A stretch of 64,000 bases of DNA, taken from the NCBI RefSeq assembly GCF_000423085.1, contig NZ_KE383975.1:63796-127795 (forward strand). Direction: 5' to 3'. Every line of letters starts with the position of its first letter. Position 1 is the first letter of the stretch. The position numbers and the translations under genes are program-made. This stretch comes from Granulicoccus phenolivorans DSM 17626 = NBRC 107789 = JCM 15570 (lineage in GTDB: Bacteria; Actinomycetota; Actinomycetes; Propionibacteriales; Propionibacteriaceae). The notes beneath the pieces were generated by a model. The model made no database searches. It was not told where the DNA came from and saw nothing but the letters and a program-made list of their open reading frames with translations. Positions 1-64,000 of the stretch are shown here, piece by piece.

Positions 1-410
1 GGGTTCGGGTTCGCGGTTCCTGCAGGGGTCGCGGGGAGTACGCCGGCCCGCGAGCTGGAGGTGGGGCCGCGGACAGGGCGCTGGGGGCCGGGAGCACGGG
101 CATCCCCCGGGCCGTGCGTGAGGGTTCGGCGGTGGTGACGCGGGCCGCGGCGCCTGTCCGCGGGTTGGGTTTCGGTGTCGCGGGTCTGGTTTGGGTTTGC
201 GGTTCCTGCAGGGGCCGCGGGGAGTACGCCGGCCCGCGAGTAGGAGTTGGGCCCGCGGACAGGGCGCTGGGGGCCGGGAGCACGGGCATCCCCCGGGCCG
301 TGCGTGAGGGTTCGGCGGTGGTAACGCGGGCCCCGGGGCCTGCCCGCGGGTTGGGTTTGGTTTCGCGGGCCCTGCAGGGGCCGCGGGGAGTACGCCGGCC
401 CGCGAGCTGG
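1..410. repeat. Tandem repeat, about 2.3 copies of a 166-186 bp unit
   Basis: A GC-rich block is repeated in direct orientation. The landmark CCTGCAGGGG occurs at 19, 205 and 371, so the first period is 186 bp and the second 166 bp. Each copy continues into a shared run containing GGAGTACGCCGGCCCGCGAG. The first two copies also share the GGGCGCTGGGGGCCGGGAGC stretch and a GTGCGTGAGGGTTCGGCGG stretch. The block is open in the aminotransferase reading frame, but I see no domain in that translation and treat it as non-coding. It may continue to the left of the window. Confidence 0.85.
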
Positions 411-475
411 AGCCCGGCCCGCGCACCGCAGCCCGGCCCGCGTACGGCAGCCCGGCCCGCGCACGGCAGCCGGGC
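411..475. repeat. Short tandem repeat, three 19-bp units plus a partial
   Basis: Units AGCCCGGCCCGCGCACCGC (411-429), AGCCCGGCCCGCGTACGGC (430-448) and AGCCCGGCCCGCGCACGGC (449-467) run head to tail, followed by a partial copy. They directly follow the larger repeat and lie upstream of the aminotransferase promoter. Confidence 0.85.
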
Positions 476-535
476 GGGGAGACCGGTGCTCGGGCCGACC
501 GATCCGGCGGTATGCGTCATCCCCGGTCGGGGGGC

Positions 536-541
536 TACGAT
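536..541 (+). promoter_or_regulatory. Probable -10 box of a leaderless aminotransferase transcript
   Basis: TACGAT fits the actinobacterial TANNNT -10 pattern and ends 7 nt before the ATG at 549. That spacing is typical of leaderless mRNAs, and no clear Shine-Dalgarno sequence lies in the 7 nt between. No convincing -35 box was seen. Confidence 0.4.
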
Positions 542-548
542 CGCCTCC

Positions 549-1724
549 ATGCACCCTTCACGCCGGTCGGCAGTCCCTGCGTTCGAAGTGATGACCCTGC
601 TGGACCGCGTGGCGCAACTGCGCGCCGAGGGCCGCGAGGTGTGGTCCCTGTGTGCCGGGGAGCCGTCGCAGGGGGCCCCGCGGCCGGTCCGCGAGGCCGC
701 GACCCGGGCGCTGAACAGTGGCCAGGCCATGGGGTACTCCGCATCCTTCGGCTTGCTGGAACTGCGCGCCGAACTGGCCGCGCACTACCGGCGCTGGTAC
801 GACATCGACGTGGATCCGGCCCAGATCGCGGTCACCACCGGGGCCTCCGGGGCATTCCTGGCGATCTTCCTGGCCGCCTTCGACGCCGGCGAGCGGGTCG
901 CGGTGGTACGCCCGGGCTACCCGGCGTACCGCAACATCCTGGGCTCCCTCGGGTGCGAGGTCGTCGAACTCGACTGCGGTCCGGATCAGCGGTACCAACC
1001 CACCGTGGCCCAGCTGGCGGCCGTGCACGCCGAGCAACCCCTGTCCGGCCTGGTCCTGGCCTCCCCGGCCAACCCGACCGGCACGATGATCGACGCGGAG
1101 TCGCTGGAACTGCTCGCGGCCTGGTGCCGGGACAACAAGGTGCGGCTGATTTCCGACGAGATCTACCACGGCATCACCTTCACCGGATCGGTCGGCGAAT
1201 GCGCCTGGACCTATGACCGGGGATCGGCGGTCATCTCGTCGTTCTCCAAGTACTGGGGGATGACCGGCTGGCGGCTGGGCTGGACGCTGGTTCCGGAGGA
1301 TCTGGTCAACAATGTCGACGCGGTGCTGGGCAACTACGCCCTGTGCGCCCCGGTCCTCGCCCAGCATGCGGCGTTGGCGGCGTTCACCGATCAGTCCTAT
1401 GACGAGTGCGAGGACGCGGTCCGCGAGTTCGCCCGCGCCCGCGACACCGCCCTCGGCCTGATCGACGAACTCGGCTGGCAGGACGTCGCTCCCGCCGACG
1501 GCGCGTTCTACCTGTACGCCAGCATCAAGCCGGTGCTCGGCAGATTCGCCGACTCCCGGGAATGGTGTTTCGCGCTGCTGGAGGACACCGGCGTGGCGAT
1601 CACCCCCGGCCTGGACTTCGACGCGGTGGAGGGCGGCCACACCGTCCGGGTCTCCCTGGCCGCCGGCGCCGCCACGGTCGAGCAGGCCCTGCGCCGGGTG
1701 ATCGCCTGGCAACAGGCGGCGTGA
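549..1724 (+). CDS. PLP-dependent class I/II aminotransferase
   Basis: 391-residue fold-type I aminotransferase that moves an amino group between an amino acid and a 2-oxo acid using pyridoxal phosphate. The PLP-binding landmarks are in order: NPTGT near residue 175, the DEIYHG stretch with the Asp near 203, and the Schiff-base lysine K234 in SSFSKYWGMTGWRLGW. The ATG at 549 is chosen because the frame upstream is repeat-derived and the protein from here has normal family length. The gene stands alone, so the substrate is not predicted by context; aspartate- or alanine-type enzymes of this size are the likeliest. Confidence 0.9.
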   Translation: MHPSRRSAVPAFEVMTLLDRVAQLRAEGREVWSLCAGEPSQGAPRPVREAATRALNSGQAMGYSASFGLLELRAELAAHYRRWYDIDVDPAQIAVTTGASGAFLAIFLAAFDAGERVAVVRPGYPAYRNILGSLGCEVVELDCGPDQRYQPTVAQLAAVHAEQPLSGLVLASPANPTGTMIDAESLELLAAWCRDNKVRLISDEIYHGITFTGSVGECAWTYDRGSAVISSFSKYWGMTGWRLGWTLVPEDLVNNVDAVLGNYALCAPVLAQHAALAAFTDQSYDECEDAVREFARARDTALGLIDELGWQDVAPADGAFYLYASIKPVLGRFADSREWCFALLEDTGVAITPGLDFDAVEGGHTVRVSLAAGAATVEQALRRVIAWQQAA

Positions 1725-1747
1725 GCGCGGGACCGGCCGGCCCGCCC

Positions 1748-1800
1748 GCCTGCTGAGCGGCCCGGCTCGTCCGCCTGCTGAGCGGCCCGGCTCGCCCGCC
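1748..1800. repeat. 25-bp direct repeat downstream of the aminotransferase
   Basis: GCCTGCTGAGCGGCCCGGCTC starts at 1748 and again at 1773, with a diverged third start near 1798. The repeats fill the gap between the convergent aminotransferase and the STM4011-type gene. They could fold locally but do not form a clean rho-independent terminator. Confidence 0.7.
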
Positions 1801-1816
1801 GGCTGACCGGACCGAC

Positions 1817-2752
1817 TCAGCCGAGCGCCAGCTGCCGGGCCCGATCGAGATACCCGGTCAGGTCCGCGCCCGGCCTCGGTACGCGTTCCAGCAACCCCGA
1901 CCCGTAGACCTCCCCGGCGTCGAGGTCGCGCAGCCAGACATAACCGAGATGGCAGTCGCAGGTCGGCTTCGGGCACGGGCGATCCACCAGCAGGTCGGGG
2001 AGCGGGTCGGCGTACAGGTTCCCGACGACCCGGGGCACGAAGTGACACCGCCGCGCGGTCCCGTCCCCGTCGATCGCCAGCGCCCGCAGGCCCGCGTCAC
2101 AGGCCAGCCCGGCCGAGCGGATCCGCCGGGTGCCCACCTCGAACAGCGGATCGACCGCCTGCAGCCGGGCCACCTCCGCCGCCGAGTAGTAACCGGCGAC
2201 CGGGGCGCCGCCGCCGGTGGCGAACGCGTTCACCCACATCGGCACCGCGGCGGGCAGTTCGGTCCGCAGCGCCTCGATCTCGGCGAAGTGCGCCCGCAAC
2301 CCGACCACCCCGACGGAGTAGGAGACGCCCAGGGCGTCCAGTCGGGCGCAGGCGGCCAGGAAGCGCTCCCGCTTCACCTCGCCGGGGTGATAGGTCGCCC
2401 AGATCCCGACCCGATCCGTCCGGGCCTCGGCCAGCCAGTCCGGGGAACCGGCCAGGTTCGTCTGGATCGCGACCCGGCGTACCTGCGGCAGCCGACTCAG
2501 CCGGATGACCGCCGCGCGGTAGCGGGCCCGGTGCAGCGCCTCCCCCCACGGGGTGAAGAACACCGAGATCGGATCCGGGTACGCCTGCACCCAGGCCACG
2601 AAGCGCTCCAGCGCCGCGGTGTCGGCAGCCGCCTCGGCCGGGGACTCGGCATGTTTGGCGAACGGGCAGTAGCCGCAGCTGTAGTTGCACGAACTCAGCG
2701 GCCCGCGATACAGCAGCGTCAGCTCCGGTACGCCGGCCCCCGCCGTCAGCAT
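1817..2752 (-). CDS. STM4011-family radical SAM protein
   Basis: 311-residue radical SAM enzyme and last gene of a five-gene minus-strand cluster. The [4Fe-4S]-binding CX3CX2C motif is CNYSCGYC with C22, C26 and C29. The C-terminal third is cysteine-rich (CDAGLRAL, RRCHF, RPCPKPTCDCHLGY), as in radical SAM proteins that carry extra clusters in a SPASM-like domain. It starts 2 bp after the stop of the second radical SAM gene, so the two are probably co-translated. The family name comes from the Salmonella cluster; neither reaction nor substrate is established as far as I know. A peptide- or protein-modifying role is inference. Confidence 0.85.
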   Translation of the reverse strand: MLTAGAGVPELTLLYRGPLSSCNYSCGYCPFAKHAESPAEAAADTAALERFVAWVQAYPDPISVFFTPWGEALHRARYRAAVIRLSRLPQVRRVAIQTNLAGSPDWLAEARTDRVGIWATYHPGEVKRERFLAACARLDALGVSYSVGVVGLRAHFAEIEALRTELPAAVPMWVNAFATGGGAPVAGYYSAAEVARLQAVDPLFEVGTRRIRSAGLACDAGLRALAIDGDGTARRCHFVPRVVGNLYADPLPDLLVDRPCPKPTCDCHLGYVWLRDLDAGEVYGSGLLERVPRPGADLTGYLDRARQLALG

Positions 2753-2754
2753 CC

Positions 2755-4086
2755 TCAGCGCTGTTCGGCCAGCGCACTGCGCCGGCGTACCTGGGGCGAG
2801 TACAGCAACGGACCGATCGCATCGGAGAGTTCGAGGCCCTCGGCGGTCAGCCGGATCCGTCCGTCGCCCGTCCGCTCGGCCAGTTCGGCCGCCACCAACC
2901 GGGCCAGAACGGGAAGCTCGGTCACCGGGTCGAGGCCGGTGGCGGCCCGGCAGGCGTCCGGATCCAGCCCGTCGACGTGCAGCAGCGTCTGCAGCACGTA
3001 GCGACGCATCCGCTCGTCGGCGGACAGCTCGATGCCGTAGGTCGCCACGGTGAAGTCATCAGTCGCGATCCAGTCCCGCAGGATGCGCTTCACCGGGGTC
3101 CGCTCGACGGCGAATTCGCTGGAGTAGTGCAGGCTGCTGGTGTACGAACGGGCCCCGCAGCCCAGGCCGACCTTTCCGTGTGGGTCGGCGGCGTACTCGT
3201 CGTCGGTGGTGCCCACTGCGGGCAGGTAGAACCGCCGCAGCGAGGATTGCCGGTAGCCCGCGTCGGTGAGCACCTCCACCGCGATCCGGTACTGCGCGAT
3301 CCGGTGGTCCGCCCAGCCGTCGATCGTGCGGCCCAGGCCGGTCAGCGGGCGGACGTACAGCGGGTAGCAGAAGATCTCCTCCGGCCGCCAGGCGAGGATG
3401 TCGGTCAGGCTGCGCCGCCAGGACTCCTCGGTCTGCCCGGCCAGCCCGTACATCAGGTCCACGTTCAGCAGCGGCGGACCGTCGGCGCGGATGGCGTCCA
3501 GGGCCCCGACCGCGGTCCGGTGCGCCTGCGGGCGGCCGATCCGATGAACCTCGCGCTCGGTGGTCGACTGGATCCCGATCGACACCCGCTCCACCCCGAT
3601 CTCGCGCAGGTAGCGCAGCCGGTCGGGGGTCGCGGTGGCCGGGGAGGTCTCGATCACCGTCGGGGTCGCGTCCGGGCGGGTGCCGAAGGCGCGTTCCAGG
3701 GCGGCGAAGGCCTGCTCGAGTTCGGCCACGGTGAGGAAGGTCGGGGTCCCGCCGCCGAGGGCCAATCGGTCGATCTGGGCGTCCCCGAGGAACTCCGCGG
3801 TCGCGGCCGCCTGGCGAGCCAGCGCCCGCAGGTACGCGGCGGTGAGCCCGTCCCCCGGATTGGCCAGGGTGAACAGGTTGCAGAAGCCGCAGCGCATCTC
3901 GCAGAACGGCAGGTGCAGGTAGCCCGAGAGGTGTTGCCGATCCTGCCCGGCCCACAGCTCGGCGAGGTCGACCGGCTGCTCGAAGGTCCGATACGCCGAC
4001 TTGTGCGGATAGCCGTAGGTATAGGCGTCGTAGGGGTCGGCCCGCAGCCGGGTGCGCAGATCGGTGTCGGGTGCGAGAGCGGTCAT
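2755..4086 (-). CDS. STM4012-family radical SAM protein (HemN-like)
   Basis: 443-residue radical SAM protein of the coproporphyrinogen dehydrogenase-like branch. The cluster motif is CEMRCGFC (C62, C66, C69), preceded by YLHLPF and followed by the GGGTPTFL glycine-rich SAM-binding segment, both typical of HemN-like enzymes. The ATG at 4086 is preferred because it overlaps the stop of the sulfatase-like gene as ATGA; an in-frame TTG-type extension to 4119 lies inside that gene. It is unlikely to be the haem enzyme itself, because it sits in a dedicated cluster with a second radical SAM protein. Confidence 0.85.
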   Translation of the reverse strand: MTALAPDTDLRTRLRADPYDAYTYGYPHKSAYRTFEQPVDLAELWAGQDRQHLSGYLHLPFCEMRCGFCNLFTLANPGDGLTAAYLRALARQAAATAEFLGDAQIDRLALGGGTPTFLTVAELEQAFAALERAFGTRPDATPTVIETSPATATPDRLRYLREIGVERVSIGIQSTTEREVHRIGRPQAHRTAVGALDAIRADGPPLLNVDLMYGLAGQTEESWRRSLTDILAWRPEEIFCYPLYVRPLTGLGRTIDGWADHRIAQYRIAVEVLTDAGYRQSSLRRFYLPAVGTTDDEYAADPHGKVGLGCGARSYTSSLHYSSEFAVERTPVKRILRDWIATDDFTVATYGIELSADERMRRYVLQTLLHVDGLDPDACRAATGLDPVTELPVLARLVAAELAERTGDGRIRLTAEGLELSDAIGPLLYSPQVRRRSALAEQR

Positions 4087-4877
4087 GGCAGGATTCCTTC
4101 CCAGTACGGCACGGTCCACACGTGCGGGTGCGCCACTCCATGACCGTGGTATCCGTCCTCGCCGAAGCAGTCCCCATGATCGGAGCAGATCACCAGCAGG
4201 GTCGGCCGCCGCAGTGCCGCGAGCACCCGACCCAATTCCTGATCACTGTACGCCAGCGCCGCGGCCTGACTGGCGACGGTGTCGCGGCGCGCATCGGGCA
4301 GGTGGAGGTGGGTCGGGGTGTGGGTGGTGGCGACGTTGATCAGCGCGAACACCGGCCGGTCGGTTGCGAGGTCGGCGTACCAGGCGCAGACGGTGTCGGC
4401 CAGCGCGGCGGTACTGATCGAGCTCTGCGGCCCGGTGGCCGGGGACCAGTACCACTCGCCGAACAGGTCCGGGATGATCCGGCCGAAGGCGCCCCGACCG
4501 GAGAAGAAGCCGACCCCGCCGAAGCAGGCGGTCCGGTAGCCGCGGGCGGCCAGCGCCCCGGGCAGGGATGGCTCCTCGAAGACGAACGTGCCCGGGCGTA
4601 CGCCGACCGCCCCGGCGAAGCTGCCGGCGAACATCCGCGGCGGGCGGAAGGCCCCGGGCGGGTCGGGCAGGAAGCCGGTGAGGAAGGCCTGGTGGGCCGG
4701 CAGGGTGAAGCTGCCCGGCGAGTGCCGCCGCTGCCACCCGTCGGGCCCGAGCAGGGCGGCCAGGTTCGGGGTCTGCCCGGCGGCGTGGGCGGCCACGGCG
4801 ACGTCGTGGCGCAGCGAGTCCAGGGTGATCCAGACGATGTCGCCCCCGGCGGCGATGTGGGTGGCCGCGTCAAGCAT
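4083..4877 (-). CDS. STM4013-family sulfatase-like hydrolase
   Basis: 264-residue protein of the alkaline phosphatase/sulfatase fold. The N-terminal metal-binding strand IVWITLDSLRHD (D20, D25) and the C-terminal metal motif CSDHGDCFGEDG are visible. It is about half the length of a classical arylsulfatase. The position that would be the formylglycine Cys/Ser is covered only by S21 in DSLRHD, so sulfatase activity is not assured; a phosphodiester or phosphonate hydrolase is possible. It overlaps the ATP-grasp-like gene upstream by 8 bp and STM4012 downstream by ATGA, which argues for tight co-expression. Confidence 0.8.
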   Translation of the reverse strand: MLDAATHIAAGGDIVWITLDSLRHDVAVAAHAAGQTPNLAALLGPDGWQRRHSPGSFTLPAHQAFLTGFLPDPPGAFRPPRMFAGSFAGAVGVRPGTFVFEEPSLPGALAARGYRTACFGGVGFFSGRGAFGRIIPDLFGEWYWSPATGPQSSISTAALADTVCAWYADLATDRPVFALINVATTHTPTHLHLPDARRDTVASQAAALAYSDQELGRVLAALRRPTLLVICSDHGDCFGEDGYHGHGVAHPHVWTVPYWEGILP

Positions 4878-6012
4878 CGAACCGGTTCCCGCGGGCCGCG
4901 ACGAAGGTGCGCAGCTCGCACTGATAGGTGTCCAGGCCGCGCCAGCGTACGCCGGTATGGAAGTCGCCGAAGGCGTTCACCTCCACCACCCGGGCGCGGC
5001 CCTGCCGGGGGACCAGCACGTCGACCCCGGCGTACCAGGTGTCGGGGAAGCAGGCGACCGCGTCCTCGGCGGTCCCCAGCACGTCCACGTAGCGGCCGCC
5101 GAGTTCGGCGCGCGCGGTCGCGACGTTCCCGCGGCGGGCCCCCAGGTGCAGGTTGGTGAACGGGCCGTGGGCGCAGCGCAGCAGCACGTGCCGGGCCCGG
5201 CCACCGATCACCACGACCCGGAAGTCCGCGGTCGCGCCGTCCAGGGACATTTTCGGGATCCACCGCTCCAGGCGCAGCGGCTGCCGGCTCAACGCATCCA
5301 GCAGGCGGATCGCCCGACCGTCGCGATAGGTCTGCAACCGGCGGCTGTTGTAGCACCCGGCGTCGGTCACCTCGACCGTGCTCCGGGCGATGATCCGGTC
5401 CCCGTGCCAGCGCAGGGCTACCAGCCCCGAAGCGCTGGAGCCGTAGCGGGGTTTCACGATTGCCTGGCTCCAGCCGGCTGCGCGGGCGCGGGCCAGCAAC
5501 TCGGTGCCGTCGACGGTGTCCCCGGCGGCGTCGGTGGTGGAGAACGACTCCGGGACCGGGACCCCGGCATTGTGCAGGGTCTGCGCGGTGAACTCCTTGT
5601 CGAACATCATCCGCAGCTCGCTCGGGTTCTGCAGCCGGCTGCGCAGGTGTCGGCTCTGCTCGTCGATCCGGGTCAGCACCCGGGCCAGGCCGGCGTACCA
5701 GGCATCGAACGGGAGCAGCGCCCCGGTGGGCGGTGGGGATCCGCCGCCGAGTTCGACCAGCCAGGCGTCGTTGGCGGGATCGTCGGAGGGGGAGTCGATC
5801 CGCAGCAGCGGGCCGTCGGCCACCCGGGCGTGCAGGCCTGCGTCGAAGGCGTCGCGCCAGGAGCAGAATGTCGGCACCGGCCAGCCCAACTCGGCGCAAC
5901 TGGCCGCGAATGCGGCGGCGCGTTCCCCACCGCCCCCGACGACGACCGTCTCCGGGGCCGGGCGTCCGCTTCCGGGCCGGCGGCCCTTCCCGGACTGGCC
6001 GGGGCCGGGCAC
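4870..6012 (-). CDS. STM4014-family ATP-grasp-like protein
   Basis: About 380 residues. An N-terminal nucleotide-fold segment (TVVVGGGGERAAAFA) precedes an ATP-grasp-like body with IVKPRYGSSASG near residues 184-195 and a C-terminal RVVEVNAFGDFH segment, resembling RimK-type carboxylate-amine ligases. Such enzymes join an amine to a carboxylate using ATP, so ligation of an amino acid or peptide is a reasonable guess. The start is uncertain: GTG at 6012 begins 8 bp after the STM4015-type stop and has only a weak ribosome-binding site. A longer form starting at 6090 would overlap the upstream gene by 70 bp. Confidence 0.75.
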   Translation of the reverse strand: MPGPGQSGKGRRPGSGRPAPETVVVGGGGERAAAFAASCAELGWPVPTFCSWRDAFDAGLHARVADGPLLRIDSPSDDPANDAWLVELGGGSPPPTGALLPFDAWYAGLARVLTRIDEQSRHLRSRLQNPSELRMMFDKEFTAQTLHNAGVPVPESFSTTDAAGDTVDGTELLARARAAGWSQAIVKPRYGSSASGLVALRWHGDRIIARSTVEVTDAGCYNSRRLQTYRDGRAIRLLDALSRQPLRLERWIPKMSLDGATADFRVVVIGGRARHVLLRCAHGPFTNLHLGARRGNVATARAELGGRYVDVLGTAEDAVACFPDTWYAGVDVLVPRQGRARVVEVNAFGDFHTGVRWRGLDTYQCELRTFVAARGNRFDA

Positions 6013-6019
6013 CGGGGAC

Positions 6020-6946
6020 CTACTCGCCGATAGCAACGAACCTGATGACCTCGCCGTTGTACTCCTCGGCCTCCTGCTGGTCGGAGACATCGACCTCGGG
6101 ACCGAGGGCCCGCAGCTTGTTCATCATGTCGTCGCTGAAGAAATGGTGGGCCAGGTTCAGCCGGCTGAGCCGGGCGATCGCGGGGGAGTCCAGCAGGGCC
6201 TGCCCGCCGGCGTCGCTCATCGTGCCCAGAGAGAGGTCGAGTACGCTCAGCCGGGACAGGATCGCCGCGTTCGCCACCAGCGGGGCCAGTTCATCGGCCC
6301 GGTAGTAGTCCATCAGGCCGAGATGGGTGAGCGAGGGCAGCACCCGCCCCGACAGCAGGGGTTCCAGATCGGCCGGCTCGATGTTGCAGCCGTACTCATC
6401 GGTCCCCAGGTAGAGCTCCAGGACCTCCAGTTTAGGCAGGGTTGCCTGCAGCACGTCGTGCAGGATTCGCTCATCCATTCCGCCGGTCTGCACGCTCAGC
6501 GAGCGCAGGCCGGCGTGCTGGAGTCCGTCGATCCGCAGCCCGTTGCCGCCGCGCAGCACGGCGTGGGTCAGGGTGGGGTAGGCGCGGAACAGCGCGGTGG
6601 CGTCGGAGTTGTGGATCCAGGAGACCTCGCAGTCCTCGTAGGACATGTCGCCGAGCACGAGAGCGCGCAGGTTCGGCAGCAGCGGGGCGGCCGCGGCGAC
6701 GGCCTGGATCACGGGGGCGGAGGTGGTGTCGTACGGCTGACCCCACAGGCCGATGGACAGACCCGGGACCTGCTCCACCTCGGGCAGCTTGAGCAACGCG
6801 CGGAATTCGGTGATCCAGTCGTCGGTGTCGGCGTCGTAGTCGACGCTGATCCGCGGGATCGAGGTGACCGGATTCGGCAGCGGGTCCCCGGGCGACCAGT
6901 TGACGATGGTGAGCCCATCGATCGCTGCGACGTTGTCGAAGGTCAT
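6020..6946 (-). CDS. STM4015-family leucine-rich repeat protein
   Basis: 308-residue protein with recurring leucine-rich segments such as LSRLSVLDLSL, IARLSRLNLAHH and LEVLELYLG through its central and C-terminal parts, and no signal peptide. It is the first gene of the five-gene cluster. The ATG at 6946 is preferred over GTG at 6955 because AGGGTGG lies 5 nt before it. LRR proteins usually bind other proteins; here it might present the substrate to, or be modified by, the radical SAM and ATP-grasp partners (inference). The 70-bp gap to the AEC permease stop at 7017 would hold the cluster promoter. Confidence 0.8.
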   Translation of the reverse strand: MTFDNVAAIDGLTIVNWSPGDPLPNPVTSIPRISVDYDADTDDWITEFRALLKLPEVEQVPGLSIGLWGQPYDTTSAPVIQAVAAAAPLLPNLRALVLGDMSYEDCEVSWIHNSDATALFRAYPTLTHAVLRGGNGLRIDGLQHAGLRSLSVQTGGMDERILHDVLQATLPKLEVLELYLGTDEYGCNIEPADLEPLLSGRVLPSLTHLGLMDYYRADELAPLVANAAILSRLSVLDLSLGTMSDAGGQALLDSPAIARLSRLNLAHHFFSDDMMNKLRALGPEVDVSDQQEAEEYNGEVIRFVAIGE

Positions 6947-7016
6947 GCGGGCCACCCTAGCGAGCCTGCGGGCCGCGGCGGCCGGTGGGGCGGCCGGCCG
7001 ATCGGGCCGGGCCGGG

Positions 7017-7922
7017 TCAGGGCAGCAGGGGCAGCGCCGCGGTAACCGCGGCGGCGGAGAACAGGCTCAGGATCGTGGTCATCGTGACCGTGTCGGCGGT
7101 GGTCCGCACGTCCCCCTTGTACTCCATGGCCAGCAGGAAGGCGTTCACCGCGGTCGGCATCGCGCCGGCCAGCACCAGGGCCTGCAGCGGTACGCCGCGC
7201 AGCCCGAACAGCAGCCCGATCCCCAGCGACAGGAACGGCATCCCGAGCACCCGGATCAGCGTCGCGGTCCACACCGCCCGGGTCAGCTTGACCCGCTTGG
7301 TGGCGCCGAGCTGAATGCCCAGGGAGAGCAGCACGATCGGCAGCGCCGCATTCGAGAGCATCTCCACCCCGCGCATGATCCCGGTCGGCAGCTGCCACCC
7401 GAGCAGCCGCATCAGCAGAGCCACCACGATGGCCCACAGGGTCGGCAGCTTGAGCAGACCGATCAGCGATCCCTTCAGTCCGCCGCTGGCCCCGAACAGC
7501 AGCGGGCCGACGATGAAGCCGAGCACGACCGAGGCGATGAACATCAGCACGCTCTGCTCGAAGCCCGCCTGACCCAGGGCGAACAACGCGATCGGCAGGC
7601 CCATGTTGCCGCTGTTGGCGATGGCGACGCTGGCCATCACCGCGCGTCGGGTCGGGGCGGCGACCTTCGGGGTGAGCAGGCCGGCGATCGCCGCACCGAG
7701 CAGGCACACCAGCACGTACGCCCCGACCACCGCGACCCCGGTCTGGCCGGACACCTGGGTGGTGAGCAGGACATTCAGGCACAGCGCCGGGGTGAGGGCG
7801 TACAGGGCGATCTTGCTGATGGTGGCTGCGTCCAGGGTGAAGAACCGGCCCAGCGCGAAGCCGGTTCCGGCGACGACGATCACCGGCAGGATCACGTTGA
7901 CCAGGGCGACCAGAAGTCCCAT
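7017..7922 (-). CDS. AEC-family (auxin efflux carrier-like) permease
   Basis: 301-residue integral membrane protein with about nine to ten hydrophobic segments, starting [19 protein letters not shown] as is typical of the family. AEC transporters move small organic anions such as malate or malonate, or amino acids, by secondary transport. The ATG at 7922 is supported by GGAG 5 nt upstream; a 36-residue arginine-rich extension to 8030 is not membrane-like and is discarded. It is divergent from the catalase gene and lies in the same direction as the downstream STM4015-type cluster. The substrate is unknown. Confidence 0.85.
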
Positions 7923-8212
7923 CTGTCTCCTTTGTGCTCGACCCGGGAACTCGCGTCGCGCCAACGCCGCGGCGCGGGCGGGTCCGTGCCCGGAGCGATG
8001 GCACGCCCGGAGCGCCGGTCGTCGAACCACGCTACCGGATCCGCTGCGTGATTGATCGGTACGCGCTGCACCGAGTCACCCCATCGATCCCATCGATTGA
8101 CAGGGGCGATCGTGGAAGCCTTGAACTTGTCAAATCACACTGGTTGGGTTGGCTGTGTAGCCGCTCGGCGATTCCGCCGGCGATCCAGGCTGCCACGAGG
8201 AGGAAGTCAGAC

Positions 8213-9691
8213 ATGTCCGAGTCCACTGAGGTACCTGCCGGCGCCGATCCCTCCGGTTCCCTGACCGGGACCGGGTCCCCCGCCGCATCCGATCGTCACT
8301 CGCTCACTGCGGGGTCCGACGGTCCGATCATGCTGCACGACGTGCACTTCGTCGAGCAGATGGCCCACTTCGACCGCGAGCGGGTGCCCGAGCGCGTGGT
8401 CCACGCCAAGGGCTCGGGCGCCTTCGGTGTGTTCGAGACCACCGAGGACGTCAGCGCGTACACGAAGGCGGCGCTGTTCCAGCAGGGTGCCAGCACCGAG
8501 ATGCTGGCCCGCTTCTCCACCGTCGCCGGGGAGATGGGGTCCCCCGATACCTGGCGGGACCCGCGCGGTTTCGCGCTCAAGTTCTACACCACCGAGGGCA
8601 ACTACGACCTGGTGGGCAACAACACCCCGATCTTCTTCATCCGCGACGGCATCAAGTTCCCGCACTTCATCCGCTCCCAGAAGCGCCGCGGCGCCTCCGG
8701 GCTGCGGGACAACCAGATGCAGTGGGACTTCTGGACCCAGAACCCCGAATCGGCACACCAGGTCACCTACCTGATGGGCGATCGGGGCATCCCGAAGACC
8801 TTCCGCGAGATGAACGGCTACGGCTCGCACACCTACATGTGGATCAACGCCGCCGGGGAGAAGTTCTGGGTCAAGTACCACTTCATCAGCAACCAGGGCG
8901 TGCACGGCCTCAACGACGCCGAGGCCGCCAAGCTGGCCGGTGAGGACGCCGACTTCCACCGCCGCGACCTGTTCACCGCGATCGAGCAGGGCGAGTTCCC
9001 GAGCTGGGACCTGTCGGTCCAGGTCATCCCGTACGAGGAGGGCTTCAGCTACCGGGTGAACATCTTCGACGTCACCAGGACGGTGTCCCACAAGGACTAC
9101 CCGCTGATCAAGGTCGGCACCATGACGCTGAACAAGAATCCGGACAACTTCTTCGCCCAGATCGAGCAGGCCGCCTTCGAGCCGTCCGCGCTGGTGCCCG
9201 GGATCGGGCTGTCCCCGGACAAGATGCTGCTGGGCCGGGTCTTCTCCTACGCCGACACCCACCGGCACCGGATCGGGGCGAACTACCTGCAGCTGCCGGT
9301 GAACCGGCCGCGCACCGAGGGCTACAGCTACAGCTTCGACGGCCCGATGGCCTACGACCACAACGGCGATCAGGCCCCGTACGCGGCGAACACCGTCGGT
9401 ACGCCCTACTCCGACCAGACCGGGGTGGCCGAGGATTCCTACCAGGTCTCCGGCGACCAGGTCCGGCAGGCGCAGGCCGTCCGGTCCGCACAGGACGACG
9501 ACTTCAGCCAGGCCGGGACGATGGTCCGCGAGGTCTTCGACGATGCCCAGCGCGAACAGTTCGTGCAGACCGTGGTGGGGCACCTCAAGGGCGGCGTGCA
9601 CGGTGAGGTGCTGGAGCGCGCCTTCCAATACTGGAAGAACGTCGACGCCGAGATCGGCGGCCGGATCGAGCAGGCGTACCGGGCCGGTTGA
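8213..9691 (+). CDS. Haem catalase (monofunctional)
   Basis: 492-residue small-subunit catalase that dismutates hydrogen peroxide. The essential distal His is H64 in [12 protein letters not shown], the distal Asn is N137 in [11 protein letters not shown], and the proximal haem-ligand Tyr is about Y346 in [15 protein letters not shown] strong GAGGAGG ribosome-binding site precedes the ATG at 8213. The length fits clade 1/3 enzymes without the C-terminal flavodoxin-like domain. A Gly/Ser/Pro-rich segment of about 35 residues precedes the catalytic core. No peroxide regulator gene is adjacent. Confidence 0.95.
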
Positions 9692-9753
9692 GAAGCAGGC
9701 CGGTTGAGCGTCGGGCCGGCTGAGAGTCAGGCCGGCTCGCGACAGCGAGGCTT

Positions 9754-9795
9754 CACCCCGGGCAGCGATATCAGCAGCGGTCGCTGCCCGGGGTG
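9754..9795. terminator. Bidirectional hairpin terminator
   Basis: A perfect 14-bp stem, CACCCCGGGCAGCG (9754-9767) and CGCTGCCCGGGGTG (9782-9795), with a 14-nt loop. It lies between the catalase stop and the convergent GNAT-MazG stop and can serve both. Confidence 0.8.
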
Positions 9796-9820
9796 GGGCG
9801 TCGCCCGACCCGGCCGGGGG

Positions 9821-10885
9821 TCAGGGCCGATGGCGGCGCAGCACCCCGGCAATGTCCGGCTCGACGAATCCCGGCCCCTTGAGGACCTTTCCGTCCGCGC
9901 GATAGATCGGTCGCCCGTCGGCGCCCAGCTTGGACAGGTTGGAGGCCTGGATCTCGCCCAGCACCTCCGGCAGCGGGATCCCGCATTCCAGCGCCATCCC
10001 GTACGCCACATAGACCAGGTCACCCAGCGCATCGGCGGTGGCGACGGTGTCCCGGGTCCGTGCATCGCCCAGGCGCTCGTAGGCCGCCAGGATCTCCGCC
10101 TCGGCGGCGTCCCCGTACACCGCGCCGACGAGCTCGGCGAACTCCTCGGCGACCAGCCCCATCCGCAGCCCGAGCCGCTCCCGGTCGACCTCGGGGGTGT
10201 CCTGGATCGGCATCGCGTACGTGTGATGGAACTGGCGCACCAGCGCGTCCGGGTCCCGGGGGTCGGGCATCGCCGGCCGGGCGTACGCCCCGCGCACCGG
10301 CCCCTGCCAGGCGGCCACCGGCGTCCGCGGTTCCCCGACCAGCCAGGTGGCCACCCAGCCGTCGCGCAACTCGCCGCGCTGGACGCACCCGGCCCGCACC
10401 GGCCCGTCCAGCCGGAAGCCGACCTTCCAGGCGATCCGCCAGGAGGCCCAGTTGGGTTCTCCGTCCAGGACCAGGCATTTCCAGCGGACCGCGGCCGCCC
10501 CCAGCTGATCGCGGGCGAAGTCCAGGGCCAGCTCCACCGCGGTCGTCATCGCACCCGTGCCGCGGGCCTCGGCCGCCATCCAGTACCCGATCTCCCACAG
10601 CCGGTTGCCCCGGTCGGTCAGGCTGATCATCCCCTGCAGTACCGGTTCGGCATCGGCCCGGTCGGCCGGACGGATCCGGACCGCCCAGACCGGTGACCCG
10701 GTCGCCCATCCCGGTTCGACCATGGCGGTGAGGAACCCGACCGCGTCCTGCCGGGCATAGGGGACCGGGATCGTCGTCCAGCGCTGGATGTCGGGATCCT
10801 GACACAGTTCGGTGATCCGGTCGACATCGGCCGCCGTCGGCGCGGACAGCACGATCCGCCCCCGGGCCAGGGTCTGCGGTTGCAT
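9821..10885 (-). CDS. GNAT acetyltransferase fused to a MazG/PRA-PH-like domain
   Basis: 354 residues in two parts. Residues 1-190 look like a RimJ/RimL-type GNAT acetyltransferase (GNRLWEIGYWMAAEARGTGAMTTA carries the acetyl-CoA loop; PNWASWRIAWKVGF is the typical follow-on helix). Residues 205-354 look like an all-alpha NTP pyrophosphohydrolase of the MazG/phosphoribosyl-ATP pyrophosphatase type, with EEFAEL and DALGDLVYV supplying the metal-binding acids. The ATG at 10885 has GGAG 5 nt upstream. It follows the RND pump by only 25 bp, so it is likely co-transcribed. A role in modifying or sanitising a nucleotide-like compound is inference. Confidence 0.85.
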   Translation of the reverse strand: MQPQTLARGRIVLSAPTAADVDRITELCQDPDIQRWTTIPVPYARQDAVGFLTAMVEPGWATGSPVWAVRIRPADRADAEPVLQGMISLTDRGNRLWEIGYWMAAEARGTGAMTTAVELALDFARDQLGAAAVRWKCLVLDGEPNWASWRIAWKVGFRLDGPVRAGCVQRGELRDGWVATWLVGEPRTPVAAWQGPVRGAYARPAMPDPRDPDALVRQFHHTYAMPIQDTPEVDRERLGLRMGLVAEEFAELVGAVYGDAAEAEILAAYERLGDARTRDTVATADALGDLVYVAYGMALECGIPLPEVLGEIQASNLSKLGADGRPIYRADGKVLKGPGFVEPDIAGVLRRHRP

Positions 10886-10910
10886 CGGTACTCCGATCTG
10901 GTTGCTGCGA

Positions 10911-13900
10911 TCAGTGCAGTTGGGCCGGCTCGTCGGCCGGCAGCGCCCGCTTCGGGGCGACACCGTTGGGCCCGCCGTCCGCGGGTTCGTTCGGCGCGGC
11001 CGCGCCGGGGGCGGGCTCGTCGTGCTCCCACTCCTCGGTGCCCGGCAACTGCCGGCGGCCCTCGATCAGGCTGTAGAGCACCGGGACCACCAGCAGGGTC
11101 ATGAACGTCGAGGTGAGCAGGCCGCCGATCGTCACGATCGCCAGCGGGCCGGAGATGAAGCTGGACTGCCCGCTCAGCCCCAGCGCCGAGGGCAGCAGCG
11201 CAAAGATCGTGGCCAGCGCGGTCATCAGGATCGGTCGGACCCGGTGATGCCCGCCCCGGGTGAGCGCGTCATGCGTACTCATCCCCTCGCGGCGGTACTG
11301 GTTGACCAGGTCGATCAGCACGATCGCGTTGGTCACCACGATGCCGGTCAGCATCAGCAGACCGATCAGCGCGGCCAGCCCCAACGGGGTGTCGGTGATC
11401 AGCAGCGCCGCGATCGAACCGGTGGTGGCCAGCGGGATCGAGACCAGCAGGATCAGCGGCTGGGTGAGCGACTTGAAGATCCACACCAGCACCACGTAGA
11501 TCAGCAGGACCGCGGCCAGGATCGCCAACCCCAACTGGCCGAAGGAGTCGGTCAGCTCGGCCGAGGCGCCACCCATTGAGGTGGTCGCCCCGTCGGGCAG
11601 TTGGGTCGCGTGGACGGCATCGGTCACCGCGGTGGAGACCGCGCCGAGGTTGTCCGAACTCTCCGGGGTGACCGCGATGGTGACCGTGCGGACCGCGTTC
11701 TCGGTCGCCACGGTCGGCGCGACCCGGACCTCGGACACCGTCGCGATCCGGTCGATCTTGAAACCGCCGAGATCGAGGTTCCGGACGTCCTCGACGGTCT
11801 GCGCCTTGGTGCTGGAGGACAGGTAGACCTCGAGTTCGCGGCCCTGGAGGGTGATCCGGGTGATCGATCGGTCGGCGGTCTTCGCCGCGATCAGCCCGAC
11901 CGCGCGTTCCTCGGTGAGCCCCATCGCGGCGGCCTTCTCCCGGTCCACGGTGACCTGGACACTCGGCTGGGCAGCGGTGAAGTCGGATTCCACCTTGCGT
12001 ACGCCGGGCAGGTCGCGTACCGCCGCCAGGATCCGGTCATTGGCCTCGCCCAGCGTCCGGTCGTCCGGGGCGGTCAGCTTGACGTCGACGGTGCCCGACC
12101 CGGTCAGCGAGGCCTGATCGCTGACCGCGAGCTCCCCGGCGTCCCCGTCGGCGTTGCGCTGCTGGACCAGCTGCTGCACCGCCGCGCGGATCTCGGCATG
12201 GCGATTGCCGATCTCGGTGGTCAGCGAGTAGCTGATCTCCTCCGCCCCGGCCCCCTGGCCGAACCGGCCGCCGCCGACGGTGGTCTGGACGGTCTGGACG
12301 CCGGAGACCTTCATCAGGTCGGCCTCGGTGCGCTCGGCCTGTCGGGTGGATTCGGCCAGCGAGGTGCCCGGGGCGAGCTTCTGGGTCACCGAGATGGTGT
12401 TCTGTCCGGAATCGCCGAGCAGGCTGGTCTTCAGCAGCGGGATGAAGGCGATGCTGCCGGCGAAAATGAGCAGGGCCAGCAGCAGGGTGACCCAGCGGTG
12501 CCGCAACGCCCAGGCCAGCGGGCCGGCGTACGCCCGGGTCAGCGGCGAGCGCTCCTCATGGGCATGGGCCAGCTCGACCGGGGACAGGTCCTCCTCGCCG
12601 GCGCGGCGGCGGTACACATGCGGTTTGGCGAACCAGTACGCCAGCACCGGCACGATCGTCAGCGACACGATCCACGACGCGGCCAGGGCCATCACCACCG
12701 TCAGCGCGAACGGCCGGAACAGCTCGCCCGCGGTCCCGCTGACCAGCAGCAGCGGCGCGAACACCAACATCGCGACCAGGGTGGAGGAGGTCACCGCCCC
12801 GGCGACCTCACCGGTGGCGTCCATGATCGCGCGCCCCTTGGTCCTGCCGTACCCCAGATGCCGGGTGATGTTCTCGATCACCACGATCGAGTCGTCGACC
12901 ATCCGACCGATGGTGATCGTCAGGCCCGCCAGCGAGAGCATGTTCAAGGTGGTGTTGGTCGCCAGCATCCCGACGAAGGCCATCAGCATCGACAGCGGGA
13001 TCGAGATCGCCGAGATGATCGTCGGGCGGACCGCGAGCAGAAAGACCAGGATGACCAGCACCGCGAAGGCCAGGCCGAGCGCCCCCTCGGTCGCCAGCCC
13101 GGCGATGGACTCCTGGATGAACGGGGCCTGGTCGAATACCGGGGTGAACTCGGAGTTGCCACCGAGATCGGCGGTGAGGCCCTGCAGCCGCTGGGTGACC
13201 TGCTTGGAGATGTCGACCAGATTGCCGTCGGTGGTCGGGGTGACCATCATGACCACCGAGTCCCGGCCGTTGGTCCGGGAGACGCTGGTGGCCGCGGCGA
13301 TGCTCTGCTGGACCTTGGCGATGTCCCCGAGCCGGACCGGGGCGCCACCGGCGGCCGGGATGATCCGGACATCGGCGATCTGGTCGATGTTGTCGAAGGG
13401 TTGGCCGACGGTCACGTCCAGGGTGTTGCCGCCCTCGGTGACCTGTCCGCCGGGCAGCACCTTGCCCGACGACCCGAGGGCGGAGGTGATGTCGTTCTCG
13501 GTGATCCGGCGCTCGGTCATCTTGGGCTGGTCGAGTTCCAGCCGGATGATCGCCTGCGGCGCACCCAGGACCTGGACCGAGGCGACCCCGGCGACCTTCT
13601 CCAACTCCGGGACCACGGTGGTGGTGAGCCGGGAGTTCAGCTCCTCGGGGCTGTGGTCGGAGGCCACCGCAATGATCATCGCCGGGATGCTGCCACTGCC
13701 GCCGCTGCGGACGGTGATGGTGGTTCCCTGGGGGAAGGAATCCTTCAGCGAGTTGATCGAGTTGTCGATCTGCGAGGTGGCCCGGGCCAGGTCGGAGCCG
13801 AAGGCCAGGTTCACCGTGACCGTCGACAGCGAGGAGCGGCTGGTCGCCGAGGTGGACTCCACGTTCTCGATGGTCCGTACGCTGCGCTCGATCGGGTCGG

Positions 13901-14099
13901 CGATCTGGTTGGCGATCTGCTCGGCGGTGGCGCCGGGGGAGACGACGGTGACGCTGACCGCCGGCAGGGTGACCGAGGGGATCAGCTGCTGCTTCAGGGT
14001 GACCATGGCGAACACCCCGAGGACCGAGACGACCAGGCAGACCAGGGCAATGAACGAGCGGTTGCGCAAACTCAGTCGCGGCAGGGCATGCACCGGCAT
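10911..14099 (-). CDS. RND-family (HAE1-like) efflux pump
   Basis: 1062-residue inner-membrane pump with the tandem RND layout: TM1 near residues 15-35, a large periplasmic-type loop, TM2-6, then a second half repeating the pattern. The proton-relay motif GRMVDDSIVVIENI in TM4 is clear. This branch resembles gram-positive AcrB/SwrC-like transporters that export amphipathic drugs or lipopeptides. ATG 14099 is given, but the GAGGA box abuts it and the GTG at 14093 has better spacing. The C-terminal 50 residues are Pro/Glu-rich and cytoplasmic. No periplasmic adaptor gene is next to it. Confidence 0.9.
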   Translation of the reverse strand: MPVHALPRLSLRNRSFIALVCLVVSVLGVFAMVTLKQQLIPSVTLPAVSVTVVSPGATAEQIANQIADPIERSVRTIENVESTSATSRSSLSTVTVNLAFGSDLARATSQIDNSINSLKDSFPQGTTITVRSGGSGSIPAMIIAVASDHSPEELNSRLTTTVVPELEKVAGVASVQVLGAPQAIIRLELDQPKMTERRITENDITSALGSSGKVLPGGQVTEGGNTLDVTVGQPFDNIDQIADVRIIPAAGGAPVRLGDIAKVQQSIAAATSVSRTNGRDSVVMMVTPTTDGNLVDISKQVTQRLQGLTADLGGNSEFTPVFDQAPFIQESIAGLATEGALGLAFAVLVILVFLLAVRPTIISAISIPLSMLMAFVGMLATNTTLNMLSLAGLTITIGRMVDDSIVVIENITRHLGYGRTKGRAIMDATGEVAGAVTSSTLVAMLVFAPLLLVSGTAGELFRPFALTVVMALAASWIVSLTIVPVLAYWFAKPHVYRRRAGEEDLSPVELAHAHEERSPLTRAYAGPLAWALRHRWVTLLLALLIFAGSIAFIPLLKTSLLGDSGQNTISVTQKLAPGTSLAESTRQAERTEADLMKVSGVQTVQTTVGGGRFGQGAGAEEISYSLTTEIGNRHAEIRAAVQQLVQQRNADGDAGELAVSDQASLTGSGTVDVKLTAPDDRTLGEANDRILAAVRDLPGVRKVESDFTAAQPSVQVTVDREKAAAMGLTEERAVGLIAAKTADRSITRITLQGRELEVYLSSSTKAQTVEDVRNLDLGGFKIDRIATVSEVRVAPTVATENAVRTVTIAVTPESSDNLGAVSTAVTDAVHATQLPDGATTSMGGASAELTDSFGQLGLAILAAVLLIYVVLVWIFKSLTQPLILLVSIPLATTGSIAALLITDTPLGLAALIGLLMLTGIVVTNAIVLIDLVNQYRREGMSTHDALTRGGHHRVRPILMTALATIFALLPSALGLSGQSSFISGPLAIVTIGGLLTSTFMTLLVVPVLYSLIEGRRQLPGTEEWEHDEPAPGAAAPNEPADGGPNGVAPKRALPADEPAQLH

Positions 14100-14184
14100 T
14101 CCTCACACTCAGGGACGTGACGCCCGAAGTCTGCCACGCTTATAAAAGGCATACGTCCGGGACAACCCCGGTTCTGCCATCCAG

Positions 14185-14265
14185 CGGGCAGCGGCCCGCC
14201 GCAGTATCGACCGGGCAGCGGCCCGCCGCTGGGTCCATCGGGCAGCGGCCCGCCGCTGGGACGGG
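14185..14265. repeat. Three 27-bp direct repeats with internal dyad
   Basis: CGGGCAGCGGCCCGCCGC begins at 14185, 14212 and 14239, a 27-bp period. Each unit contains AGCGGC and GCCGCT, so each can form a small hairpin. The repeats lie between the RND pump start and the convergent-side stop of the membrane PEP-binding-like gene and may act as a terminator or mRNA-stability element. Confidence 0.75.
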
Positions 14266-14277
14266 CTGCTGCCGGGG

Positions 14278-15876
14278 TCATTCGGCCAACGCGTTCAACC
14301 GGACCCGGGCCCGGTCCCCGGCCGCCGACACCCGCCGCTTGGCCCGCTTCGCCCACAGCTCGGCGCGCTCGTCGGCCAGGGCGCGATCCAGGTTGCCCAG
14401 GCTGCGCCGCAGCCGCGACTCGGCGGCCGACGCGTTCTCCTGCCCGGAGACCACCAGGGCCGTGAGTTCGCGCTGACGCTCATCCCGCTCGGCCTGGATC
14501 TTGTCCGCCCTGGCCTGCTGCACCGCATCCTTACGGGCCTCCACCGCGTCGGCCTTGGCGTTGCGGCGGGCCTGCTTCGCCGCCCGGGCCAGTTCCTTGC
14601 GTTCGCGTCGGGTCGACTTGCCGGCCTCGTCGAGGGTCTGCTCGGCAGCCGCTGCCAGCCGGGCCCGGCCGGCCGCGGCGCTCGACTTCGCCTGCGCGAT
14701 GGTCGACTCCAGGGCGTCCCGGACGCCGGCGGAGGTGATCTCGGCCTGCGCGGTGGCGGAGGCGGTCAGGGAGGCGATCGCCTGCTGCTCGATCGGCTTG
14801 CGAGCCAGGGCGGTCGCTCGGTCCGCACCGAACTTCGCCAGCCGGACCCGGCCGATGTTGAGCGCGGTCTCCAGTGCCTTGGCCTCCTTGGCCGCCACCG
14901 CCCGCTGCTTCTTCTCCGGATCCGGCTTGCGCAGCAGCAGCGCCGCCAGAATGCCGAACAGGCCGACCGATACGCCGCCGAGGATCGCCACGAACCGAAG
15001 GTCGAGGCCCTTGGCGGCCTGGGCGTCGGCGGTGGACGGCACCCCCAGCGGGGCGGCGTCCAGCACCCAGAACCGACCGCCGGCGTACGCCCAGTCGAGG
15101 CGGACCGGGTGATCCAGGGTCTGCTCCACCTGCGCGGCGAGGGCGGCGAGTTCGCGCGACTGATGCTCATTCAGCGGAAGCGGCTCGAGGGCCCCGGCGT
15201 CCGCACCGTGCGCCTGCTTCCCGTCATCGAAGCGGACGGTCGAGTCGTCCCCGACGATGATCCGCCGGTCGCTCATCGGATCCCCGCCCGGCTGGGCGAT
15301 GGACCCGATCACGCACACGTCCCGACGATGGGTCCGCGGGTCGGCGGTGGCCACCTGCCCGGTCAGCGCCTGCGCGGGGGCGGCCTGGACCACCACGGCG
15401 ATCCGGAAGGTGGTCGGACGGATCCGGTTCCGCAACCGGAACTTCAGCGACTCCGCCGACCAGGCGTACGCCCAGCACTCGCGCAGGGCATCCATCAGGT
15501 CGGCAGTGCTGTGCAGACCGGTGACGGTGTGCGTCAGCTCCTCGAAGGTGACCTCCGGCCGGTTGGTCGCATACAGCGACAGCTGGGCGATCGCGTTCCC
15601 GCCGAGCTGGGAGAACACGGTGCCCAGCTCCATCTCCATCGAGTAGGGGATCGTGGCCCGGAACAGGGTGTTGATCGCGTGGTCCACCCCGTCGTGGGTC
15701 CGGATCCCGACGTAGATGCCGCGCTGAACGGCATAGTCGTGGGCCATTTGGGCGGTGACCACGAAACCCGGTGGGACGGGATGCCCGCTGCGGGCAAGCA
15801 TGGCGAGCGTGGCACCCTTGGTGCCGATTTCTTCCGGCCCGGCGGTCGTATCCCGGAGCTGCGCAACGTATGCCAT
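14278..15876 (-). CDS. Membrane-anchored PEP/pyruvate-binding-like protein with coiled-coil tail
   Basis: About 532 residues in three zones. The N-terminal 280 residues begin like the ATP-binding domain of PEP synthase/pyruvate phosphate dikinase (GTKGATLAMLARSGHPVPPG) but lack the usual RSSxxxED catalytic loop. One transmembrane helix follows at about 294-316 (VAILGGVSVGLFGILAALLL). The rest is a long Ala/Arg/Lys/Glu-rich, highly charged helical tail, probably coiled coil. ATG 15876 is preferred because AAGGG lies 7 nt upstream; ATG 15882 abuts that box. No phosphohistidine domain is present. Function unknown; a structural or sensing role is as likely as catalysis. Confidence 0.7.
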   Translation of the reverse strand: MAYVAQLRDTTAGPEEIGTKGATLAMLARSGHPVPPGFVVTAQMAHDYAVQRGIYVGIRTHDGVDHAINTLFRATIPYSMEMELGTVFSQLGGNAIAQLSLYATNRPEVTFEELTHTVTGLHSTADLMDALRECWAYAWSAESLKFRLRNRIRPTTFRIAVVVQAAPAQALTGQVATADPRTHRRDVCVIGSIAQPGGDPMSDRRIIVGDDSTVRFDDGKQAHGADAGALEPLPLNEHQSRELAALAAQVEQTLDHPVRLDWAYAGGRFWVLDAAPLGVPSTADAQAAKGLDLRFVAILGGVSVGLFGILAALLLRKPDPEKKQRAVAAKEAKALETALNIGRVRLAKFGADRATALARKPIEQQAIASLTASATAQAEITSAGVRDALESTIAQAKSSAAAGRARLAAAAEQTLDEAGKSTRRERKELARAAKQARRNAKADAVEARKDAVQQARADKIQAERDERQRELTALVVSGQENASAAESRLRRSLGNLDRALADERAELWAKRAKRRVSAAGDRARVRLNALAE

Positions 15877-15964
15877 CGACATCCCTTCGCTAGTGGCCTG
15901 CAGTCTAATGGTCGCCGGCGGGCGCGTGCGCGCACCCGGCGGCTCGGAGTTGTGGAGCCGTCGT

Positions 15965-17995
15965 TTACTCGGTCGGGATCAGGGCGAGATCGGCGAGCCA
16001 GGCCCGGGCGTTGCCATCGGAGGGCGCCCGCCAGTCGCCCCGCGGGGACAGCGCCCCGCCGGGGGACACCTTGGGGCCGTTGGGCAACGCCGAACGCTTG
16101 AACTGGCTGAAGCCGAAGTAGCGCTTGCAGAACACCTCCAGCCAGGCCCGGATCTCGGCCAGCGGGTACTGGTTGTGCACCCCGACCCCGGGCGGCCACG
16201 CACCGGCGTCGGCATCGCGCCACGCCTGCTCGGCCAGATAGGCGATCCGGGAGGGGCGCATGCCGTGCCGCAGCACGTGGAACAGGGTGAAGTCCTGCAG
16301 CTCGTAGGGGCCGATCGTCGCCTCGGTGGACTGCGGCTCCTCCCCGTCGGCCGGCACCAGCTCCGGACTGATCGTGGTGTCCAGCACCGCCCGGAGCGTA
16401 CGCCCGACCTCGGCGCTGAACTGTTCGGAGGAGATCACCCAGCGGATCAGGTGCTGGATCAGCGTCTTGGGGACCCCGGCGTTCACGTTGTAGTGCGACA
16501 TCTGATCGCCGACGCCGTAGGTGCACCACCCCAGCGCCAGTTCGGACAGGTCCCCGGTGCCCAACACGATCCCGCCGCGCTGGTTGGCCAGCCGGAACAG
16601 ATAATCGGTCCGCAGCCCGGCCTGGATGTTCTCGAAGGTGACGTCGTACTGCTTCTCGCCGCGGGCCACCGGATGATCCAGGTCGGCCAGCATCTGCAGC
16701 GCGGTCGGCCGGATGTCGATCTCGGCGAAGCTCACCCCCAGTGACTCGCCGAGGGCATAGGCATTGCTCTTGGTGTGCACGCTGGTGGCGAAGCCGGGCA
16801 TGGTGAAGGCGAGAATGTCGCTGCGCGGGCGATCCATCCGATCCATCGCCTTGGCCGCGACGATCAGCGCGTGGGTGGAATCCAGGCCCCCCGACACCCC
16901 GATCACCACCTTGGGCTGACCGATCTCGCGCAGCCGCTGCTCCAGCCCGGAGACCTGGATCTGGTAGGCCTCGTAGCAGTCCTGGGCCAGCCGCGACTCG
17001 TCATCGGGCACGAACGGGAACCGGGCGACCGTGCGGCGCAGGCCCACATCGCCGGCCGGCGGGGCCAGAGTGAACTCCGCGGTCCGGAACCGGGCGACCC
17101 GGTCGGCATGGGTACGGGCGTTGTCGTCGAAACTGCCCTGGCGCAGCCGCTCCTGCACGATCAGGGCCAGGTCGATGTCGGCCACCGTACGCTGCGCCTG
17201 CTCGGGGAAGCGCGCCGATTCGGCCAGCAGCCGGCCGCACTCGTAGACCATCGTCTGGCCGTCCCAGGACAGGTCGGTGGAGGATTCGCCCTCCCCGGCG
17301 GCGGCATAGACATACCCGGCCAGACAGCGCGCGGACTGGGAACCCACCAGCAGGTGCCGGTCCTCGGCCTTGGCGATCGTGATCGGCGAACCGGACAGAT
17401 TGACCAGCACCGTCGCCCCGGCCAGCGCGGCTTCGGCACTGGGCTGCACCGGCACCCACAGGTCCTCGCAGACCTCCAGATGGATCCGCAGCTGCGGCAG
17501 GTCGGTCGCGGTCAGAATGACATCCGGCCCGAAGGGGGCCTGCTGGCCGGCCACCTCGATCGTCCCGGTCCGGTCGTCCCCGGGGGCGAACCAGCGCCGC
17601 TCGTAGAACTCCCGGTAGTTCGGCAGGTAGGACTTGGGCACCACGGCCAGGATCCGCCCCCGGTGCACCGCGACCGCGCAGTTGTACAGCCGGTTCCCGC
17701 GCCGCAACGGGGCCCCGACCACGATCACCGGCAGCAGGTCGATCGAGGCCTCCACCAGCGCGCCCAGGGCGGCGACCGTGGCATCGAGCACGACATCCTG
17801 ACCGAACAGATCGTCGATCGCGTACCCGGTCAGCGACAGTTCCGGGAAGACCGCCAGCGCCACCGCATCCGCGGCACAGGCCCGGGCCTGCTCGATGATC
17901 CGCTGCACATTCGTCGCCGGGTCGGCGATCGCCACCGGGACCGTGCACGCGGCGACCCGGGCGAAGCCCTGGGCGTAGGCGGAGTGGAAATCCAT
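15965..17995 (-). CDS. nadE: Glutamine-dependent NAD+ synthetase
   Basis: 676-residue two-domain enzyme that converts deamido-NAD to NAD using ammonia released from glutamine, the last step of NAD synthesis. The N-terminal nitrilase-like amidase domain shows its Glu-Lys-Cys triad as E52 (FPELSLTGY), K121 ([10 protein letters not shown]) and C176 (LEVCEDLW). The C-terminal synthetase domain has the PP-loop SGGLDS near residue 365. Length matches the mycobacterial-type enzyme. GGAG sits 5 nt before the ATG. It is divergent from the patatin gene across about 170 bp. Confidence 0.96.
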
Positions 17996-18166
17996 CGATA
18001 CTCCTGACTCGGATCGGCCATCGTGGTCAGCCTAGCCAGCCGCCACGGGCAGGCCGCGCCGGCTCACGGCCGGTGGGCGGTCCCCCGCAGGTGCGACAGT
18101 GCGGCGTACCCGAAGTCCTTGCCGCACCCCCTAGGATCGAAGGCAACCGACAGGAAGCACGGCAAC

Positions 18167-19111
18167 ATGCGCATTTCCCTGGCCCTGGGATCCGGTGGCG
18201 CCCGGGGCTACGCCCATTTGGGCGTGCTGGATGCTCTCGCCGCGCGCAATTGGGATGTTGTCGACATTGCTGGTACCTCGATGGGTGCCCTGGTCGGCGG
18301 GGCGTACGCGGCGGGCAAGGTCGAGGAGTTCACCGAGTTCGCCCGCAGTCTGGTCAGCCAGCGGGACGTGATCCGCTACGTCGACCCGGCCCTGCGCGGC
18401 GCCGGGGTGATCAAGGCCGACCGGATCCTGGGCCGAATGGCCGACATCATCGGGGAGGTCCTGATCGAGGACCTGGAGATTCCCTACACCGCGGTCGCGG
18501 TGGATCTGTTCGCCCATCGTGAGGTCTGGTTCCAACGGGGGCCGCTGCTGGCCGCGATCCGTGCCTCGATCGCGATCCCGACGGTGATCACCCCGGTGGT
18601 GATCAAGGGTCGGGTCCTGGTCGACGGTGGGGTGGTCAATCCGGTGCCGATCGAACCGACGCTGTCGCACGCCTCCGACCTGACCGTGGCGGTGTCGCTG
18701 TCGGGGCGGCGCGGGGAACGGCATCCGGGTCCGTTGGTTCGTCAGTCCGCCCAACCGCAGCGCCCGGACTGGTGGACCCGGCTGCGGCACTCGATCGATG
18801 TGTCGAAACTGCGGGAGCGGGTGAACCCGACGCCGGGCCCCGACCGGCCCGCGGAGGAGGAGGGCGTCTTCGACGATCTCCCGATCAACCTGAAGTACGC
18901 CGATGTGATCCAGCATTCCATGGACAGCCAGAGCGCCATGATCGAACGGTTCCGGCTGGCGGCGAGCCCGCCCGATGTGCTGGTCACCATCCCGGTCGAC
19001 TCGGCCGCGGTGTTCGACTTCCATCGCGCCGACGAGTTGATCAAGCTCGGCCGGGAGGCTGCGGAGGAGGCTCTGGAGCGCGCCGGTTTCGGCCTCGGGT
19101 CCGCAGGATGA
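18167..19111 (+). CDS. Patatin-like phospholipase
   Basis: 314-residue RssA-type serine hydrolase acting on acyl lipids. The oxyanion-hole motif GSGGARGYAHLG is at residues 8-19, the nucleophile elbow is GTSMG with S38, and the dyad aspartate is D153 in VDGGVVNP. ATG 18167 is preceded by AGGAAG about 9 nt upstream. TAGGAT at 18132-18137 could be the -10 box. It overlaps the next gene by ATGA, so the two are translationally coupled. Confidence 0.9.
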   Translation: MRISLALGSGGARGYAHLGVLDALAARNWDVVDIAGTSMGALVGGAYAAGKVEEFTEFARSLVSQRDVIRYVDPALRGAGVIKADRILGRMADIIGEVLIEDLEIPYTAVAVDLFAHREVWFQRGPLLAAIRASIAIPTVITPVVIKGRVLVDGGVVNPVPIEPTLSHASDLTVAVSLSGRRGERHPGPLVRQSAQPQRPDWWTRLRHSIDVSKLRERVNPTPGPDRPAEEEGVFDDLPINLKYADVIQHSMDSQSAMIERFRLAASPPDVLVTIPVDSAAVFDFHRADELIKLGREAAEEALERAGFGLGSAG

Positions 19112-19890
19112 TCACCGATCGGCCGCGGGCGGAGGATCTGGCGCCGACCGATTGGGACCTGGTCGGCCACATCGCCAAAGCGCAACGACTCAGCCTGCTG
19201 ACCGAACTGCTCCGGCTCGACCCGCTGCAATGGGACCTGCCCACTGACGTCCCCGGCTGGACGATCACCGACCTGGTCGCCCACGTCACCGAGATCGCCC
19301 GCGGCACCCAACACCCGCTGCGGTTCATCGCGCGGGCGGTGAGCGGGCGGCACGCCCACCGCGACAAGTTTGCCGCCCCCGGACCCGAGCGGGCGATCCA
19401 GCCGTACCACGACCTCAGCATCGACGAACTGCTCGCCGAGTACCGGCACTGGACCGATGCGGCGCGCACACCGGACCGGTGGCGGTGGCTGCCGGTGCCG
19501 TTCACCGACCTGCTGCCCGCCGATGCCACGCTCGGCTATGTGATCGGGACGCTCGTTCCGCGCGATGTCTACCTGCACCGCCTCGACGTCGGTGCGGTCA
19601 CCGGCAACCATGTCGACACCGACCCGACCGACTCCGAGGTGATCGCCCAACTGGTGCGCGATTTCGGGCGGTCCTGGTCGGGGCCGCCGATGATCCTGCG
19701 GCTCACCGGAATGTCCGGCGGCGCCTGGCTGGTCGGGAACCCCGAGGCGGACGCGCGAGTCCCGGTCGCCTCGGTCAGCGTGGTCGACTTCATGCGGCAG
19801 GTGACCGGTCGGCGGGTACGCCTCGACGCGTTCGACCACCTGCCCGAGCCGATCCTGGCCCCGCTGCTGGCCACCCGGATCGGCTGCTGA
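19108..19890 (+). CDS. Maleylpyruvate isomerase family mycothiol-dependent enzyme
   Basis: 260-residue protein of the DinB/mycothiol-maleylpyruvate isomerase N-terminal superfamily. The metal-binding pattern is visible in WTITDLVAHVTEIARG and in PRDVYLHRLDVG. The C-terminal third resembles the SCP2-like region common in this family. Such enzymes use mycothiol, a cofactor consistent with an actinobacterium; individual members often have no known substrate. The ATG lies within the patatin stop, giving a two-gene operon. Confidence 0.8.
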   Translation: MITDRPRAEDLAPTDWDLVGHIAKAQRLSLLTELLRLDPLQWDLPTDVPGWTITDLVAHVTEIARGTQHPLRFIARAVSGRHAHRDKFAAPGPERAIQPYHDLSIDELLAEYRHWTDAARTPDRWRWLPVPFTDLLPADATLGYVIGTLVPRDVYLHRLDVGAVTGNHVDTDPTDSEVIAQLVRDFGRSWSGPPMILRLTGMSGGAWLVGNPEADARVPVASVSVVDFMRQVTGRRVRLDAFDHLPEPILAPLLATRIGC

Positions 19891-19894
19891 GCGC

Positions 19895-21406
19895 TCACTC
19901 GGCGTACTTCGCGGTCAGGTCGGCCAACTCGACCACCTTGGGATCGGCCAGCCGGCCGCGCAACCCGCGGGCATCCTCGGCAATCTGCGTCGGGGTACGC
20001 CGCTGGGCCCACGGACCGCCCCGCAGCGACTCGGCGAAACTGGCCACCACCACCGCCTGGTGCAGGCGCGGGTCGGCGGCGTCCGGAGTCAGCACGGTCT
20101 CGGCGACCCCGATCTCGTCGGTGCGTTCCACCCATTCCCCGGTGCCGGCGTCCCGATAGCGCACGGTGGCGCTCGCCAGTGCGCCGACCGGGTTCGGCAG
20201 GTTTTTCAGCACCACCTCGTACAGCGCGGTGGTGCTGTGCCCCGATCCCACCTCGCCGCCGTCGACCTGGTCGTTGCGGAAATCTCGATCGGCGACGTCG
20301 CGGTTCTCATAGCCCAGCAGTCGGTATCCGGCCACTTGGCTCGGATTGAACCGCACCTGGGCCTTCGCATCGCGCCCGGTGACCATCAGGGTGCCGGTGA
20401 GGTTCTGGGTGAAGACCCGCTCGGCCTCCTTCGCCGAATCCACATAGACGAAGAAGCCGTTGCCCCGATTCGCCAACTGCTCCATCAGCTGGTCGTTGAA
20501 ATCGGCTCCGAACCCGACGGTGACCAGGTCGATCCGATTCTGCGCGGCCTTCCCGATGGTCTCCAGGATGGCCTCCGGGCCGGTCTTGCCGACGTTCGCG
20601 ACGCCGTCGGACAGCAGGACCACCCGATTGAGCTCGCCGTCGCGGAACCCGCGGGTCGCCTGCTCATAGCCCAACCGCAGGCCCTCCTCGGCATTGGTCG
20701 AGCCAGCGATACTCAGGTCCGCGATCACCCCGCGGATCCGATCCGCCTCGGCCACGGGGGTGCGCTGCAACACGGTGCGGGCCTGCGAGCCGTAGGTGAC
20801 GATGGCGATGGTGTCGTTGGGTCGCAGCGATCCGGTGAGTGCGGTGAGGGCCTGCTGCACCGCCGGGAGTTGATCGGCCATCGAGCCCGAGGTGTCGATC
20901 ACGAAGGTCAGGTTCGCCGGCGGCCGCCGGGAATCATCGACCACCGCCGACTGCACCCCGACCCGCAGCACCCGGGTGTGCGGGGCCAGCCACGCCACCC
21001 CGGTGGCGTCCATCCGGATGTCGAGGCCGTCGGCCGGGGGTCGGTAGCCCTGGTCGAAGTAGTTGACGAACTCCTCGGTCCGCACCTCGCCCGGCGCCGG
21101 TGTGGCGCCGGCGTTGATCCGGCTACGAGCCCGGGTCCAGGAGCCGGTGTCGACATCGAGGGCGAACGTGGACAGCGGATCCCGCGCCGGATCGGTCATC
21201 GGGTTGTGCTGCGGAGCCGGTTCGGTGGTGGGACCGGCGGCCGGACCCGGGCTGCCGCGGTCGGGGTGCGGGCGGGCCGCGGGCGCGGTGGCCGCCTCGC
21301 CGGTGGCGACCTGCGGGGTGTCGCCGGTACACCCGGTCAGGGCAAGGACGACCGCCAGGCCGGCGCTGAGCCACACCGGGATCGCAGGGGTACGGGGCTG
21401 GGACAT
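19895..21406 (-). CDS. VWA-domain lipoprotein (YfbK-like)
   Basis: 503-residue exported lipoprotein. The signal peptide ends in lipobox LTGC with C26 as the probable lipidation site, followed by a Pro/Ala-rich linker to about residue 75. A YfbK-type N-terminal region then precedes the von Willebrand A domain with MIDAS motif DTSGSM (D171, S173, S175) and TNAEEGLRLG, and a DUF3520-like C-terminal domain ends the protein. GGAGG lies 4 nt upstream of the ATG at 21406. It is divergent from the glycosyltransferase. Role unknown, probably a metal-dependent protein-binding factor outside the membrane. Confidence 0.88.
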   Translation of the reverse strand: MSQPRTPAIPVWLSAGLAVVLALTGCTGDTPQVATGEAATAPAARPHPDRGSPGPAAGPTTEPAPQHNPMTDPARDPLSTFALDVDTGSWTRARSRINAGATPAPGEVRTEEFVNYFDQGYRPPADGLDIRMDATGVAWLAPHTRVLRVGVQSAVVDDSRRPPANLTFVIDTSGSMADQLPAVQQALTALTGSLRPNDTIAIVTYGSQARTVLQRTPVAEADRIRGVIADLSIAGSTNAEEGLRLGYEQATRGFRDGELNRVVLLSDGVANVGKTGPEAILETIGKAAQNRIDLVTVGFGADFNDQLMEQLANRGNGFFVYVDSAKEAERVFTQNLTGTLMVTGRDAKAQVRFNPSQVAGYRLLGYENRDVADRDFRNDQVDGGEVGSGHSTTALYEVVLKNLPNPVGALASATVRYRDAGTGEWVERTDEIGVAETVLTPDAADPRLHQAVVVASFAESLRGGPWAQRRTPTQIAEDARGLRGRLADPKVVELADLTAKYAE

Positions 21407-21511
21407 GGTTCCTCCGGTGGGTCTGGGACTCGACACCTTCCCGACGGGGCGGCTGCCCGGAAAGGTTCTGCCCGGTAGGCTGATACATCGGCGTACGGAC
21501 GGGGGTGGGCC

Positions 21512-22774
21512 ATGCGGATCGTGGTGGTCTCGCTGCCCACCGATCCGTACGCCAAGCTCGGCACCGCCGACACCGGCGGGATGAACCTGTTGGTCCGCCA
21601 GCAGGCGCAGGGCCTCGCGGCGCTCGGGCACGAGGTGGAGATCTGGACCCGACGCAGCGACCCGGACCAGCCGGCCGAATCCGAACCGTTTCTCGGGGTG
21701 ATCCTGCGCCGGCTGCCGGCCGGGCCGCCCGAACCGGTGGGCCGCGCCGAGGCCCTGCGCTGGGTCGATGAGTTCACCGACGCGATGCGGACCCAGTACC
21801 CGGCCGACCTGGTCCACGCGCACTCCTGGCTGTCCGGCCTGGCCGCGCTGCCGGTGGCCCGGATCTGGGACGTGCCGCTGGTGGTCAGCTTCCACGTCCT
21901 GGCGGCGGCGAACGCCGGGGCGGCATTGAGCCTGGGCGAGCCCCCGGAATCGAGCCGGCGCGGCCCGGCCGAGCGGCTGCTGGCCCACCGGGCCCGGGTC
22001 GTGGTGGCGCTGAGCCGGGCCGAGGCCGACCTGGTCACCCAGCGGCTGGGGGTACCGCCGGCGCAGGTCCGGGTGGTGCGGCCCGGCGTGGACAGTGCCC
22101 TGTTCCATCCGGTCGAACCTCGCCACCCCGGCGCGCCGGGGGCGCCGCGGCTGTTGGCGGATCGCTATCTGTTGTGGGCCGGCCGGATCGACCCGGCCAA
22201 GGGGGCCGACCTGGCGGTCGCCGCGCTGGCCGCGATCCCGCCGCAACGGCGGCCGAACCTGGTGCTGCTCGGGTCGGTGCCGCCGGAGTACGAGGACTAC
22301 GCCGACACCCTGGCGGCGACCATCTCCGGGCTGCAACTGCGGGACCGGGTGATCCGGCTGGGACCCCAGTCGAAGGAGGCCTTCGCCCGGTTGATGCGGG
22401 AGGCCGCCCTGCTGCTGGTCCCGTCGTGGACCGACACCTCCGGGTTGGCGGCCCTCGAGGCGGCCGCCTCCGGGGTGCCGGTGGTCGGCAGCCGGGTCGG
22501 CGGCCTGGTCGAGACAGTGCTCGATCGGGTGACCGGGGTCCTGATCGGGTCCCGGGACCGCGATGTCTGGGCCGGCGAGATCGACCGGCTGCTCACCGAC
22601 GAGGTACTACGGTGGCAGCTGGGGCAACAGGCCCGCGCGCACGCGCTCGGGTACACCTGGCGGCACTGCGCCGAGGCGCTGAACCGGGTGTACGCCGAGG
22701 CCTGCCACACCGAGGCCACCGCTCCGGCGACCCCGACCGACTACCCGGAGGACCGATCCGATGCTGCTGGATGA
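21512..22774 (+). CDS. MshA-like GT4 glycosyltransferase
   Basis: 420-residue GT-B glycosyltransferase of family 4. The N-terminal TADTGGMNLLVRQQAQGLAA closely follows the SGGMN loop of MshA, the enzyme that joins GlcNAc to inositol phosphate in mycothiol synthesis. The nucleotide-sugar binding C-terminal domain has SWTDTSGLAALEAAASG near residues 305-322. The neighbouring deacetylase gene strengthens the MshA/MshB comparison. Mycothiol genes are usually dispersed, so this could be a paralogous pair making a different glycoconjugate. Confidence 0.82.
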   Translation: MRIVVVSLPTDPYAKLGTADTGGMNLLVRQQAQGLAALGHEVEIWTRRSDPDQPAESEPFLGVILRRLPAGPPEPVGRAEALRWVDEFTDAMRTQYPADLVHAHSWLSGLAALPVARIWDVPLVVSFHVLAAANAGAALSLGEPPESSRRGPAERLLAHRARVVVALSRAEADLVTQRLGVPPAQVRVVRPGVDSALFHPVEPRHPGAPGAPRLLADRYLLWAGRIDPAKGADLAVAALAAIPPQRRPNLVLLGSVPPEYEDYADTLAATISGLQLRDRVIRLGPQSKEAFARLMREAALLLVPSWTDTSGLAALEAAASGVPVVGSRVGGLVETVLDRVTGVLIGSRDRDVWAGEIDRLLTDEVLRWQLGQQARAHALGYTWRHCAEALNRVYAEACHTEATAPATPTDYPEDRSDAAG

Positions 22775-23510
22775 CCTCGCCGGTGCCGCCCGCGTCCTGT
22801 TCGTGCACGCCCACCCCGACGACGAGACGCTGCAGACCGGTGCGCTGATCGCCGAACTGACCGCCCGGGGGGTGCGCTGCGACCTGGTCACCGCCACCCG
22901 CGGGGAGCGCGGGGAGATCGTGCCCGGGCCGCTGTCCGGGCTGACCGGGGACGCCTTCGTCGCCCGACGGGAGACCGAACTCGCCGGAGCCGTCGCCGCA
23001 CTCGGGATCACCGAGCGCGCGTACCTGGGGGAGCCACCGGCCCGCGCCGCGGGGCAGCCGCCGCGCCGGTACGCCGACTCCGGGATGCGCTGGATCCGGG
23101 AAGGTCTGGCCGGGCCTTCGGGGGACGCCGGCCCGGACTCGTTCACCGCCGCCGACCCGGCCGAGGAGGTCGCCGACCTGGTCGCCGCGATCGAGTACTT
23201 CCGGCCCGATGCGCTGATCAGCTACGACGACGACGGGTCCTACGGCCATCCCGACCATGTCCGGGTGCACGAAATCAGCGGACCGGCGGCCGCCCGGGCC
23301 GGCGTACCGGTGCTGTGGGTGGTCTCCGATCCCGCCGGAGCCGGCGAATGGTCCGACCTGGCCCATCGGCTGCCGACCGTCGTCGCCGCCGCGCGCTGCC
23401 ACGCCAGCCAGGTCAGCGTGGTCGAGTCCGCCGACCCCCGGGCCGCCGAGGTGATCCACTCCGGCGGGCAGCGTACGCCGCTGGCCACCCGGATCGGACT
23501 GCGCCGGTGA
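22761..23510 (+). CDS. PIG-L/MshB-like zinc deacetylase
   Basis: 249-residue LmbE/PIG-L family metal-dependent N-deacetylase. The zinc motif AHPDDE is at residues 17-22 and the third ligand lies in SYGHPDHVRVH. MshB removes the acetyl group from GlcNAc-inositol in mycothiol synthesis, and mycothiol-S-conjugate amidase belongs to the same family, so either activity is possible. GGAGG about 9 nt upstream supports ATG 22761, which overlaps the glycosyltransferase by 14 bp. The downstream gene starts inside its stop (GTGA). Confidence 0.85.
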   Translation: MLLDDLAGAARVLFVHAHPDDETLQTGALIAELTARGVRCDLVTATRGERGEIVPGPLSGLTGDAFVARRETELAGAVAALGITERAYLGEPPARAAGQPPRRYADSGMRWIREGLAGPSGDAGPDSFTAADPAEEVADLVAAIEYFRPDALISYDDDGSYGHPDHVRVHEISGPAAARAGVPVLWVVSDPAGAGEWSDLAHRLPTVVAAARCHASQVSVVESADPRAAEVIHSGGQRTPLATRIGLRR

Positions 23511-26074
23511 CCGGAGCCGACCACGGCAGCGGCCGCGCCACCCACGCCTCGACCGGGATCGCCGGTCTGGACGAGGTCGTCAACGAACTCCGGCTGGGCG
23601 ACAACGTGGTCTGGCAGGTCGACGGGATCGACTCCTACCGGGCGCTGATCGCCCCCTTCGTGCGGCGCGCCCTGGCAGAGGACCGCGAGGTGGTCTACTT
23701 CCGGTTCGGGGAGCACCCGATGCTGCTCGCCGACGACCTGCTGGCACAGGTGACCGTGCACCGGGTCGATCCCTCCGGCGGCTTCGAGGCGTTCGCGACC
23801 CGGATCCACTGGCTGATCGCCGATCGCCCGCAGACCTTCTACGTCTTCGACTGCCTGTCCGAACTGCTGACCTGGTGGCATTCGGCGCTGATGGTCACCA
23901 ACTTCTTCAAGGTCACCTGTCCGCTGCTGTTCGAGATGGACACCGTGGCGTACTTCGCGCTACTGCGGGGCAAGCACGCCAACGAAGCGGTGGCCGGGAT
24001 CCGGGAGACGACCCAGTTGCTGCTGGATGTCTACACGATCGCCGGGGCGCTCTATGTCCATCCGTTGAAGGTGGTGGGGCGGCACTCGGCGACCATGTTC
24101 TTCCCGCACCGGCTGACCGACGGGAAGGCCGAGACGGTCACCTCCAGCGAGGCGTTGGCCCGGCTGTTCGCCGTGCTGGCCCAGCCCGGGCCACCGGCGG
24201 ATCACTGGCGCTCGGTGGTCGACCAGTGCTGGGCGGCGCTGCGGGAGGGGCCGACCGAACAGATCCATGCGCGCGATCTGCTGATGGGGGTACTGATCGG
24301 ACGCGAAGGGCCGATGCGGGAGCTGTGCGAGCGCCACCTCAACCTGCTCGACCTGTTGCTGATCACCTCCCGGCTGATCGGCGTCGGCGCGATCGGCGGC
24401 AAATCGGTCGGCATGCTGGTCGCCCGGGCGATCCTGGAGAAGGACCTGCGCTTCGCCGGTCGGCTGGAGGGCCACGACTCGTTCTTCCTCGGCTCCGACC
24501 TGTTCTACAGCTACATCGTGACCAACGGTTGGTGGCCGCTGTGGGCCCAGCACAAGACGCAGGAGGGCTACTACTCCGCCGCCGAGCAGTTGCGGGAACT
24601 CCTGCCGACCGGGCATTTTCCGATGTGGGCGCAGGAGCAGTTCACCCAACTGCTGGAGCACTTCGGGCAGTCGCCGATCATCGTGCGCTCCTCCTCGCTG
24701 CTGGAGGACAACTTCGGCAATGCGTTCGCCGGCAAGTACGAGTCGGTCTTCTGCGCCAATCAGGGGACGCCGGAGGATCGCTACGCCGCCTTCGAGGATG
24801 CGGTGCGGGACGTCTTCGCCAGCGCGGTCAGCCTGGAGGCGTTGGAGTATCGGGTGAACCGGGGCCTGGTCGAGCTCGACGAACAGATGTCGGTGCTGGT
24901 GCAACGGGTTTCCGGCGACCACCACGGGTCGTTGTTCTTCCCGCATGCCGCCGGGGTCGGGAACTCCTACAACCTGTATGTGACCGATGCCGAGGGGGAC
25001 GGCGATGCCGGGATGCTCCGGCTGGTCCTGGGCCTGGGGACGCGCGCGGTGGACCGGATCCTGACCGACTATGCCCGGATCGTTGCGCTGGACCGGCCGA
25101 CCTTCTGGAACGCGACCGCCGATGACGGGGCGCGCTACTCCCAACGGCTGGTCGATGTGCTCAACCTGGCCGACAACCGGCTGGACACCGTGGAGCTTCG
25201 GGAGTTGCAGCGGCTGGACATCGGGATGGACTGGTCGTTGGTGCTCAGCCCGGATCAGGCGACGGTCCGGCTGTTGCGCGAACGCGGCCGGCCGGTGTCG
25301 CAGGCGCCGCAGGTGGTCGACTTCGACGGTCTCCTGCGGGAGACCGACTTCGCTGCCCTGCTGCGCGACATCCTGCGGGTGCTGGAGGCGGAGTACGCCT
25401 ATCCCGTCGACATCGAGTTCACCGTCAACTACCCGTCGGGGGTCCGGAGCGGGGACGGGTTCAAGGTCAGCCTGGTGCAGTGCCGCCCGCTGCAGACCCG
25501 GGGGCTGGGGCGTACGGTCGAGGTGCCGGAGGCGGATCCGCGGCGGTGTCTGTTCGCCAGTCACGGGAACTTCATGGGCGGCAATGCCCAATTGCCGCTG
25601 GATTATGTCGTGCTGGTCCGGCCGGAGGCGTACCTGCTGCTGGGCCAGCAGGATCGGTACGCCGTGGCCCGCCAGATCGGCCGGCTGAACAAGATCCTGA
25701 AAGATCGGTCGACCCTGCTGATGGGACCGGGGCGGTGGGGGACGACGACGCCGAGTCTGGGGGTGCCGGTCGGGTTCGCCGACATCTGCCACGCCACCGT
25801 GCTCACCGAACTCACCTATCCGGAGGGGGATTTCCGCCCGGAACTGTCCTATGGCTCCCACTTCTTTGCCGACCTGGTCGAGTCCGGCATCTTCTATGTC
25901 GCCCTCGATGACCTGGATCACACCGAATTCCACTCGGAGCTGATCACCGGGCAGCCGAACCTGCTGACCGAGCTCGATCCGGACGCGACCCTGGGGGACG
26001 TGATCCATGTGGCCCGGTTGGCGGGACTGAACCTGTACGCCGATGTGGTGAGTCAGCGGTTGGTCTGTCAGTAA
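23507..26074 (+). CDS. Large PEP/pyruvate-binding domain protein with KaiC-like N-terminus
   Basis: 855 residues. The first 260 residues read like a KaiC/RecA-type domain (STGIAGLDEVVNEL then a region ending FYVFDCLSELLTWW), but no intact Walker A is visible. The centre is a PPDK/PEP-synthase ATP-binding domain, with IGGKSVGMLVARAIL, IIVRSSSLLED near 391 and AGKYESVF. No phosphohistidine or PEP-binding TIM-barrel domain follows; the end instead has MGPGRWGTTTPSLGVPV and a unique tail. GTG 23507 is coupled to the deacetylase stop. Phosphotransfer to a partner or a regulatory role is inference. Confidence 0.8.
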   Translation: MTGADHGSGRATHASTGIAGLDEVVNELRLGDNVVWQVDGIDSYRALIAPFVRRALAEDREVVYFRFGEHPMLLADDLLAQVTVHRVDPSGGFEAFATRIHWLIADRPQTFYVFDCLSELLTWWHSALMVTNFFKVTCPLLFEMDTVAYFALLRGKHANEAVAGIRETTQLLLDVYTIAGALYVHPLKVVGRHSATMFFPHRLTDGKAETVTSSEALARLFAVLAQPGPPADHWRSVVDQCWAALREGPTEQIHARDLLMGVLIGREGPMRELCERHLNLLDLLLITSRLIGVGAIGGKSVGMLVARAILEKDLRFAGRLEGHDSFFLGSDLFYSYIVTNGWWPLWAQHKTQEGYYSAAEQLRELLPTGHFPMWAQEQFTQLLEHFGQSPIIVRSSSLLEDNFGNAFAGKYESVFCANQGTPEDRYAAFEDAVRDVFASAVSLEALEYRVNRGLVELDEQMSVLVQRVSGDHHGSLFFPHAAGVGNSYNLYVTDAEGDGDAGMLRLVLGLGTRAVDRILTDYARIVALDRPTFWNATADDGARYSQRLVDVLNLADNRLDTVELRELQRLDIGMDWSLVLSPDQATVRLLRERGRPVSQAPQVVDFDGLLRETDFAALLRDILRVLEAEYAYPVDIEFTVNYPSGVRSGDGFKVSLVQCRPLQTRGLGRTVEVPEADPRRCLFASHGNFMGGNAQLPLDYVVLVRPEAYLLLGQQDRYAVARQIGRLNKILKDRSTLLMGPGRWGTTTPSLGVPVGFADICHATVLTELTYPEGDFRPELSYGSHFFADLVESGIFYVALDDLDHTEFHSELITGQPNLLTELDPDATLGDVIHVARLAGLNLYADVVSQRLVCQ

Positions 26075-26162
26075 AACTGCCGTTTCGATGCAGCCACCGT
26101 CTTGCCGACGCGACCGAACGTGGGCTGACTGAGCCGGTGTGGAAATGACTGCATCGATACGG

Positions 26163-26576
26163 TCAACCGGCGCGGCGAAGGTCGAGTTCGGCGATCAGCC
26201 GTTTCCCCGCGGTGAGGCGATAGGACGCGTCGATCAGCTCGGTGACCTCGGTCCAGTCGGTGTCGGCGTCCAGATCGATGCCGACCCAGCCGTAGGCGCC
26301 GAGATAGGCCGGGACGTAACAGCGTGGATCCTCGACCAGCGCGGGACGTTCGTCGGCCTCGGCGCCGACGATGATCGACTGCTCGTGCTGCTGGTAGCTC
26401 CCGTCCACCTTGATCGAGCCGCCGTAGTAGCAGAAGACCTTTTTGGTGAAGAACGCCGGACGACCGTGGGAGATCTTCACGTCCGCGCCGGGAAAGCCGA
26501 GCGCGATCTCGCGGACCCGGATCAGCATCGGGTCGTCGTCGCTGAACATGATCGGGTGGCCGCCGGAATCGGTCAT
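26163..26576 (-). CDS. MmcQ/YjbR family protein
   Basis: 137-residue protein of the YjbR/MmcQ fold, with the family features of a short N-terminal helix, HGRPAFFTKKVFCYYGG and a C-terminal LIDASYRLTAGKRL helix. These small proteins resemble a DNA-binding cyclophilin-like fold but have no agreed function. Length is typical. A GGTGGAG box precedes the ATG at 26576. It is divergent from the thioredoxin gene with only 53 bp between starts. Confidence 0.85.
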   Translation of the reverse strand: MTDSGGHPIMFSDDDPMLIRVREIALGFPGADVKISHGRPAFFTKKVFCYYGGSIKVDGSYQQHEQSIIVGAEADERPALVEDPRCYVPAYLGAYGWVGIDLDADTDWTEVTELIDASYRLTAGKRLIAELDLRRAG

Positions 26577-26629
26577 GGCTCCACCCTAGGCGGCGCCCGT
26601 GCTTCGGGGGAGGGTGGGAGAATCGCGTC

Positions 26630-27052
26630 ATGAGTGCTGTGGTTGCCTGCCCCCAGTGCGGGGCGAAGAATCGGGTCCCGGCCGCGGCGAGCGGATTGCC
26701 CCGTTGCGCGAAGTGCGGACACGACCTGCCCTGGATCGCCGAGGCCGACGACGCGGACTTCGCGATGGTGGCCGACTCGACGAAGGTGCCGGTCCTGGTC
26801 GACCTGTGGGCCCCGTGGTGCGGTCCCTGTCGTCAGATTTCCCCGGCCCTGGAGACGATCGCGCACCAGCGGGCCGGGCGGCTCAAGCTGGTCAAGGTGA
26901 ATGTGGACGGATCTCCGGGGATCCAGGCGCAGTTCGGCGTCCAGGCCATCCCGACGCTGGTGCTGTTCCGCGGCGGTCGTGAGGTGGCCCGGCAGACCGG
27001 GGCGCTGCCGCCGGCGCATCTGAACGCCTGGATCGATCGCAGCCTGGCCTGA
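26630..27052 (+). CDS. trxC: Zinc-ribbon thioredoxin (TrxC/Trx2-like)
   Basis: 140-residue thioredoxin with an N-terminal zinc ribbon, C7-x2-C10 and C26-x2-C29, and the redox motif WCGPC at residues 63-67. The cis-proline loop is AIPTL. It reduces disulfides in cytosolic proteins; the zinc ribbon makes this type sensitive to oxidative stress. It is 56 bp upstream of the MEMO-family gene and points the same way, which may be coincidence or may link it to that system. No thioredoxin reductase gene is near. Confidence 0.9.
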   Translation: MSAVVACPQCGAKNRVPAAASGLPRCAKCGHDLPWIAEADDADFAMVADSTKVPVLVDLWAPWCGPCRQISPALETIAHQRAGRLKLVKVNVDGSPGIQAQFGVQAIPTLVLFRGGREVARQTGALPPAHLNAWIDRSLA

Positions 27053-27096
27053 GAGTCGGCGGGTACCGGGGCGTTCGGTGGCCTCGGGGCGGCGCG

Positions 27097-27102
27097 TAGA
27101 GT
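27097..27102 (+). promoter_or_regulatory. Probable -10 box of a leaderless amrB transcript
   Basis: TAGAGT fits TANNNT and ends 6 nt before the ATG at 27109, with no Shine-Dalgarno between. A weak -35 candidate, TTCGGT, lies 17 bp upstream at 27074-27079. Confidence 0.4.
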
Positions 27103-27108
27103 GGCGTT

Positions 27109-27930
27109 ATGGCAGCCGTGCGGGCCCCGGCGGTGGCCGGGACGTTCTATCCGGGCGAGGCGGCGGCGCTGACCAGGACGGTCGATGAGTTGCTGGCCGC
27201 GGCCCCGGCGGCTCGACCTGCGCCGCGGGCGATCATCGTGCCGCACGCGGGCTACATCTACTCCGGATCCACTGCCGCGCGGGCGTACCGGCAGGTCGCC
27301 GCGCAGACCCGGCGAGTGGTCCTGCTGGGGCCCAGTCACCGGGTCCCGGTCGACGGGATGGCGTTGCCCGGGGTCGCCGCGTACGCCACTCCGCTCGGGG
27401 AGGTCCCGCTGGACGCGGAGTTGGTCGCCCGGGCCGAAGCCCAGCCCGGCGTACTGACCGACCCGGTGGCCCATGCGTACGAGCATTCGCTGGAGGTGCA
27501 ACTGCCGTTCCTGCAGCGGGTCCTCGGGGAGTTCACGCTGCTGCCGCTGTCGGTCGGCCGCGCCCGCACCGCCGACGTCGCGGGCGTGATCAACGCGCTG
27601 TGGGATCCGGAGACCCTGGTGGTCATCTCCTCGGACCTGTCGCACTATCACCGGTACGCCGAGGCGCGGCGCCGCGACGAACGCACCCTGGCCCAGATCC
27701 TGGCCGGCGGGCCCGACCTGGACCACTACCAGGCCTGCGGCGCCACCCCGGTGAACGGGATGCTCGTCGCCGCGGCCGGTCGCGGGCTGGCCCCCACCCT
27801 GCTGGGAGCCTGCAATTCCGGCGACACCGCCGGCGATCATGACCGGGTCGTGGGCTACGCCGCGGTGGCGTACTACCCCGACCCCGACGCACCCGACCCC
27901 GACCGGCCCGACCCCGAGGAGACACCATGA
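27109..27930 (+). CDS. amrB: AmmeMemoRadiSam system protein B (MEMO1 family)
   Basis: 273-residue MEMO1-family protein, related in fold to extradiol LigB-type dioxygenases. The expected metal-site residues are visible in VPHAGYIYSG (H46), GPSHRVP, YEHSLEVQLPF, SSDLSHYH and ACNSGDTAGD. In bacteria it occurs with AMMECR1-like and radical SAM partners, exactly as here. The biochemical role in bacteria is not settled to my knowledge. The start appears leaderless. It overlaps amrA by ATGA, and the last 15 residues are a low-complexity Asp/Pro tail. Confidence 0.92.
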   Translation: MAAVRAPAVAGTFYPGEAAALTRTVDELLAAAPAARPAPRAIIVPHAGYIYSGSTAARAYRQVAAQTRRVVLLGPSHRVPVDGMALPGVAAYATPLGEVPLDAELVARAEAQPGVLTDPVAHAYEHSLEVQLPFLQRVLGEFTLLPLSVGRARTADVAGVINALWDPETLVVISSDLSHYHRYAEARRRDERTLAQILAGGPDLDHYQACGATPVNGMLVAAAGRGLAPTLLGACNSGDTAGDHDRVVGYAAVAYYPDPDAPDPDRPDPEETP

Positions 27931-28481
27931 GCACGCTGCCCCCCGACGCCGGAACGATCCTGTTGCCGATCGCCCGGGCGGCGATCGCCGAGCAACTGGG
28001 CGAGAGTGCCCCCGAACCGGACCGGACCGCGCCCTTCCTGGCGGCCGACGGGGCATGCTTCGTGACCCTGCACACCAACGGGCACCTGCGCGGCTGCATC
28101 GGCACGATCGAGCCGCACCGCAGTCTGGGGGAGGACGTTGCCGAGAACGCGATCGCCGCGGCCTTCCGGGATCCCCGGTTCCAGCCGCTGGCCCGCGCGG
28201 AGTACCCGGACATGGTCCTGGAGGTGTCGGTGCTCTCCCCGCGCGAGGAGATTCGGTTCGCCGACCGGGCCGATGCGTACGCCCAGATCCGGCCGGGGAT
28301 CGACGGGATCCTGTTCACCGCCGGGTTCCACCGGGCGACCTTCCTGCCGCAGGTCTGGGCGCAGATGGCGACGGTGGAGGAATTCATGGGGGCCCTGCTG
28401 CGCAAGGCGGGGCTGACTCACGACTACTGGTCCGACGGGGTCAAGCTGGAGCGCTACACCGTCGAGTCCTTCGAAGAATAG
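27927..28481 (+). CDS. amrA: AmmeMemoRadiSam system protein A (AMMECR1 family)
   Basis: 184-residue AMMECR1-domain protein. The family signature LRGCIGTIEP is at about residues 51-60, followed by AFRDPRFQPL and the FLPQVWAQ segment. The strictly conserved Cys in RGCIG suggests a thiol-dependent role, but no activity is established. It is the middle gene of the trio, overlapping amrB and followed after 24 bp by the radical SAM gene. Confidence 0.92.
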   Translation: MSTLPPDAGTILLPIARAAIAEQLGESAPEPDRTAPFLAADGACFVTLHTNGHLRGCIGTIEPHRSLGEDVAENAIAAAFRDPRFQPLARAEYPDMVLEVSVLSPREEIRFADRADAYAQIRPGIDGILFTAGFHRATFLPQVWAQMATVEEFMGALLRKAGLTHDYWSDGVKLERYTVESFEE

Positions 28482-28505
28482 GTACACATCGGTGGAGGGA
28501 TGACG

Positions 28506-29576
28506 ATGTCCGGGTACGAGGGTCGCTGGTGGCAGCGACTGGAGGACGGTCGCATCGAATGCGACCTGTGTCCGCGGCACTGTCGGCTGCGCGACGGGCA
28601 GCGCGGATTCTGCTTCGTCCGGATCCGGGAGGGGGACGCGATGGTGCTGGACACCTACGGCCGGTCCTCGGGGTTCTGCATCGATCCGATCGAGAAGAAG
28701 CCGCTGAACCATTTCTATCCGGGCACCTCGGTGTTCTCCTTCGGGACCGCCGGCTGCAACCTGGGGTGCAAGTTCTGCCAGAACTGGGACATCTCGAAAT
28801 CCCGCGAGCAGGACCGGCTGCTGGATCAGGCGTCGCCGGACCAGATCGCCCGGACCGCGGCCGACTGGGGCTGTGACTCGGTGGCCTTCACCTACAACGA
28901 CCCGGTGATCTTCGCCGAGTACGCGATCGACACCGCCGACGCCTGCCACCGGCGGGGTCTGAACGCGGTCGCGGTCACCGCCGGCTACATCTGCGCCGAG
29001 CCGCGGGCGGAGATGTTCGCCCACCTCGACGCAGCGAACGTGGATCTGAAGGCGTTCACCGAGAAGTTCTACTTCACGATCAGCGGCGGCGCGCACCTGC
29101 AACCGGTGCTGGAAACCCTGAAGTACCTGGTGCACGAGACCGACGTGTGGACCGAGATCACCACGCTGCTGATCCCCGACGCGAACGACTCCGATGCCGA
29201 GATCACCGCCCTGGCCGAATGGGTCGGCACCGAACTCGGGCCCGACGTGCCGCTGCACTTCAGCGCCTTCCACCCCGACTTCCGGATGCGGGATCGCCCG
29301 CCCACCCCGAAGCGCACCCTGATCCGGGCCCGCGACATCGCACTGCGAACCGGGCTGCGGTTCGTCTACACCGGCAACGTGCACCACGCCGCCGGCGACA
29401 CCACGCTGTGCCCCGAGTGCGGCCGCGCCCTGATCGAGCGGGACTGGTACGCCATCAACGCCTACCGGCTGGACGAGCAGGGCCGCTGCGTCTGCGGTTA
29501 TCGGCCGCCGGGCCGGTTCGCCGCCCAACCGGGGCACTACGGCCCGCACCGGATCCCGGTCCACATCGCCGGCTGA
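28506..29576 (+). CDS. amrS: AmmeMemoRadiSam system radical SAM enzyme
   Basis: 356-residue radical SAM enzyme. The SAM-cluster motif is CNLGCKFC (C84, C88, C91). An N-terminal cysteine group (C19, C22, C26, C36) and a C-terminal pair of zinc-ribbon-like motifs, CPEC and CVCG, flank the core, as usual in this family, which resembles pyruvate-formate lyase activases. ATG 28506 has GGAGG with 7-nt spacing and is preferred to ATG 28500, which abuts that box. The target is probably a partner protein such as AmrB (inference). Confidence 0.92.
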   Translation: MSGYEGRWWQRLEDGRIECDLCPRHCRLRDGQRGFCFVRIREGDAMVLDTYGRSSGFCIDPIEKKPLNHFYPGTSVFSFGTAGCNLGCKFCQNWDISKSREQDRLLDQASPDQIARTAADWGCDSVAFTYNDPVIFAEYAIDTADACHRRGLNAVAVTAGYICAEPRAEMFAHLDAANVDLKAFTEKFYFTISGGAHLQPVLETLKYLVHETDVWTEITTLLIPDANDSDAEITALAEWVGTELGPDVPLHFSAFHPDFRMRDRPPTPKRTLIRARDIALRTGLRFVYTGNVHHAAGDTTLCPECGRALIERDWYAINAYRLDEQGRCVCGYRPPGRFAAQPGHYGPHRIPVHIAG

Positions 29577-29611
29577 CCAGGCGGCACCGGGCACGATGAC
29601 AACCGGGGCAC

Positions 29612-29627
29612 GATGACAACTGTCATC
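29612..29627. promoter_or_regulatory. Perfect 16-bp palindrome, likely response-regulator operator
   Basis: GATGACAACTGTCATC has perfect 7-bp arms and a 2-bp centre. A further half copy, CACGATGACAAC, lies about 18 bp upstream, forming a direct repeat with the left arm. It is 58 bp before the ABC transporter gene whose operon ends in a LuxR-type response regulator, so autoregulation through this site is likely (inference). Confidence 0.6.
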
Positions 29628-29684
29628 CCCCGGTCGTGACAGCCGACAGATCCGCCACGCGACGATCCCGGCGACGCTGGAGAC

Positions 29685-30629
29685 ATGACAGAAACCAGCA
29701 TCCCCGCCCGGGCCGCCCCCGCGATCCGGACCCACGACCTCGCTCGGCATTTCGGTGCGGTGCCGGCCGTCGACGGCATCGACCTGCAGATCGACCGCGG
29801 CGAGATCGTCGCGCTGCTCGGACCCAACGGGGCCGGCAAGACCACCCTGTTGGACCTGGTTCTCGGCTTCACCGCCCCGTCGGCCGGGACCGTGAGCGTC
29901 CTCGGTCGGCAGCCGCGCCGGGCCGTGGCCGCCGGTGCGGTCGGCGCGGTGCTGCAGACCGATGGCCTGCTGCACGACCTGACCGTACGCGAGACGGTCG
30001 CGATGATCGCCGCCTGCCAGCGGCACCACCTCCCGGTGGCCGAGGTCCTCGAGCGCGCCGGGATCAGTGCCATCGCCGGCCGGAAGGTGAACAAGTGCTC
30101 CGGCGGGGAGCAGCAGCGGCTGCGCTTCGCCCTCGCCCTGCTCACCGAACCGGACCTGATGCTGTTGGACGAACCCACCGCCGGGATGGACGTCCGCGCC
30201 CGGACCGAGTTCTGGGCCGCCATGCATGCCGAGGCCGAACGCGGCCGCACCATCGTGTTCGCCACCCACTACCTGCAGGAGGCCGCCGACTTCGCCGACC
30301 GGATCGTGCTGCTGGGTGCCGGCCGGGTGCTCGTCGACGGGACGGTCGCCGAGGTCACCGCCCGCGGACGCCGCACCCTCAGCTGTGACTGGCTGGCCGC
30401 CGAGGCCCCGGCCCGGTTCGCCGACCGCACCGGCCTCGCGGACCCGCCGCAGATCGAGGACGGCCGGGTCCGGTTCACCACCCAGCGCACCGACGCGCTG
30501 GCCCGGACCATCCTCACCGAAGAACTGGGACGCAACCTCGAAGTCACCGCGGCCTCCCTGGACGAGGTGTTCCTGGATCTGACCAGCGAGCCGACCGGCC
30601 CGCGTACCACCGAACCCGCAGGAGTCTGA
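29685..30629 (+). CDS. ABC transporter ATP-binding protein
   Basis: 314-residue ATPase of the DrrA/CcmA type. Walker A is GPNGAGKTT with K52, the signature is CSGGEQQRLRFA and Walker B is LMLLDEPTAGMD. A C-terminal 80-residue accessory region is typical of drug or lantibiotic exporters. It pairs with the permease starting 2 bp after its stop. First gene of a four-gene operon with histidine kinase and response regulator, a layout common for antibiotic-stress detoxification modules. Confidence 0.93.
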   Translation: MTETSIPARAAPAIRTHDLARHFGAVPAVDGIDLQIDRGEIVALLGPNGAGKTTLLDLVLGFTAPSAGTVSVLGRQPRRAVAAGAVGAVLQTDGLLHDLTVRETVAMIAACQRHHLPVAEVLERAGISAIAGRKVNKCSGGEQQRLRFALALLTEPDLMLLDEPTAGMDVRARTEFWAAMHAEAERGRTIVFATHYLQEAADFADRIVLLGAGRVLVDGTVAEVTARGRRTLSCDWLAAEAPARFADRTGLADPPQIEDGRVRFTTQRTDALARTILTEELGRNLEVTAASLDEVFLDLTSEPTGPRTTEPAGV

Positions 30630-30630
30630 G

Positions 30631-31476
30631 ATGACCAGCACGGCTGACCTGAGCAGCACGTCCGACCTGACCGGGACAGCCACCGCCCGCCATCGGCCGG
30701 GTGGGACGGCCGGCATCATCGCGCGCTACGCCGGCTGGGACCTGCGCCGCAACATTCGGATGTTCGAGTCCACCTTCTTCATCATCATGCTCCCGGCCGC
30801 GCTGTACCTGGTGTTCGGCGCCATGTCCGGGTTCGGTGACCTGCCCGTCGGGCACGGCAACGTCGCGGCGTACAGCATGGTCTCGATCGCGCTCTACGGA
30901 GCGGTCACCGCGATGACCGCGATCGCCGGGTCCGCGGCCATCGAGCGGCAGCGCGGCTGGGGCCGCCAACTCGGCCTGACCAACCTGTCCGGGGCGGGCT
31001 ATCTGACCGGGAAGACGCTGGTCGGCCTGGGCATGGCAGTGCTGCCGATCGTGGTCGTGTTCGTCGTTGGCGCGGTGACCGGTGCCCGCTTCGACCAGCC
31101 GTGGCGCTGGGGGCTGAGCGGCGCGCTGATCCTGCTCGGGGCGCTGCCCTTCGCGCTGTACGGGCTGGCGGCCGCCCTGCTGTTCCGCAGTGAGGCGGCG
31201 ATCTCGGCCGCGTCGGGACTGATGGTGGTGCTGGCCTTCTTCGGCAACCTGTTCGTCCCGTTGTCCGGCGTCCTGCTCGACATCGCCCGGTTCACCCCGT
31301 TGTACGGCAGTGCGGCGCTGGCCCGCTGGCCGATGCTGGGCGGGGAGGTGATCGACGTGGGCGCCGGGGCGCAGCACGATCCGCTGTGGTGGGTGCTGGC
31401 TAATGTGGTGACATGGACGGTGATCTTCGGCCTGCTGTGCGCCGGGGGCGCGCGGCGGCGAACCGGCCGGGCATGA
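30631..31476 (+). CDS. ABC-2 type transporter permease
   Basis: 281-residue membrane protein with six hydrophobic segments after an N-terminal Thr/Ser-rich cytoplasmic stretch; the second is ESTFFIIMLPAALYLVFGAM. It would form the membrane channel with the preceding ATPase. GGAG lies 6 nt upstream of the ATG. Its stop overlaps the histidine kinase start as ATGA. The substrate is unknown. Confidence 0.9.
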   Translation: MTSTADLSSTSDLTGTATARHRPGGTAGIIARYAGWDLRRNIRMFESTFFIIMLPAALYLVFGAMSGFGDLPVGHGNVAAYSMVSIALYGAVTAMTAIAGSAAIERQRGWGRQLGLTNLSGAGYLTGKTLVGLGMAVLPIVVVFVVGAVTGARFDQPWRWGLSGALILLGALPFALYGLAAALLFRSEAAISAASGLMVVLAFFGNLFVPLSGVLLDIARFTPLYGSAALARWPMLGGEVIDVGAGAQHDPLWWVLANVVTWTVIFGLLCAGGARRRTGRA

Positions 31477-32621
31477 CGACAACGACACAACCCGGACGGC
31501 TCCGCGTGGCGGACTACGCCGACCTGATCCCCGATCGGGCCACCGGCGCGGACCGTCACGCGGTGCTGCTCGGCAGTTGTCCCTGGCTGCTGTTCCTGGT
31601 GTGGCCGGCGTTCGTGATCGTGATCGCCGAGACGCCGGTCGGCTGGAAAGTGTTGGGCCTGGCCGGGATCGGCCTGTTCGTGGTGACCTATATGCAGGCG
31701 ATGCTGCACCCGCGGCTGTTCCCGGCGCTGCCGCGTTGGGTGAGTACGCTGTGCTTCAGCGTGGTCCTGGTCCTGGCGGCGGCGATGATGCTGCCGGCGG
31801 CCGGTATCAGTGCGTTGAACACCACGGCCTATCTGTGCGCGTTGTGGATCTTCTGCCACCGGCTGTCGCTGGGGCTGCCGGTCGCCCTGGGGTGGATCGG
31901 GCTGGCGCTGCTGGTCATGGCGCTGATCGACGGTGACGTCGTCGTCTGGGCCGTGATCGTGCTGCTGATCAGCCTGATCATGATGCTGCTGATCCGCTTC
32001 GGGGCGTCCCGGGAGGAAGCGGGACGACTGCTCAGCCAGGAACTCAACCTGTCCCAACAACGGGAGGAACTGGCCCGCGACGTCCACGACGTGCTCGGGC
32101 ACTCCCTCACTGTGGTCACCGTCAAGGCCGAACTGGCCCGCCGGCTGGTGCACACCGACCCCGACCGGGCCGCCCGGGAACTCGACGATCTGCTGGGGAT
32201 CACCCGCGGTGCCCTGGGGGAGGTCCGGGCGACGGTCGGCCGGTTGGCCCGCCCGGAGCTCGGCGGCCAACTGCTCGCGGCCGATCAGGCGCTGACGGCG
32301 GCCGGGATCGCCCCTACGCTCCCGTCCCCGGCGGCGGTCCGCGCTATCCCGGCCGAGCAACAGGAACTGTTCGCCTGGTGCGTCCGGGACGCCGTGACGA
32401 ATGTCGTCCGCCACTCCGGCGCCCGGCGCTGCACCGTGACCTGCGTCCCGGGACTGTTGCGGGTCACCGATGACGGCGTGGGCCCCGGCGACGGCACGGC
32501 GTCCGGTTCGGGGCTGGCCGGGATGCGCGCCCGGGCCGCCGAGGTGGGCGGTACCGTCGTGGTGAGTGCGCACCGGCCCGGCGCCGTGCGGCCGGGGACC
32601 CGGGTGGAGGTGCGGGTGTGA
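31473..32621 (+). CDS. DesK-type sensor histidine kinase
   Basis: 382-residue membrane kinase. About five hydrophobic helices (residues 30-175) precede a HisKA_3 dimerisation domain with phospho-acceptor H205 in ARDVHDVLGHS. The ATPase end shows DAVTNVVRHSGA (N-box) and DDGVGPGDG plus GSGLAGMRARA (G-boxes). With a short extracellular portion it probably senses membrane state or its own transporter. The ATG overlaps the permease stop and the response regulator starts in its stop (GTGA). Confidence 0.92.
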   Translation: MTTTTQPGRLRVADYADLIPDRATGADRHAVLLGSCPWLLFLVWPAFVIVIAETPVGWKVLGLAGIGLFVVTYMQAMLHPRLFPALPRWVSTLCFSVVLVLAAAMMLPAAGISALNTTAYLCALWIFCHRLSLGLPVALGWIGLALLVMALIDGDVVVWAVIVLLISLIMMLLIRFGASREEAGRLLSQELNLSQQREELARDVHDVLGHSLTVVTVKAELARRLVHTDPDRAARELDDLLGITRGALGEVRATVGRLARPELGGQLLAADQALTAAGIAPTLPSPAAVRAIPAEQQELFAWCVRDAVTNVVRHSGARRCTVTCVPGLLRVTDDGVGPGDGTASGSGLAGMRARAAEVGGTVVVSAHRPGAVRPGTRVEVRV

Positions 32622-33232
32622 GTACGCCGATCCGGCTCGTGATCGCCGACGACCAGGCGATGGTCCGCGGCGCGCTGGCCGCCCTGCTCGATCTGGAACC
32701 CGACCTCGAGGTCGTCGGCCAGGTCGGGGACGGCGCGGCTGCGGTCCGGGCCGTGGTGGAGGTGGGTGCCGATGTCGTCCTGCTCGACATCGAGATGCCG
32801 GGACTCGACGGGATCGCGGCCGCCCGAGCGATCAGCGACGGCCCGTCGGGCTGCCGCAGCCTGATCGTCACCACCTTCGGCCGGCCGGGCTATCTGCGCC
32901 GCGCGCTGGATGCCGGCGCGTCCGGCTTCATCGTCAAGGACACCCCGGCCGAGAAGCTCGCCGACGCCGTACGCCGGGTCCACGCCGGGCTGATCGTGGT
33001 GGACCCGGCCCTGGCCGAGGAGTCGCTGGTCGCCGGCGCGAACCCGCTCACCGATCGGGAACAGCAGGTGCTGCGCGAGGCCCGGCACGGGGCCAGCGTC
33101 CGCGACATCGCCACGACACTGTTCCTGTCGCCCGGGACGGTCCGGAACCATCTGTCCGCCGCGATCCACAAGACCCAGGCGGGCAATCGGACCGAGGCGG
33201 CCCGGGTCGCCACCGAGCGTGGCTGGCTCTGA
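32618..33232 (+). CDS. NarL/LuxR-type response regulator
   Basis: 204-residue regulator with a receiver domain (phospho-acceptor D57 in VVLLDIEMPG, conserved K in FIVKDTPAEK) and a C-terminal LuxR helix-turn-helix (LTDREQQVLREARHG through LSPGTVRNHLSAAI). GTG start inside the kinase stop. It probably binds the palindrome at 29612-29627 and controls the whole operon. Confidence 0.93.
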   Translation: MSTPIRLVIADDQAMVRGALAALLDLEPDLEVVGQVGDGAAAVRAVVEVGADVVLLDIEMPGLDGIAAARAISDGPSGCRSLIVTTFGRPGYLRRALDAGASGFIVKDTPAEKLADAVRRVHAGLIVVDPALAEESLVAGANPLTDREQQVLREARHGASVRDIATTLFLSPGTVRNHLSAAIHKTQAGNRTEAARVATERGWL

Positions 33233-33243
33233 CCCCCGGACCC

Positions 33244-33271
33244 AGAACAAACCCTGTGGTATAGTGTGTTC
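33244..33271 (+). promoter_or_regulatory. Promoter/operator candidate before the DUF35-thiolase pair
   Basis: TATAGT at 33260-33265 is a good -10 box, about 70 bp upstream of the DUF35 gene. It is embedded in a dyad, GAACA (33246-33250 region) and TGTTC about 20 bp later. No strong -35 is visible, so an activator may be needed. This is the left-most promoter of the catabolic island. Confidence 0.35.
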
Positions 33272-33333
33272 TCGGCGACGGCGCCCACTGCCCGTGCGTG
33301 CTCGTCGGACCCGTTCTGAGGAGTGCGTACGAC

Positions 33334-33762
33334 ATGGCGAGTGATGTGAAACCCGTTCCGAAACCGACCGCAGCGGATCAACCCTACTGGGACGGGCTGG
33401 CCGAGCACCGGGTGGTGCTGGCCCGCTGCACCGCGTGCGGCACCTACAGCCAGCGCCTGCCCATGCTGTGCCACAACTGCACCGGCGAGGAGTTCGCCTG
33501 GTCGCAGGTCAGCGGACGGGGATCGATCTACACCTACACGGTGGCCCGGCAGTCCTGGGTCGAAGGATTCGCCGAGGAGATCCCGTACGTCGTGGTTTCG
33601 GTGGCGCTGGAGGAGCAGCCGGACACCTACCTCACCACCAATCTGGTCGGCGACTACGACCTCGACGAACTGGACCTCGGTCTGCCCGTCGTGGCCGAGT
33701 TCGAGGCGCGCGGCGATGCCACCCTGCTGCAATTCCGGCTGGATCGGAGCACCCATGTCTGA
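33334..33762 (+). CDS. DUF35 (Zn-ribbon OB-fold) partner protein
   Basis: 142-residue acyl-CoA-associated DUF35 protein. The rubredoxin-like zinc ribbon is C32-x2-C35 and C46-x2-C49 (CTAC, CHNC), followed by an OB-fold. In steroid side-chain breakdown such proteins (for example the DUF35 part of ChsH2) form complexes with thiolase-fold aldolases, and here the next gene is exactly that type. GAGGAG 10 nt upstream supports ATG 33334; an upstream in-frame start at 33298 has no such box. The stop overlaps the next gene by 8 bp. Confidence 0.88.
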   Translation: MASDVKPVPKPTAADQPYWDGLAEHRVVLARCTACGTYSQRLPMLCHNCTGEEFAWSQVSGRGSIYTYTVARQSWVEGFAEEIPYVVVSVALEEQPDTYLTTNLVGDYDLDELDLGLPVVAEFEARGDATLLQFRLDRSTHV

Positions 33763-34975
33763 GACCACTACACCCAACAAGGTCGCCATCGTCGGCGTGG
33801 GGTTCTCCGAGATCGGGCGGCGGCTGGACCGGCCCTTGGGCCTGCTGGCCGTGGACGCGGCCCGCGCCGCCATCGCCGATGCCGGGCTGACCCTGGCCGA
33901 CATCGACGGCGTATCGACCTTCCCGATGTTCCCCAGCGGCAACACCGGCGAGACCGGTGAGGGCATCAGCACCGTCGGCACCTCCTGGATGATCCACAAC
34001 CTGGGCATGTCCAACGTCCGCTGGTGGGCGGAATCCCAGATGGGCAACATCAGCACCTCGATCGAGCAGGCCGCGATGGCGATCGAGACCGGGCGCTGCG
34101 ACTACGCCCTGGTCTGGCGGGCGATGCACATGCCGCGGACCGGCAGCTACCACGGCAGCTGGGGGCAGGACGCGGCGCAGGGCGCCGGTGCCTTCACCTT
34201 CCCCTACGGCCATGTGGCCGCGGCCCCGATGGGGTACGCGCTGTCCTACATGCGTTACCTGAAGCTGTACGGCGCCGAGCGCAAGCACCTGGGGACGCTG
34301 GCGGTTACCCAGCGCAAGGGGGCCAACCTCAACCCGCGGGCCTTCTTCCGGGACAAGCCGCTGACCCTGGATGAGTACCTGAACGCGCGGATGATCGCCG
34401 ACCCGATGTGCCTGTTCGACTGCGACATCCCGGTCGACGGGGCGGCGGCGATCGTGCTGACTCGGGCCGACCGGGCCAAGGATCTGCCGCACCCGCCGGC
34501 ATACATCACCGGCCTGGGTCAGGCGGGTTACCTGAAGGGGACCGCGCCGATCAATCTGGTCGGCCAGGGGCCGGGGTTGTTCGAGGAGATGTACCACACC
34601 GCCGGGACCCTCGGTAAGGGAATCTGGGAGTCCTCCGGGTTGCGGCCGGAGGAGGTCAATGCGGCCATGCTCTACGACGGCTGGGCGCCAGACGTCTACT
34701 TCTGGCTGGAGGGCCTCGGCTTCTGCGGACGCGGCGAGGCCTGGCAGTTCATCCAGGACGGCCGGATCGACATCGACGGGGACTTCCCGATCAACACCTT
34801 CGGCGGCAACCTGAGTGAGGGACGGCTGCACGGGATGGGGCACTGGATCGAGGCGACACTGCAGATCCAGGGACGCGCCGGGCAGCGACAGATCCGGACC
34901 GCGGAGAACATCCTGGTGGCCACCGGCCTCACCTTCCACGGCTCCGGAGCCATGCTCAGCCGTAATCCACGGTAG
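33755..34975 (+). CDS. Thiolase-fold lipid-transfer/aldolase-like protein (Ltp2-like)
   Basis: 406-residue thiolase-superfamily protein. It starts with the family strand NKVAIVGVGFSEIGRR, and has GRCDYALVWR and a C-terminal GGNLSEGRLHGMGHW in place of the thiolase GGxxxxGHPxG. The N-terminal nucleophilic Cys of true thiolases is absent: the matching region is ESQMGNISTSIEQ. Loss of that Cys and the adjacent DUF35 gene match Ltp2-type retro-aldolases, which split a beta-hydroxy acyl-CoA. Predicted role: carbon-carbon cleavage in the island's pathway, probably on a CoA ester (inference). Confidence 0.82.
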   Translation: MSETTTPNKVAIVGVGFSEIGRRLDRPLGLLAVDAARAAIADAGLTLADIDGVSTFPMFPSGNTGETGEGISTVGTSWMIHNLGMSNVRWWAESQMGNISTSIEQAAMAIETGRCDYALVWRAMHMPRTGSYHGSWGQDAAQGAGAFTFPYGHVAAAPMGYALSYMRYLKLYGAERKHLGTLAVTQRKGANLNPRAFFRDKPLTLDEYLNARMIADPMCLFDCDIPVDGAAAIVLTRADRAKDLPHPPAYITGLGQAGYLKGTAPINLVGQGPGLFEEMYHTAGTLGKGIWESSGLRPEEVNAAMLYDGWAPDVYFWLEGLGFCGRGEAWQFIQDGRIDIDGDFPINTFGGNLSEGRLHGMGHWIEATLQIQGRAGQRQIRTAENILVATGLTFHGSGAMLSRNPR

Positions 34976-35047
34976 GCCCCGCCTGGCCGGCCGATCCCGC
35001 GGCCGCCGGATCAGCGTTCTGCGCCGGTCCGGCGGTCGCGGGTTTTT

Positions 35048-35174
35048 CGGTGCCCGCGGACCGGAGGCGCACCGGCCGGGTGGGCGGATCCTGCCACTGC
35101 GTTGCCCTCGAACCACGAAATCGGCCGAATCGAACCGACTGGTGGCAGGATCGGCCCACCGGATCCGCGTCACG
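35048..35174. repeat. Stem-loop repeat, copy 1
   Basis: About 127 bp, repeated 446 bp downstream with only scattered substitutions. Arm GTGGGCGGATCCTGCCAC (35080-35097) pairs with GTGGCAGGATCGGCCCAC (35142-35159), 17 of 18 positions, around a 44-nt loop. No target-site duplication or transposase is visible. Confidence 0.85.
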
Positions 35175-35493
35175 GGGTGTCAGCGGCGGGGGTCGGCGGG
35201 TCAGCGCCACCGGGCGAGCACGTCGACACAGCGGAGCACCGTCGTCACGGTGATCGAATCAGCGCTGCTGGACCCGCTGCCACCGGTCGGTTCGTCCGGT
35301 GTTCCCGCCAAGGGCGAGCTCACGTGTGCGTTCGCGGGCCGATACCATGTTTCGTGGGCCGCGATCGGGTTCGCGGGCGCTGCAGGAGCCGCGCACTGCA
35401 CGTCGACCCGGGAGCCGCACCGGGACACGCGCATCGCGCTTGGACCCGCGAATCGTCTCGGGACCCGCGAACCGCACGGGCCCCGCACGACAC

Positions 35494-35620
35494 CGGTGGC
35501 CGCGGACGGGAGGCGCACCGGCCGGGTGGGCGGATCCTGCCACTGCGTTGCCCTCCAACCACGAAATCGGCCGAAACGGACCGGCTGGTGGCAGGATCGG
35601 CCCACCGGATCCGCGTCACC
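35494..35620. repeat. Stem-loop repeat, copy 2
   Basis: Direct copy of the element at 35048-35174. The arms lie at 35526-35543 and 35588-35605 and are identical to those of copy 1, while the loop carries several changes, including CTCGAACC to CTCCAACC and AATCGAACC to AAACGGACC. Conserved arms with a drifting loop suggest that the stem is what matters. Confidence 0.85.
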
Positions 35621-35693
35621 GGGCCCGTCCACCGAGTCAGCGACAAGAGCCCTGGGCCAGCCGGGTAAGACTGCGCCGGCAATCGGGCACACG

Positions 35694-35732
35694 CAGAACT
35701 GCCCCCGACCCAGCGGGTCGAGGGCAGTTCTG
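35694..35732 (-). terminator. Hairpin terminator of the ferredoxin-P450 operon
   Basis: CAGAACTGCCCCCGACCC and GGGTCGAGGGCAGTTCTG form an 18-bp stem with one mismatch and an AGC loop. It sits 30 bp beyond the ferredoxin stop on the minus strand. Confidence 0.75.
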
Positions 35733-35761
35733 GTCCGGGGACGAACCGGTTGCGGTCCGGC

Positions 35762-35983
35762 TCAGTGCACGGTGATCGCTGCTGCGGGGCACAGCTTCGC
35801 GGCGAGCTCGACCTCGGCGCGGGCATCCTCGCTCGGGTTCTCCTGCAGCAGGATGACGATGCCGTCGTCATCGCTCTGGTCGAACACGGCCGGTGCGGCA
35901 ATGACACACTGACCGGCGCCGATGCACTTGTGCTGGTCAACGGTGACCTTCAAGACAGTTTCCTTTTCCATCGTGCTTTCCAT
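35762..35983 (-). CDS. 3Fe-4S type ferredoxin
   Basis: 73-residue small ferredoxin of the actinobacterial P450-partner type. The cluster ligands are CIGAGQC and a later CP in AAKLCPAAAI, three cysteines with the fourth position occupied by Ala (CVIAAP), as in [3Fe-4S] proteins. ATG 35983 has GGAG 7 nt upstream; ATG 35971 is an alternative. It follows the P450 gene by 41 bp and should carry electrons to it, probably from the ferredoxin reductase encoded at 49292. Confidence 0.92.
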   Translation of the reverse strand: MESTMEKETVLKVTVDQHKCIGAGQCVIAAPAVFDQSDDDGIVILLQENPSEDARAEVELAAKLCPAAAITVH

Positions 35984-36024
35984 CGCGGTGCTCCTGTTCC
36001 GCTGGGTGTGAGTGGGGCTGACGG

Positions 36025-37257
36025 TCACCAGGTGACCGGGAAGGAATCCACGCCGTAGACGATGAACTCATCCTTGTAGGGGAGGGAATCCAGCGAGCTT
36101 CCCGCGAACTGCAGCGTCGGAATGCGGCGATGCAGCGTGCTGAAGGCCGCCTGCAGCTCGAAGCGGGCCAACTGCTGGCCGATGCACTGGTGCACCCCGT
36201 AGCCGAAGGCCAGGTGTTCGCGTGTCTGCTCCTGGTGGAAGTCGATCTGCTCGGGATTGGGGAACACGGCCGGGTCCCGGTTCGCCGCGTTCTCGGCGCA
36301 GATGACACCCTCCCCCTTGCGCATGACCTTGCCGTCGATCTCGATGTCCTCGATGATGGCGCGGCGGCGACCGATGTGGGTCAGCGTGAGGTAGCGCAGC
36401 ATTTCCTCCACGGCATTGGCGACCAGCACCGGATCCTCGGTGTTGGCGCGCAGTTCGGCCAACTGCTCCGGATTGTCGAACAGGGCCAGGGTGCTCATCG
36501 CGATCATGTTCACCGTGGTGTCGTGTCCGGCGATCACCAGCACGACCGCGAGGGACTTCACGTGGTCGAGGGTGATGTCGCCGGCTTCCATCCGCTCCAC
36601 CAGAGCGGAGAAGACATCGTCGCCCGGCTCGCGCTTGCGCAGCTCGGCGAGTTCGCCGAAGTAGGCGTGGACCTTGGTGATCAGCTCCATCGACTCCGCT
36701 TCGGTGGTGCTGGTCATCATCATCCGCTCGGCGGATTCCTTGAACATCTCCCGGTCCTCGTAGCGCACGCCGAGAAGCTCACAGATCACCAGCATCGGCA
36801 GCGGACGAGCGAAGGATTCGACGAAGTCGACCGGCTTGGGGCCGGCCAGCATGTTATCGATCAACTCGTCGGCGATCTGCTGAATCTTCGGCCGCAGCTT
36901 CGACAGCCGCTTCACGGTGAACAGCGGGGTCAGGACGCGCCGGAGCTGGGCATGCAGCGCTCCATCCATCGACAGGCCCGAGCTCTCGCGGGCCTCCTTC
37001 TGGCGCCGAACCTTGATGAACGGGTTCTCCGGCGGCATTCCGGGGGTCAGGTAGTTCATGCTGACGCGCGGATCCGACAGTACGGACTTGACGTCTGCGT
37101 GGCGGGTCACCAACCAGGGGGTGCTGCCGTCCCAGATCGGCACCCGGCTGACCGGCTCCTCCTCCCGGCGGCGGGTGAGGTCCGACGGCAGGTCGAACGG
37201 GTGTCCGGCTTCGCGCTTGAAGGGGAACAGTTCTTGCCCCTGCAGTTGATCTGTCAC
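36025..37257 (-). CDS. Cytochrome P450 monooxygenase
   Basis: About 410-residue soluble bacterial P450. The oxygen-binding I-helix is VLVIAGHDTTVNM, the K-helix ExxR is EEMLRY, and the haem-ligand Cys is about C358 in AFGYGVHQCIGQQLA. It hydroxylates a substrate using electrons from ferredoxin. Start chosen as GTG 37257, downstream of the operator at 37302-37334; GGAG abuts it, so the start is uncertain and a TTG at 37371 would place the operator inside the gene. The substrate is unknown; it is probably an early step of the island's pathway. Confidence 0.9.
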   Translation of the reverse strand: MTDQLQGQELFPFKREAGHPFDLPSDLTRRREEEPVSRVPIWDGSTPWLVTRHADVKSVLSDPRVSMNYLTPGMPPENPFIKVRRQKEARESSGLSMDGALHAQLRRVLTPLFTVKRLSKLRPKIQQIADELIDNMLAGPKPVDFVESFARPLPMLVICELLGVRYEDREMFKESAERMMMTSTTEAESMELITKVHAYFGELAELRKREPGDDVFSALVERMEAGDITLDHVKSLAVVLVIAGHDTTVNMIAMSTLALFDNPEQLAELRANTEDPVLVANAVEEMLRYLTLTHIGRRRAIIEDIEIDGKVMRKGEGVICAENAANRDPAVFPNPEQIDFHQEQTREHLAFGYGVHQCIGQQLARFELQAAFSTLHRRIPTLQFAGSSLDSLPYKDEFIVYGVDSFPVTW

Positions 37258-37301
37258 TCCAAAATCCAATCCATCGTCGTTGACGAACCTCTCAAGACAC
37301 C

Positions 37302-37334
37302 ATACTGCACTGCCGAGAAACCGTACGGTATGGT
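37302..37334 (-). promoter_or_regulatory. Operator/promoter of the P450-ferredoxin operon
   Basis: Contains the perfect palindrome ACCGTACGGT (37320-37329) followed by TATGGT and, read on the minus strand, GTGCAGTATGGTGTC, whose TATGGT can serve as -10 about 17 bp from the palindrome. The same CAGTATGG and CCGTACGG words recur at other promoters of the island. Confidence 0.5.
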
Positions 37335-37431
37335 TTTGTTCCAGTTTAAGTCGATTCCGGACCTCGGTCAAGGTGTTCGGCCCGGCCGGGGGCGCCGGTG
37401 TGGTGGCGTCCGGTGCTGTGCGGGCTCCGCC

Positions 37432-38613
37432 TCAGCGGGCGGCCCTGGGCAGGGAATCGGCGAGATCGGCCGAGGCGAGGGCAGCGGTCTCCCGCAGCGC
37501 GGCAGCGCGGTCGCAGATGTCGGTGTGGCCGATCGGCTCCTGCGGTCCCCACAGGATCAACTCGAACAGCAGCCGACCGTCGGGCCCGAACACCGGGGCG
37601 GTGAGCGAGCGCAGTTCCTTGGTGCCCGCGGGATCCTCGTCGGCCGGGTTGGTGTCCGGGGCGACCGCGCCCATGGCGGCAATCACGTCCTCGGTGGAGA
37701 CCGAGGAATCTCCGTCGGAATGGCGGGTGAAAGCAATCTCCATCGCCGCGGCCCGCTCGTGACCCAGGATGATGCTGTACCCGCGCTCCTGCACCCGAGC
37801 CGGCATCTCGCGCAGTGCCGCAGTGACCGATTCGGGCATCTGCTCGGGAATCTGGGACAGCCAGCGCTCGCGGATGCTGTCCTCGCCGAAGGCGGCGAAC
37901 ACGCTGCCCAGCGGAGGCGCGAAGGGGGTACGCGCCCCGACCCGGGTGGGCAGGTCGATCAGTGAGGGGCGCCCGGCCGAGGCGGCCAGGACGAGTTCGT
38001 CGCGGACCAGGGCCACGGCGGTCACTTCGGAGGAGAACCGCTGGGCCAGTTCCTCCATCCGGGGCCGGATCAGGTCGAGGTACTGCAGTTGGTCGAGCAG
38101 GTCGGCATCGCCGGCGGCCATCGACGCCGGCATGAACGAGCCGTAGCCGCTGCGGAAGAACAGCAGGGGATAGCCGTTGTGGCTGACTCCGAGGTCCTGC
38201 ACCTCCCCGACCACGATGTGATGGTCGCCGGCCTCGTGGATGGTGTCCACCGTGCAGTCGATCCAGGCGACGGACCCGTCGAGCACCGGGTTGCCCTGCG
38301 CCGACTTCTGCCACCCGATCCCGTCGAACTTGTTCGTCTTGCGGCTGGCCACGGCCCGACAGATCTGCTCCTGGTCGGACCCGAGAATGTTGATGCAGAA
38401 GTTGTCGCTGGCGGCGCGCAGGGCGGCCCAGGATGAGGACTTCCGGGCGGGCAGGAAGGCCACCAGTGGTGGATCCAGTGAGACCGAGACGAAGGAGCCG
38501 ACGGTCATCCCGACCGGCTGCTCGGCGCTGTCCAGTGCGGTGACGACCACCACGCCGGTGGGGTACTGGCCGAGCACCTGCCGGAAATGCTCGGGGGCGA
38601 TTGACGGAGCCAT
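37432..38613 (-). CDS. Flavin reductase fused to an IclR-type effector domain
   Basis: 393 residues. Residues 1-165 form a flavin reductase-like FMN-binding split barrel (YPTGVVVVTALD, PVGMTVGSFVSVSLDPPLV, NFCINILG), which supplies reduced flavin to a partner monooxygenase. Residues 175-390 resemble the ligand-binding half of IclR regulators (PTRVGARTPFAPPLGSVFAAF, RERGYSIILGHERAAAMEIAFT, then a C-terminal helix), but there is no helix-turn-helix. The effector domain may tune reductase activity to pathway compounds (inference). GGAGGA lies upstream of the ATG. Likely partner is the luciferase-fold enzyme at 46631. Confidence 0.85.
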   Translation of the reverse strand: MAPSIAPEHFRQVLGQYPTGVVVVTALDSAEQPVGMTVGSFVSVSLDPPLVAFLPARKSSSWAALRAASDNFCINILGSDQEQICRAVASRKTNKFDGIGWQKSAQGNPVLDGSVAWIDCTVDTIHEAGDHHIVVGEVQDLGVSHNGYPLLFFRSGYGSFMPASMAAGDADLLDQLQYLDLIRPRMEELAQRFSSEVTAVALVRDELVLAASAGRPSLIDLPTRVGARTPFAPPLGSVFAAFGEDSIRERWLSQIPEQMPESVTAALREMPARVQERGYSIILGHERAAAMEIAFTRHSDGDSSVSTEDVIAAMGAVAPDTNPADEDPAGTKELRSLTAPVFGPDGRLLFELILWGPQEPIGHTDICDRAAALRETAALASADLADSLPRAAR

Positions 38614-38650
38614 GGGTGCGTTCCTCCTGATGTCGGGCTGACGCTAGATA

Positions 38651-38666
38651 ACATACTACATGTCAT
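38651..38666 (-). promoter_or_regulatory. Probable TetR operator before the flavin reductase gene
   Basis: ACATACTACATGTCAT lies 38 bp upstream of the flavin reductase start. Its reverse complement matches the site upstream of the TetR gene (63240-63255) at 14 of 16 positions, sharing ATGTAGTATGT. The remaining 299-bp divergent gap to the MmgE/PrpD gene also holds GGTATGGT at about 38778-38786, a word seen at other island promoters. Confidence 0.5.
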
Positions 38667-38912
38667 CGTGGAAATGCACGCCAGGTCCAGCGGTACTTCA
38701 AGGGCGGAAGGTGGCGCGTTCGCGCGGGACGGGCGGAGGGGAATGGGTAGCGGGGGATCCGTTCGAAAATGCCGTGAGGTATGGTTGGTCGGGACAGGGG
38801 CCGCACTCGCTGTGGAGCAGCGGTCACCCATCGCCGCTCCTCGACCGCCTCGGATCGCGGAGAACCACCGGCCCGGCCTCCCGCGTGGAGGTGCCCTGCA
38901 GTGAGGAATCTG

Positions 38913-40376
38913 ATGACAACGACGAGCTATACCTCGACCCTGGCCGAATTCTCGGTCAATACCCAATTCGCCGACCTGCCCCGATCGGCGGTCGAAGCCA
39001 CCAAGGACCTGCTGATCGACACGTTGGGGTGCGCGGTCTCAGGGTTCAACTTCCCCTCCGGCGAGATCGTTGCCGAGGTCATCGGCGGGGCCGGGGGCAA
39101 GCCCGAGGCGACCGAATTGGTGACCGGACGCCGACTCCCGGTCGCTGCCGCGGCGTACATCAACTCGCATGCGGCCAACGTGCTGGACGCCGAGGAGACC
39201 TTCCAGTTCCACCATCACGCGGCCACCACGGTGCTGTCCGCCCTGGCGGTGGCCGAGCAGCAGGGCAGTTCGGGGGAGGAGTTCCTGACCGCGGTGGCAG
39301 TCGGCTTCGAGGTCGGCGCCCGGTTGGCCATGTCGCTGAAGTGGGGGGCGGTCAAGCGCGACGACCCGGACCTGCCCGACCTGGCCGAACTGCACAGCAT
39401 GAGCTGGTCCACGCTGACCGCCGCGGTCGTGACCGGACGGCTGCTGGGCCTGGATGTCGAGCAGATGGTGCACGCCTTCGGGATCTGCGGCGCGACGATG
39501 CCGGTGCCGGCCTCCCACACGATGCAGGCCCTGGTCCACCAGCCCCTGCCGATGACCAAGTACACGATGTACGGCACCTGCAGCCAGCTCGGCGTCCAGG
39601 CGGCTCAACTGGCCGCTGCCGGCTTCACCGCCCCGGAGGGGATCCTCGACGGGCCGCGCGGGCTGTGGCGCGTGCTCGGCGCGATCCGGTCGGACTGGGA
39701 CGAACTGGATCAGCAGTTGGGGAAGCGCTGGTGGGTCGAATGGACCTCCTACAAGCTGTACCCCTCCTGCCGGTTCAGCTCGACCGCCATCGATCTGGCG
39801 GTGGAGCTGCGGGATCGCCATGACCTCCGGGTCGAGGACATCACCGGGGTCGAGGTCGCCGTGCACGAGCGGGCCATCGTGAACGGGCTCGATCGGACCG
39901 AGGTCACCAACCCCGTCGAGGGCGGCTTCAGCATTCCCTACCTCGTGTCCACCGCCCTGCATCGGGTGACCCCCGGGCCGCAGTGGCACACCGAGGCCAC
40001 CCGGCAGGATTCCTCGATCTCGCGGTTGAAGCAGATGGTCAACGTGGTCCCGCTGCCGGAGGCTGCGGTGGCCGTGGCCGAGCAGGTACGCGAGACCGGC
40101 TGGTACCAACGCGTCCCCTACCGGATGAGCATCGAGGCAGGTGGGTCCACCTACACCGCCGATGCCGAGTACAGCCAGGGCGATCCCTGGACCGACGGGA
40201 CGCGGGTGAGCCGGGAGCGGCTGGAACAGAAGTTCCGCGACTTCACCGCTGGTACTCTGACCGACGCCCAGGTGGAGCGGGCTCTGGCGCTCGCTTCCCG
40301 GATCGAGACCGAGGCCGGGGTGAGCCCCCTGGTGCAGACCCTCGTCCGCGAAACCACCCCGGAGAATGCCCGATGA
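38913..40376 (+). CDS. MmgE/PrpD family protein
   Basis: 487-residue member of the MmgE/PrpD fold, whose known members include 2-methylcitrate dehydratase and cis-aconitate decarboxylase. The N-terminal helical domain has LLIDTLGCAVSG and SHAANVLDAEET, and the C-terminal lid region has YKLYPSCRFSS. It could dehydrate or decarboxylate a branched di- or tricarboxylic intermediate. GAGGA 6 nt upstream supports ATG 38913. It overlaps the next gene by ATGA and is divergent from the flavin reductase. Confidence 0.85.
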   Translation: MTTTSYTSTLAEFSVNTQFADLPRSAVEATKDLLIDTLGCAVSGFNFPSGEIVAEVIGGAGGKPEATELVTGRRLPVAAAAYINSHAANVLDAEETFQFHHHAATTVLSALAVAEQQGSSGEEFLTAVAVGFEVGARLAMSLKWGAVKRDDPDLPDLAELHSMSWSTLTAAVVTGRLLGLDVEQMVHAFGICGATMPVPASHTMQALVHQPLPMTKYTMYGTCSQLGVQAAQLAAAGFTAPEGILDGPRGLWRVLGAIRSDWDELDQQLGKRWWVEWTSYKLYPSCRFSSTAIDLAVELRDRHDLRVEDITGVEVAVHERAIVNGLDRTEVTNPVEGGFSIPYLVSTALHRVTPGPQWHTEATRQDSSISRLKQMVNVVPLPEAAVAVAEQVRETGWYQRVPYRMSIEAGGSTYTADAEYSQGDPWTDGTRVSRERLEQKFRDFTAGTLTDAQVERALALASRIETEAGVSPLVQTLVRETTPENAR

Positions 40377-41404
40377 CCGCTCACCCACCGATCCGCCTCG
40401 GCGTACGGATCCCGCCCTGCGGCCCGGTCACCGAGGTCGCCGCGGCGGTCCGCCGGGCCGAGGAGGCCGGGTTCGACGCCGTCGCGATGCCGGACTCGCC
40501 GACCCTGTGGCGCGACACCTTCGCCGCGCTGTGTGTCGCCGCTACCGCCACCGAGCAGATCGCGCTGTGGACCGCGGTCACCAGCATCTCCACCCGCAAT
40601 CCGATCAGCCTGGCCAGCTCGGCCCGCACCGTCGCCGAGCTGGCGCCGGGCCGCTTCCGGCTCGGCCTGGGAGCCGCCGACAGCGCCGGGTTCCTCACCG
40701 GGCAGGGCCGGGCGACCACCGGCCAACTGCGGCGCGGGATCCGGGCCATCAAGTCGCTGGTGACCGGTGCGCCGACCCGGTTCGGTGAGACCACGGTGAC
40801 CCTGCAGGACGGTTGCGGTCCGATCCCGGTCTACCTCGCCGCGGAGGGGCCGAAGAACACGGCCCTGGCCGTCGAGGTGGCCGACGGCCTGATGACCTAT
40901 CTGCGCGAGGTGGAACGGCAGGCGGCCAAGGTGAGCGAGCTGCGGGCGGCCGGCGATCGGACCGACGACTTCGAGCTGATTGCCTCGGGGCCGGTGGCAA
41001 TCACCGACGACGTGGCCCGGGATACCCAGTACATCAAGCCGCTGGTGGTCAAGGCGGTGCAGGCCCACCCCGGGGCGCAGGCCTGGTTCGCCGAGGCGGG
41101 CTTCGACATCCACCCGCCCGCCGAGGAGATCCTGCTGCCGGACGGGACCGACCAGTCCCATCCGCGAGACGTGGCCGAGGCGGTCCGCGTCGCCTCGCAG
41201 TGGGTCACCGATGAGGCAGCGGTGTGGTACGCCCGCCAGATCGGGATCTTCGGGACCGCCGAGGAGGTCGCCGAGCGCCTGCGGCACCTGGAACAGCTCG
41301 GGGTGCGCGAGTTCCACGTCAGCCATGGCGGGTCCTTCGACTACCCCGATGCGCTGATCGAGGCAGTCAGCACCGAGGTGATCCCCCGGCTCCGCGCGAG
41401 CTGA
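40373..41404 (+). CDS. Luciferase-fold (LLM class) F420/flavin oxidoreductase
   Basis: 343-residue TIM-barrel oxidoreductase of the bacterial luciferase superfamily. It shows RRAEEAGFDAVAMPDS, TAVTSISTRNPISLASSARTVAEL and GRFRLGLGAAD, the last typical of F420-dependent members. Substrate not predictable. Translationally coupled to the MmgE/PrpD gene and ended by the hairpin at 41422-41459, so these two form one operon. Confidence 0.87.
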   Translation: MTAHPPIRLGVRIPPCGPVTEVAAAVRRAEEAGFDAVAMPDSPTLWRDTFAALCVAATATEQIALWTAVTSISTRNPISLASSARTVAELAPGRFRLGLGAADSAGFLTGQGRATTGQLRRGIRAIKSLVTGAPTRFGETTVTLQDGCGPIPVYLAAEGPKNTALAVEVADGLMTYLREVERQAAKVSELRAAGDRTDDFELIASGPVAITDDVARDTQYIKPLVVKAVQAHPGAQAWFAEAGFDIHPPAEEILLPDGTDQSHPRDVAEAVRVASQWVTDEAAVWYARQIGIFGTAEEVAERLRHLEQLGVREFHVSHGGSFDYPDALIEAVSTEVIPRLRAS

Positions 41405-41421
41405 GTCGGGGTCGCGTACCG

Positions 41422-41459
41422 GACGATCCCGGGGGCCCATCCGGGCCTCCGGGATCGTC
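41422..41459. terminator. Bidirectional hairpin terminator
   Basis: GACGATCCCGGG (41422-41433) pairs with CCGGGATCGTC (41449-41459) between the convergent LLM and VWA genes. Confidence 0.75.
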
Positions 41460-41475
41460 GGGGCGGCAAGCGCGG

Positions 41476-42486
41476 TCAGACGCTGAACATGTCGCTGATC
41501 GCCGGCCCGACGTCGTGGTAGGTCCGGGCGAGCCGCAGAATGCCGTGCCCCGCCGCCGCCAGCTCGCGGCCGAGTTCGACGTCCTGCTCCCCGCTCACGT
41601 CCAGCAGGACGTCCAGCCGGGGGAGCGCGGCGGCCAGCGGGCGGGGGTCCGGGCCGGCATTGTGGACGCAGTCCGACAGCAGGATCACCCGGGCATCCTG
41701 TGGTTCGACCCGGGCCAACTGTCGAGCGGCGACCTCCAGCGGAAACGCCACATTGGTCAGGCCCCGAGTGGGGATCGCGGCCAGGGTACGCAGGAGGTGC
41801 TCGGGGCGTACCGGCTCACCCAGCCGGCTCAGCAGTGCCGCGTCGGACCAGAAGGCGATGACCGACAGTCGGTCCCGGCCCAGTTCGCCGGCCAGCGCGC
41901 CGACGGTGGCGGCCGCGGTGCGGATCCGCTCGCCGCGCATGGACCCCGACACGTCGACGGCCAACACCACCGACCGGGCTGCCCTGATGCGATCGCGCAC
42001 GATGATGTCGTGGTCCTCCGGCACCGGTTTGCCCGCCAGCATCTCGATCGTGGCGTCCAGATCGATCTCGTCGGCCGCCCCACGGTAGGGCAGGCTCGCC
42101 CGGCTGCCCTGCCCGCGCCGACCGGTGGGCTCGGCCCGGGGGCGCGGTACCGACAGGCGGGCGGCGATCCGCCGGGTCAGCGTGAGCAGTTCGGGGTCCG
42201 CCGGTGCCGTCGCCTCGACCCCCACCAGCGCGCCCTGGTCCTCGGTGGTCAGGGAACTTCCCTCGGGCACCGTGCCCGGGCTCGCAGCAGTGGGGGTGCC
42301 GCGGCCGTTCTGCCGGGCTGCCGAGAGGCCACCGCCGGATCCGGCCGCCGCCCCCGGCTCGTGCAGCGTCGGTTCCTGGGTCAGCGCCTGTGGCTTGCGT
42401 CGCAGCGGGCGTACGCCGCGGCGGCTCCCACGCGACTTGCGCTGCCGGGCGCGGTCGGGACGGGCGAGCGGGGTGTCAACCGCCAA
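41476..42486 (-). CDS. VWA-domain protein, MoxR partner (CoxE-like)
   Basis: 336-residue cytosolic protein. The N-terminal 130 residues are basic, then Gly/Pro-rich and disordered; the C-terminal half is a VWA domain with MIDAS DVSGSM (D178, S180, S182) and LLSDCVHNAG. It follows the MoxR ATPase by 6 bp. MoxR-VWA pairs act as chaperones that insert metals or activate large enzymes, for example CoxD/CoxE for CO dehydrogenase. The start is TTG 42486, since no ATG or GTG fits; it is the weakest part of this call. Confidence 0.83.
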   Translation of the reverse strand: MAVDTPLARPDRARQRKSRGSRRGVRPLRRKPQALTQEPTLHEPGAAAGSGGGLSAARQNGRGTPTAASPGTVPEGSSLTTEDQGALVGVEATAPADPELLTLTRRIAARLSVPRPRAEPTGRRGQGSRASLPYRGAADEIDLDATIEMLAGKPVPEDHDIIVRDRIRAARSVVLAVDVSGSMRGERIRTAAATVGALAGELGRDRLSVIAFWSDAALLSRLGEPVRPEHLLRTLAAIPTRGLTNVAFPLEVAARQLARVEPQDARVILLSDCVHNAGPDPRPLAAALPRLDVLLDVSGEQDVELGRELAAAGHGILRLARTYHDVGPAISDMFSV

Positions 42487-42492
42487 CTCTCT

Positions 42493-43434
42493 TCAAGTCG
42501 GCCCGTCGGCAGCAGCGGGGTTCAGGACGAAATGGTCCTCCCAGATCTCCTGCAGCACCTCGTCGGGGGTTGCCTCGACGCTCTCGTCCACCTGGATCCG
42601 ACCCGACAGGGCCACCGTCATCGCGTCCAGCACCACCTGCGGGTAGGCCGTGTCCTCGACGCTGGTCACCTCGCGGAGGCGACCCAACTGGATCATCACC
42701 GAGGCGCAGTCGATGGCGCCGCGGACGCTGCTGCCCTGGCGCAGATCCTCATGGGTCCGGGTCGCCCGGGTGAGCGCGACCGCGTCGGCGGCCACCTTGT
42801 CGGCCATCGGGCCGGTGAGTCCGGCCCGGAGCTTGACGATCGCTTCCTCGCTGGCGGCGTCCTGGTAGTCGACCACGATGCGGTTCAGTCGATCGCTGAC
42901 GCTGGTGGACAACCGGGTGGTGCCGACATTGTCGAAGGGATTCATCGAGGCGATCACCCGGAAGGTCGACTTCGCCCTGATCGTGCCGACCCGGGGGATC
43001 TCCACCGAACGATCCGCCATCGCAGTCAGCAGCGTGTTCAGGGTGTCCGCGGGGGCCCGGTTGAACTCTTCCACGTACAGGAAGCCGCCGTGCTCCATCG
43101 CCTCCACCAGGGGGCCGGGCACGAAATTGTCGGCGCTGTAGTCCTCCCGCAGGACGCGGGACGGATTGTGATGCCCGAGCAGGCGGGCCGGGGTGAGGTC
43201 GCCGTTGCCCTCGACGAGTACCAGCGGGATACCCCACTCCGCGGTGATCGCCTTGAGCATCGTGGTCTTGCTGGTTCCCGGCGGGCCCTCCAGGACCAGA
43301 TCCCGGCCGGCGGCGACAGTGGCCAGGGCGAGCTCCAGTTCGCGCTCGCGGCCCACCACCAGGGAGCCGATACGCTTGCGGACGTCGCCGAGCTGGGCCG
43401 GGGACGAGCTGTCCTCGGGTCGGTTGCGCTGCAC
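42493..43434 (-). CDS. MoxR-family AAA+ ATPase
   Basis: About 313-residue AAA+ ATPase. Walker A is GPPGTSKTT (K56), Walker B is LYVEEFNRAP, and sensor 1 lies in VIASMNPFD. GTG 43434 is chosen because GGAGGA lies just upstream and because the ATG at 43503 overlaps a promoter motif; with ATG 43503 the protein would gain 23 residues. It works with the downstream VWA protein as a remodelling factor. No CO dehydrogenase, gas-vesicle or methanol dehydrogenase gene is near, so its client may be one of the island's monooxygenases (inference). Confidence 0.87.
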   Translation of the reverse strand: MQRNRPEDSSSPAQLGDVRKRIGSLVVGRERELELALATVAAGRDLVLEGPPGTSKTTMLKAITAEWGIPLVLVEGNGDLTPARLLGHHNPSRVLREDYSADNFVPGPLVEAMEHGGFLYVEEFNRAPADTLNTLLTAMADRSVEIPRVGTIRAKSTFRVIASMNPFDNVGTTRLSTSVSDRLNRIVVDYQDAASEEAIVKLRAGLTGPMADKVAADAVALTRATRTHEDLRQGSSVRGAIDCASVMIQLGRLREVTSVEDTAYPQVVLDAMTVALSGRIQVDESVEATPDEVLQEIWEDHFVLNPAAADGPT

Positions 43435-43467
43435 GCTTCCTCCGTCCTCACCGCTGCTGCGGGGTGG

Positions 43468-43504
43468 TTGACACTCCGCCGAGCATCCCATACTGTCTGT
43501 CATG
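43468..43504. promoter_or_regulatory. Divergent promoter of NTF2-like and MoxR genes
   Basis: On the plus strand TTGACA (43468-43473) and TACTGT (43491-43496) are separated by 17 bp, a near-ideal promoter for the NTF2-like gene. On the minus strand the overlapping GACAGTATGG repeats the island motif and can supply a -10 for MoxR. Confidence 0.6.
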
Positions 43505-43602
43505 TTTCAACCCTGTGCGCACCCCCGCGAACGTCGGTGGACCCAGGACCATTCTGCTTTGCCACGCGACTCCGATGGGGAAGTCGCAGAACTGGAGGAC
43601 CG

Positions 43603-44109
43603 ATGATCGACTTCGACAACCAGGGTGCCCTGGAGATCCAGCGTGAGGTCGTGCTGCTGCCGCGCGTACCGGAGGGCTGGACCGATGAGCAGAAGAGCCG
43701 GCTCGTCGAGGAGGAGGCCGGCCTGGTCGACTTCATGAACAGCTTCGGCCACATCGCCAACGCCGGCGACGCCGAGACCTTGATCAGCCGCTACACCGAT
43801 GACGCCACCTGGCGCACCGCCCGGGGGCACTCGGTCGGCAAGGAGCAGATCAAGGAGAACTACGACGGCTACTACGGCCCGGTGCACTGGTTCAACTACT
43901 GGACCAACATCGTGGTGCGCTTCGCCAAGCCGTTCGAAGAGGCCTACATCGCCGCCTACCACTACAGCCTCGCGGTCGCCGAGCCGGACAACTTCGCGGT
44001 CGTCTCCACCGACTTCTGGAACCTGAAGCGGATCGACGGGGAGTGGAAGATCTACCAGCGTCGCATCGACCTGGTCCAGTCCCACGGACACAAGCTGCTG
44101 CCGGCCTGA
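43603..44109 (+). CDS. NTF2/SnoaL-like protein
   Basis: 168-residue protein of the cystatin-like NTF2/SnoaL fold. The pattern is typical of ring-hydroxylating-dioxygenase beta-like or ketosteroid-isomerase-like small proteins: an N-terminal helix, FMNSFGHIANAGDAETLISRY, then DATWRTARG, and a C-terminal strand pair ending WNLKRIDGEWKIYQRRIDL. Members act as isomerases, dehydratases or hydrolases. GGAGGA lies 3 nt before the ATG at 43603. Monocistronic, with a strong promoter and terminator. Confidence 0.8.
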   Translation: MIDFDNQGALEIQREVVLLPRVPEGWTDEQKSRLVEEEAGLVDFMNSFGHIANAGDAETLISRYTDDATWRTARGHSVGKEQIKENYDGYYGPVHWFNYWTNIVVRFAKPFEEAYIAAYHYSLAVAEPDNFAVVSTDFWNLKRIDGEWKIYQRRIDLVQSHGHKLLPA

Positions 44110-44126
44110 CCCCTTCCTGGACCCCG

Positions 44127-44158
44127 GGTCCCCGCAACCGATCACGGTTGCGGGGACC
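44127..44158 (+). terminator. Rho-independent type hairpin after the NTF2-like gene
   Basis: Perfect 14-bp stem GGTCCCCGCAACCG / CGGTTGCGGGGACC with an ATCA loop, 18 bp after the stop. The PadR gene converges from the other side. Confidence 0.85.
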
Positions 44159-44197
44159 TGCTGGTTGCCGGGGCGTCGACCTGGGTGCGGGGAGCGC

Positions 44198-44848
44198 CTA
44201 CTCGGCCGTGGTTTCGGCGGGGGTCGACGTGCTGTGCCGGATGATGGCCGCCAGGTCCTGCAACTCGCCCAGCAGCTGCTGGGAGTTGTGCAGATTGTGC
44301 TGGTAGTCCCGCAGGCAATAGCTCATCACGCTGTGGTGCCAGCGATTGCGGGCCACCGCTGCCTCGTACGCGCGGGTGTCGGCGAACTCGCCGGCCTCGA
44401 ACTTCTCCCGCTGGGACGCCAGGATGCGATCGGTCTGCTCGAGGCTGGCGGCCAATTCGTCGCAGTCCTGGCTGACCTGGCGGATCTGGTCGATCAGGGC
44501 ATCGATGACCAGCTGACTGTCCCCGGCGCGACGGCCCAGCCACAGGCGCAGCAGTACGGAGTTCTTCACCACGGTGGGTTCGGCGCCGGGACCTTCGGCC
44601 CATTCCTTGAGTGCCTGCTCCCCGGCGGGGGTGACGTGATACTTCAGGGTGCGGCGTACCCGGCCCTGTTTCACCTCGCGGGCGGCCACGAAACCCAGGT
44701 CGTCGAGTCGGTTGAGTTCGCGCCGAATGTGGCTCAGGGCCGGGGCCCAGTAGAAGTAGCGGAGGAATTCATGGGCCCGTTCCTGGACCTCGACCGCGGT
44801 GTACTCTTCCTCGCGGGACAGCAGGCCCAACGTGGCGTACGCGGTCAT
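44198..44848 (-). CDS. PadR-family transcriptional regulator
   Basis: 216-residue PadR regulator: winged helix at residues 4-75 (YATLGLLS, LSHIRRELNRLDDLGFV, YHVTPAGEQAL) and a C-terminal all-helical Vir_act_alpha-type dimerisation region of 120 residues. ATG 44848 has no ribosome-binding site, whereas AGGAGG lies 5 nt before an in-frame ATC at 44920 that would add 24 residues, so the true start may be non-canonical. The promoter carries a TTGACA box overlapping AGACTAATGG and CTACTAGT sites also found at two other promoters, suggesting autoregulation. Confidence 0.87.
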   Translation of the reverse strand: MTAYATLGLLSREEEYTAVEVQERAHEFLRYFYWAPALSHIRRELNRLDDLGFVAAREVKQGRVRRTLKYHVTPAGEQALKEWAEGPGAEPTVVKNSVLLRLWLGRRAGDSQLVIDALIDQIRQVSQDCDELAASLEQTDRILASQREKFEAGEFADTRAYEAAVARNRWHHSVMSYCLRDYQHNLHNSQQLLGELQDLAAIIRHSTSTPAETTAE

Positions 44849-44935
44849 CGGAAGGTTCTGCCCGGAGGCGGCGTCGGTCGCGGCCCCGGCGATGCTGGCA
44901 GGTGCGCTGCTGGTAGTGATGGAGTCCTCCTGGGC

Positions 44936-44976
44936 CGATTAGGTTTGAGACTAATGGTGTCAAGCCTACTAGTGTG
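44936..44976 (-). promoter_or_regulatory. padR promoter with putative PadR sites
   Basis: On the minus strand -35 TTGACA lies at 44963-44958 and a weak -10 TAATCG at 44941-44936. AGACTAATGG (44948-44957) and CTACTAGTGTG (44966-44976) flank the -35, matching the AGACTA and CTACTAGT words at 57591 and 60385. Confidence 0.5.
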
Positions 44977-45061
44977 CGTGGGGGCGCGCCAGTTCTCCCG
45001 GGTGCCCGCCCGAGGCGTGGCCAGTGTTGACCGACCGTCTTCCCGAAACGTACCGTGCAGT

Positions 45062-45709
45062 ATGGACTTTTCCGCTGATGTAACCGAGCCCGACGATGCC
45101 CGACCCGGCGAGGACGGCCCGCGGGCCACGGCCGTGATTGCGATCCACCTGCAGCCCGACGTCGTCGAGGGGCCCCGGTACGCCGCCGAGGTGGTCCGTC
45201 GGCAAGTGCTGCCCCGGGCGATCGACTTCCTCGACGCCGTGCGCGAGGCCGGAGTCACCGTAGTCCTGGCCCGCATGGCCTTCCGGCCGGACCGGCAGGA
45301 TCTGATCGCCAACTCACCCCTGTTCGAACGGGTGGCGCGGACCGGGACCTTCGCCGACGGGAGTGCCGGGGCCGACCTGATCGGCGGGCTCACCCGGGAT
45401 CCCCGCGACCTGGTGATCACCCATCAGCGCACCAGTGCCCTGGTCGGTTCGCCGCTGGATCCGATGCTGCGCGCCCGCGGCATCACGACGCTGCTGGTGC
45501 TCGGGGTGGCGACCAACATCTCGGTCGACAGCACCGCACGGTCGGGCGTCGACCTCGGCTACCGGGTCCGCGTGGTGGAGGACCTGTGTGCGGCCGGGGA
45601 TCCCGAAGCGCACGCGGCGTCCTACGCGACGTTGGCGACCCTGGCGGGTGGGACGACCTCGGCCGAAGTCCTGGATCGACTCGGTCGTCGGCCTCGGGGA
45701 ACTCGATAG
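45062..45709 (+). CDS. Isochorismatase-fold protein without canonical catalytic residues
   Basis: 215-residue cysteine-hydrolase-fold protein. The fold signature GVATNISVDSTARSG has Ser154 where catalytic members have Cys. The usual catalytic Asp is replaced by H29 (VIAIHLQ) and the Lys by H121 (VITHQRTSAL). With all three positions altered, amidase activity is unlikely; the protein may bind a ligand or do acid-base chemistry. ATG 45062 lies inside the motif GTGCAGTATGGAC, so the transcript may be leaderless or the real start may be further in, at GTG 45134. Divergent from padR. Confidence 0.75.
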   Translation: MDFSADVTEPDDARPGEDGPRATAVIAIHLQPDVVEGPRYAAEVVRRQVLPRAIDFLDAVREAGVTVVLARMAFRPDRQDLIANSPLFERVARTGTFADGSAGADLIGGLTRDPRDLVITHQRTSALVGSPLDPMLRARGITTLLVLGVATNISVDSTARSGVDLGYRVRVVEDLCAAGDPEAHAASYATLATLAGGTTSAEVLDRLGRRPRGTR

Positions 45710-45782
45710 GGAAGGGTGGTGCCGCGCCCGGGGTCGGACGGCTCCCGGGGTCGAGGCAGCGAAAGGGTTGCGGAAATGAACG

Positions 45783-45805
45783 TGCAGTATGGTATGGTCT
45801 GTACC
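45783..45805 (+). promoter_or_regulatory. Island motif promoter before the maleate-isomerase-type gene
   Basis: TGCAGTATGGTATGGTCTGTACC contains a doubled TATGGT, a good -10, and the word GTGCAGTATGG shared with sites at 37302-37334 (minus strand) and 45050-45066. It lies 32 bp before the ATG and probably drives the 45837-49132 operon. Confidence 0.5.
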
Positions 45806-45836
45806 AAGACAGCATCATCCAGAAACGAGGGTCGCC

Positions 45837-46583
45837 ATGACTCCTGAGAGGTACGCCGAGGAGAGCCACGACGGCTGGCGGGCCCGCTTGGGCGTGGTGG
45901 TGCCGAGCCCCAACACGGTGCTCGAGCCCCTGTACAACAAGCACCTCCCGGATCGGGTCTCGGTGCACTTTGCCCGGATGTTCATCGATGGGGTCGGTCC
46001 GGAGTTCCTCAAGGAGATGGATCGGACCTCGGGGATGCTCGCGGTACGCGATGTGAACTCCTGTGGTGCCGACGTGCTGCTGTACGCCTGCACGGCCTCC
46101 TCGGTGGTCCAACCACCCGGCTATGACGACGACCTGATCCGCCGGATCACCGACCTGACGGGCAAACCGGCCACCACGGTGACCGCCAGCCTGCTGGTCG
46201 CCCTGGCGGCGTACCACGCCTCCAAGGTGGTCATCGTCTCGCCGTACGCCGAGGACGTGGAGCAGGCCGAACGCCGGTTCTTCGAGTCCAACGGAGTACA
46301 GGTGCTGGAGTCCCGGGGGATGGGCATTGTCGAACCTCGCGGCCTCGCCGGACCCGGCGGGGACGTGATCGCGCGGACGGTTCGCGAGGTCTGGGACGCC
46401 CGCGCCGACGCGGTCGTCCTGGGGTGCGCCAACTTCCGCTCCCACGAGGTCATCGACGACCTCGAGGCCGAGCTCGGCGTACCGGTGCTCACCTCGACGC
46501 AGGCGCCGCTGTGGCACTCCCTGCGGTTGGCCGGGATCGAGGACCGGGTCGAAGGCCTGGGAATGCTGTTGCGCGACTTCTGA
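45837..46583 (+). CDS. Maleate isomerase / Asp-Glu racemase family enzyme
   Basis: 248-residue enzyme of the aspartate/glutamate racemase superfamily, closest in layout to maleate cis-trans isomerase and arylmalonate decarboxylase. The paired catalytic cysteines are C85 (LLYACTASS) and C197 (VLGCANFRS). N-terminal LGVVVPSPNTVLEPLY is the usual substrate-loop strand of maleate isomerases. Maleate isomerase converts maleate to fumarate at the end of nicotinate and some aromatic pathways, which would fit ring degradation. First gene of an operon of four or five genes. Confidence 0.87.
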   Translation: MTPERYAEESHDGWRARLGVVVPSPNTVLEPLYNKHLPDRVSVHFARMFIDGVGPEFLKEMDRTSGMLAVRDVNSCGADVLLYACTASSVVQPPGYDDDLIRRITDLTGKPATTVTASLLVALAAYHASKVVIVSPYAEDVEQAERRFFESNGVQVLESRGMGIVEPRGLAGPGGDVIARTVREVWDARADAVVLGCANFRSHEVIDDLEAELGVPVLTSTQAPLWHSLRLAGIEDRVEGLGMLLRDF

Positions 46584-46630
46584 GCCCCTGGCCCGGGTCG
46601 CCCCGTCTTTACAAGTGAAAGGTACAAATC

Positions 46631-47713
46631 GTGTCGGTGTCTGTGGAGAATCAGAGCAATGTCGAGGCGTCGGTGCGGCCGGTGCCGCGACTCGATGAGG
46701 GCGCGGAATTCAAGATCCTGCGCTGCGACGTGGCCCAGTGGGAGGGTGACTGGGACCCCGCCAAGTACGACGCAGGGATCGCCTCGGAGATCCTGCAGAG
46801 CCACGTCGAGGATGCGGTGGAGGCCGAGAAGCTCGGCTTCGACGGCGTGATGACCACCGAGCATCACTTCGACGGGTGGACCCTGATCCCGTCCCCGAAC
46901 GTGTACCTGAGCGCGGTGGCGGCCCGGACCAGCCGGATCCGGCTGGGACAGACCGTTCAGGTGCTGCCCTTCCACAGCCCGTGGCGACTGGCCGAGGAGG
47001 TCGGCATGCTGGACGCGCTCAGCGGGGGCCGGGCCGAGATCGGCGTCGGCAAGGGCAACTTCTCCATCGAGAAGTCGCGCCTGGGGCTGGATGACGCCTC
47101 GACCGCGGCCCGGTTCGGCGAGGGGCTGAAGCTGCTCACCGCCGCCATGTCGGACAGCGACATCACCCACGACGGCGAGTACTACCAGATCACCCAGCCC
47201 TCGACGGTCTACCCGCGGCCCTACCCGGGTCTGCGTCCGTGGGTTGCGGCGCTGAGCCCGAAGTCGATCGCCGCCGCCGGTGCGGGTGGGCACAACCTGA
47301 TGAGCTTCATGGGGTGGGGTTCCCACGAAATCCTGAGCACCTACGTCGAGGCCGGCGAGAAGAACGGCCACGAACTGTCCGGGGCCAACTTCATGACCAA
47401 CGTCTCCATCATTGTGGCGCCGACCGAGGCCGAGGCCAAGGAGACCCAGAGCAAGGCCAAGGAGTCGGCCTGGGAGACCATGATGCGCCGCGGTCTGCCC
47501 AAGGATGAGGCCGAGCGATTCCTGCCGCGCTTCTCCGGTGCGGTGGTCGGCACGCCGCAGCAGGTGGTCGAACAGCTCAGCCACGACGTGGGCATCGCCG
47601 GTGCCCGCCGGCTGAACGTGATCATGCGGCTGCGTTCGATCCCGCGTCAGGCTTCGGAGCAGACCATGCGCATGTTCGCCGCCGAGGTCATGCCGGAGCT
47701 CCGCAAGCTCTGA
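46631..47713 (+). CDS. Luciferase-fold flavin-dependent monooxygenase
   Basis: 360-residue LLM-class monooxygenase. Landmarks are AEKLGFDGVMTTEHHFDGW, LGQTVQVLPFHSPWRLAEEVGMLDALSGGR and VGKGN, typical of the two-component flavin monooxygenases that need a separate reductase. The flavin reductase at 37432-38613 is the obvious partner. Related enzymes cleave N-heterocycles or oxidise ketones, so it may do ring opening (inference). Start is GTG 46631, preceded by AAAGG. Confidence 0.88.
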   Translation: MSVSVENQSNVEASVRPVPRLDEGAEFKILRCDVAQWEGDWDPAKYDAGIASEILQSHVEDAVEAEKLGFDGVMTTEHHFDGWTLIPSPNVYLSAVAARTSRIRLGQTVQVLPFHSPWRLAEEVGMLDALSGGRAEIGVGKGNFSIEKSRLGLDDASTAARFGEGLKLLTAAMSDSDITHDGEYYQITQPSTVYPRPYPGLRPWVAALSPKSIAAAGAGGHNLMSFMGWGSHEILSTYVEAGEKNGHELSGANFMTNVSIIVAPTEAEAKETQSKAKESAWETMMRRGLPKDEAERFLPRFSGAVVGTPQQVVEQLSHDVGIAGARRLNVIMRLRSIPRQASEQTMRMFAAEVMPELRKL

Positions 47714-47726
47714 GCAAGGAGGACAG

Positions 47727-48284
47727 ATGAACCATCCGACACAGGTGGCCCACGTCGTCTACGGCACCCACCGCTTCGAGCAGATGCTCGAGTTCTACAC
47801 GGTGGCCTTCGGTGACGTGGTGCGCATGAACAACGGGCGTCACGCCTTTCTCTCCTTCGATCACGAGCACCACCGGCACGCCCTGGTCAATCTGGGTCCC
47901 GAGCCGGAGTCCGCTGCCCCGGCCGAAGCGGCGGGCGGGTACGCCGCCCGCGGGGGCGTACGCCATGTGGCGTACGCCTGGGCGGATCTGGCCGCGCTCC
48001 TGCAGGTGTACGAACGGCTCCGCGACACCCTGGGCGTGCTACCGGTGAAGGCGGTCAAGCACGGACCCTCGCTGTCGATCTACTACGAGGATCCCGACGG
48101 CAACCGCAGCGAGTTCTACGTGGATGTGATGTCGACCGACGACGCGATCGCCTACATGACCACCGACATCTTCGTCGCGGATCCGGTGGGTGAGGGCTTC
48201 GATCATCAGGACTTCTTCGCCCGGCTGGCCCGCGGTGAGGATGTCGCCGACCGGGCCCTGCGTACGCCGGCGGAGCGGGCATGA
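47727..48284 (+). CDS. VOC-family extradiol dioxygenase-like protein
   Basis: 185-residue vicinal-oxygen-chelate protein with two beta-alpha-beta modules. The 2-His-1-Glu metal site can be read as H9 (VAHVVYG), H80 (GVRHVAYAW) and E129 (GNRSEFYVD), as in type I extradiol dioxygenases, though the protein is shorter than two-domain BphC types. It could cleave a catechol-like ring or act as a ring-modifying lyase. AAGGAGG precedes the ATG; the stop overlaps the hydrolase-fold gene as ATGA. Confidence 0.85.
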   Translation: MNHPTQVAHVVYGTHRFEQMLEFYTVAFGDVVRMNNGRHAFLSFDHEHHRHALVNLGPEPESAAPAEAAGGYAARGGVRHVAYAWADLAALLQVYERLRDTLGVLPVKAVKHGPSLSIYYEDPDGNRSEFYVDVMSTDDAIAYMTTDIFVADPVGEGFDHQDFFARLARGEDVADRALRTPAERA

Positions 48285-49132
48285 GCGCCGAGCTCACCGC
48301 GGCGGCGACCTCGCGCTTCGTGGACGTGAACGGGATCCGGATCCACTACCACGAGGCCGGGGACGGCCCGGTTCTGCTGATGATCCACGGCGGGGCTCCC
48401 GGAGCCTTCGGGTGGGGCAACTTCGGTCAGAACCTGGCCGGGCTGTCCCGCCGGTTCCGGGTCCTCATCGTCGATCTGCCCGGCTACGGGAAGTCCGACA
48501 AACCGACGATCACCGGGGGCAAGAACACCTTCTACGCCTCGGTGTTCACCGACCTGCTGCGGGTCCTGGGGGTGACGAAGGCGCACCTGCTGGGCCTGGC
48601 CACCGGCGGAGCGACGGCCATGAAGATGGCAATCGACAGCCCGGACCTGGTCGATCGGCTGATCCTGGTGAGCAGTTCCGGTGGCCTGCCGCTGTTCACT
48701 CCGACCCCGTCACCGGGGGCCAAGGTGATCGCGAACTACTACCAGGGGGAAGGCCCGTCCCGGGAGAAGATGCGGGCCTACCTGGAGCTGATCGTGTCCA
48801 ACAAGGACCTGATCACCGACGACCTGGTCGAGGAGCGGTACCGGGCCAGCGTGGATCCGGAGTTCCTGGCCGCCTCCCCCGAAGGGAAGGGGCGCCCGCC
48901 CAAGGCGGAACCGATCTGGCGCGATGTCGACCGGATCACCGCGAAGACCCTGTTGATCTGGGGCCGGGACAACGTCGTGCAGGGCTACGACAATGCGCTC
49001 TTCCTGCTGAACCGGATCCCGGACAGTCAGGTCCACATCTACGCGGGAACAGGACTGTGGGTGCCGTTCGAGCGGCAGGCCGAGTTCGAAACCCAGGTAG
49101 AGTCCTTCCTCATCCCACCCTCGGCGGGCTGA
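48281..49132 (+). CDS. Alpha/beta-hydrolase-fold protein lacking catalytic Ser and His
   Basis: 283-residue homologue of meta-cleavage product hydrolases (MhpC/BphD type), next to an extradiol-type gene as in classical meta pathways. The fold is intact: oxyanion HGGAPGAFGWGNF, VDLPGYGKSDKP, and a lid region. But the nucleophile elbow, normally GNSMGG, reads GLATGG with A107 at the Ser position, and the catalytic His of GHW is L259 in GTGLWVPFE. Only the acid (D230 in WGRDN) remains. The frame is clean, so this is not a sequencing frameshift. It may be a binding protein, a cofactor-free catalyst of another kind, or dead. Confidence 0.88.
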   Translation: MSAELTAAATSRFVDVNGIRIHYHEAGDGPVLLMIHGGAPGAFGWGNFGQNLAGLSRRFRVLIVDLPGYGKSDKPTITGGKNTFYASVFTDLLRVLGVTKAHLLGLATGGATAMKMAIDSPDLVDRLILVSSSGGLPLFTPTPSPGAKVIANYYQGEGPSREKMRAYLELIVSNKDLITDDLVEERYRASVDPEFLAASPEGKGRPPKAEPIWRDVDRITAKTLLIWGRDNVVQGYDNALFLLNRIPDSQVHIYAGTGLWVPFERQAEFETQVESFLIPPSAG

Positions 49133-49146
49133 GGGCCGAACGAAGC

Positions 49147-49167
49147 CCCGGGAAGCAGCTTCCCGGG
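49147..49167 (+). terminator. Hairpin terminator after the hydrolase-fold gene
   Basis: CCCGGGAAG / CTTCCCGGG with a CAG loop, 15 bp after the stop. A perfect 12-bp palindrome GTCAGCGCTGAC follows at 49170-49181 and could be an operator for the next gene. Confidence 0.7.
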
Positions 49168-49291
49168 CCGTCAGCGCTGACGTGCGGAATGTGTACAATT
49201 ATCACATTTTGCCCACACTATGGCGCATGGTATGTAACATTGGTGCTGGGCACTCGCCCTGGTTCACACGGAAGTGAAAGAGGTGACCTCC

Positions 49292-50470
49292 ATGGAGCAC
49301 GTGGTGGTGATTGGTGCGGGCCTCGGTGGGTTGCGCACGGCGGAGCAACTGCGCGCGGCGGGCTTCGAGGGACGGATCAGCATGGTGGGCCGGGAACGCC
49401 ACGTTCCCTATGACCGCCCCCCGCTGTCCAAGCATGTGCTCTCCGGCGAGTGGGCCGAGGAGAAGGCCCACCTGAGCGGTCCCGAGGAGTTGCGCGCCCT
49501 GGGCGTGGAGACGTACCTGGGGGACCCCGCGGTGGAACTGACCGAGGGCCGGGTCGTCCTGGCCAGCGGCAAGGTCCTGACCGGGGACGCGGTGGTCGTG
49601 GCCACCGGATCGGATGCCCGCCGACTGCCCGATCAGCCGGCCGGCGTCCATTCCCTGCGGACGCTGGATGACTCGCTCGCCCTGCGCGATGCCCTGAGCG
49701 GGGCCCGGTCCCTGCTGATCGTCGGGGCCGGCTTCATCGGCGGTGAAGTGGCAACCGTGGCGCTCGCCAAGGGCCTCAAGGTCACCGTCCTCGAGGCGCT
49801 GCCGGTGCCGTGCGTACGGGCGGTCGGGGATCAGGTGGGGCAGCTGGTCGGCCGTCTGCTGAGTGAGGGCGGCTGTGATCTCCGGCTCGGGGTGGGCCTC
49901 AAGGGTTTCGTGGACGAGCACACCGTGGAGCTGAGCACCGGTGAGCAGATCACCGCGGATGTGATCCTGGTCGGTGTGGGGGCCCGAGCCGTCCTGGATT
50001 GGGTGCACCTGCCCGGAGTGGACGCGGCCAACGGCCTCGCCTGTGACGAGCGTGGACGCGTACACGGTGCCACCCGGGTGTGGGCCCTGGGCGATGCTGC
50101 CGCCTGGGACGATGAGCACCGCCCCGGCCGACTGCGGACCGAGCACTGGACCAATGCCACCGAGCAGGCGGCGGTGGTCGCCAAGGACATCCTCGGCCTC
50201 GAAGGGCCTCCGCCCGCGCTGCCCTACTTCTGGTCCGATCAGTTCGGGCTGAAGATCCAGGGGCTCGGGCGACTCGATCTCGCCGAGCGGGTGGTGCCGG
50301 TGCGTGGCGAGGGGATGTCCGGCGGGCCGGTGAAAGGCACCGTGGTCGCCTATCTGGACGCCGAGGACCGGTTGGTCGGCGTCGTCGGGTTCGGAGCCGC
50401 CAAGTGGATCCCGCGGTATCGCCCGCTGATCGCGGCTCGAGCTCACATCGAAGACGCCGTCGTGGCGTGA
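49292..50470 (+). CDS. FAD-dependent ferredoxin reductase
   Basis: 392-residue pyridine-nucleotide-disulfide oxidoreductase of the putidaredoxin/rhodocoxin reductase type. The FAD Rossmann motif is VVVIGAGLGGLRTAEQL, the NAD(P)H motif is LLIVGAGFIGGEVA, and the second FAD contact is VWALGDAA. The C-terminal domain has the YFWSDQF segment of this family. It would pass electrons from NAD(P)H to the ferredoxin at 35762 and so to the P450. AGAGGTGA supports ATG 49292. Upstream lies CATGGTATGTAACATTGG, similar to island promoter words. Confidence 0.92.
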   Translation: MEHVVVIGAGLGGLRTAEQLRAAGFEGRISMVGRERHVPYDRPPLSKHVLSGEWAEEKAHLSGPEELRALGVETYLGDPAVELTEGRVVLASGKVLTGDAVVVATGSDARRLPDQPAGVHSLRTLDDSLALRDALSGARSLLIVGAGFIGGEVATVALAKGLKVTVLEALPVPCVRAVGDQVGQLVGRLLSEGGCDLRLGVGLKGFVDEHTVELSTGEQITADVILVGVGARAVLDWVHLPGVDAANGLACDERGRVHGATRVWALGDAAAWDDEHRPGRLRTEHWTNATEQAAVVAKDILGLEGPPPALPYFWSDQFGLKIQGLGRLDLAERVVPVRGEGMSGGPVKGTVVAYLDAEDRLVGVVGFGAAKWIPRYRPLIAARAHIEDAVVA

Positions 50471-50551
50471 AGAACTGCAACAAGTGAAAGCCCATGTGGC
50501 CGCGAGTGGGCGACGCCTGCACCGGGCCGCAGTACTCAATGGAGAGACAAC

Positions 50552-51877
50552 GTGAACGGACAACAAGGAACTCCTCGGATTGCGGTCGTGGGGGCCGGAT
50601 CCGGCGGAATCTGCGCGGCCAAGAACCTGATCGCAGCCGGTGTCGACGTCACCGTGTTCGAGATCGGTTCCAAGATCGGCGGAATGTGGGTCTATGAAAA
50701 TGACTCCGGTCGCAGCTCGGCGTACAGCTCGCTGCGGATCAACTCCGAACAGCGAGTGACCGCCTATCCGGACTACCCTTTCCCCGACGGGACCCCGATC
50801 TACCCGGGCCACGAGCTGGTCGCGGCGTACCTGAAGTCCTACGCCGACCATTTCGGGGTGACCGAGCGGGTGCAGTTCAACTCGGAGGTCACCCGGATCG
50901 AGGACGCCGGCGACGGGAAGTGGCGGATCCGCCTGGCCAATGGCGATGAGTCGGTCTGGGACGGTGTGGTCGTCTCCCCGGGCCACCAGGCCGAGCCGCA
51001 TCATCCGGACTTCCACGAGGACTTCGCCGGCGAATACCTGCACGTGCACCACTACCGCACTCCCGGCTCCTTCGCCGGCAAGCGGGTGCTGGTGGTGGGG
51101 ATGGGCAACAGCGCCCTCGATGTCGGTGCCGACCTGGCCAAGGTCGCCAAGTCGGTGGAGCTGGTCGCGCGGTCGCCAGTGCTGATCCTGCCCCGCGACA
51201 TCTTCGGTCGCCCCCTGCCGCGAATCCTGCGCAAGGTCGAGCGGCCCTGGATGCCCTGGGAGATGAAGCGCCGGATCCGGGTCGGCCTCAGTGCCATCGC
51301 GTACGGGTCGATGGAGAGCTACGGCCTCAAGACTCCCAAGACCCGAACCCACGGCACCATGCAGCCGGCCATCCTGGACTTCGTCGCCGACGGCCGGGTG
51401 TCCTTCCGGCCGGGGATCAAATCCGTCGACGGCCAGAAGGTGGCGTTCGAGGACGGCGGTTGTGGCGAATACGACGTGATGATCGCCGCGACCGGGTACG
51501 AGGTGGATCTGCCGTTCCTGCCCGAGGACGTGGTTCGGGTGCAGAACCGGAAGCCGGATCTCTACCTGCGGATGTTCGCCCCCGAGCATCCCGGGCTCTA
51601 CTTCGTCGGCTACTTCAACAACGCGGCCGGCTCCAACATCTCGCTGATGGACCTGCAGGGTCGGGCCCTGGCGAAGCTGGTCGCCGGGGAGGCGACGCTG
51701 CCGTCACCCAGTGAGATGCGCGAGGCGATCGAGGCCGAGGTGGAGGATCAGAAGCGGCTGTTCCCGGATCGCTCGCGGTACGGCCTGGAACTCGACCCGG
51801 TCCCGTATCGGGAGGCGATCGAGGCGTTCATGACCGGGACCGCCGACGATCTCTCCAAGCGGCGCATCTTCCGCTGA
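50552..51877 (+). CDS. Flavin-containing monooxygenase (FMO type)
   Basis: 441-residue class B flavoprotein monooxygenase. FAD motif GAGSGG is near the N-terminus (IAVVGAGSGGICAAKNL), the FMO/BVMO-type signature is FAGEYLHVHHYRTP and the NADPH motif is VVGMGNSALDVGADLA. Such enzymes oxygenate soft N or S atoms or ketones. GTG 50552 is preceded by GGAG. It follows the ferredoxin reductase by 81 bp and ends at a strong hairpin, so both may be co-transcribed. Confidence 0.9.
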   Translation: MNGQQGTPRIAVVGAGSGGICAAKNLIAAGVDVTVFEIGSKIGGMWVYENDSGRSSAYSSLRINSEQRVTAYPDYPFPDGTPIYPGHELVAAYLKSYADHFGVTERVQFNSEVTRIEDAGDGKWRIRLANGDESVWDGVVVSPGHQAEPHHPDFHEDFAGEYLHVHHYRTPGSFAGKRVLVVGMGNSALDVGADLAKVAKSVELVARSPVLILPRDIFGRPLPRILRKVERPWMPWEMKRRIRVGLSAIAYGSMESYGLKTPKTRTHGTMQPAILDFVADGRVSFRPGIKSVDGQKVAFEDGGCGEYDVMIAATGYEVDLPFLPEDVVRVQNRKPDLYLRMFAPEHPGLYFVGYFNNAAGSNISLMDLQGRALAKLVAGEATLPSPSEMREAIEAEVEDQKRLFPDRSRYGLELDPVPYREAIEAFMTGTADDLSKRRIFR

Positions 51878-51889
51878 GATTCCGGACGA

Positions 51890-51924
51890 GCACTGCCCGG
51901 CCCCGTTCGGGGGCCGGGCAGTGC
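51890..51924. terminator. Strong bidirectional hairpin terminator
   Basis: Perfect 15-bp stem GCACTGCCCGGCCCC / GGGGCCGGGCAGTGC with a 5-nt loop between the convergent FMO and alcohol dehydrogenase genes. Confidence 0.87.
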
Positions 51925-51945
51925 GTGCGTCCGCGGGAAGCCGAC

Positions 51946-53067
51946 TCAGCCGTGACGGTGCTCGACCAGGCCACGAATCACCGTGCCGTCGAGCAGGTCC
52001 TGATAGCCCTGGGCCACTTGGTCCAGGGAATATCGGTGACTGATCAGCTCATCCAGCTGGAGGTGCCCCTCCTGGTACAGCCGGGCGAACTTCGGAATGT
52101 CGGCGTGGCTGGTGCACCCGCCCAGCAGCGAACCGCGAATGGTGATGTCGTAGAAGGTGATCCGGGTGCCCACCAACTGCACGCTCACGCTGTCGGGCAC
52201 GTCACTGGCGGAGGTGAGTACGAGGCGGCCCTGTTTGCCGACCATCTCCAGTGCCGCCGCGGTGATCTCCGGATCGAGGACGCCGACGGTCACGATCACC
52301 GCCTGGGCGCCGGTGCCGCGGGACAGTGTCCGGGCGAGGTCGGTGGCGGTCTGCAGGTCGTCGGTGGTGTGTGTGGCGCCCAGCTTCGCCGCGAGTTCCC
52401 GCTTGGCCGGGACCGGATCGACAGCGATCACATGGCTGGCGCCGGCGAAGGCGGCACCCTGGACGGCGTTCAGGCCGACCCCACCGACCCCGAGCACGAC
52501 CACCGTCTCCCCGGGCTGTACGCCGCCGGTGTAGACCGCCGAACCCCAGCCGGTGGGGACACAGCAGCTGAGCAGCGCGGCCACGTCCAGCGGCAGCGAC
52601 TCATCGATCCGGATGCAGGTGTTCTCGGTCACCACCACGTGGTCGGCGAAGGATCCGACCATGCAGAATCCGCCGATGCCCTCCTCACCCAGCCGGGCAC
52701 GGAAGGTCCCGTCGAGCATTTCCCCGACCATGACGTTGGCCATCAGTCCGCACATTCGAGGCTGGCCGCCCCGGCAGTACTCGCAGCGGCCGCACTGCGG
52801 GGAGACCGAGAAGACGATGTGGTCTCCGGGCGCCACGTTGGTCACCCCCGGGCCCACCTCGACCACCACGCCGGAGCCTTCGTGGCCACCGATCAACGGG
52901 AAGCGACCCCCGCCGACCAGGCCGTGCCGTCGGTGTTCATCGGAGCGGCACAGGCCGGCGTACGCGACCCGGACGAGCACCTCACCGGCCCTCGGGGGAT
53001 CCAACTGCAGGGTTTCGGTACGCCAATCGAGCCCGGGCCCGGTCATGACGGCTGCTCTGACTTCCAT
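51946..53067 (-). CDS. Zinc alcohol dehydrogenase, NDMA-dependent type
   Basis: 373-residue medium-chain dehydrogenase. Catalytic zinc ligands C40 and H62 with E63, and structural zinc cysteines C92, C95, C98 and C106 are all present; the Rossmann motif is VLGVGGVGLNAVQG. Overall sequence resembles the NDMA-dependent (nicotinoprotein) alcohol dehydrogenases that hold NAD tightly and in many actinobacteria depend on mycofactocin for reoxidation. It follows the SDR gene by 132 bp and together they could oxidise a pathway alcohol stepwise. No mycofactocin biosynthesis gene is in the window. Confidence 0.87.
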   Translation of the reverse strand: MEVRAAVMTGPGLDWRTETLQLDPPRAGEVLVRVAYAGLCRSDEHRRHGLVGGGRFPLIGGHEGSGVVVEVGPGVTNVAPGDHIVFSVSPQCGRCEYCRGGQPRMCGLMANVMVGEMLDGTFRARLGEEGIGGFCMVGSFADHVVVTENTCIRIDESLPLDVAALLSCCVPTGWGSAVYTGGVQPGETVVVLGVGGVGLNAVQGAAFAGASHVIAVDPVPAKRELAAKLGATHTTDDLQTATDLARTLSRGTGAQAVIVTVGVLDPEITAAALEMVGKQGRLVLTSASDVPDSVSVQLVGTRITFYDITIRGSLLGGCTSHADIPKFARLYQEGHLQLDELISHRYSLDQVAQGYQDLLDGTVIRGLVEHRHG

Positions 53068-53199
53068 CTGTGTTGCCTTTCTCGGAGTCCGGGCGGCACG
53101 TCGGCGGCCGCCCCGGGTCGACCGAGCCCCCCGGCGCAGGCGGCTGGGTGCCGCCGAATCCGCCGGAGGGCTCGAGATCTCGTGGCCGTTCGGGTGGTA

Positions 53200-54066
53200 T
53201 TACGGCTGCTCGTCGTAGATCGGGTTGCCGTTGAAGCCGGGGATGAGCAGGTGGCCGCCATCGACCGGAATGTTCTGGCCGGTGATGTCGCGGGCCTCCT
53301 CGGAAGCCAGGAACAGCACCGCGTTGCTGACCGCCTCGGGGGCCAGGCGACCCCGGCCGGCGAGCGCGTAGTAGCCGTAGGAGGCCTTCTCGTGATCCTC
53401 CAGGGTGGCGTCATCGCGGCCGGTGGAGAAGGCGAAGCCGCCGGGGAACTCGTTCATCTTGGTCTTCATGAAGCCGGGGGAGACCGCGTTCACCCGGATG
53501 TTGTTCGGCGCGTACTCCAGGGCCGCCGACTTCATCAGGCCGAGCACCCCGTGCTTGGCGGCGTTGTAGTGGGCGTAGTTCCAGCACGGCTCGATCGCGT
53601 TCACCGAGGCGGTCAGGATGATGCTGCCGCGGCCCCGCTCGATCATGTGCGGGATGACCGCCCGGATCATGTTCCAGTGCCCGGTCAGGTTCACATCGAG
53701 GCTGTCCTGCCAGGCCTCCGGGGTGATTTCGTGCAGGGCGCCCAGGCTCCAGATGCCGGCATTGCTGGAGACGATGTCGATCTGGCCGAGTTCGGCGATC
53801 CCCCGCTCGACGGCGGCGGCCAGGGCCTCGGCGGAGCGCACATCGGCCTCGACGGCCAGGGCCCGCCGGTCCAGATCGTTGACCAGCTTGACGGTCTCCT
53901 GCAGATCCTCCGGGGTGGCCATCGGGTAGGGCACGGTCTCGATCTGCTTGGCGATATCGACCGCGACGATGTCGGCGCCCTCCCGCGCCAGGGTGAGCGC
54001 GTGCGCGCGGCCCTGACCGCGGGCGGCGCCGGTGATGAGTGCAACCTTGCCGTCGAGTCGTCCCAT
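53200..54066 (-). CDS. Mycofactocin-coupled type SDR oxidoreductase
   Basis: 288-residue short-chain dehydrogenase. Cofactor motif TGAARGQG (residues 12-19), catalytic S154, Y167 and K171 (HYNAAK). The family feature is an insert following the second strand (VDIAKQIETVPYPMATPEDL), characteristic of mycofactocin-coupled SDRs that bury their NAD. AAGGAG precedes ATG 54066. It is divergent from the BVMO gene and shares a promoter region with it, so alcohol-to-ketone oxidation followed by Baeyer-Villiger oxidation is a plausible sequence. Confidence 0.88.
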   Translation of the reverse strand: MGRLDGKVALITGAARGQGRAHALTLAREGADIVAVDIAKQIETVPYPMATPEDLQETVKLVNDLDRRALAVEADVRSAEALAAAVERGIAELGQIDIVSSNAGIWSLGALHEITPEAWQDSLDVNLTGHWNMIRAVIPHMIERGRGSIILTASVNAIEPCWNYAHYNAAKHGVLGLMKSAALEYAPNNIRVNAVSPGFMKTKMNEFPGGFAFSTGRDDATLEDHEKASYGYYALAGRGRLAPEAVSNAVLFLASEEARDITGQNIPVDGGHLLIPGFNGNPIYDEQP

Positions 54067-54166
54067 GACTTGCTCCTTCGAAAGATTTTGATGCCCCGTT
54101 GCATCGGTGCAGGCAGGGCCTGTGCGGATCATTGCTACGGCCACTGCCCTAGCGCACACAACGTAG

Positions 54167-54184
54167 TGTACCGTACCGTATGGA
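54167..54184. promoter_or_regulatory. Island motif between SDR and BVMO genes
   Basis: GTACCGTACCGTATGG lies in the 203-bp divergent gap. It combines the CCGTA and GTATGG words seen at 37320-37334 and 57520-57534 and probably controls both genes. Confidence 0.5.
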
Positions 54185-54269
54185 TTGTCGCACGTGATGG
54201 CCTCCGGCCGTCCGGGTACTCACCGTCAACGGAGGGGTGGGTCGGAGTGTTGAAAGGGTGGATACAAGC

Positions 54270-56222
54270 ATGACTACAGGTGTGGACGTAGGCGCAAAAG
54301 CCGACGTAGGCGGTCTGGCCGGATTGGGCTGGCGGGAAGCGATGGAGCGGGCCGTCGCCGCGGCGGATCCCAATGCATTGCGGATGGTGCTCTACCAGTA
54401 CACCCATGATGCGGAATACCTCGGGATGGCCGTCAGTAAGGTACCGGTGCGCCACGGGGTCTCCTACAAGTACGCGATTTCCGATGCGGACGCCGCCAAG
54501 GTGCGCGCCCGGGCCATCGAACTGTTCGGCGCCGCCGACGACGCCGCCGGGCTGCAGGCCCCCGCGGAGCCGACGCAGGCCGAGGCCCGCCAGATGATCG
54601 ACGAACTGGTCGGTGAACAACTCAGCGATGTGCAGTTCAACTGGGCCCTGGAGGAACTGGCCCTGGATGACTTCCCCCGCGACGTGCCCGAGCGGCTCAG
54701 CGGCCTGCCGGCGGAGGCCAAGCAGAAGGTGCACGTCGCCATCATCGGCGCCGGGATCACCGGCATCGTGGTGGGAACGATGCTCGAGCGGGCGGGTGTT
54801 CCGTACACCATCTTCGAGCGGCATCCCGACCTCGGGGGCACCTGGGAGGCCAATACCTATCCCCGGGCCCGCTGCGACATCCCGGTGTTCCTCTACCAGT
54901 TCCGGTTCGAGAAGAACTACCCGTGGACCGATCACCAGCCCACCCAGCCGGATCTCAAAGAGTACCTCAAGTACGTCGCGAACAAGCAGGGCGTGACCCC
55001 GCACGTCCAGCTCAACAGCGAGGTGGAGCATGCGGCCTGGTCGCAGGACAAGCAGAAGTGGGAACTGCTGATCGAGCACGACGGTAAGAAGAGCACCTTC
55101 GAGGCGAACTTCCTGATCCACGGCGGGAGCTTCTTCGGTACGCCCAAGAAGCCCGAGATCGAGGGTATGGAAAACTTCCACGGGCCGATCATGCACACCG
55201 CCGAGTGGGACCACGACGTTGATCTGGCCGGCAAACGGCTCGGCATCATCGGCAACGGCTCCAGTGGCGTCCAGTTGGTGCCGCACCTGGCCGAGATCGG
55301 TTCCTCGCTCGAGATCTTCCAGCGCACCCCGCAATGGGTCATGCCCTCGGAGAACTACAACGCCCCGCTGCCGGAGGAGACCCGCTGGCTGCTGGACAAC
55401 ATTCCCTTCTACTGGAACTGGGTCTGCTGCTCGTACTTCCTGTCGTCGCGGCAGGACACCGAGGCAACCAGCTACGACCGGGTGTGGCAGGCCCGCGGTG
55501 GTGCGGTGAGCCGGCGCAACGACGAGATCCGCGATGCCGCGGTCGCGTACTACAAGAAGAAGTTCGCCGACCGGCCGGACCTGGTCGAGAAGCTGGTCCC
55601 CGACTACCCGCCGTACTCCCGGCGCAATGTGGTCGACAGCGGCTGGCACGACTCGCTTTTGCGCGATGATGTCGAACTGGTCACCGAGCCGATCCGGCGG
55701 ATGACGCCGGAGGGCATCGAAACCGCGGATGGTCAGGTCCACCCGCTGGACGCGCTGATCCTGGCCACCGGCTTCGATGTGCATCGCTGGTTCTGGCCGG
55801 TCACCTACCACGGCCGGGACGGCAAGACCTTCGATCAGCTGTGGGCCAAGGACGGAGCGCGCTCCTTCCTCGGCCTGGTGATGCCGTCGTTCCCGAACAT
55901 GTTCGCCTACCACGGCCCCAACGGAGCGCCGATGTTCGGTGGCTACCACCCCTGGGCCGAACTCTGGACCCGCTACGTTCTCGACGTCATCGCCCTGGTC
56001 ATCGAACGGGACGCGAAGTCCTTCGAGGTCCGCGCGGACGTCTTCGACCGGTACAACACCCGGCTGGATCAGGAGTTCCAGCGGTTGGTGGTCCAGGGCG
56101 AGCACGTCAGTGGCTACTTCATCGACAACTCCGGGCGGGCCTCGACCTTCCTGCCGTGGGATTCGGCCGAGTACTACGACTGGATCCGGTACGCCAACCC
56201 CGACGATTACGACTTCCGATGA
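54270..56222 (+). CDS. Baeyer-Villiger monooxygenase (HAPMO-like, with N-terminal extension)
   Basis: 650-residue type I BVMO. A helical N-terminal region of about 145 residues precedes the first FAD motif IIGAGITGIVVG near residue 158, as in 4-hydroxyacetophenone monooxygenase. The BVMO fingerprint FHGPIMHTAEW is at about 303-313, followed by NADPH motif IIGNGSSGVQ near 325. It inserts oxygen next to a ketone to give an ester or lactone. ATG 54270 is chosen; AAAGGG lies about 12 nt upstream and GTG 54258 is an alternative. Followed closely by the DoxX gene. Confidence 0.92.
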   Translation: MTTGVDVGAKADVGGLAGLGWREAMERAVAAADPNALRMVLYQYTHDAEYLGMAVSKVPVRHGVSYKYAISDADAAKVRARAIELFGAADDAAGLQAPAEPTQAEARQMIDELVGEQLSDVQFNWALEELALDDFPRDVPERLSGLPAEAKQKVHVAIIGAGITGIVVGTMLERAGVPYTIFERHPDLGGTWEANTYPRARCDIPVFLYQFRFEKNYPWTDHQPTQPDLKEYLKYVANKQGVTPHVQLNSEVEHAAWSQDKQKWELLIEHDGKKSTFEANFLIHGGSFFGTPKKPEIEGMENFHGPIMHTAEWDHDVDLAGKRLGIIGNGSSGVQLVPHLAEIGSSLEIFQRTPQWVMPSENYNAPLPEETRWLLDNIPFYWNWVCCSYFLSSRQDTEATSYDRVWQARGGAVSRRNDEIRDAAVAYYKKKFADRPDLVEKLVPDYPPYSRRNVVDSGWHDSLLRDDVELVTEPIRRMTPEGIETADGQVHPLDALILATGFDVHRWFWPVTYHGRDGKTFDQLWAKDGARSFLGLVMPSFPNMFAYHGPNGAPMFGGYHPWAELWTRYVLDVIALVIERDAKSFEVRADVFDRYNTRLDQEFQRLVVQGEHVSGYFIDNSGRASTFLPWDSAEYYDWIRYANPDDYDFR

Positions 56223-56267
56223 GTGTGCTGCGGGAGCAGGGGAAGCGGACGGTCGGAGGTGACGGTC

Positions 56268-56792
56268 ATGGCTGAGCAAGCCGCGATCGATCTGGCCCTG
56301 CTGGTGCTGCGGGTCGGGATCGGCATCGTGTTCGTGGCGCACGGCTACAACCACTTCTTCGGTGGCGGCCGGCTGAGCGGTACCGCGCGCTGGTTCGAGA
56401 GCCTGGGCATGCGTCCGGGACGGCTCCATGCCTGGGTCGCCAGCCTCGCCGAGTTGGGGGGTGGGATCCTGCTCATTGTCGGTTTCCTGACCCCGCTGGC
56501 TGCCGCCGCCGTGGTGGGCACGATGTCGGTTGCCCTGGTGACCAATCACCGGAAGAACGGATTCTTCATCTTCCGGCCCGGCGAAGGGTATGAGTACGTC
56601 CTGACCCTGGTGCTGATGGGCCTGGCGATCTCCGGACTCGGCGCCGGCGCGTGGTCGGTGGACGGCCTGCTGAACCTCTTCCAGCCGCCCGGCTGGTGGG
56701 GCCTGGGCATCGCCGTGGTCGGCGGACTGGGTGGGGGAGCCGCGCTGCTGGCCCTGTTCTGGCGGCCGGTGAAGCAGCCGGCGGCCGGCTGA
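56268..56792 (+). CDS. DoxX-family membrane protein
   Basis: 174-residue protein with four hydrophobic helices. The DoxX pattern is seen in LLVLRVGIGIVFVAHGYNHFF and LAELGGGILLIVGFLTPLAA. DoxX proteins are small quinone- or thiol-linked membrane subunits of poorly defined role. GGAGGT precedes ATG 56268, 45 bp after the BVMO stop. It could couple pathway redox to the membrane (inference). Confidence 0.87.
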   Translation: MAEQAAIDLALLVLRVGIGIVFVAHGYNHFFGGGRLSGTARWFESLGMRPGRLHAWVASLAELGGGILLIVGFLTPLAAAAVVGTMSVALVTNHRKNGFFIFRPGEGYEYVLTLVLMGLAISGLGAGAWSVDGLLNLFQPPGWWGLGIAVVGGLGGGAALLALFWRPVKQPAAG

Positions 56793-56816
56793 CCGGAGAC
56801 CTGTTCCGAGTTGCCC

Positions 56817-56849
56817 GACGGGGTGGTGCGCGTTGTGCACCACCCCGTC
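56817..56849. terminator. Hairpin terminator after DoxX
   Basis: GACGGGGTGGTGC / GCACCACCCCGTC, a 13-bp perfect stem with a 7-nt loop, 24 bp after the DoxX stop. Confidence 0.85.
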
Positions 56850-56883
56850 GGTGTGTCCGGGGCGGCGTACCGGGCGAACAGAA

Positions 56884-56920
56884 ACTGCTCCGCAGCGTGG
56901 GGGGAACGCTGCGGAGCAGT
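56884..56920. terminator. Second hairpin terminator, facing the isochorismatase-fold gene
   Basis: Perfect 14-bp stem ACTGCTCCGCAGCG / CGCTGCGGAGCAGT, 35 bp beyond the minus-strand stop at 56955. With the preceding hairpin it separates the convergent operons. Confidence 0.8.
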
Positions 56921-56954
56921 GGCTTGAGGCGTACGCGGGTGCGCCGCGGGGAGG

Positions 56955-57518
56955 TCAGCGGGTGAGGCCGGCCGCCCACTCCGCGGTGGTCAGTACCTCG
57001 GCCTGCCGGGGGAACAGCTTCTCGACCAGGGCCCGGTGGAGATCCGCGTCGGGGTCGGCACAGCCGTCGGACAGCACGGTGAGCCGGTAGTCCAGATCCG
57101 AGGCCTGGCGCACGGTGGAGGTGACCCCGCCACCGGTGATGGTGCCGGCGATCACCAGGTCGGTGATGCCCTGCGAGCGCAGGATGATCCCCAGATCCGT
57201 GCCTTCGAAGGCGCTGCCGCGGGACTTGGTCAGCACGACATCTCCGGCCGCGGGGGTCAGCTCGGTCGGGAAGGCGACCGCAGGATCACCGATCCGATTG
57301 GCGCCGTCGGCGGCCCAGGCGGTGATGCCGGAGTTCTGGGGGCTCACCTCGGGAGCTTCCGGGCGGAAGGCCATCCCGACGAACAGCACCGGGACGGAGG
57401 CCTCGCGGGCAGCGGCAATGGCGGTACCCAGGGCCGCGACGACCCCGGCCGAATCGGCCAGGTGGGCCAGGGCATTGGCCTGGACGTCAACGATGACGAG
57501 AGCAGTATGATTAGTCAC
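56955..57518 (-). CDS. Isochorismatase-fold hydrolase with Cys-to-Gly change
   Basis: 187-residue cysteine-hydrolase-fold protein. The catalytic Asp (D11 in LVIVDVQ) and Lys (K98 in VVLTKSRGSAF) are kept, but the nucleophile position in GTITGGGVTSTVRQA is G131. True isochorismatases such as PhzD also lack the Cys and hydrolyse a vinyl ether, so a non-amidase hydrolysis is possible. GTG 57518 is preferred because it opens the conserved first strand; it has no ribosome-binding site and sits next to the operator, so it may be leaderless. It differs from the paralogue at 45062 in keeping Asp and Lys. Confidence 0.8.
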   Translation of the reverse strand: MTNHTALVIVDVQANALAHLADSAGVVAALGTAIAAAREASVPVLFVGMAFRPEAPEVSPQNSGITAWAADGANRIGDPAVAFPTELTPAAGDVVLTKSRGSAFEGTDLGIILRSQGITDLVIAGTITGGGVTSTVRQASDLDYRLTVLSDGCADPDADLHRALVEKLFPRQAEVLTTAEWAAGLTR

Positions 57519-57540
57519 AGACCGTACCGTACGGAATGTG
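57519..57540 (-). promoter_or_regulatory. Island motif at the isochorismatase-fold gene start
   Basis: ACCGTACCGTACGGAATGTG holds the palindrome CCGTACGG and an overlapping second CCGTA. It abuts the GTG start, so a bound repressor would block transcription initiation. Confidence 0.5.
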
Positions 57541-57584
57541 ACAGTTGAGGTCAATAGTTGGCTCGGTAGCGCACAGCCCAATCG

Positions 57585-57614
57585 TTGACAGACTACTAGT
57601 TCTAAGACTAACCT
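57585..57614 (+). promoter_or_regulatory. CoA-transferase promoter with putative PadR site
   Basis: TTGACA (57585-57590) and TAACCT (57609-57614) with 18-bp spacing. The spacer is filled by AGACTACTAGTTCTAAGACTA, matching the padR promoter words and the site at 60385. Confidence 0.55.
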
Positions 57615-57708
57615 TCTAAAGGTATCGCCCCCATCACCGACCGGGGCTTCAGACCAGTCGGCTCGTCCAGGCATCGCGGCCGGGCCAGCCACGAATTCGT
57701 GAGGTGAA

Positions 57709-60270
57709 ATGGCAACGCATCCCCTGAGCGGCGTCACCGTCGTCGAGTTGGCCGATGAGCAGGCGGAGTACTGCGGACTGGTGTTCGCCGGCCTCGGGGC
57801 CGACGTCATCAAGGTCGAACCGCCCAGCGGCAACTCCACGCGGAACATCGGGCCGTACTACCACGACCGGGTCGATCCGGAGCACTCGCTCTACTTCTGG
57901 AACTACAATCGCGGCAAGCGCTCGGTCGTCATCGACATCGAAACCGCGGAAGGGCAGCAGCAGTTGCTGTCCCTGCTCGAGCACGCCGACATCTTCCTCG
58001 ACTCCACCGCGCCGGGCCGGCTGGCCGGGACCGGGCTGGAGCCGGACGCCCTGGCGGAGAAACTTCCCCGGCTGATCCATTCCCGCATGACCCCCTTCGG
58101 GGAAAAGGGCCCCTGGGTGGACTACAAGGGGTCGGACCTGGTCCACCTGGCACTGGGTGGGCCGATGATGAACTCCGGCTATTCCCCGCAGCCGGACGGG
58201 CATTACGATGTCGCGCCGATCGCCCCGCAGATGTGGCACGCGTACCACATCGCCGGTGAGCAGTTGGTGATGATGACCCTGGCCGCGCTGGTGTACCGCA
58301 ACCAGTTCGGCACCGGACAGCTGGTCAGCTGTGCCGTCCACGAGGCGGTGTCGAAGAACACCGAGCTGGACCTGATGAACTGGGTCATGCGCCGGGTGCC
58401 GCTGTATCGGCAGACCTGCGCGCACGCGATGGAGATCCTGAGCAATGGCACTCAGCTGGCCCACACCAAGGACGGCCGCTGGTTCATCACCATCCTGATC
58501 GGCGCCCGGGATCGGCACAATCTGATCGAGTTCCTCCGCAAGTACGGCATGGAGGCCGATCTGGTCGACGAGCCGCCGGCCGCCACCGGGGCCTCCCGAC
58601 CGATCCCGGGCAGTGGTGGCACCTCTGAACTCGCCGATCACACCCTCGAGGTGTTCCAGCGCTGGGCGCGCCGGTTCACCTACGACGAGCTGCCCTGGCG
58701 GGAGGCGCAGGAAGCGGGCGTGATCTGCGTCCCGCTGCGCAAGCCGGAGGAGAACATCACCGACGAGCACTGGTTGAAACGTCGGACCTTCAGCGAGGTC
58801 GAGCACGAGGATCTCGGCCGCTCCTTCACCTACGTGACCAGCAAGTGGGTCTCCTCGGAGCACGAGTGGAAGATCGGCCGGCGGGCCCCGCACCTGGACG
58901 AACATCGGGCCGAGGTGGCCGACCTGCTCCGGGCCGCGCCGGTTCCGGCCCCGGCACCGAAACGGACCTGGCACGGCGGACGCAAGTCGGTCCACGGCAA
59001 GCCCATGGTGCTGGACGGGATCCGGGTGCTGGACTTCACCTGGTTCCTGGCCTCGGCCGGCGGGACCCGCTTCCTGTCCGCGCTGGGGGCGGAATGCATC
59101 AAGGTCGAGTGGGCCGCGCACCCGGACACCCGGATGGGGGCGATGGCCCCGGTCGGTGGCCGCGCCGCCCGGGCACGCGCGACCGCGCCCCTGGAAGGCG
59201 TCACCGACTCCGACATGGGCGGGCAGTTCAACAACAAGAATCCCGGCAAGCGGGGCCTGTCGCTGAACGTCCGTCATCCCCAGGGGCTGGAGATCGCCCG
59301 GCAGTTGGTGGCCACCTCCGACATTGTCGCCGAGGGCTTCTCCCCGGGTGTGATGGACAAGTGGGGGCTGGGCTACGAGGCGATGCGCCGGATCAAGCCC
59401 GACATCATCTACGCCCAGCAGTCGGGGATGGGTTCGGCCGGCACCTACGGGAAGTTCCGGGCCGTGGGGCCGATCGCGGCGGGCCTGGCGGGGACTTCGG
59501 AGATGTCCGGTCTGCCGTCACCGGCCATGCCGGCCGGGTGGGGATACTCCTACCTGGACTGGATCGGTGCCTACAGCTTCGGCATTGCGATGCTGACCGC
59601 GATCCACCAGCGCGACATGACCGGCAAGGGCCAGTGGCTGGACGCTTCGCAGGTGGAGACCGGGATCTTCATCTCCGGCACCTCGATCCTGGACTTCTCC
59701 GCCAACGGTCGGGACTGGCGCCGATACGGCAACCGCTCGCCGTACAAGCCCGCCGCGCCGCACGGGGCGTACCGCTGTGTGGGTGAGGACCGGTGGGTGG
59801 CCATTGCCTGCTTCACCGATTCCGAGTGGGAGGCGCTGGCGCGGGTTGCCGGGCGACCCGACTGGCTGGCCGACCCACGGTTCGCCACTTTGTCCGAGCG
59901 GCTCCTGCATCAGGACGCGCTGGACCGGGAGGTGACCTCCTGGACCCGCACCCAGGACGCCTTCCGGGTGATGCATGCGCTGCAGGCGGTCGGGGTTGCC
60001 GCCGGGGTGTGCCAGAACGCCGAGGACCGGGTGGAGAACGACCCGCAGCTGGCCGAACTCAACTGGCTGACCGAGGTGACCGGCACCAAGATCGGCACCT
60101 GGCCGATCGCCGAGGTGCCGGTGAAGATGAGCGCCACGCCGCCGCACATCGGGGGAATGATCGATCGCGGCGCGCCCGGGTACGGCGAGGACAACGAGTA
60201 CGTCCTGGGCGAGATCCTTGGCTACACGACCGGGCAGATCAAGCAGTTCCGCGAGGACGGCGTCATCTGA
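57709..60270 (+). CDS. Two-module CaiB/BaiF family CoA-transferase
   Basis: 853 residues made of two family III CoA-transferase units in tandem, about 1-400 and 430-853, joined by a Pro/Ala linker (APVPAPAPKR). Each begins with the family opening (LSGVTVVELADEQAEY; LDGIRVLDFTWFLASAGG) and GADVIKVEPP or GAECIKVEW. The family GxGQ segment is GTGQLVSCAVHEA in the first and GKGQWLDASQVETG in the second. It should move CoA from a donor acyl-CoA to a pathway carboxylate, with the two modules possibly replacing the usual interlocked dimer. GAGGTGA precedes the ATG. Controlled by the PadR-type promoter upstream. Confidence 0.88.
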   Translation: MATHPLSGVTVVELADEQAEYCGLVFAGLGADVIKVEPPSGNSTRNIGPYYHDRVDPEHSLYFWNYNRGKRSVVIDIETAEGQQQLLSLLEHADIFLDSTAPGRLAGTGLEPDALAEKLPRLIHSRMTPFGEKGPWVDYKGSDLVHLALGGPMMNSGYSPQPDGHYDVAPIAPQMWHAYHIAGEQLVMMTLAALVYRNQFGTGQLVSCAVHEAVSKNTELDLMNWVMRRVPLYRQTCAHAMEILSNGTQLAHTKDGRWFITILIGARDRHNLIEFLRKYGMEADLVDEPPAATGASRPIPGSGGTSELADHTLEVFQRWARRFTYDELPWREAQEAGVICVPLRKPEENITDEHWLKRRTFSEVEHEDLGRSFTYVTSKWVSSEHEWKIGRRAPHLDEHRAEVADLLRAAPVPAPAPKRTWHGGRKSVHGKPMVLDGIRVLDFTWFLASAGGTRFLSALGAECIKVEWAAHPDTRMGAMAPVGGRAARARATAPLEGVTDSDMGGQFNNKNPGKRGLSLNVRHPQGLEIARQLVATSDIVAEGFSPGVMDKWGLGYEAMRRIKPDIIYAQQSGMGSAGTYGKFRAVGPIAAGLAGTSEMSGLPSPAMPAGWGYSYLDWIGAYSFGIAMLTAIHQRDMTGKGQWLDASQVETGIFISGTSILDFSANGRDWRRYGNRSPYKPAAPHGAYRCVGEDRWVAIACFTDSEWEALARVAGRPDWLADPRFATLSERLLHQDALDREVTSWTRTQDAFRVMHALQAVGVAAGVCQNAEDRVENDPQLAELNWLTEVTGTKIGTWPIAEVPVKMSATPPHIGGMIDRGAPGYGEDNEYVLGEILGYTTGQIKQFREDGVI

Positions 60271-60366
60271 CCCCGGTCCGATCCGCGCCCGGCCGGGCCC
60301 GTCGCTGTCGCGGCGGGCCCGGCCGCGGTTCGTTACCGAAGTCACTCGGAGCATGACAGAAGTGCG

Positions 60367-60408
60367 AAAGACTAACCATTGACAGACTAATAGTCTGCAA
60401 GCTAATGT
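60367..60408 (+). promoter_or_regulatory. Amidohydrolase promoter with perfect PadR-type palindrome
   Basis: TTGACA (60379-60384) and TAATGT (60403-60408) with an 18-bp spacer. AGACTAATAGTCT at 60384-60396 is a perfect palindrome, and AAGACTAACC at 60368-60377 repeats the word found at 57604-57613. Confidence 0.6.
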
Positions 60409-60444
60409 TTCTAACGTCAACAGAGTCGAACGAGGGAGTTGGAC

Positions 60445-61650
60445 ATGCCAGTACCTGAGGCACTCAAATCTGGCCCACTTGCCGGGATGAAGGTCATCGA
60501 CGCGGACACCCACATCACCGAGCCCGGTGATCTGTGGACCTCCCGCGTCTCCGCCAAGGACAAGGACCGCGTCCCGCGGCGGATCCGCGACGAGAACGGT
60601 CGCGACACCTGGTACTACAACGGCGACGACATCTTCGCCCGCCCGGCCGGTGCCGCGGCGATCATCACCAAGGACGGCCAGCGCCAGTCGTTCTGGGACT
60701 TCAACATCGAAGCCGGGATGCAGTGGGACGAGGTGGACCCCGGCGCGTACGACGTCAAGGAACGTCTGAAGTACATGGACGAGTGGGGCTTCCACGCCCA
60801 GATCGTCTACCCGAACACCGCCGGCTTCGGCGCCAACAAGCTGATCCAGATTCCGGACCAGGACCTGGGCCTGCTCATCGCACAGGTCTACAACACCGCC
60901 ATGGCCGAGTTCCAGGAGGAGTCCGGCGAGCGGATCTTCCCGATGGCGCTGCTGCCGTTCTGGGATCTCGAGGCGGCGATCAAGGAGGTCGAGCGGATCA
61001 CCGACCTCGGCCTGCGCGGCATCGCCATGGCCAGTGAGCCGCACTCCAGCGGCAAGCTGCCGACCCTGATCGATCCCTACTGGAACCCGCTGTGGGACGC
61101 CATCACCGACACCGGCCAGGTCGTGAACTTCCACGTCGGCGCCAGCGAGTTCGGCATGGACGCCTTCTTCAAGGGTGCCTGGGAGGGCCAGGACCGCTTC
61201 CGCCGCCACGTCGTGGGTGCCGCGCTGCTGGAGATGCACAACGCCAAGATCATGGCCAACCTGCTGACCAGTGACCTGATCGATCGGTACCCCAAGATCA
61301 AGTGGGTGTCGGTTGAAAGTGGCATCGGCTGGATTCCCTACGTCCTGGAGCGTCTGGAGTACCAGCTGCTGGAGTGGCGTGAACATGGTGGCGACAAGAT
61401 CAGCAGCCCGACCGAGAAGTTCCAGAAGAACGTCTACTCGTGCTTCTGGTTCGAGGAGACCGGCCCGATGCGCCAGCTGGACCGGATCGGCTTCGACTCC
61501 GTGCTGTTCGAGAGCGACTACCCGCACCCCACCTGCCTGTACCCCTCGCCGGTGGACCACGGCATCCGGGTGCTGGAGCCCTGGGGCCCGGAGATCACCC
61601 GCAAGATCATGAGCGAGAATGCCGCGGAGCTGTACCGGATTCCGATCTGA
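60445..61650 (+). CDS. Amidohydrolase-2 family protein (ACMSD-like)
   Basis: 401-residue TIM-barrel metal-dependent hydrolase or decarboxylase. Metal-site motif DADTHITEP (D21, H23) near the N-terminus, FHVGAS in the middle and FESDYPHPT near the end place it with amidohydrolase_2 proteins such as ACMS decarboxylase and LigW-type enzymes. These hydrolyse or decarboxylate ring-derived acids. GGAG 8 nt upstream supports ATG 60445. Just after the stop, CAACCGGATCCTG occurs twice in tandem. Confidence 0.87.
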   Translation: MPVPEALKSGPLAGMKVIDADTHITEPGDLWTSRVSAKDKDRVPRRIRDENGRDTWYYNGDDIFARPAGAAAIITKDGQRQSFWDFNIEAGMQWDEVDPGAYDVKERLKYMDEWGFHAQIVYPNTAGFGANKLIQIPDQDLGLLIAQVYNTAMAEFQEESGERIFPMALLPFWDLEAAIKEVERITDLGLRGIAMASEPHSSGKLPTLIDPYWNPLWDAITDTGQVVNFHVGASEFGMDAFFKGAWEGQDRFRRHVVGAALLEMHNAKIMANLLTSDLIDRYPKIKWVSVESGIGWIPYVLERLEYQLLEWREHGGDKISSPTEKFQKNVYSCFWFEETGPMRQLDRIGFDSVLFESDYPHPTCLYPSPVDHGIRVLEPWGPEITRKIMSENAAELYRIPI

Positions 61651-61798
61651 TCAACCGGATCCTGGTCAACCGGATCCTGATCACACAGTGACCGTCACGC
61701 TCCCTGCCGAGGCCCCGCGCCCCGGCAGGGAGCGTGCCGTCGTATCCACACCGTTCGGAGCCCGCGCAAGGTCGGGCGGCCCTGATTCCTGGAGAACC

Positions 61799-62875
61799 AT
61801 GAGCGCAACACCATCCTTCGGCCGCGCCCGAAGTATCGATCCGGCCTGGTTGGCCGCCGCGGAGCCGGAGGAGGTCCTCGATCCGGACCTGCCCATCATC
61901 GACACCGCGCACCACCTCTACGGTCCGACCGCGCCGCCGGGTACCTACCTGCTCGAGGAGTACCTCCACGACCTGGCCGGCGGCCACCGGGTGGTCGCCA
62001 GTGTGTACGTGGAGTGCGGATCGTTCTTCCGGCCGAGCGGGCCGGAGTATCTGCGTCCCCTGGGGGAGACCGAGGCGGTCAGCGGGCTCGCCGCGATCGC
62101 CGAGAGTGGCGCGTACGGGCCGACCCGGGTCGGCGCCGCGATCGTCGGAAAGGTCGATCTGGCACACCCGGACGCCGGCGCCGCCCTGGATGCGCACCTC
62201 GCGATCGGCGGTGGGCGATTCCGGGGCGTCCGCGATCCTGCGGCCTATGACAGTGATCCCAGCGTCGGCAACTGGAGTACCTCCGAGGGGCCGGGGCGGT
62301 ATGTCTCGGCCGAGTTCCGGCGCGGGGCCCAGGAGCTGTTCGCGCGGGGGCTGACCCTGGATGCCCTGGTGTTCTTCCATCAACTGCACGATGTGGTCGA
62401 CCTGGCGCAGGCCTTCCCCGAGGGCGGGATCGTGTTGGGCCACTGTGGCAGCCCGCTCGGCTACGGGCCCTACACCGACCGGGACGAGGTGTTCCGGATC
62501 TGGCGTACGCACATGACCGAACTGGCGCGCTGCCCCAACGTGCGGGTCAAACTCGGCGGGATGATGATCCGGTTGGCGGCCTTCGATTACCTGAACTCGC
62601 CACGCCCGGCCACCTCGACGCAACTGCACCGGGCCTGGGCGCCCTACCTCGACACCTGCCTCGAGCTGTTCGGGCCCCAGCGGTGCATGGTGGAAAGCAA
62701 CCTGCCCATCGAAAAGGTCGGCATCACCCCGAAGGCCCTGTTCAACACCCTCAAGCGGAGTGTCGCCGGGGGATCGCCCGCGGAGAAGGACGCGGTGCTG
62801 TCGGGGACGGCGCTGGACTTCTATCGCCTCGATCCCGACCTGCTCGCCGGGCCGGCGAGCGCGGAGCCCAACTGA
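61799..62875 (+). CDS. COG3618-type amidohydrolase
   Basis: 358-residue amidohydrolase-fold protein. IIDTAHHLYG (H38, H39) supplies the first metal-site strand, FFHQLHDVV and GIVLGHCGSPLG further ligands, and RCMVESNLPIEK the late Asp/Ser region, resembling lactonases and dicarboxylate-lactone hydrolases of this group. A lactone from the Baeyer-Villiger step is an attractive substrate (inference). GGAG precedes ATG 61799, 148 bp after the other amidohydrolase, probably the same operon. Confidence 0.85.
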   Translation: MSATPSFGRARSIDPAWLAAAEPEEVLDPDLPIIDTAHHLYGPTAPPGTYLLEEYLHDLAGGHRVVASVYVECGSFFRPSGPEYLRPLGETEAVSGLAAIAESGAYGPTRVGAAIVGKVDLAHPDAGAALDAHLAIGGGRFRGVRDPAAYDSDPSVGNWSTSEGPGRYVSAEFRRGAQELFARGLTLDALVFFHQLHDVVDLAQAFPEGGIVLGHCGSPLGYGPYTDRDEVFRIWRTHMTELARCPNVRVKLGGMMIRLAAFDYLNSPRPATSTQLHRAWAPYLDTCLELFGPQRCMVESNLPIEKVGITPKALFNTLKRSVAGGSPAEKDAVLSGTALDFYRLDPDLLAGPASAEPN

Positions 62876-62911
62876 GCCGTCGGCGCCGCCACCCGGCGGC
62901 GCCGGTCCGGC

Positions 62912-63208
62912 TCAACTCACGTGGGCCCGGACGGCGTCGAGTTCCTCGTCGTACCAGCCCCGGGACTTCGCGAACGCGACCATCTTGGTCAGCTCGGCAT
63001 CCCAGGCCGGGGTGCGGGCCTCGCCGGCCAGCTGCTGCAGCAGGGAGACCGGAATCCAGCCGTGCTGCTCGAACCGGGGCAGCCCGAGTTCCCGCACCCG
63101 CCCGGCCACATTTGCCGCCGCCGGGCGCACCTCGATGTCCAGTGACTTCATCTCAGTGGGCTGGAGCAGGTCCATCTCACCACTATCGAGATCGAGAACA
63201 ATCCGCAT
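62912..63208 (-). CDS. Hypothetical 98-residue protein
   Basis: Small acidic protein (MRIVLDLDSGEMDLL) with no family I recognise. The C-terminal half is helical with conserved-looking WDAELTKMVAFAKSRGWYDEELDAV. Codon use matches the neighbours and it fills the gap between convergent amidohydrolase and divergent TetR, so it is probably real. No ribosome-binding site precedes ATG 63208, suggesting a leaderless transcript. Confidence 0.6.
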   Translation of the reverse strand: MRIVLDLDSGEMDLLQPTEMKSLDIEVRPAAANVAGRVRELGLPRFEQHGWIPVSLLQQLAGEARTPAWDAELTKMVAFAKSRGWYDEELDAVRAHVS

Positions 63209-63238
63209 ACGATCATGCTACCGATTGGGGCAGAAAAA

Positions 63239-63257
63239 ATCATGTAGTATGTCATGT
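63239..63257 (+). promoter_or_regulatory. Probable TetR autoregulatory operator
   Basis: ATCATGTAGTATGTCATGT contains TCATGTAGTATGTCAT, matching the reverse complement of 38651-38666 at 14 of 16 positions, and a CATGTA direct repeat. It lies about 50 bp before the TetR start. Confidence 0.5.
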
Positions 63258-63307
63258 AAGCGGTAGGAAATTTGCCGCACGCTGACGTTTCATTGAAGGC
63301 GGTTGTG

Positions 63308-63907
63308 ATGGCGAAAAGACTCTCCCGCGAGGACTACTTCGAGGTTGCCCTGGATCTCCTGGCCAAGGGCGGCCTGGGGGCGGTCACCCTGGCCAGCATG
63401 TGCGAGGCGCTCGAGGTTACCCGGGGATCGTTCTACTACCACTTCAGTGGCGGGATCGGCGACTTCATGCGGCAACTGCTCAACTACTGGGCCGAACTGG
63501 TGGAGACGATCACCATCGACTGGAGGGCGCTGACCGCCGAAGAGGTCCTGCATGCCGTGCATGATCGCGCGATCAACTCCATGAACCACGAGGCCGAACG
63601 TGAGATCCGCGCGTACGGGCGGACCACGCCGGAGACCAACAAGGTGGTGGCCGCGGTCGACGCCCGGCGGCGTACCAACATCACCCGGGCACTCGAGGGT
63701 GCGGGCGTGTCTCCCAGTGACGCCGATGCGCTGGGCCGGATCGGCATCGCGCTGCTCATTGCCGAGCAGCAGAACGTACCGGTCGACCGGGAGGCCATGC
63801 GGGTGATGTACGACGAGTACCTGGAGTGGGCGCTGGCCAAGCTGCACCGGGCCACCGATGGGGTGCCGGTGTTGGCCCAGGGGGCCGGGGCGGCCGCCGA
63901 GGGCTGA
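63308..63907 (+). CDS. TetR-family transcriptional regulator
   Basis: 199-residue TetR regulator. The N-terminal DNA-binding domain reads EDYFEVALDLLAKGGLGAV and ASMCEALEVTRGSFYYHF, the canonical helix-turn-helix; the remaining 145 residues form the ligand-binding helical domain. AAGG 8 nt upstream supports ATG 63308. Likely a repressor of itself and, by operator match, of the flavin reductase gene 25 kb away. Confidence 0.93.
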   Translation: MAKRLSREDYFEVALDLLAKGGLGAVTLASMCEALEVTRGSFYYHFSGGIGDFMRQLLNYWAELVETITIDWRALTAEEVLHAVHDRAINSMNHEAEREIRAYGRTTPETNKVVAAVDARRRTNITRALEGAGVSPSDADALGRIGIALLIAEQQNVPVDREAMRVMYDEYLEWALAKLHRATDGVPVLAQGAGAAAEG

Positions 63908-63970
63908 ATGGGCTTCGCTCGGCCGAGTGATCAGCCGCGGATCGGGCGGAGGGTTGCGCTTCTTCGGGCA

Positions 63971-63993
63971 GTACAGTACCGTCTGGTATGTGA
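63971..63993 (+). promoter_or_regulatory. Island motif promoter for a gene beyond the right edge
   Basis: CAGTACAGTACCGTCTGGTATG repeats the GTACCGT and GGTATG words of the island. It probably serves a plus-strand gene starting past 64000, showing that the island continues. Confidence 0.4.
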
Positions 63994-64000
63994 GCAGCAA

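What the first reader, a model, noticed from the sequence alone, without database searches (positions are those of the whole stretch)
1817..6946. Complete STM4011-4015-type cluster in an actinobacterium: two radical SAM enzymes, ATP-grasp, sulfatase-fold and LRR proteins
Seen: five minus-strand genes joined by overlaps or 2-8 bp gaps, with CX3CX2C motifs in two products, IVKPRYGSSASG in a third, DSLRHD/SDHGD in a fourth and leucine-rich repeats in the fifth. Known: these match families named after a Salmonella cluster of unassigned function. Inference: an LRR scaffold or substrate, an ATP-dependent ligase, two radical SAM steps and a phosphate/sulfate-type hydrolase together look like a dedicated peptide, protein or small-molecule modification pathway. 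I consider this the best candidate for an undescribed system here.
Basis: partly seen in the sequence, partly recalled or inferred. Interest (0 to 1): 0.75.

Follow-up and report, generated by a model that had tools for sequence, protein, structure and literature searches.

The report
LRR protein with ligase-ready C-terminal glutamate
A five-gene bacterial cassette of unassigned function, kept in the same order from actinobacteria to Salmonella and some E. coli, probably attaches a small molecule to a leucine-rich-repeat protein whose last residue is almost always glutamate and then remodels it with two radical enzymes, which gives this old unknown a test.

Summary
Five co-directional genes at 1817-6955 (minus strand) encode STM4015, STM4014, STM4013, STM4012 and STM4011, each above its NCBIfam cut-off. 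The cassette is already named in databases, but no function was found in the papers searched. STM4015, STM4014, STM4013 and STM4012 each occur above cut-off in the same 6 of 346 actinobacterial genomes. The order is kept in at least nine phyla; E. coli (154 of 5,426 complete genomes) and Salmonella carry it.

The new evidence concerns the LRR protein STM4015. In 118 of 119 intact homologues the last residue before the stop is Glu (tail Y/F-V-A-V-S/G-E); the other four proteins show no such end. STM4015 is often duplicated (up to six tandem copies beside single enzyme genes).

STM4014 is a RimK/LysX-type ATP-grasp. Its closest folds are RimK, ArgX-LysW and LysX, ligases that act on the C-terminal Glu of a partner protein.

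Best reading: STM4014 conjugates an amine to the C-terminal Glu of STM4015. STM4011 (SkfB-like cysteines) and STM4012 (HemN/NocN-like) then modify it; STM4013, often with a HAD protein, removes phosphate. The ligation is strongly suggested but untested; chemistry and end product are unknown.

The parts
6020..6955 (-). STM4015-family leucine-rich-repeat protein; proposed acceptor or carrier. C-terminal tail ...EVIRFVAIGE-stop (ATG at 6946, alternative GTG at 6955).
   Evidence: NF038076 298 of 275 bits; AF2 pLDDT 97.5; nearest solved structure 2RA8, TM 0.81; last residue Glu in 118 of 119 homologues
6020..6025 (-). Codon of the invariant C-terminal Glu plus the stop codon of STM4015; proposed ligation site
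   Evidence: Invariant column E308 of A3; last-residue control against 4011-4014
4870..6012 (-). STM4014 ATP-grasp of the RimK/LysX type; proposed carboxylate-amine ligase acting on the STM4015 C-terminus (earlier in-frame starts at 6033 and 6090)
   Evidence: NF038074 284 of 175 bits; AF2 pLDDT 90; Foldseek and VIA best matches ArgX-LysW, LysX, RimK; motif-by-motif alignment to E. coli RimK
4083..4877 (-). STM4013 alkaline-phosphatase-superfamily hydrolase with Thr at the nucleophile position; proposed phosphatase or phosphodiesterase
   Evidence: NF038075 294 of 250 bits; Sulfatase PF00884; invariant D20, T58, H62, D212, D233, H234, H246
2755..4086 (-). STM4012 HemN-like radical SAM enzyme
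   Evidence: NF006067 506 of 380 bits; full-length match to HemN 1OLT (E 1.6e-52) and partial match to NocN (E 1e-33)
1817..2752 (-). STM4011 radical SAM enzyme with five further conserved Cys (218, 236, 260, 265, 267), twitch/SPASM-like
   Evidence: NF038073 344 of 200 bits; C-terminal match to SkfB 6EFN, E 0.0035
7017..8030 (-). AEC-type permease (Mem_trans) directly upstream, same strand, about 60-70 bp from STM4015; possibly co-transcribed, not a conserved part
   Evidence: PF03547 93.8 bits; not recurrent among the 86 loci

Best explanation
The cassette installs a small-molecule modification on the C-terminus of an LRR protein. STM4014, a RimK/LysX-type ATP-grasp ligase, activates a carboxylate of the invariant C-terminal Glu of STM4015 and joins it to an amine (amino acid or phosphorylated amine; identity unknown). 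STM4011 (SPASM/twitch-like) and STM4012 (HemN/NocN-like) then change the tethered group, and STM4013 (often with a HAD phosphatase) removes phosphate. The LRR body is the handle that the enzymes recognise; in species with several LRR copies it probably also directs the finished group to different partners. Shown here: the five families, synteny, co-occurrence, the terminal Glu, copy multiplication, the ligase fold. Inferred: the ligation itself, the order of steps, the substrates. Whether the product stays on the LRR protein (slightly favoured: no recurrent peptidase was noticed, and the LRR copies diverge) or is released, as from LysW or pearlin carriers, is open.
For: STM4015 ends in Glu in 118 of 119 homologues from Actinomycetota, Bacteroidota, Chloroflexota, Planctomycetota, Verrucomicrobiota, Myxococcota, Pseudomonadota, Lentisphaerota and Acidobacteriota, whether or not the stop overlaps the next gene (62 of 63 without overlap), while 4011-4014 end in mixed residues. 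E. coli (...NPMFTE), the solved 2RA8 protein (...YPMITE, then tag) and a stand-alone copy in G218 about 100 kb from its cluster (...RYVAAGE) keep it. STM4014: Foldseek best hits are ArgX-LysW, LysX, PsnB and RimK; VIA Z RimK 24.1, ArgX 24.0, LysX/ArgX 23.3, against about 20 for D-Ala ligases; RimK signatures align (DK, FVKP..GSSASG, DxR, TNLHLGG to SNLHRGG, EVNA). LysX/ArgX act on the C-terminal Glu of the carrier LysW (PMC9303977, PMC10433800). One to six STM4015 genes stand beside single enzyme genes. STM4011 has five further conserved Cys and matches SkfB there. HAD phosphatases recur beside, inside or fused to the cassette.
Against: No biochemistry exists. Several other ATP-grasp ligases lie within a few Z units (GshB 22.3, DcsG 21.7), so the acceptor cannot be read from the fold. 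One of 119 copies carries four residues beyond the Glu (L077). No peptidase for release was found, and the amine, the radical chemistry and the phosphate are guesses.
Confidence: 0.5

Rival explanations
1. STM4014 makes a free small molecule; the LRR protein only scaffolds the enzymes, and its C-terminal Glu docks into one of them without being modified.
For: LRR proteins are commonly binding platforms; ATP-grasp neighbours in fold include small-molecule ligases such as DcsG and GshB; the cassette has several metabolic enzymes.
Against: A docking motif rarely needs to be the exact chain end in 118 of 119 copies; a scaffold need not be multiplied up to six times beside single enzymes.
Confidence: 0.2
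2. The C-terminal Glu itself is the substrate of radical chemistry, as in a RiPP: HemN-like STM4012 could oxidatively decarboxylate the propionate-like side chain of Glu, with STM4014 acting on something else or afterwards.
For: STM4012 aligns over its whole length to HemN (1OLT, E 1.6e-52), which decarboxylates propionate side chains (own knowledge); Glu is the only invariant tail residue.
Against: It gives no role to the RimK/LysX-type ligase fold; STM4012 is well below the HemN family cut-off.
Confidence: 0.12
3. The terminal Glu is structural: the tail is an LRR C-cap and the carboxylates close the fold; the pathway product has nothing to do with the C-terminus.
For: Tail residues are predicted as ordered, with pLDDT about 94 and hydrophobic Y/F(-6) and V(-3) conserved.
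Against: Structural caps usually tolerate extensions; here the stop codon position itself is fixed across nine or more phyla, including diverged tandem copies.
Confidence: 0.1
4. LRR protein conjugated to other proteins, in the manner of Pup: STM4014 joins the C-terminal Glu to lysines of targets chosen by the LRR body.
For: Pup is ligated through its C-terminal Glu (own knowledge; a pupylation review, PMC3511204, is listed but was not read); diverged LRR bodies with a common tail would fit target choice.
Against: RimK/LysX-type ligases known so far add free amines or amino acids; the radical enzymes and the phosphohydrolase would have no role.
Confidence: 0.06

Closest known systems
STM4011-STM4015 families (NCBIfam NF038073, NF006067, NF038075, NF038074, NF038076)
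   Same: All five window proteins pass the curated cut-offs and keep the gene order.
   Different: Those models name the families only; no function or mechanism is attached, and the two papers held that mention the loci do so only in tables.
LysW/LysX (ArgX) amino-group carrier system
   Same: A carrier protein that ends in Glu plus a LysX-fold ATP-grasp; the fold match is the best by Foldseek (3VPB, 3VPD, 5K2M).
   Different: The proposed carrier is a 300-residue LRR protein, not a small zinc protein with EDWGE; there is no kinase, reductase or releasing peptidase in the cassette; two radical SAM enzymes take their place.
RimK and ribosomal protein S6
   Same: Same ATP-grasp subclass and signature motifs; acceptor is a protein C-terminus (own knowledge: S6 ends in Glu in E. 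coli).
   Different: Partner would be an LRR protein, not S6; RimK has no radical SAM or hydrolase partners of this kind.
Pearlin (PEARL) pathways such as tgl and tmo
   Same: Logic of building a modified amino acid at the C-terminus of a genetically encoded carrier, with a radical SAM step in tmo.
   Different: Ligation by ATP-grasp rather than an aminoacyl-tRNA-dependent PEARL; folded LRR carrier instead of a short peptide; no recurrent protease in the cassette.
HemN / NocN (NosN) class radical SAM enzymes
   Same: STM4012 has the same fold family, CX3CX2C motif and (against HemN) full length.
   Different: Below the HemN, HemW and HutW family cut-offs; specific RCGFCNLFT signature.
SkfB (sporulation killing factor maturase)
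   Same: Pattern of C-terminal auxiliary-cluster cysteines in STM4011.
   Different: Weak match limited to the C-terminal part (E 0.0035).

Membership tests
STM4011-4015 cassette (NCBIfam) | each protein above its curated cut-off | tested here: met
STM4011-4015 cassette (NCBIfam) | same gene order 4015-4014-4013-4012-4011 on one strand | tested here: met
RimK/LysX-type ATP-grasp ligases (STM4014) | ATP-grasp fold closest to RimK/LysX/ArgX | tested here: met
   RimK, ArgX and LysX rows within 1 Z of each other
RimK/LysX-type ATP-grasp ligases (STM4014) | signature motifs (DK, K..GS/T..G, D-x-R, S/T-N-L-H, E-x-N) | tested here: met
RimK/LysX-type ATP-grasp ligases (STM4014) | curated cut-offs of the RimK, LysX and MptN models | tested here: not met
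   27, 24 and 27 bits against 143, 276 and 350; a separate family of the same fold class
RimK/LysX-type ATP-grasp ligases (STM4014) | ATP-dependent ligation to the C-terminal Glu of a partner protein | not testable with these tools
   partner with invariant C-terminal Glu found; reaction not observable
Amino-group carrier protein (LysW) | C-terminal Glu at the chain end | tested here: met
Amino-group carrier protein (LysW) | small zinc-binding domain and EDWGE end | tested here: not met
   STM4015 is an LRR fold ending in [YF]VAV[SGA]E
Pearlin pathway | PEARL (LanB-like) ligase in the cluster | tested here: not met
   none among the five products; none noticed among recurrent neighbours
HemN coproporphyrinogen dehydrogenase (STM4012) | TIGR00538 cut-off | tested here: not met
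   108 bits against 325
Formylglycine sulfatase (STM4013) | C/S-X-P-X-R nucleophile motif | tested here: not met
   Thr (T58) in FTxxxH, invariant in the 28-sequence alignment
SPASM/twitch radical SAM (STM4011) | CX3CX2C plus C-terminal auxiliary cysteines | tested here: met
   C22/26/29 and C218/236/260/265/267 invariant; SkfB match

The most novel reading that the evidence does not exclude
A new kind of protein-tethered biosynthesis: a diversifiable family of LRR proteins, each with the same C-terminal Glu, is loaded by a RimK-like ligase and tailored by two radical SAM enzymes, so that one enzyme set arms several targeting proteins with the same unknown chemical group that stays attached.
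Probability: 0.25. Interest if true: 0.88.

Novelty: new variant of a known kind. Interest (0 to 1): 0.62.

Why it matters
The cassette is named after Salmonella genes yet has no assigned function in any paper found here, and it is present in Salmonella and E. coli strains as well as in many soil bacteria. The invariant C-terminal Glu of STM4015 and the RimK/LysX-type fold of STM4014 turn 'unknown' into one mass-spectrometry experiment. If correct, it adds a folded repeat protein to the short list of genetically encoded carriers (LysW, pearlin peptides) and probably a new small molecule or protein modification.

Tried and rejected
Housekeeping haem synthesis: rejected by family scores, and a second HemN/HemW-like gene lies elsewhere in the genome. 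STM4011 as anaerobic sulfatase maturase for STM4013: rejected, since the sulfatase nucleophile position is Thr, not Cys or Ser. Graspetide-type reading (7DRN is among the fold hits): not pursued as a membership test; no short core peptide was seen. Phage origin: three hits in the phage collection look like enterobacterial DNA, one an annotated Salmonella contig with typA and glnA. Defence: no meaningful PADLOC match. Bacteroides finegoldii L032 as a minimal system: rejected; it is a deletion scar that joins the start of STM4013 to the end of STM4012 out of frame. Stop/start overlap as the cause of the terminal Glu: rejected. First neighbour clustering picked wrong-strand ORFs in GC-rich DNA; redone by conservation. 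Full-text searches for LRR plus radical SAM clusters and for 2RA8, Q64V53, DUF6745, SEN3800 found nothing relevant. I did not scan ORFs under 60 aa.

Full report
Observation. The five minus-strand genes and their motifs are real. All five products exceed the curated NCBIfam cut-offs for STM4011, STM4012, STM4013, STM4014 and STM4015. Spacing is -8 to +7 bp when the GTG at 6012 is taken as the STM4014 start.

Is it a system? In 346 actinobacterial genomes STM4015 is above cut-off in 6, and STM4012, STM4014 and STM4013 are above cut-off in exactly the same 6, within a few kilobases of each other. STM4011 was not surveyed in that panel, but it lies in the cassette of nearly all loci examined. In the order of the window's genome, only the window's genome of 58 has an STM4014 above cut-off, so the cassette is sporadic. 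Eighty further loci from at least nine phyla keep the order 15-14-13-12-11 with few exceptions. In the STM4012 tree the window groups with a Propionibacterium metagenome bin (62% identity) outside the other 59 actinobacterial rows; long branches make this uncertain, but transfer is plausible. It also occurs on plasmid records and in 154 of 5,426 complete E. coli genomes, where a Cof-type HAD gene overlaps the end of STM4011.

The key finding. In 118 of 119 intact homologues Glu is the very last residue before the stop. It is one of only ten invariant columns, the others lying in the LRR body. The tail consensus is [YF]-[VIT]-A-V-[SGA]-E after an acidic linker. The last residues of STM4011, 4012, 4013 and 4014 are mixed. 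The Glu is kept where the stop does not overlap the next gene (62 of 63), in tandem copies, in a stand-alone copy about 100 kb from its cluster, in E. coli and in the solved structure 2RA8. STM4015 genes number one to six beside single copies of the enzymes, as expected of a substrate or carrier rather than an enzyme.

The ligase. The STM4014 model (pLDDT 90) has ArgX bound to LysW, LysX, PsnB and RimK as its best Foldseek matches; RimK, ArgX and LysX lead by VIA Z-score (about 24, against about 20 for D-Ala ligases). A profile alignment to E. coli RimK carries the signature motifs across. LysX/ArgX activate the C-terminal Glu of LysW and join its gamma-carboxylate to an amine (PMC9303977, PMC10433800); that RimK extends the Glu-ended C-terminus of S6 is established knowledge, not looked up here. 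A ligase of this class next to a partner that must end in Glu is the main argument.

The other enzymes. STM4012 aligns over its full length with HemN and partly with the methyltransferase NocN. STM4011 has five further invariant cysteines and resembles the RiPP maturase SkfB there. STM4013 is of the alkaline phosphatase superfamily with Thr where sulfatases have Cys or Ser, so a phosphatase or phosphodiesterase is likelier than a sulfatase. HAD phosphatases join the cassette in several ways: downstream Cof type (Salmonella, E. coli, Nocardiopsis, Deinococcus), between STM4014 and STM4013 (Aureispira and others), and fused to STM4011 (Bacteroides). This suggests a phosphorylated intermediate.

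Limits. None of the chemistry is shown. The AF2 tail is ordered, so a structural role for the Glu remains possible. The retained-modification reading is only slightly favoured over a released product.

Novelty. The families are named in databases, so the cassette itself is known; the proposed working principle (an LRR carrier with an obligatory C-terminal Glu, a RimK/LysX-type ligase and two radical SAM enzymes) was not found in the library searched.

Noticed in passing
L028, L029, L031, L037-L114 (53 of 86 loci), e.g. L110:11186-12388: A DUF6745 protein, usually on the opposite strand, lies beside the cassette in 53 of 86 loci; in the genome panel 3 of 6 cassette genomes have it next to the cassette, against 5 of 340 without the cassette (6 counting one sub-threshold hit). 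Not in the window's genome.
   Followed up: partly
same loci: DUF6745 proteins end in Thr at the exact C-terminus ([QE]T in 51 of 53), and 4 of 5 outside the cassette also end in Thr; N-terminal parts vary (LRR-like or other repeats).
   Followed up: partly
L028:14014-14310, L031:6442-6738, L075:12450-12920: A small protein of about 98-150 aa (QGDILI...GEATGHAH...HEEH...QREYxPG..RVVAD), without a Pfam match in the two tested, accompanies DUF6745 in about 25 loci.
   Followed up: partly
L032:9740-10120: Bacteroides finegoldii record carries a deletion scar that joins the start of STM4013 to the end of STM4012 out of frame, with STM4011 fused to a HAD domain.
   Followed up: yes
L075, L074, L077, L081: Four to six tandem STM4015 genes; one L077 copy has four residues (YLQD) after the conserved Glu.
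   Followed up: partly
window 7017-8030: AEC-type permease about 60-70 bp upstream of STM4015 on the same strand, perhaps in the same transcript.
   Followed up: no
L125:2246-3385 (G218:C52): A second, stand-alone STM4013 homologue in a genome that also has a stand-alone STM4015.
   Followed up: no
L117 (G390:C1:5831000-5842000): A distinct HemN-like protein (265 bits to the STM4012 model) lies next to an ATP-grasp gene and a DUF1152 gene.
   Followed up: no
phage collection OR845521, OR850900, AFYI01000005: Records listed as phage that appear to be enterobacterial chromosome fragments carrying the STM4013 region.
   Followed up: partly
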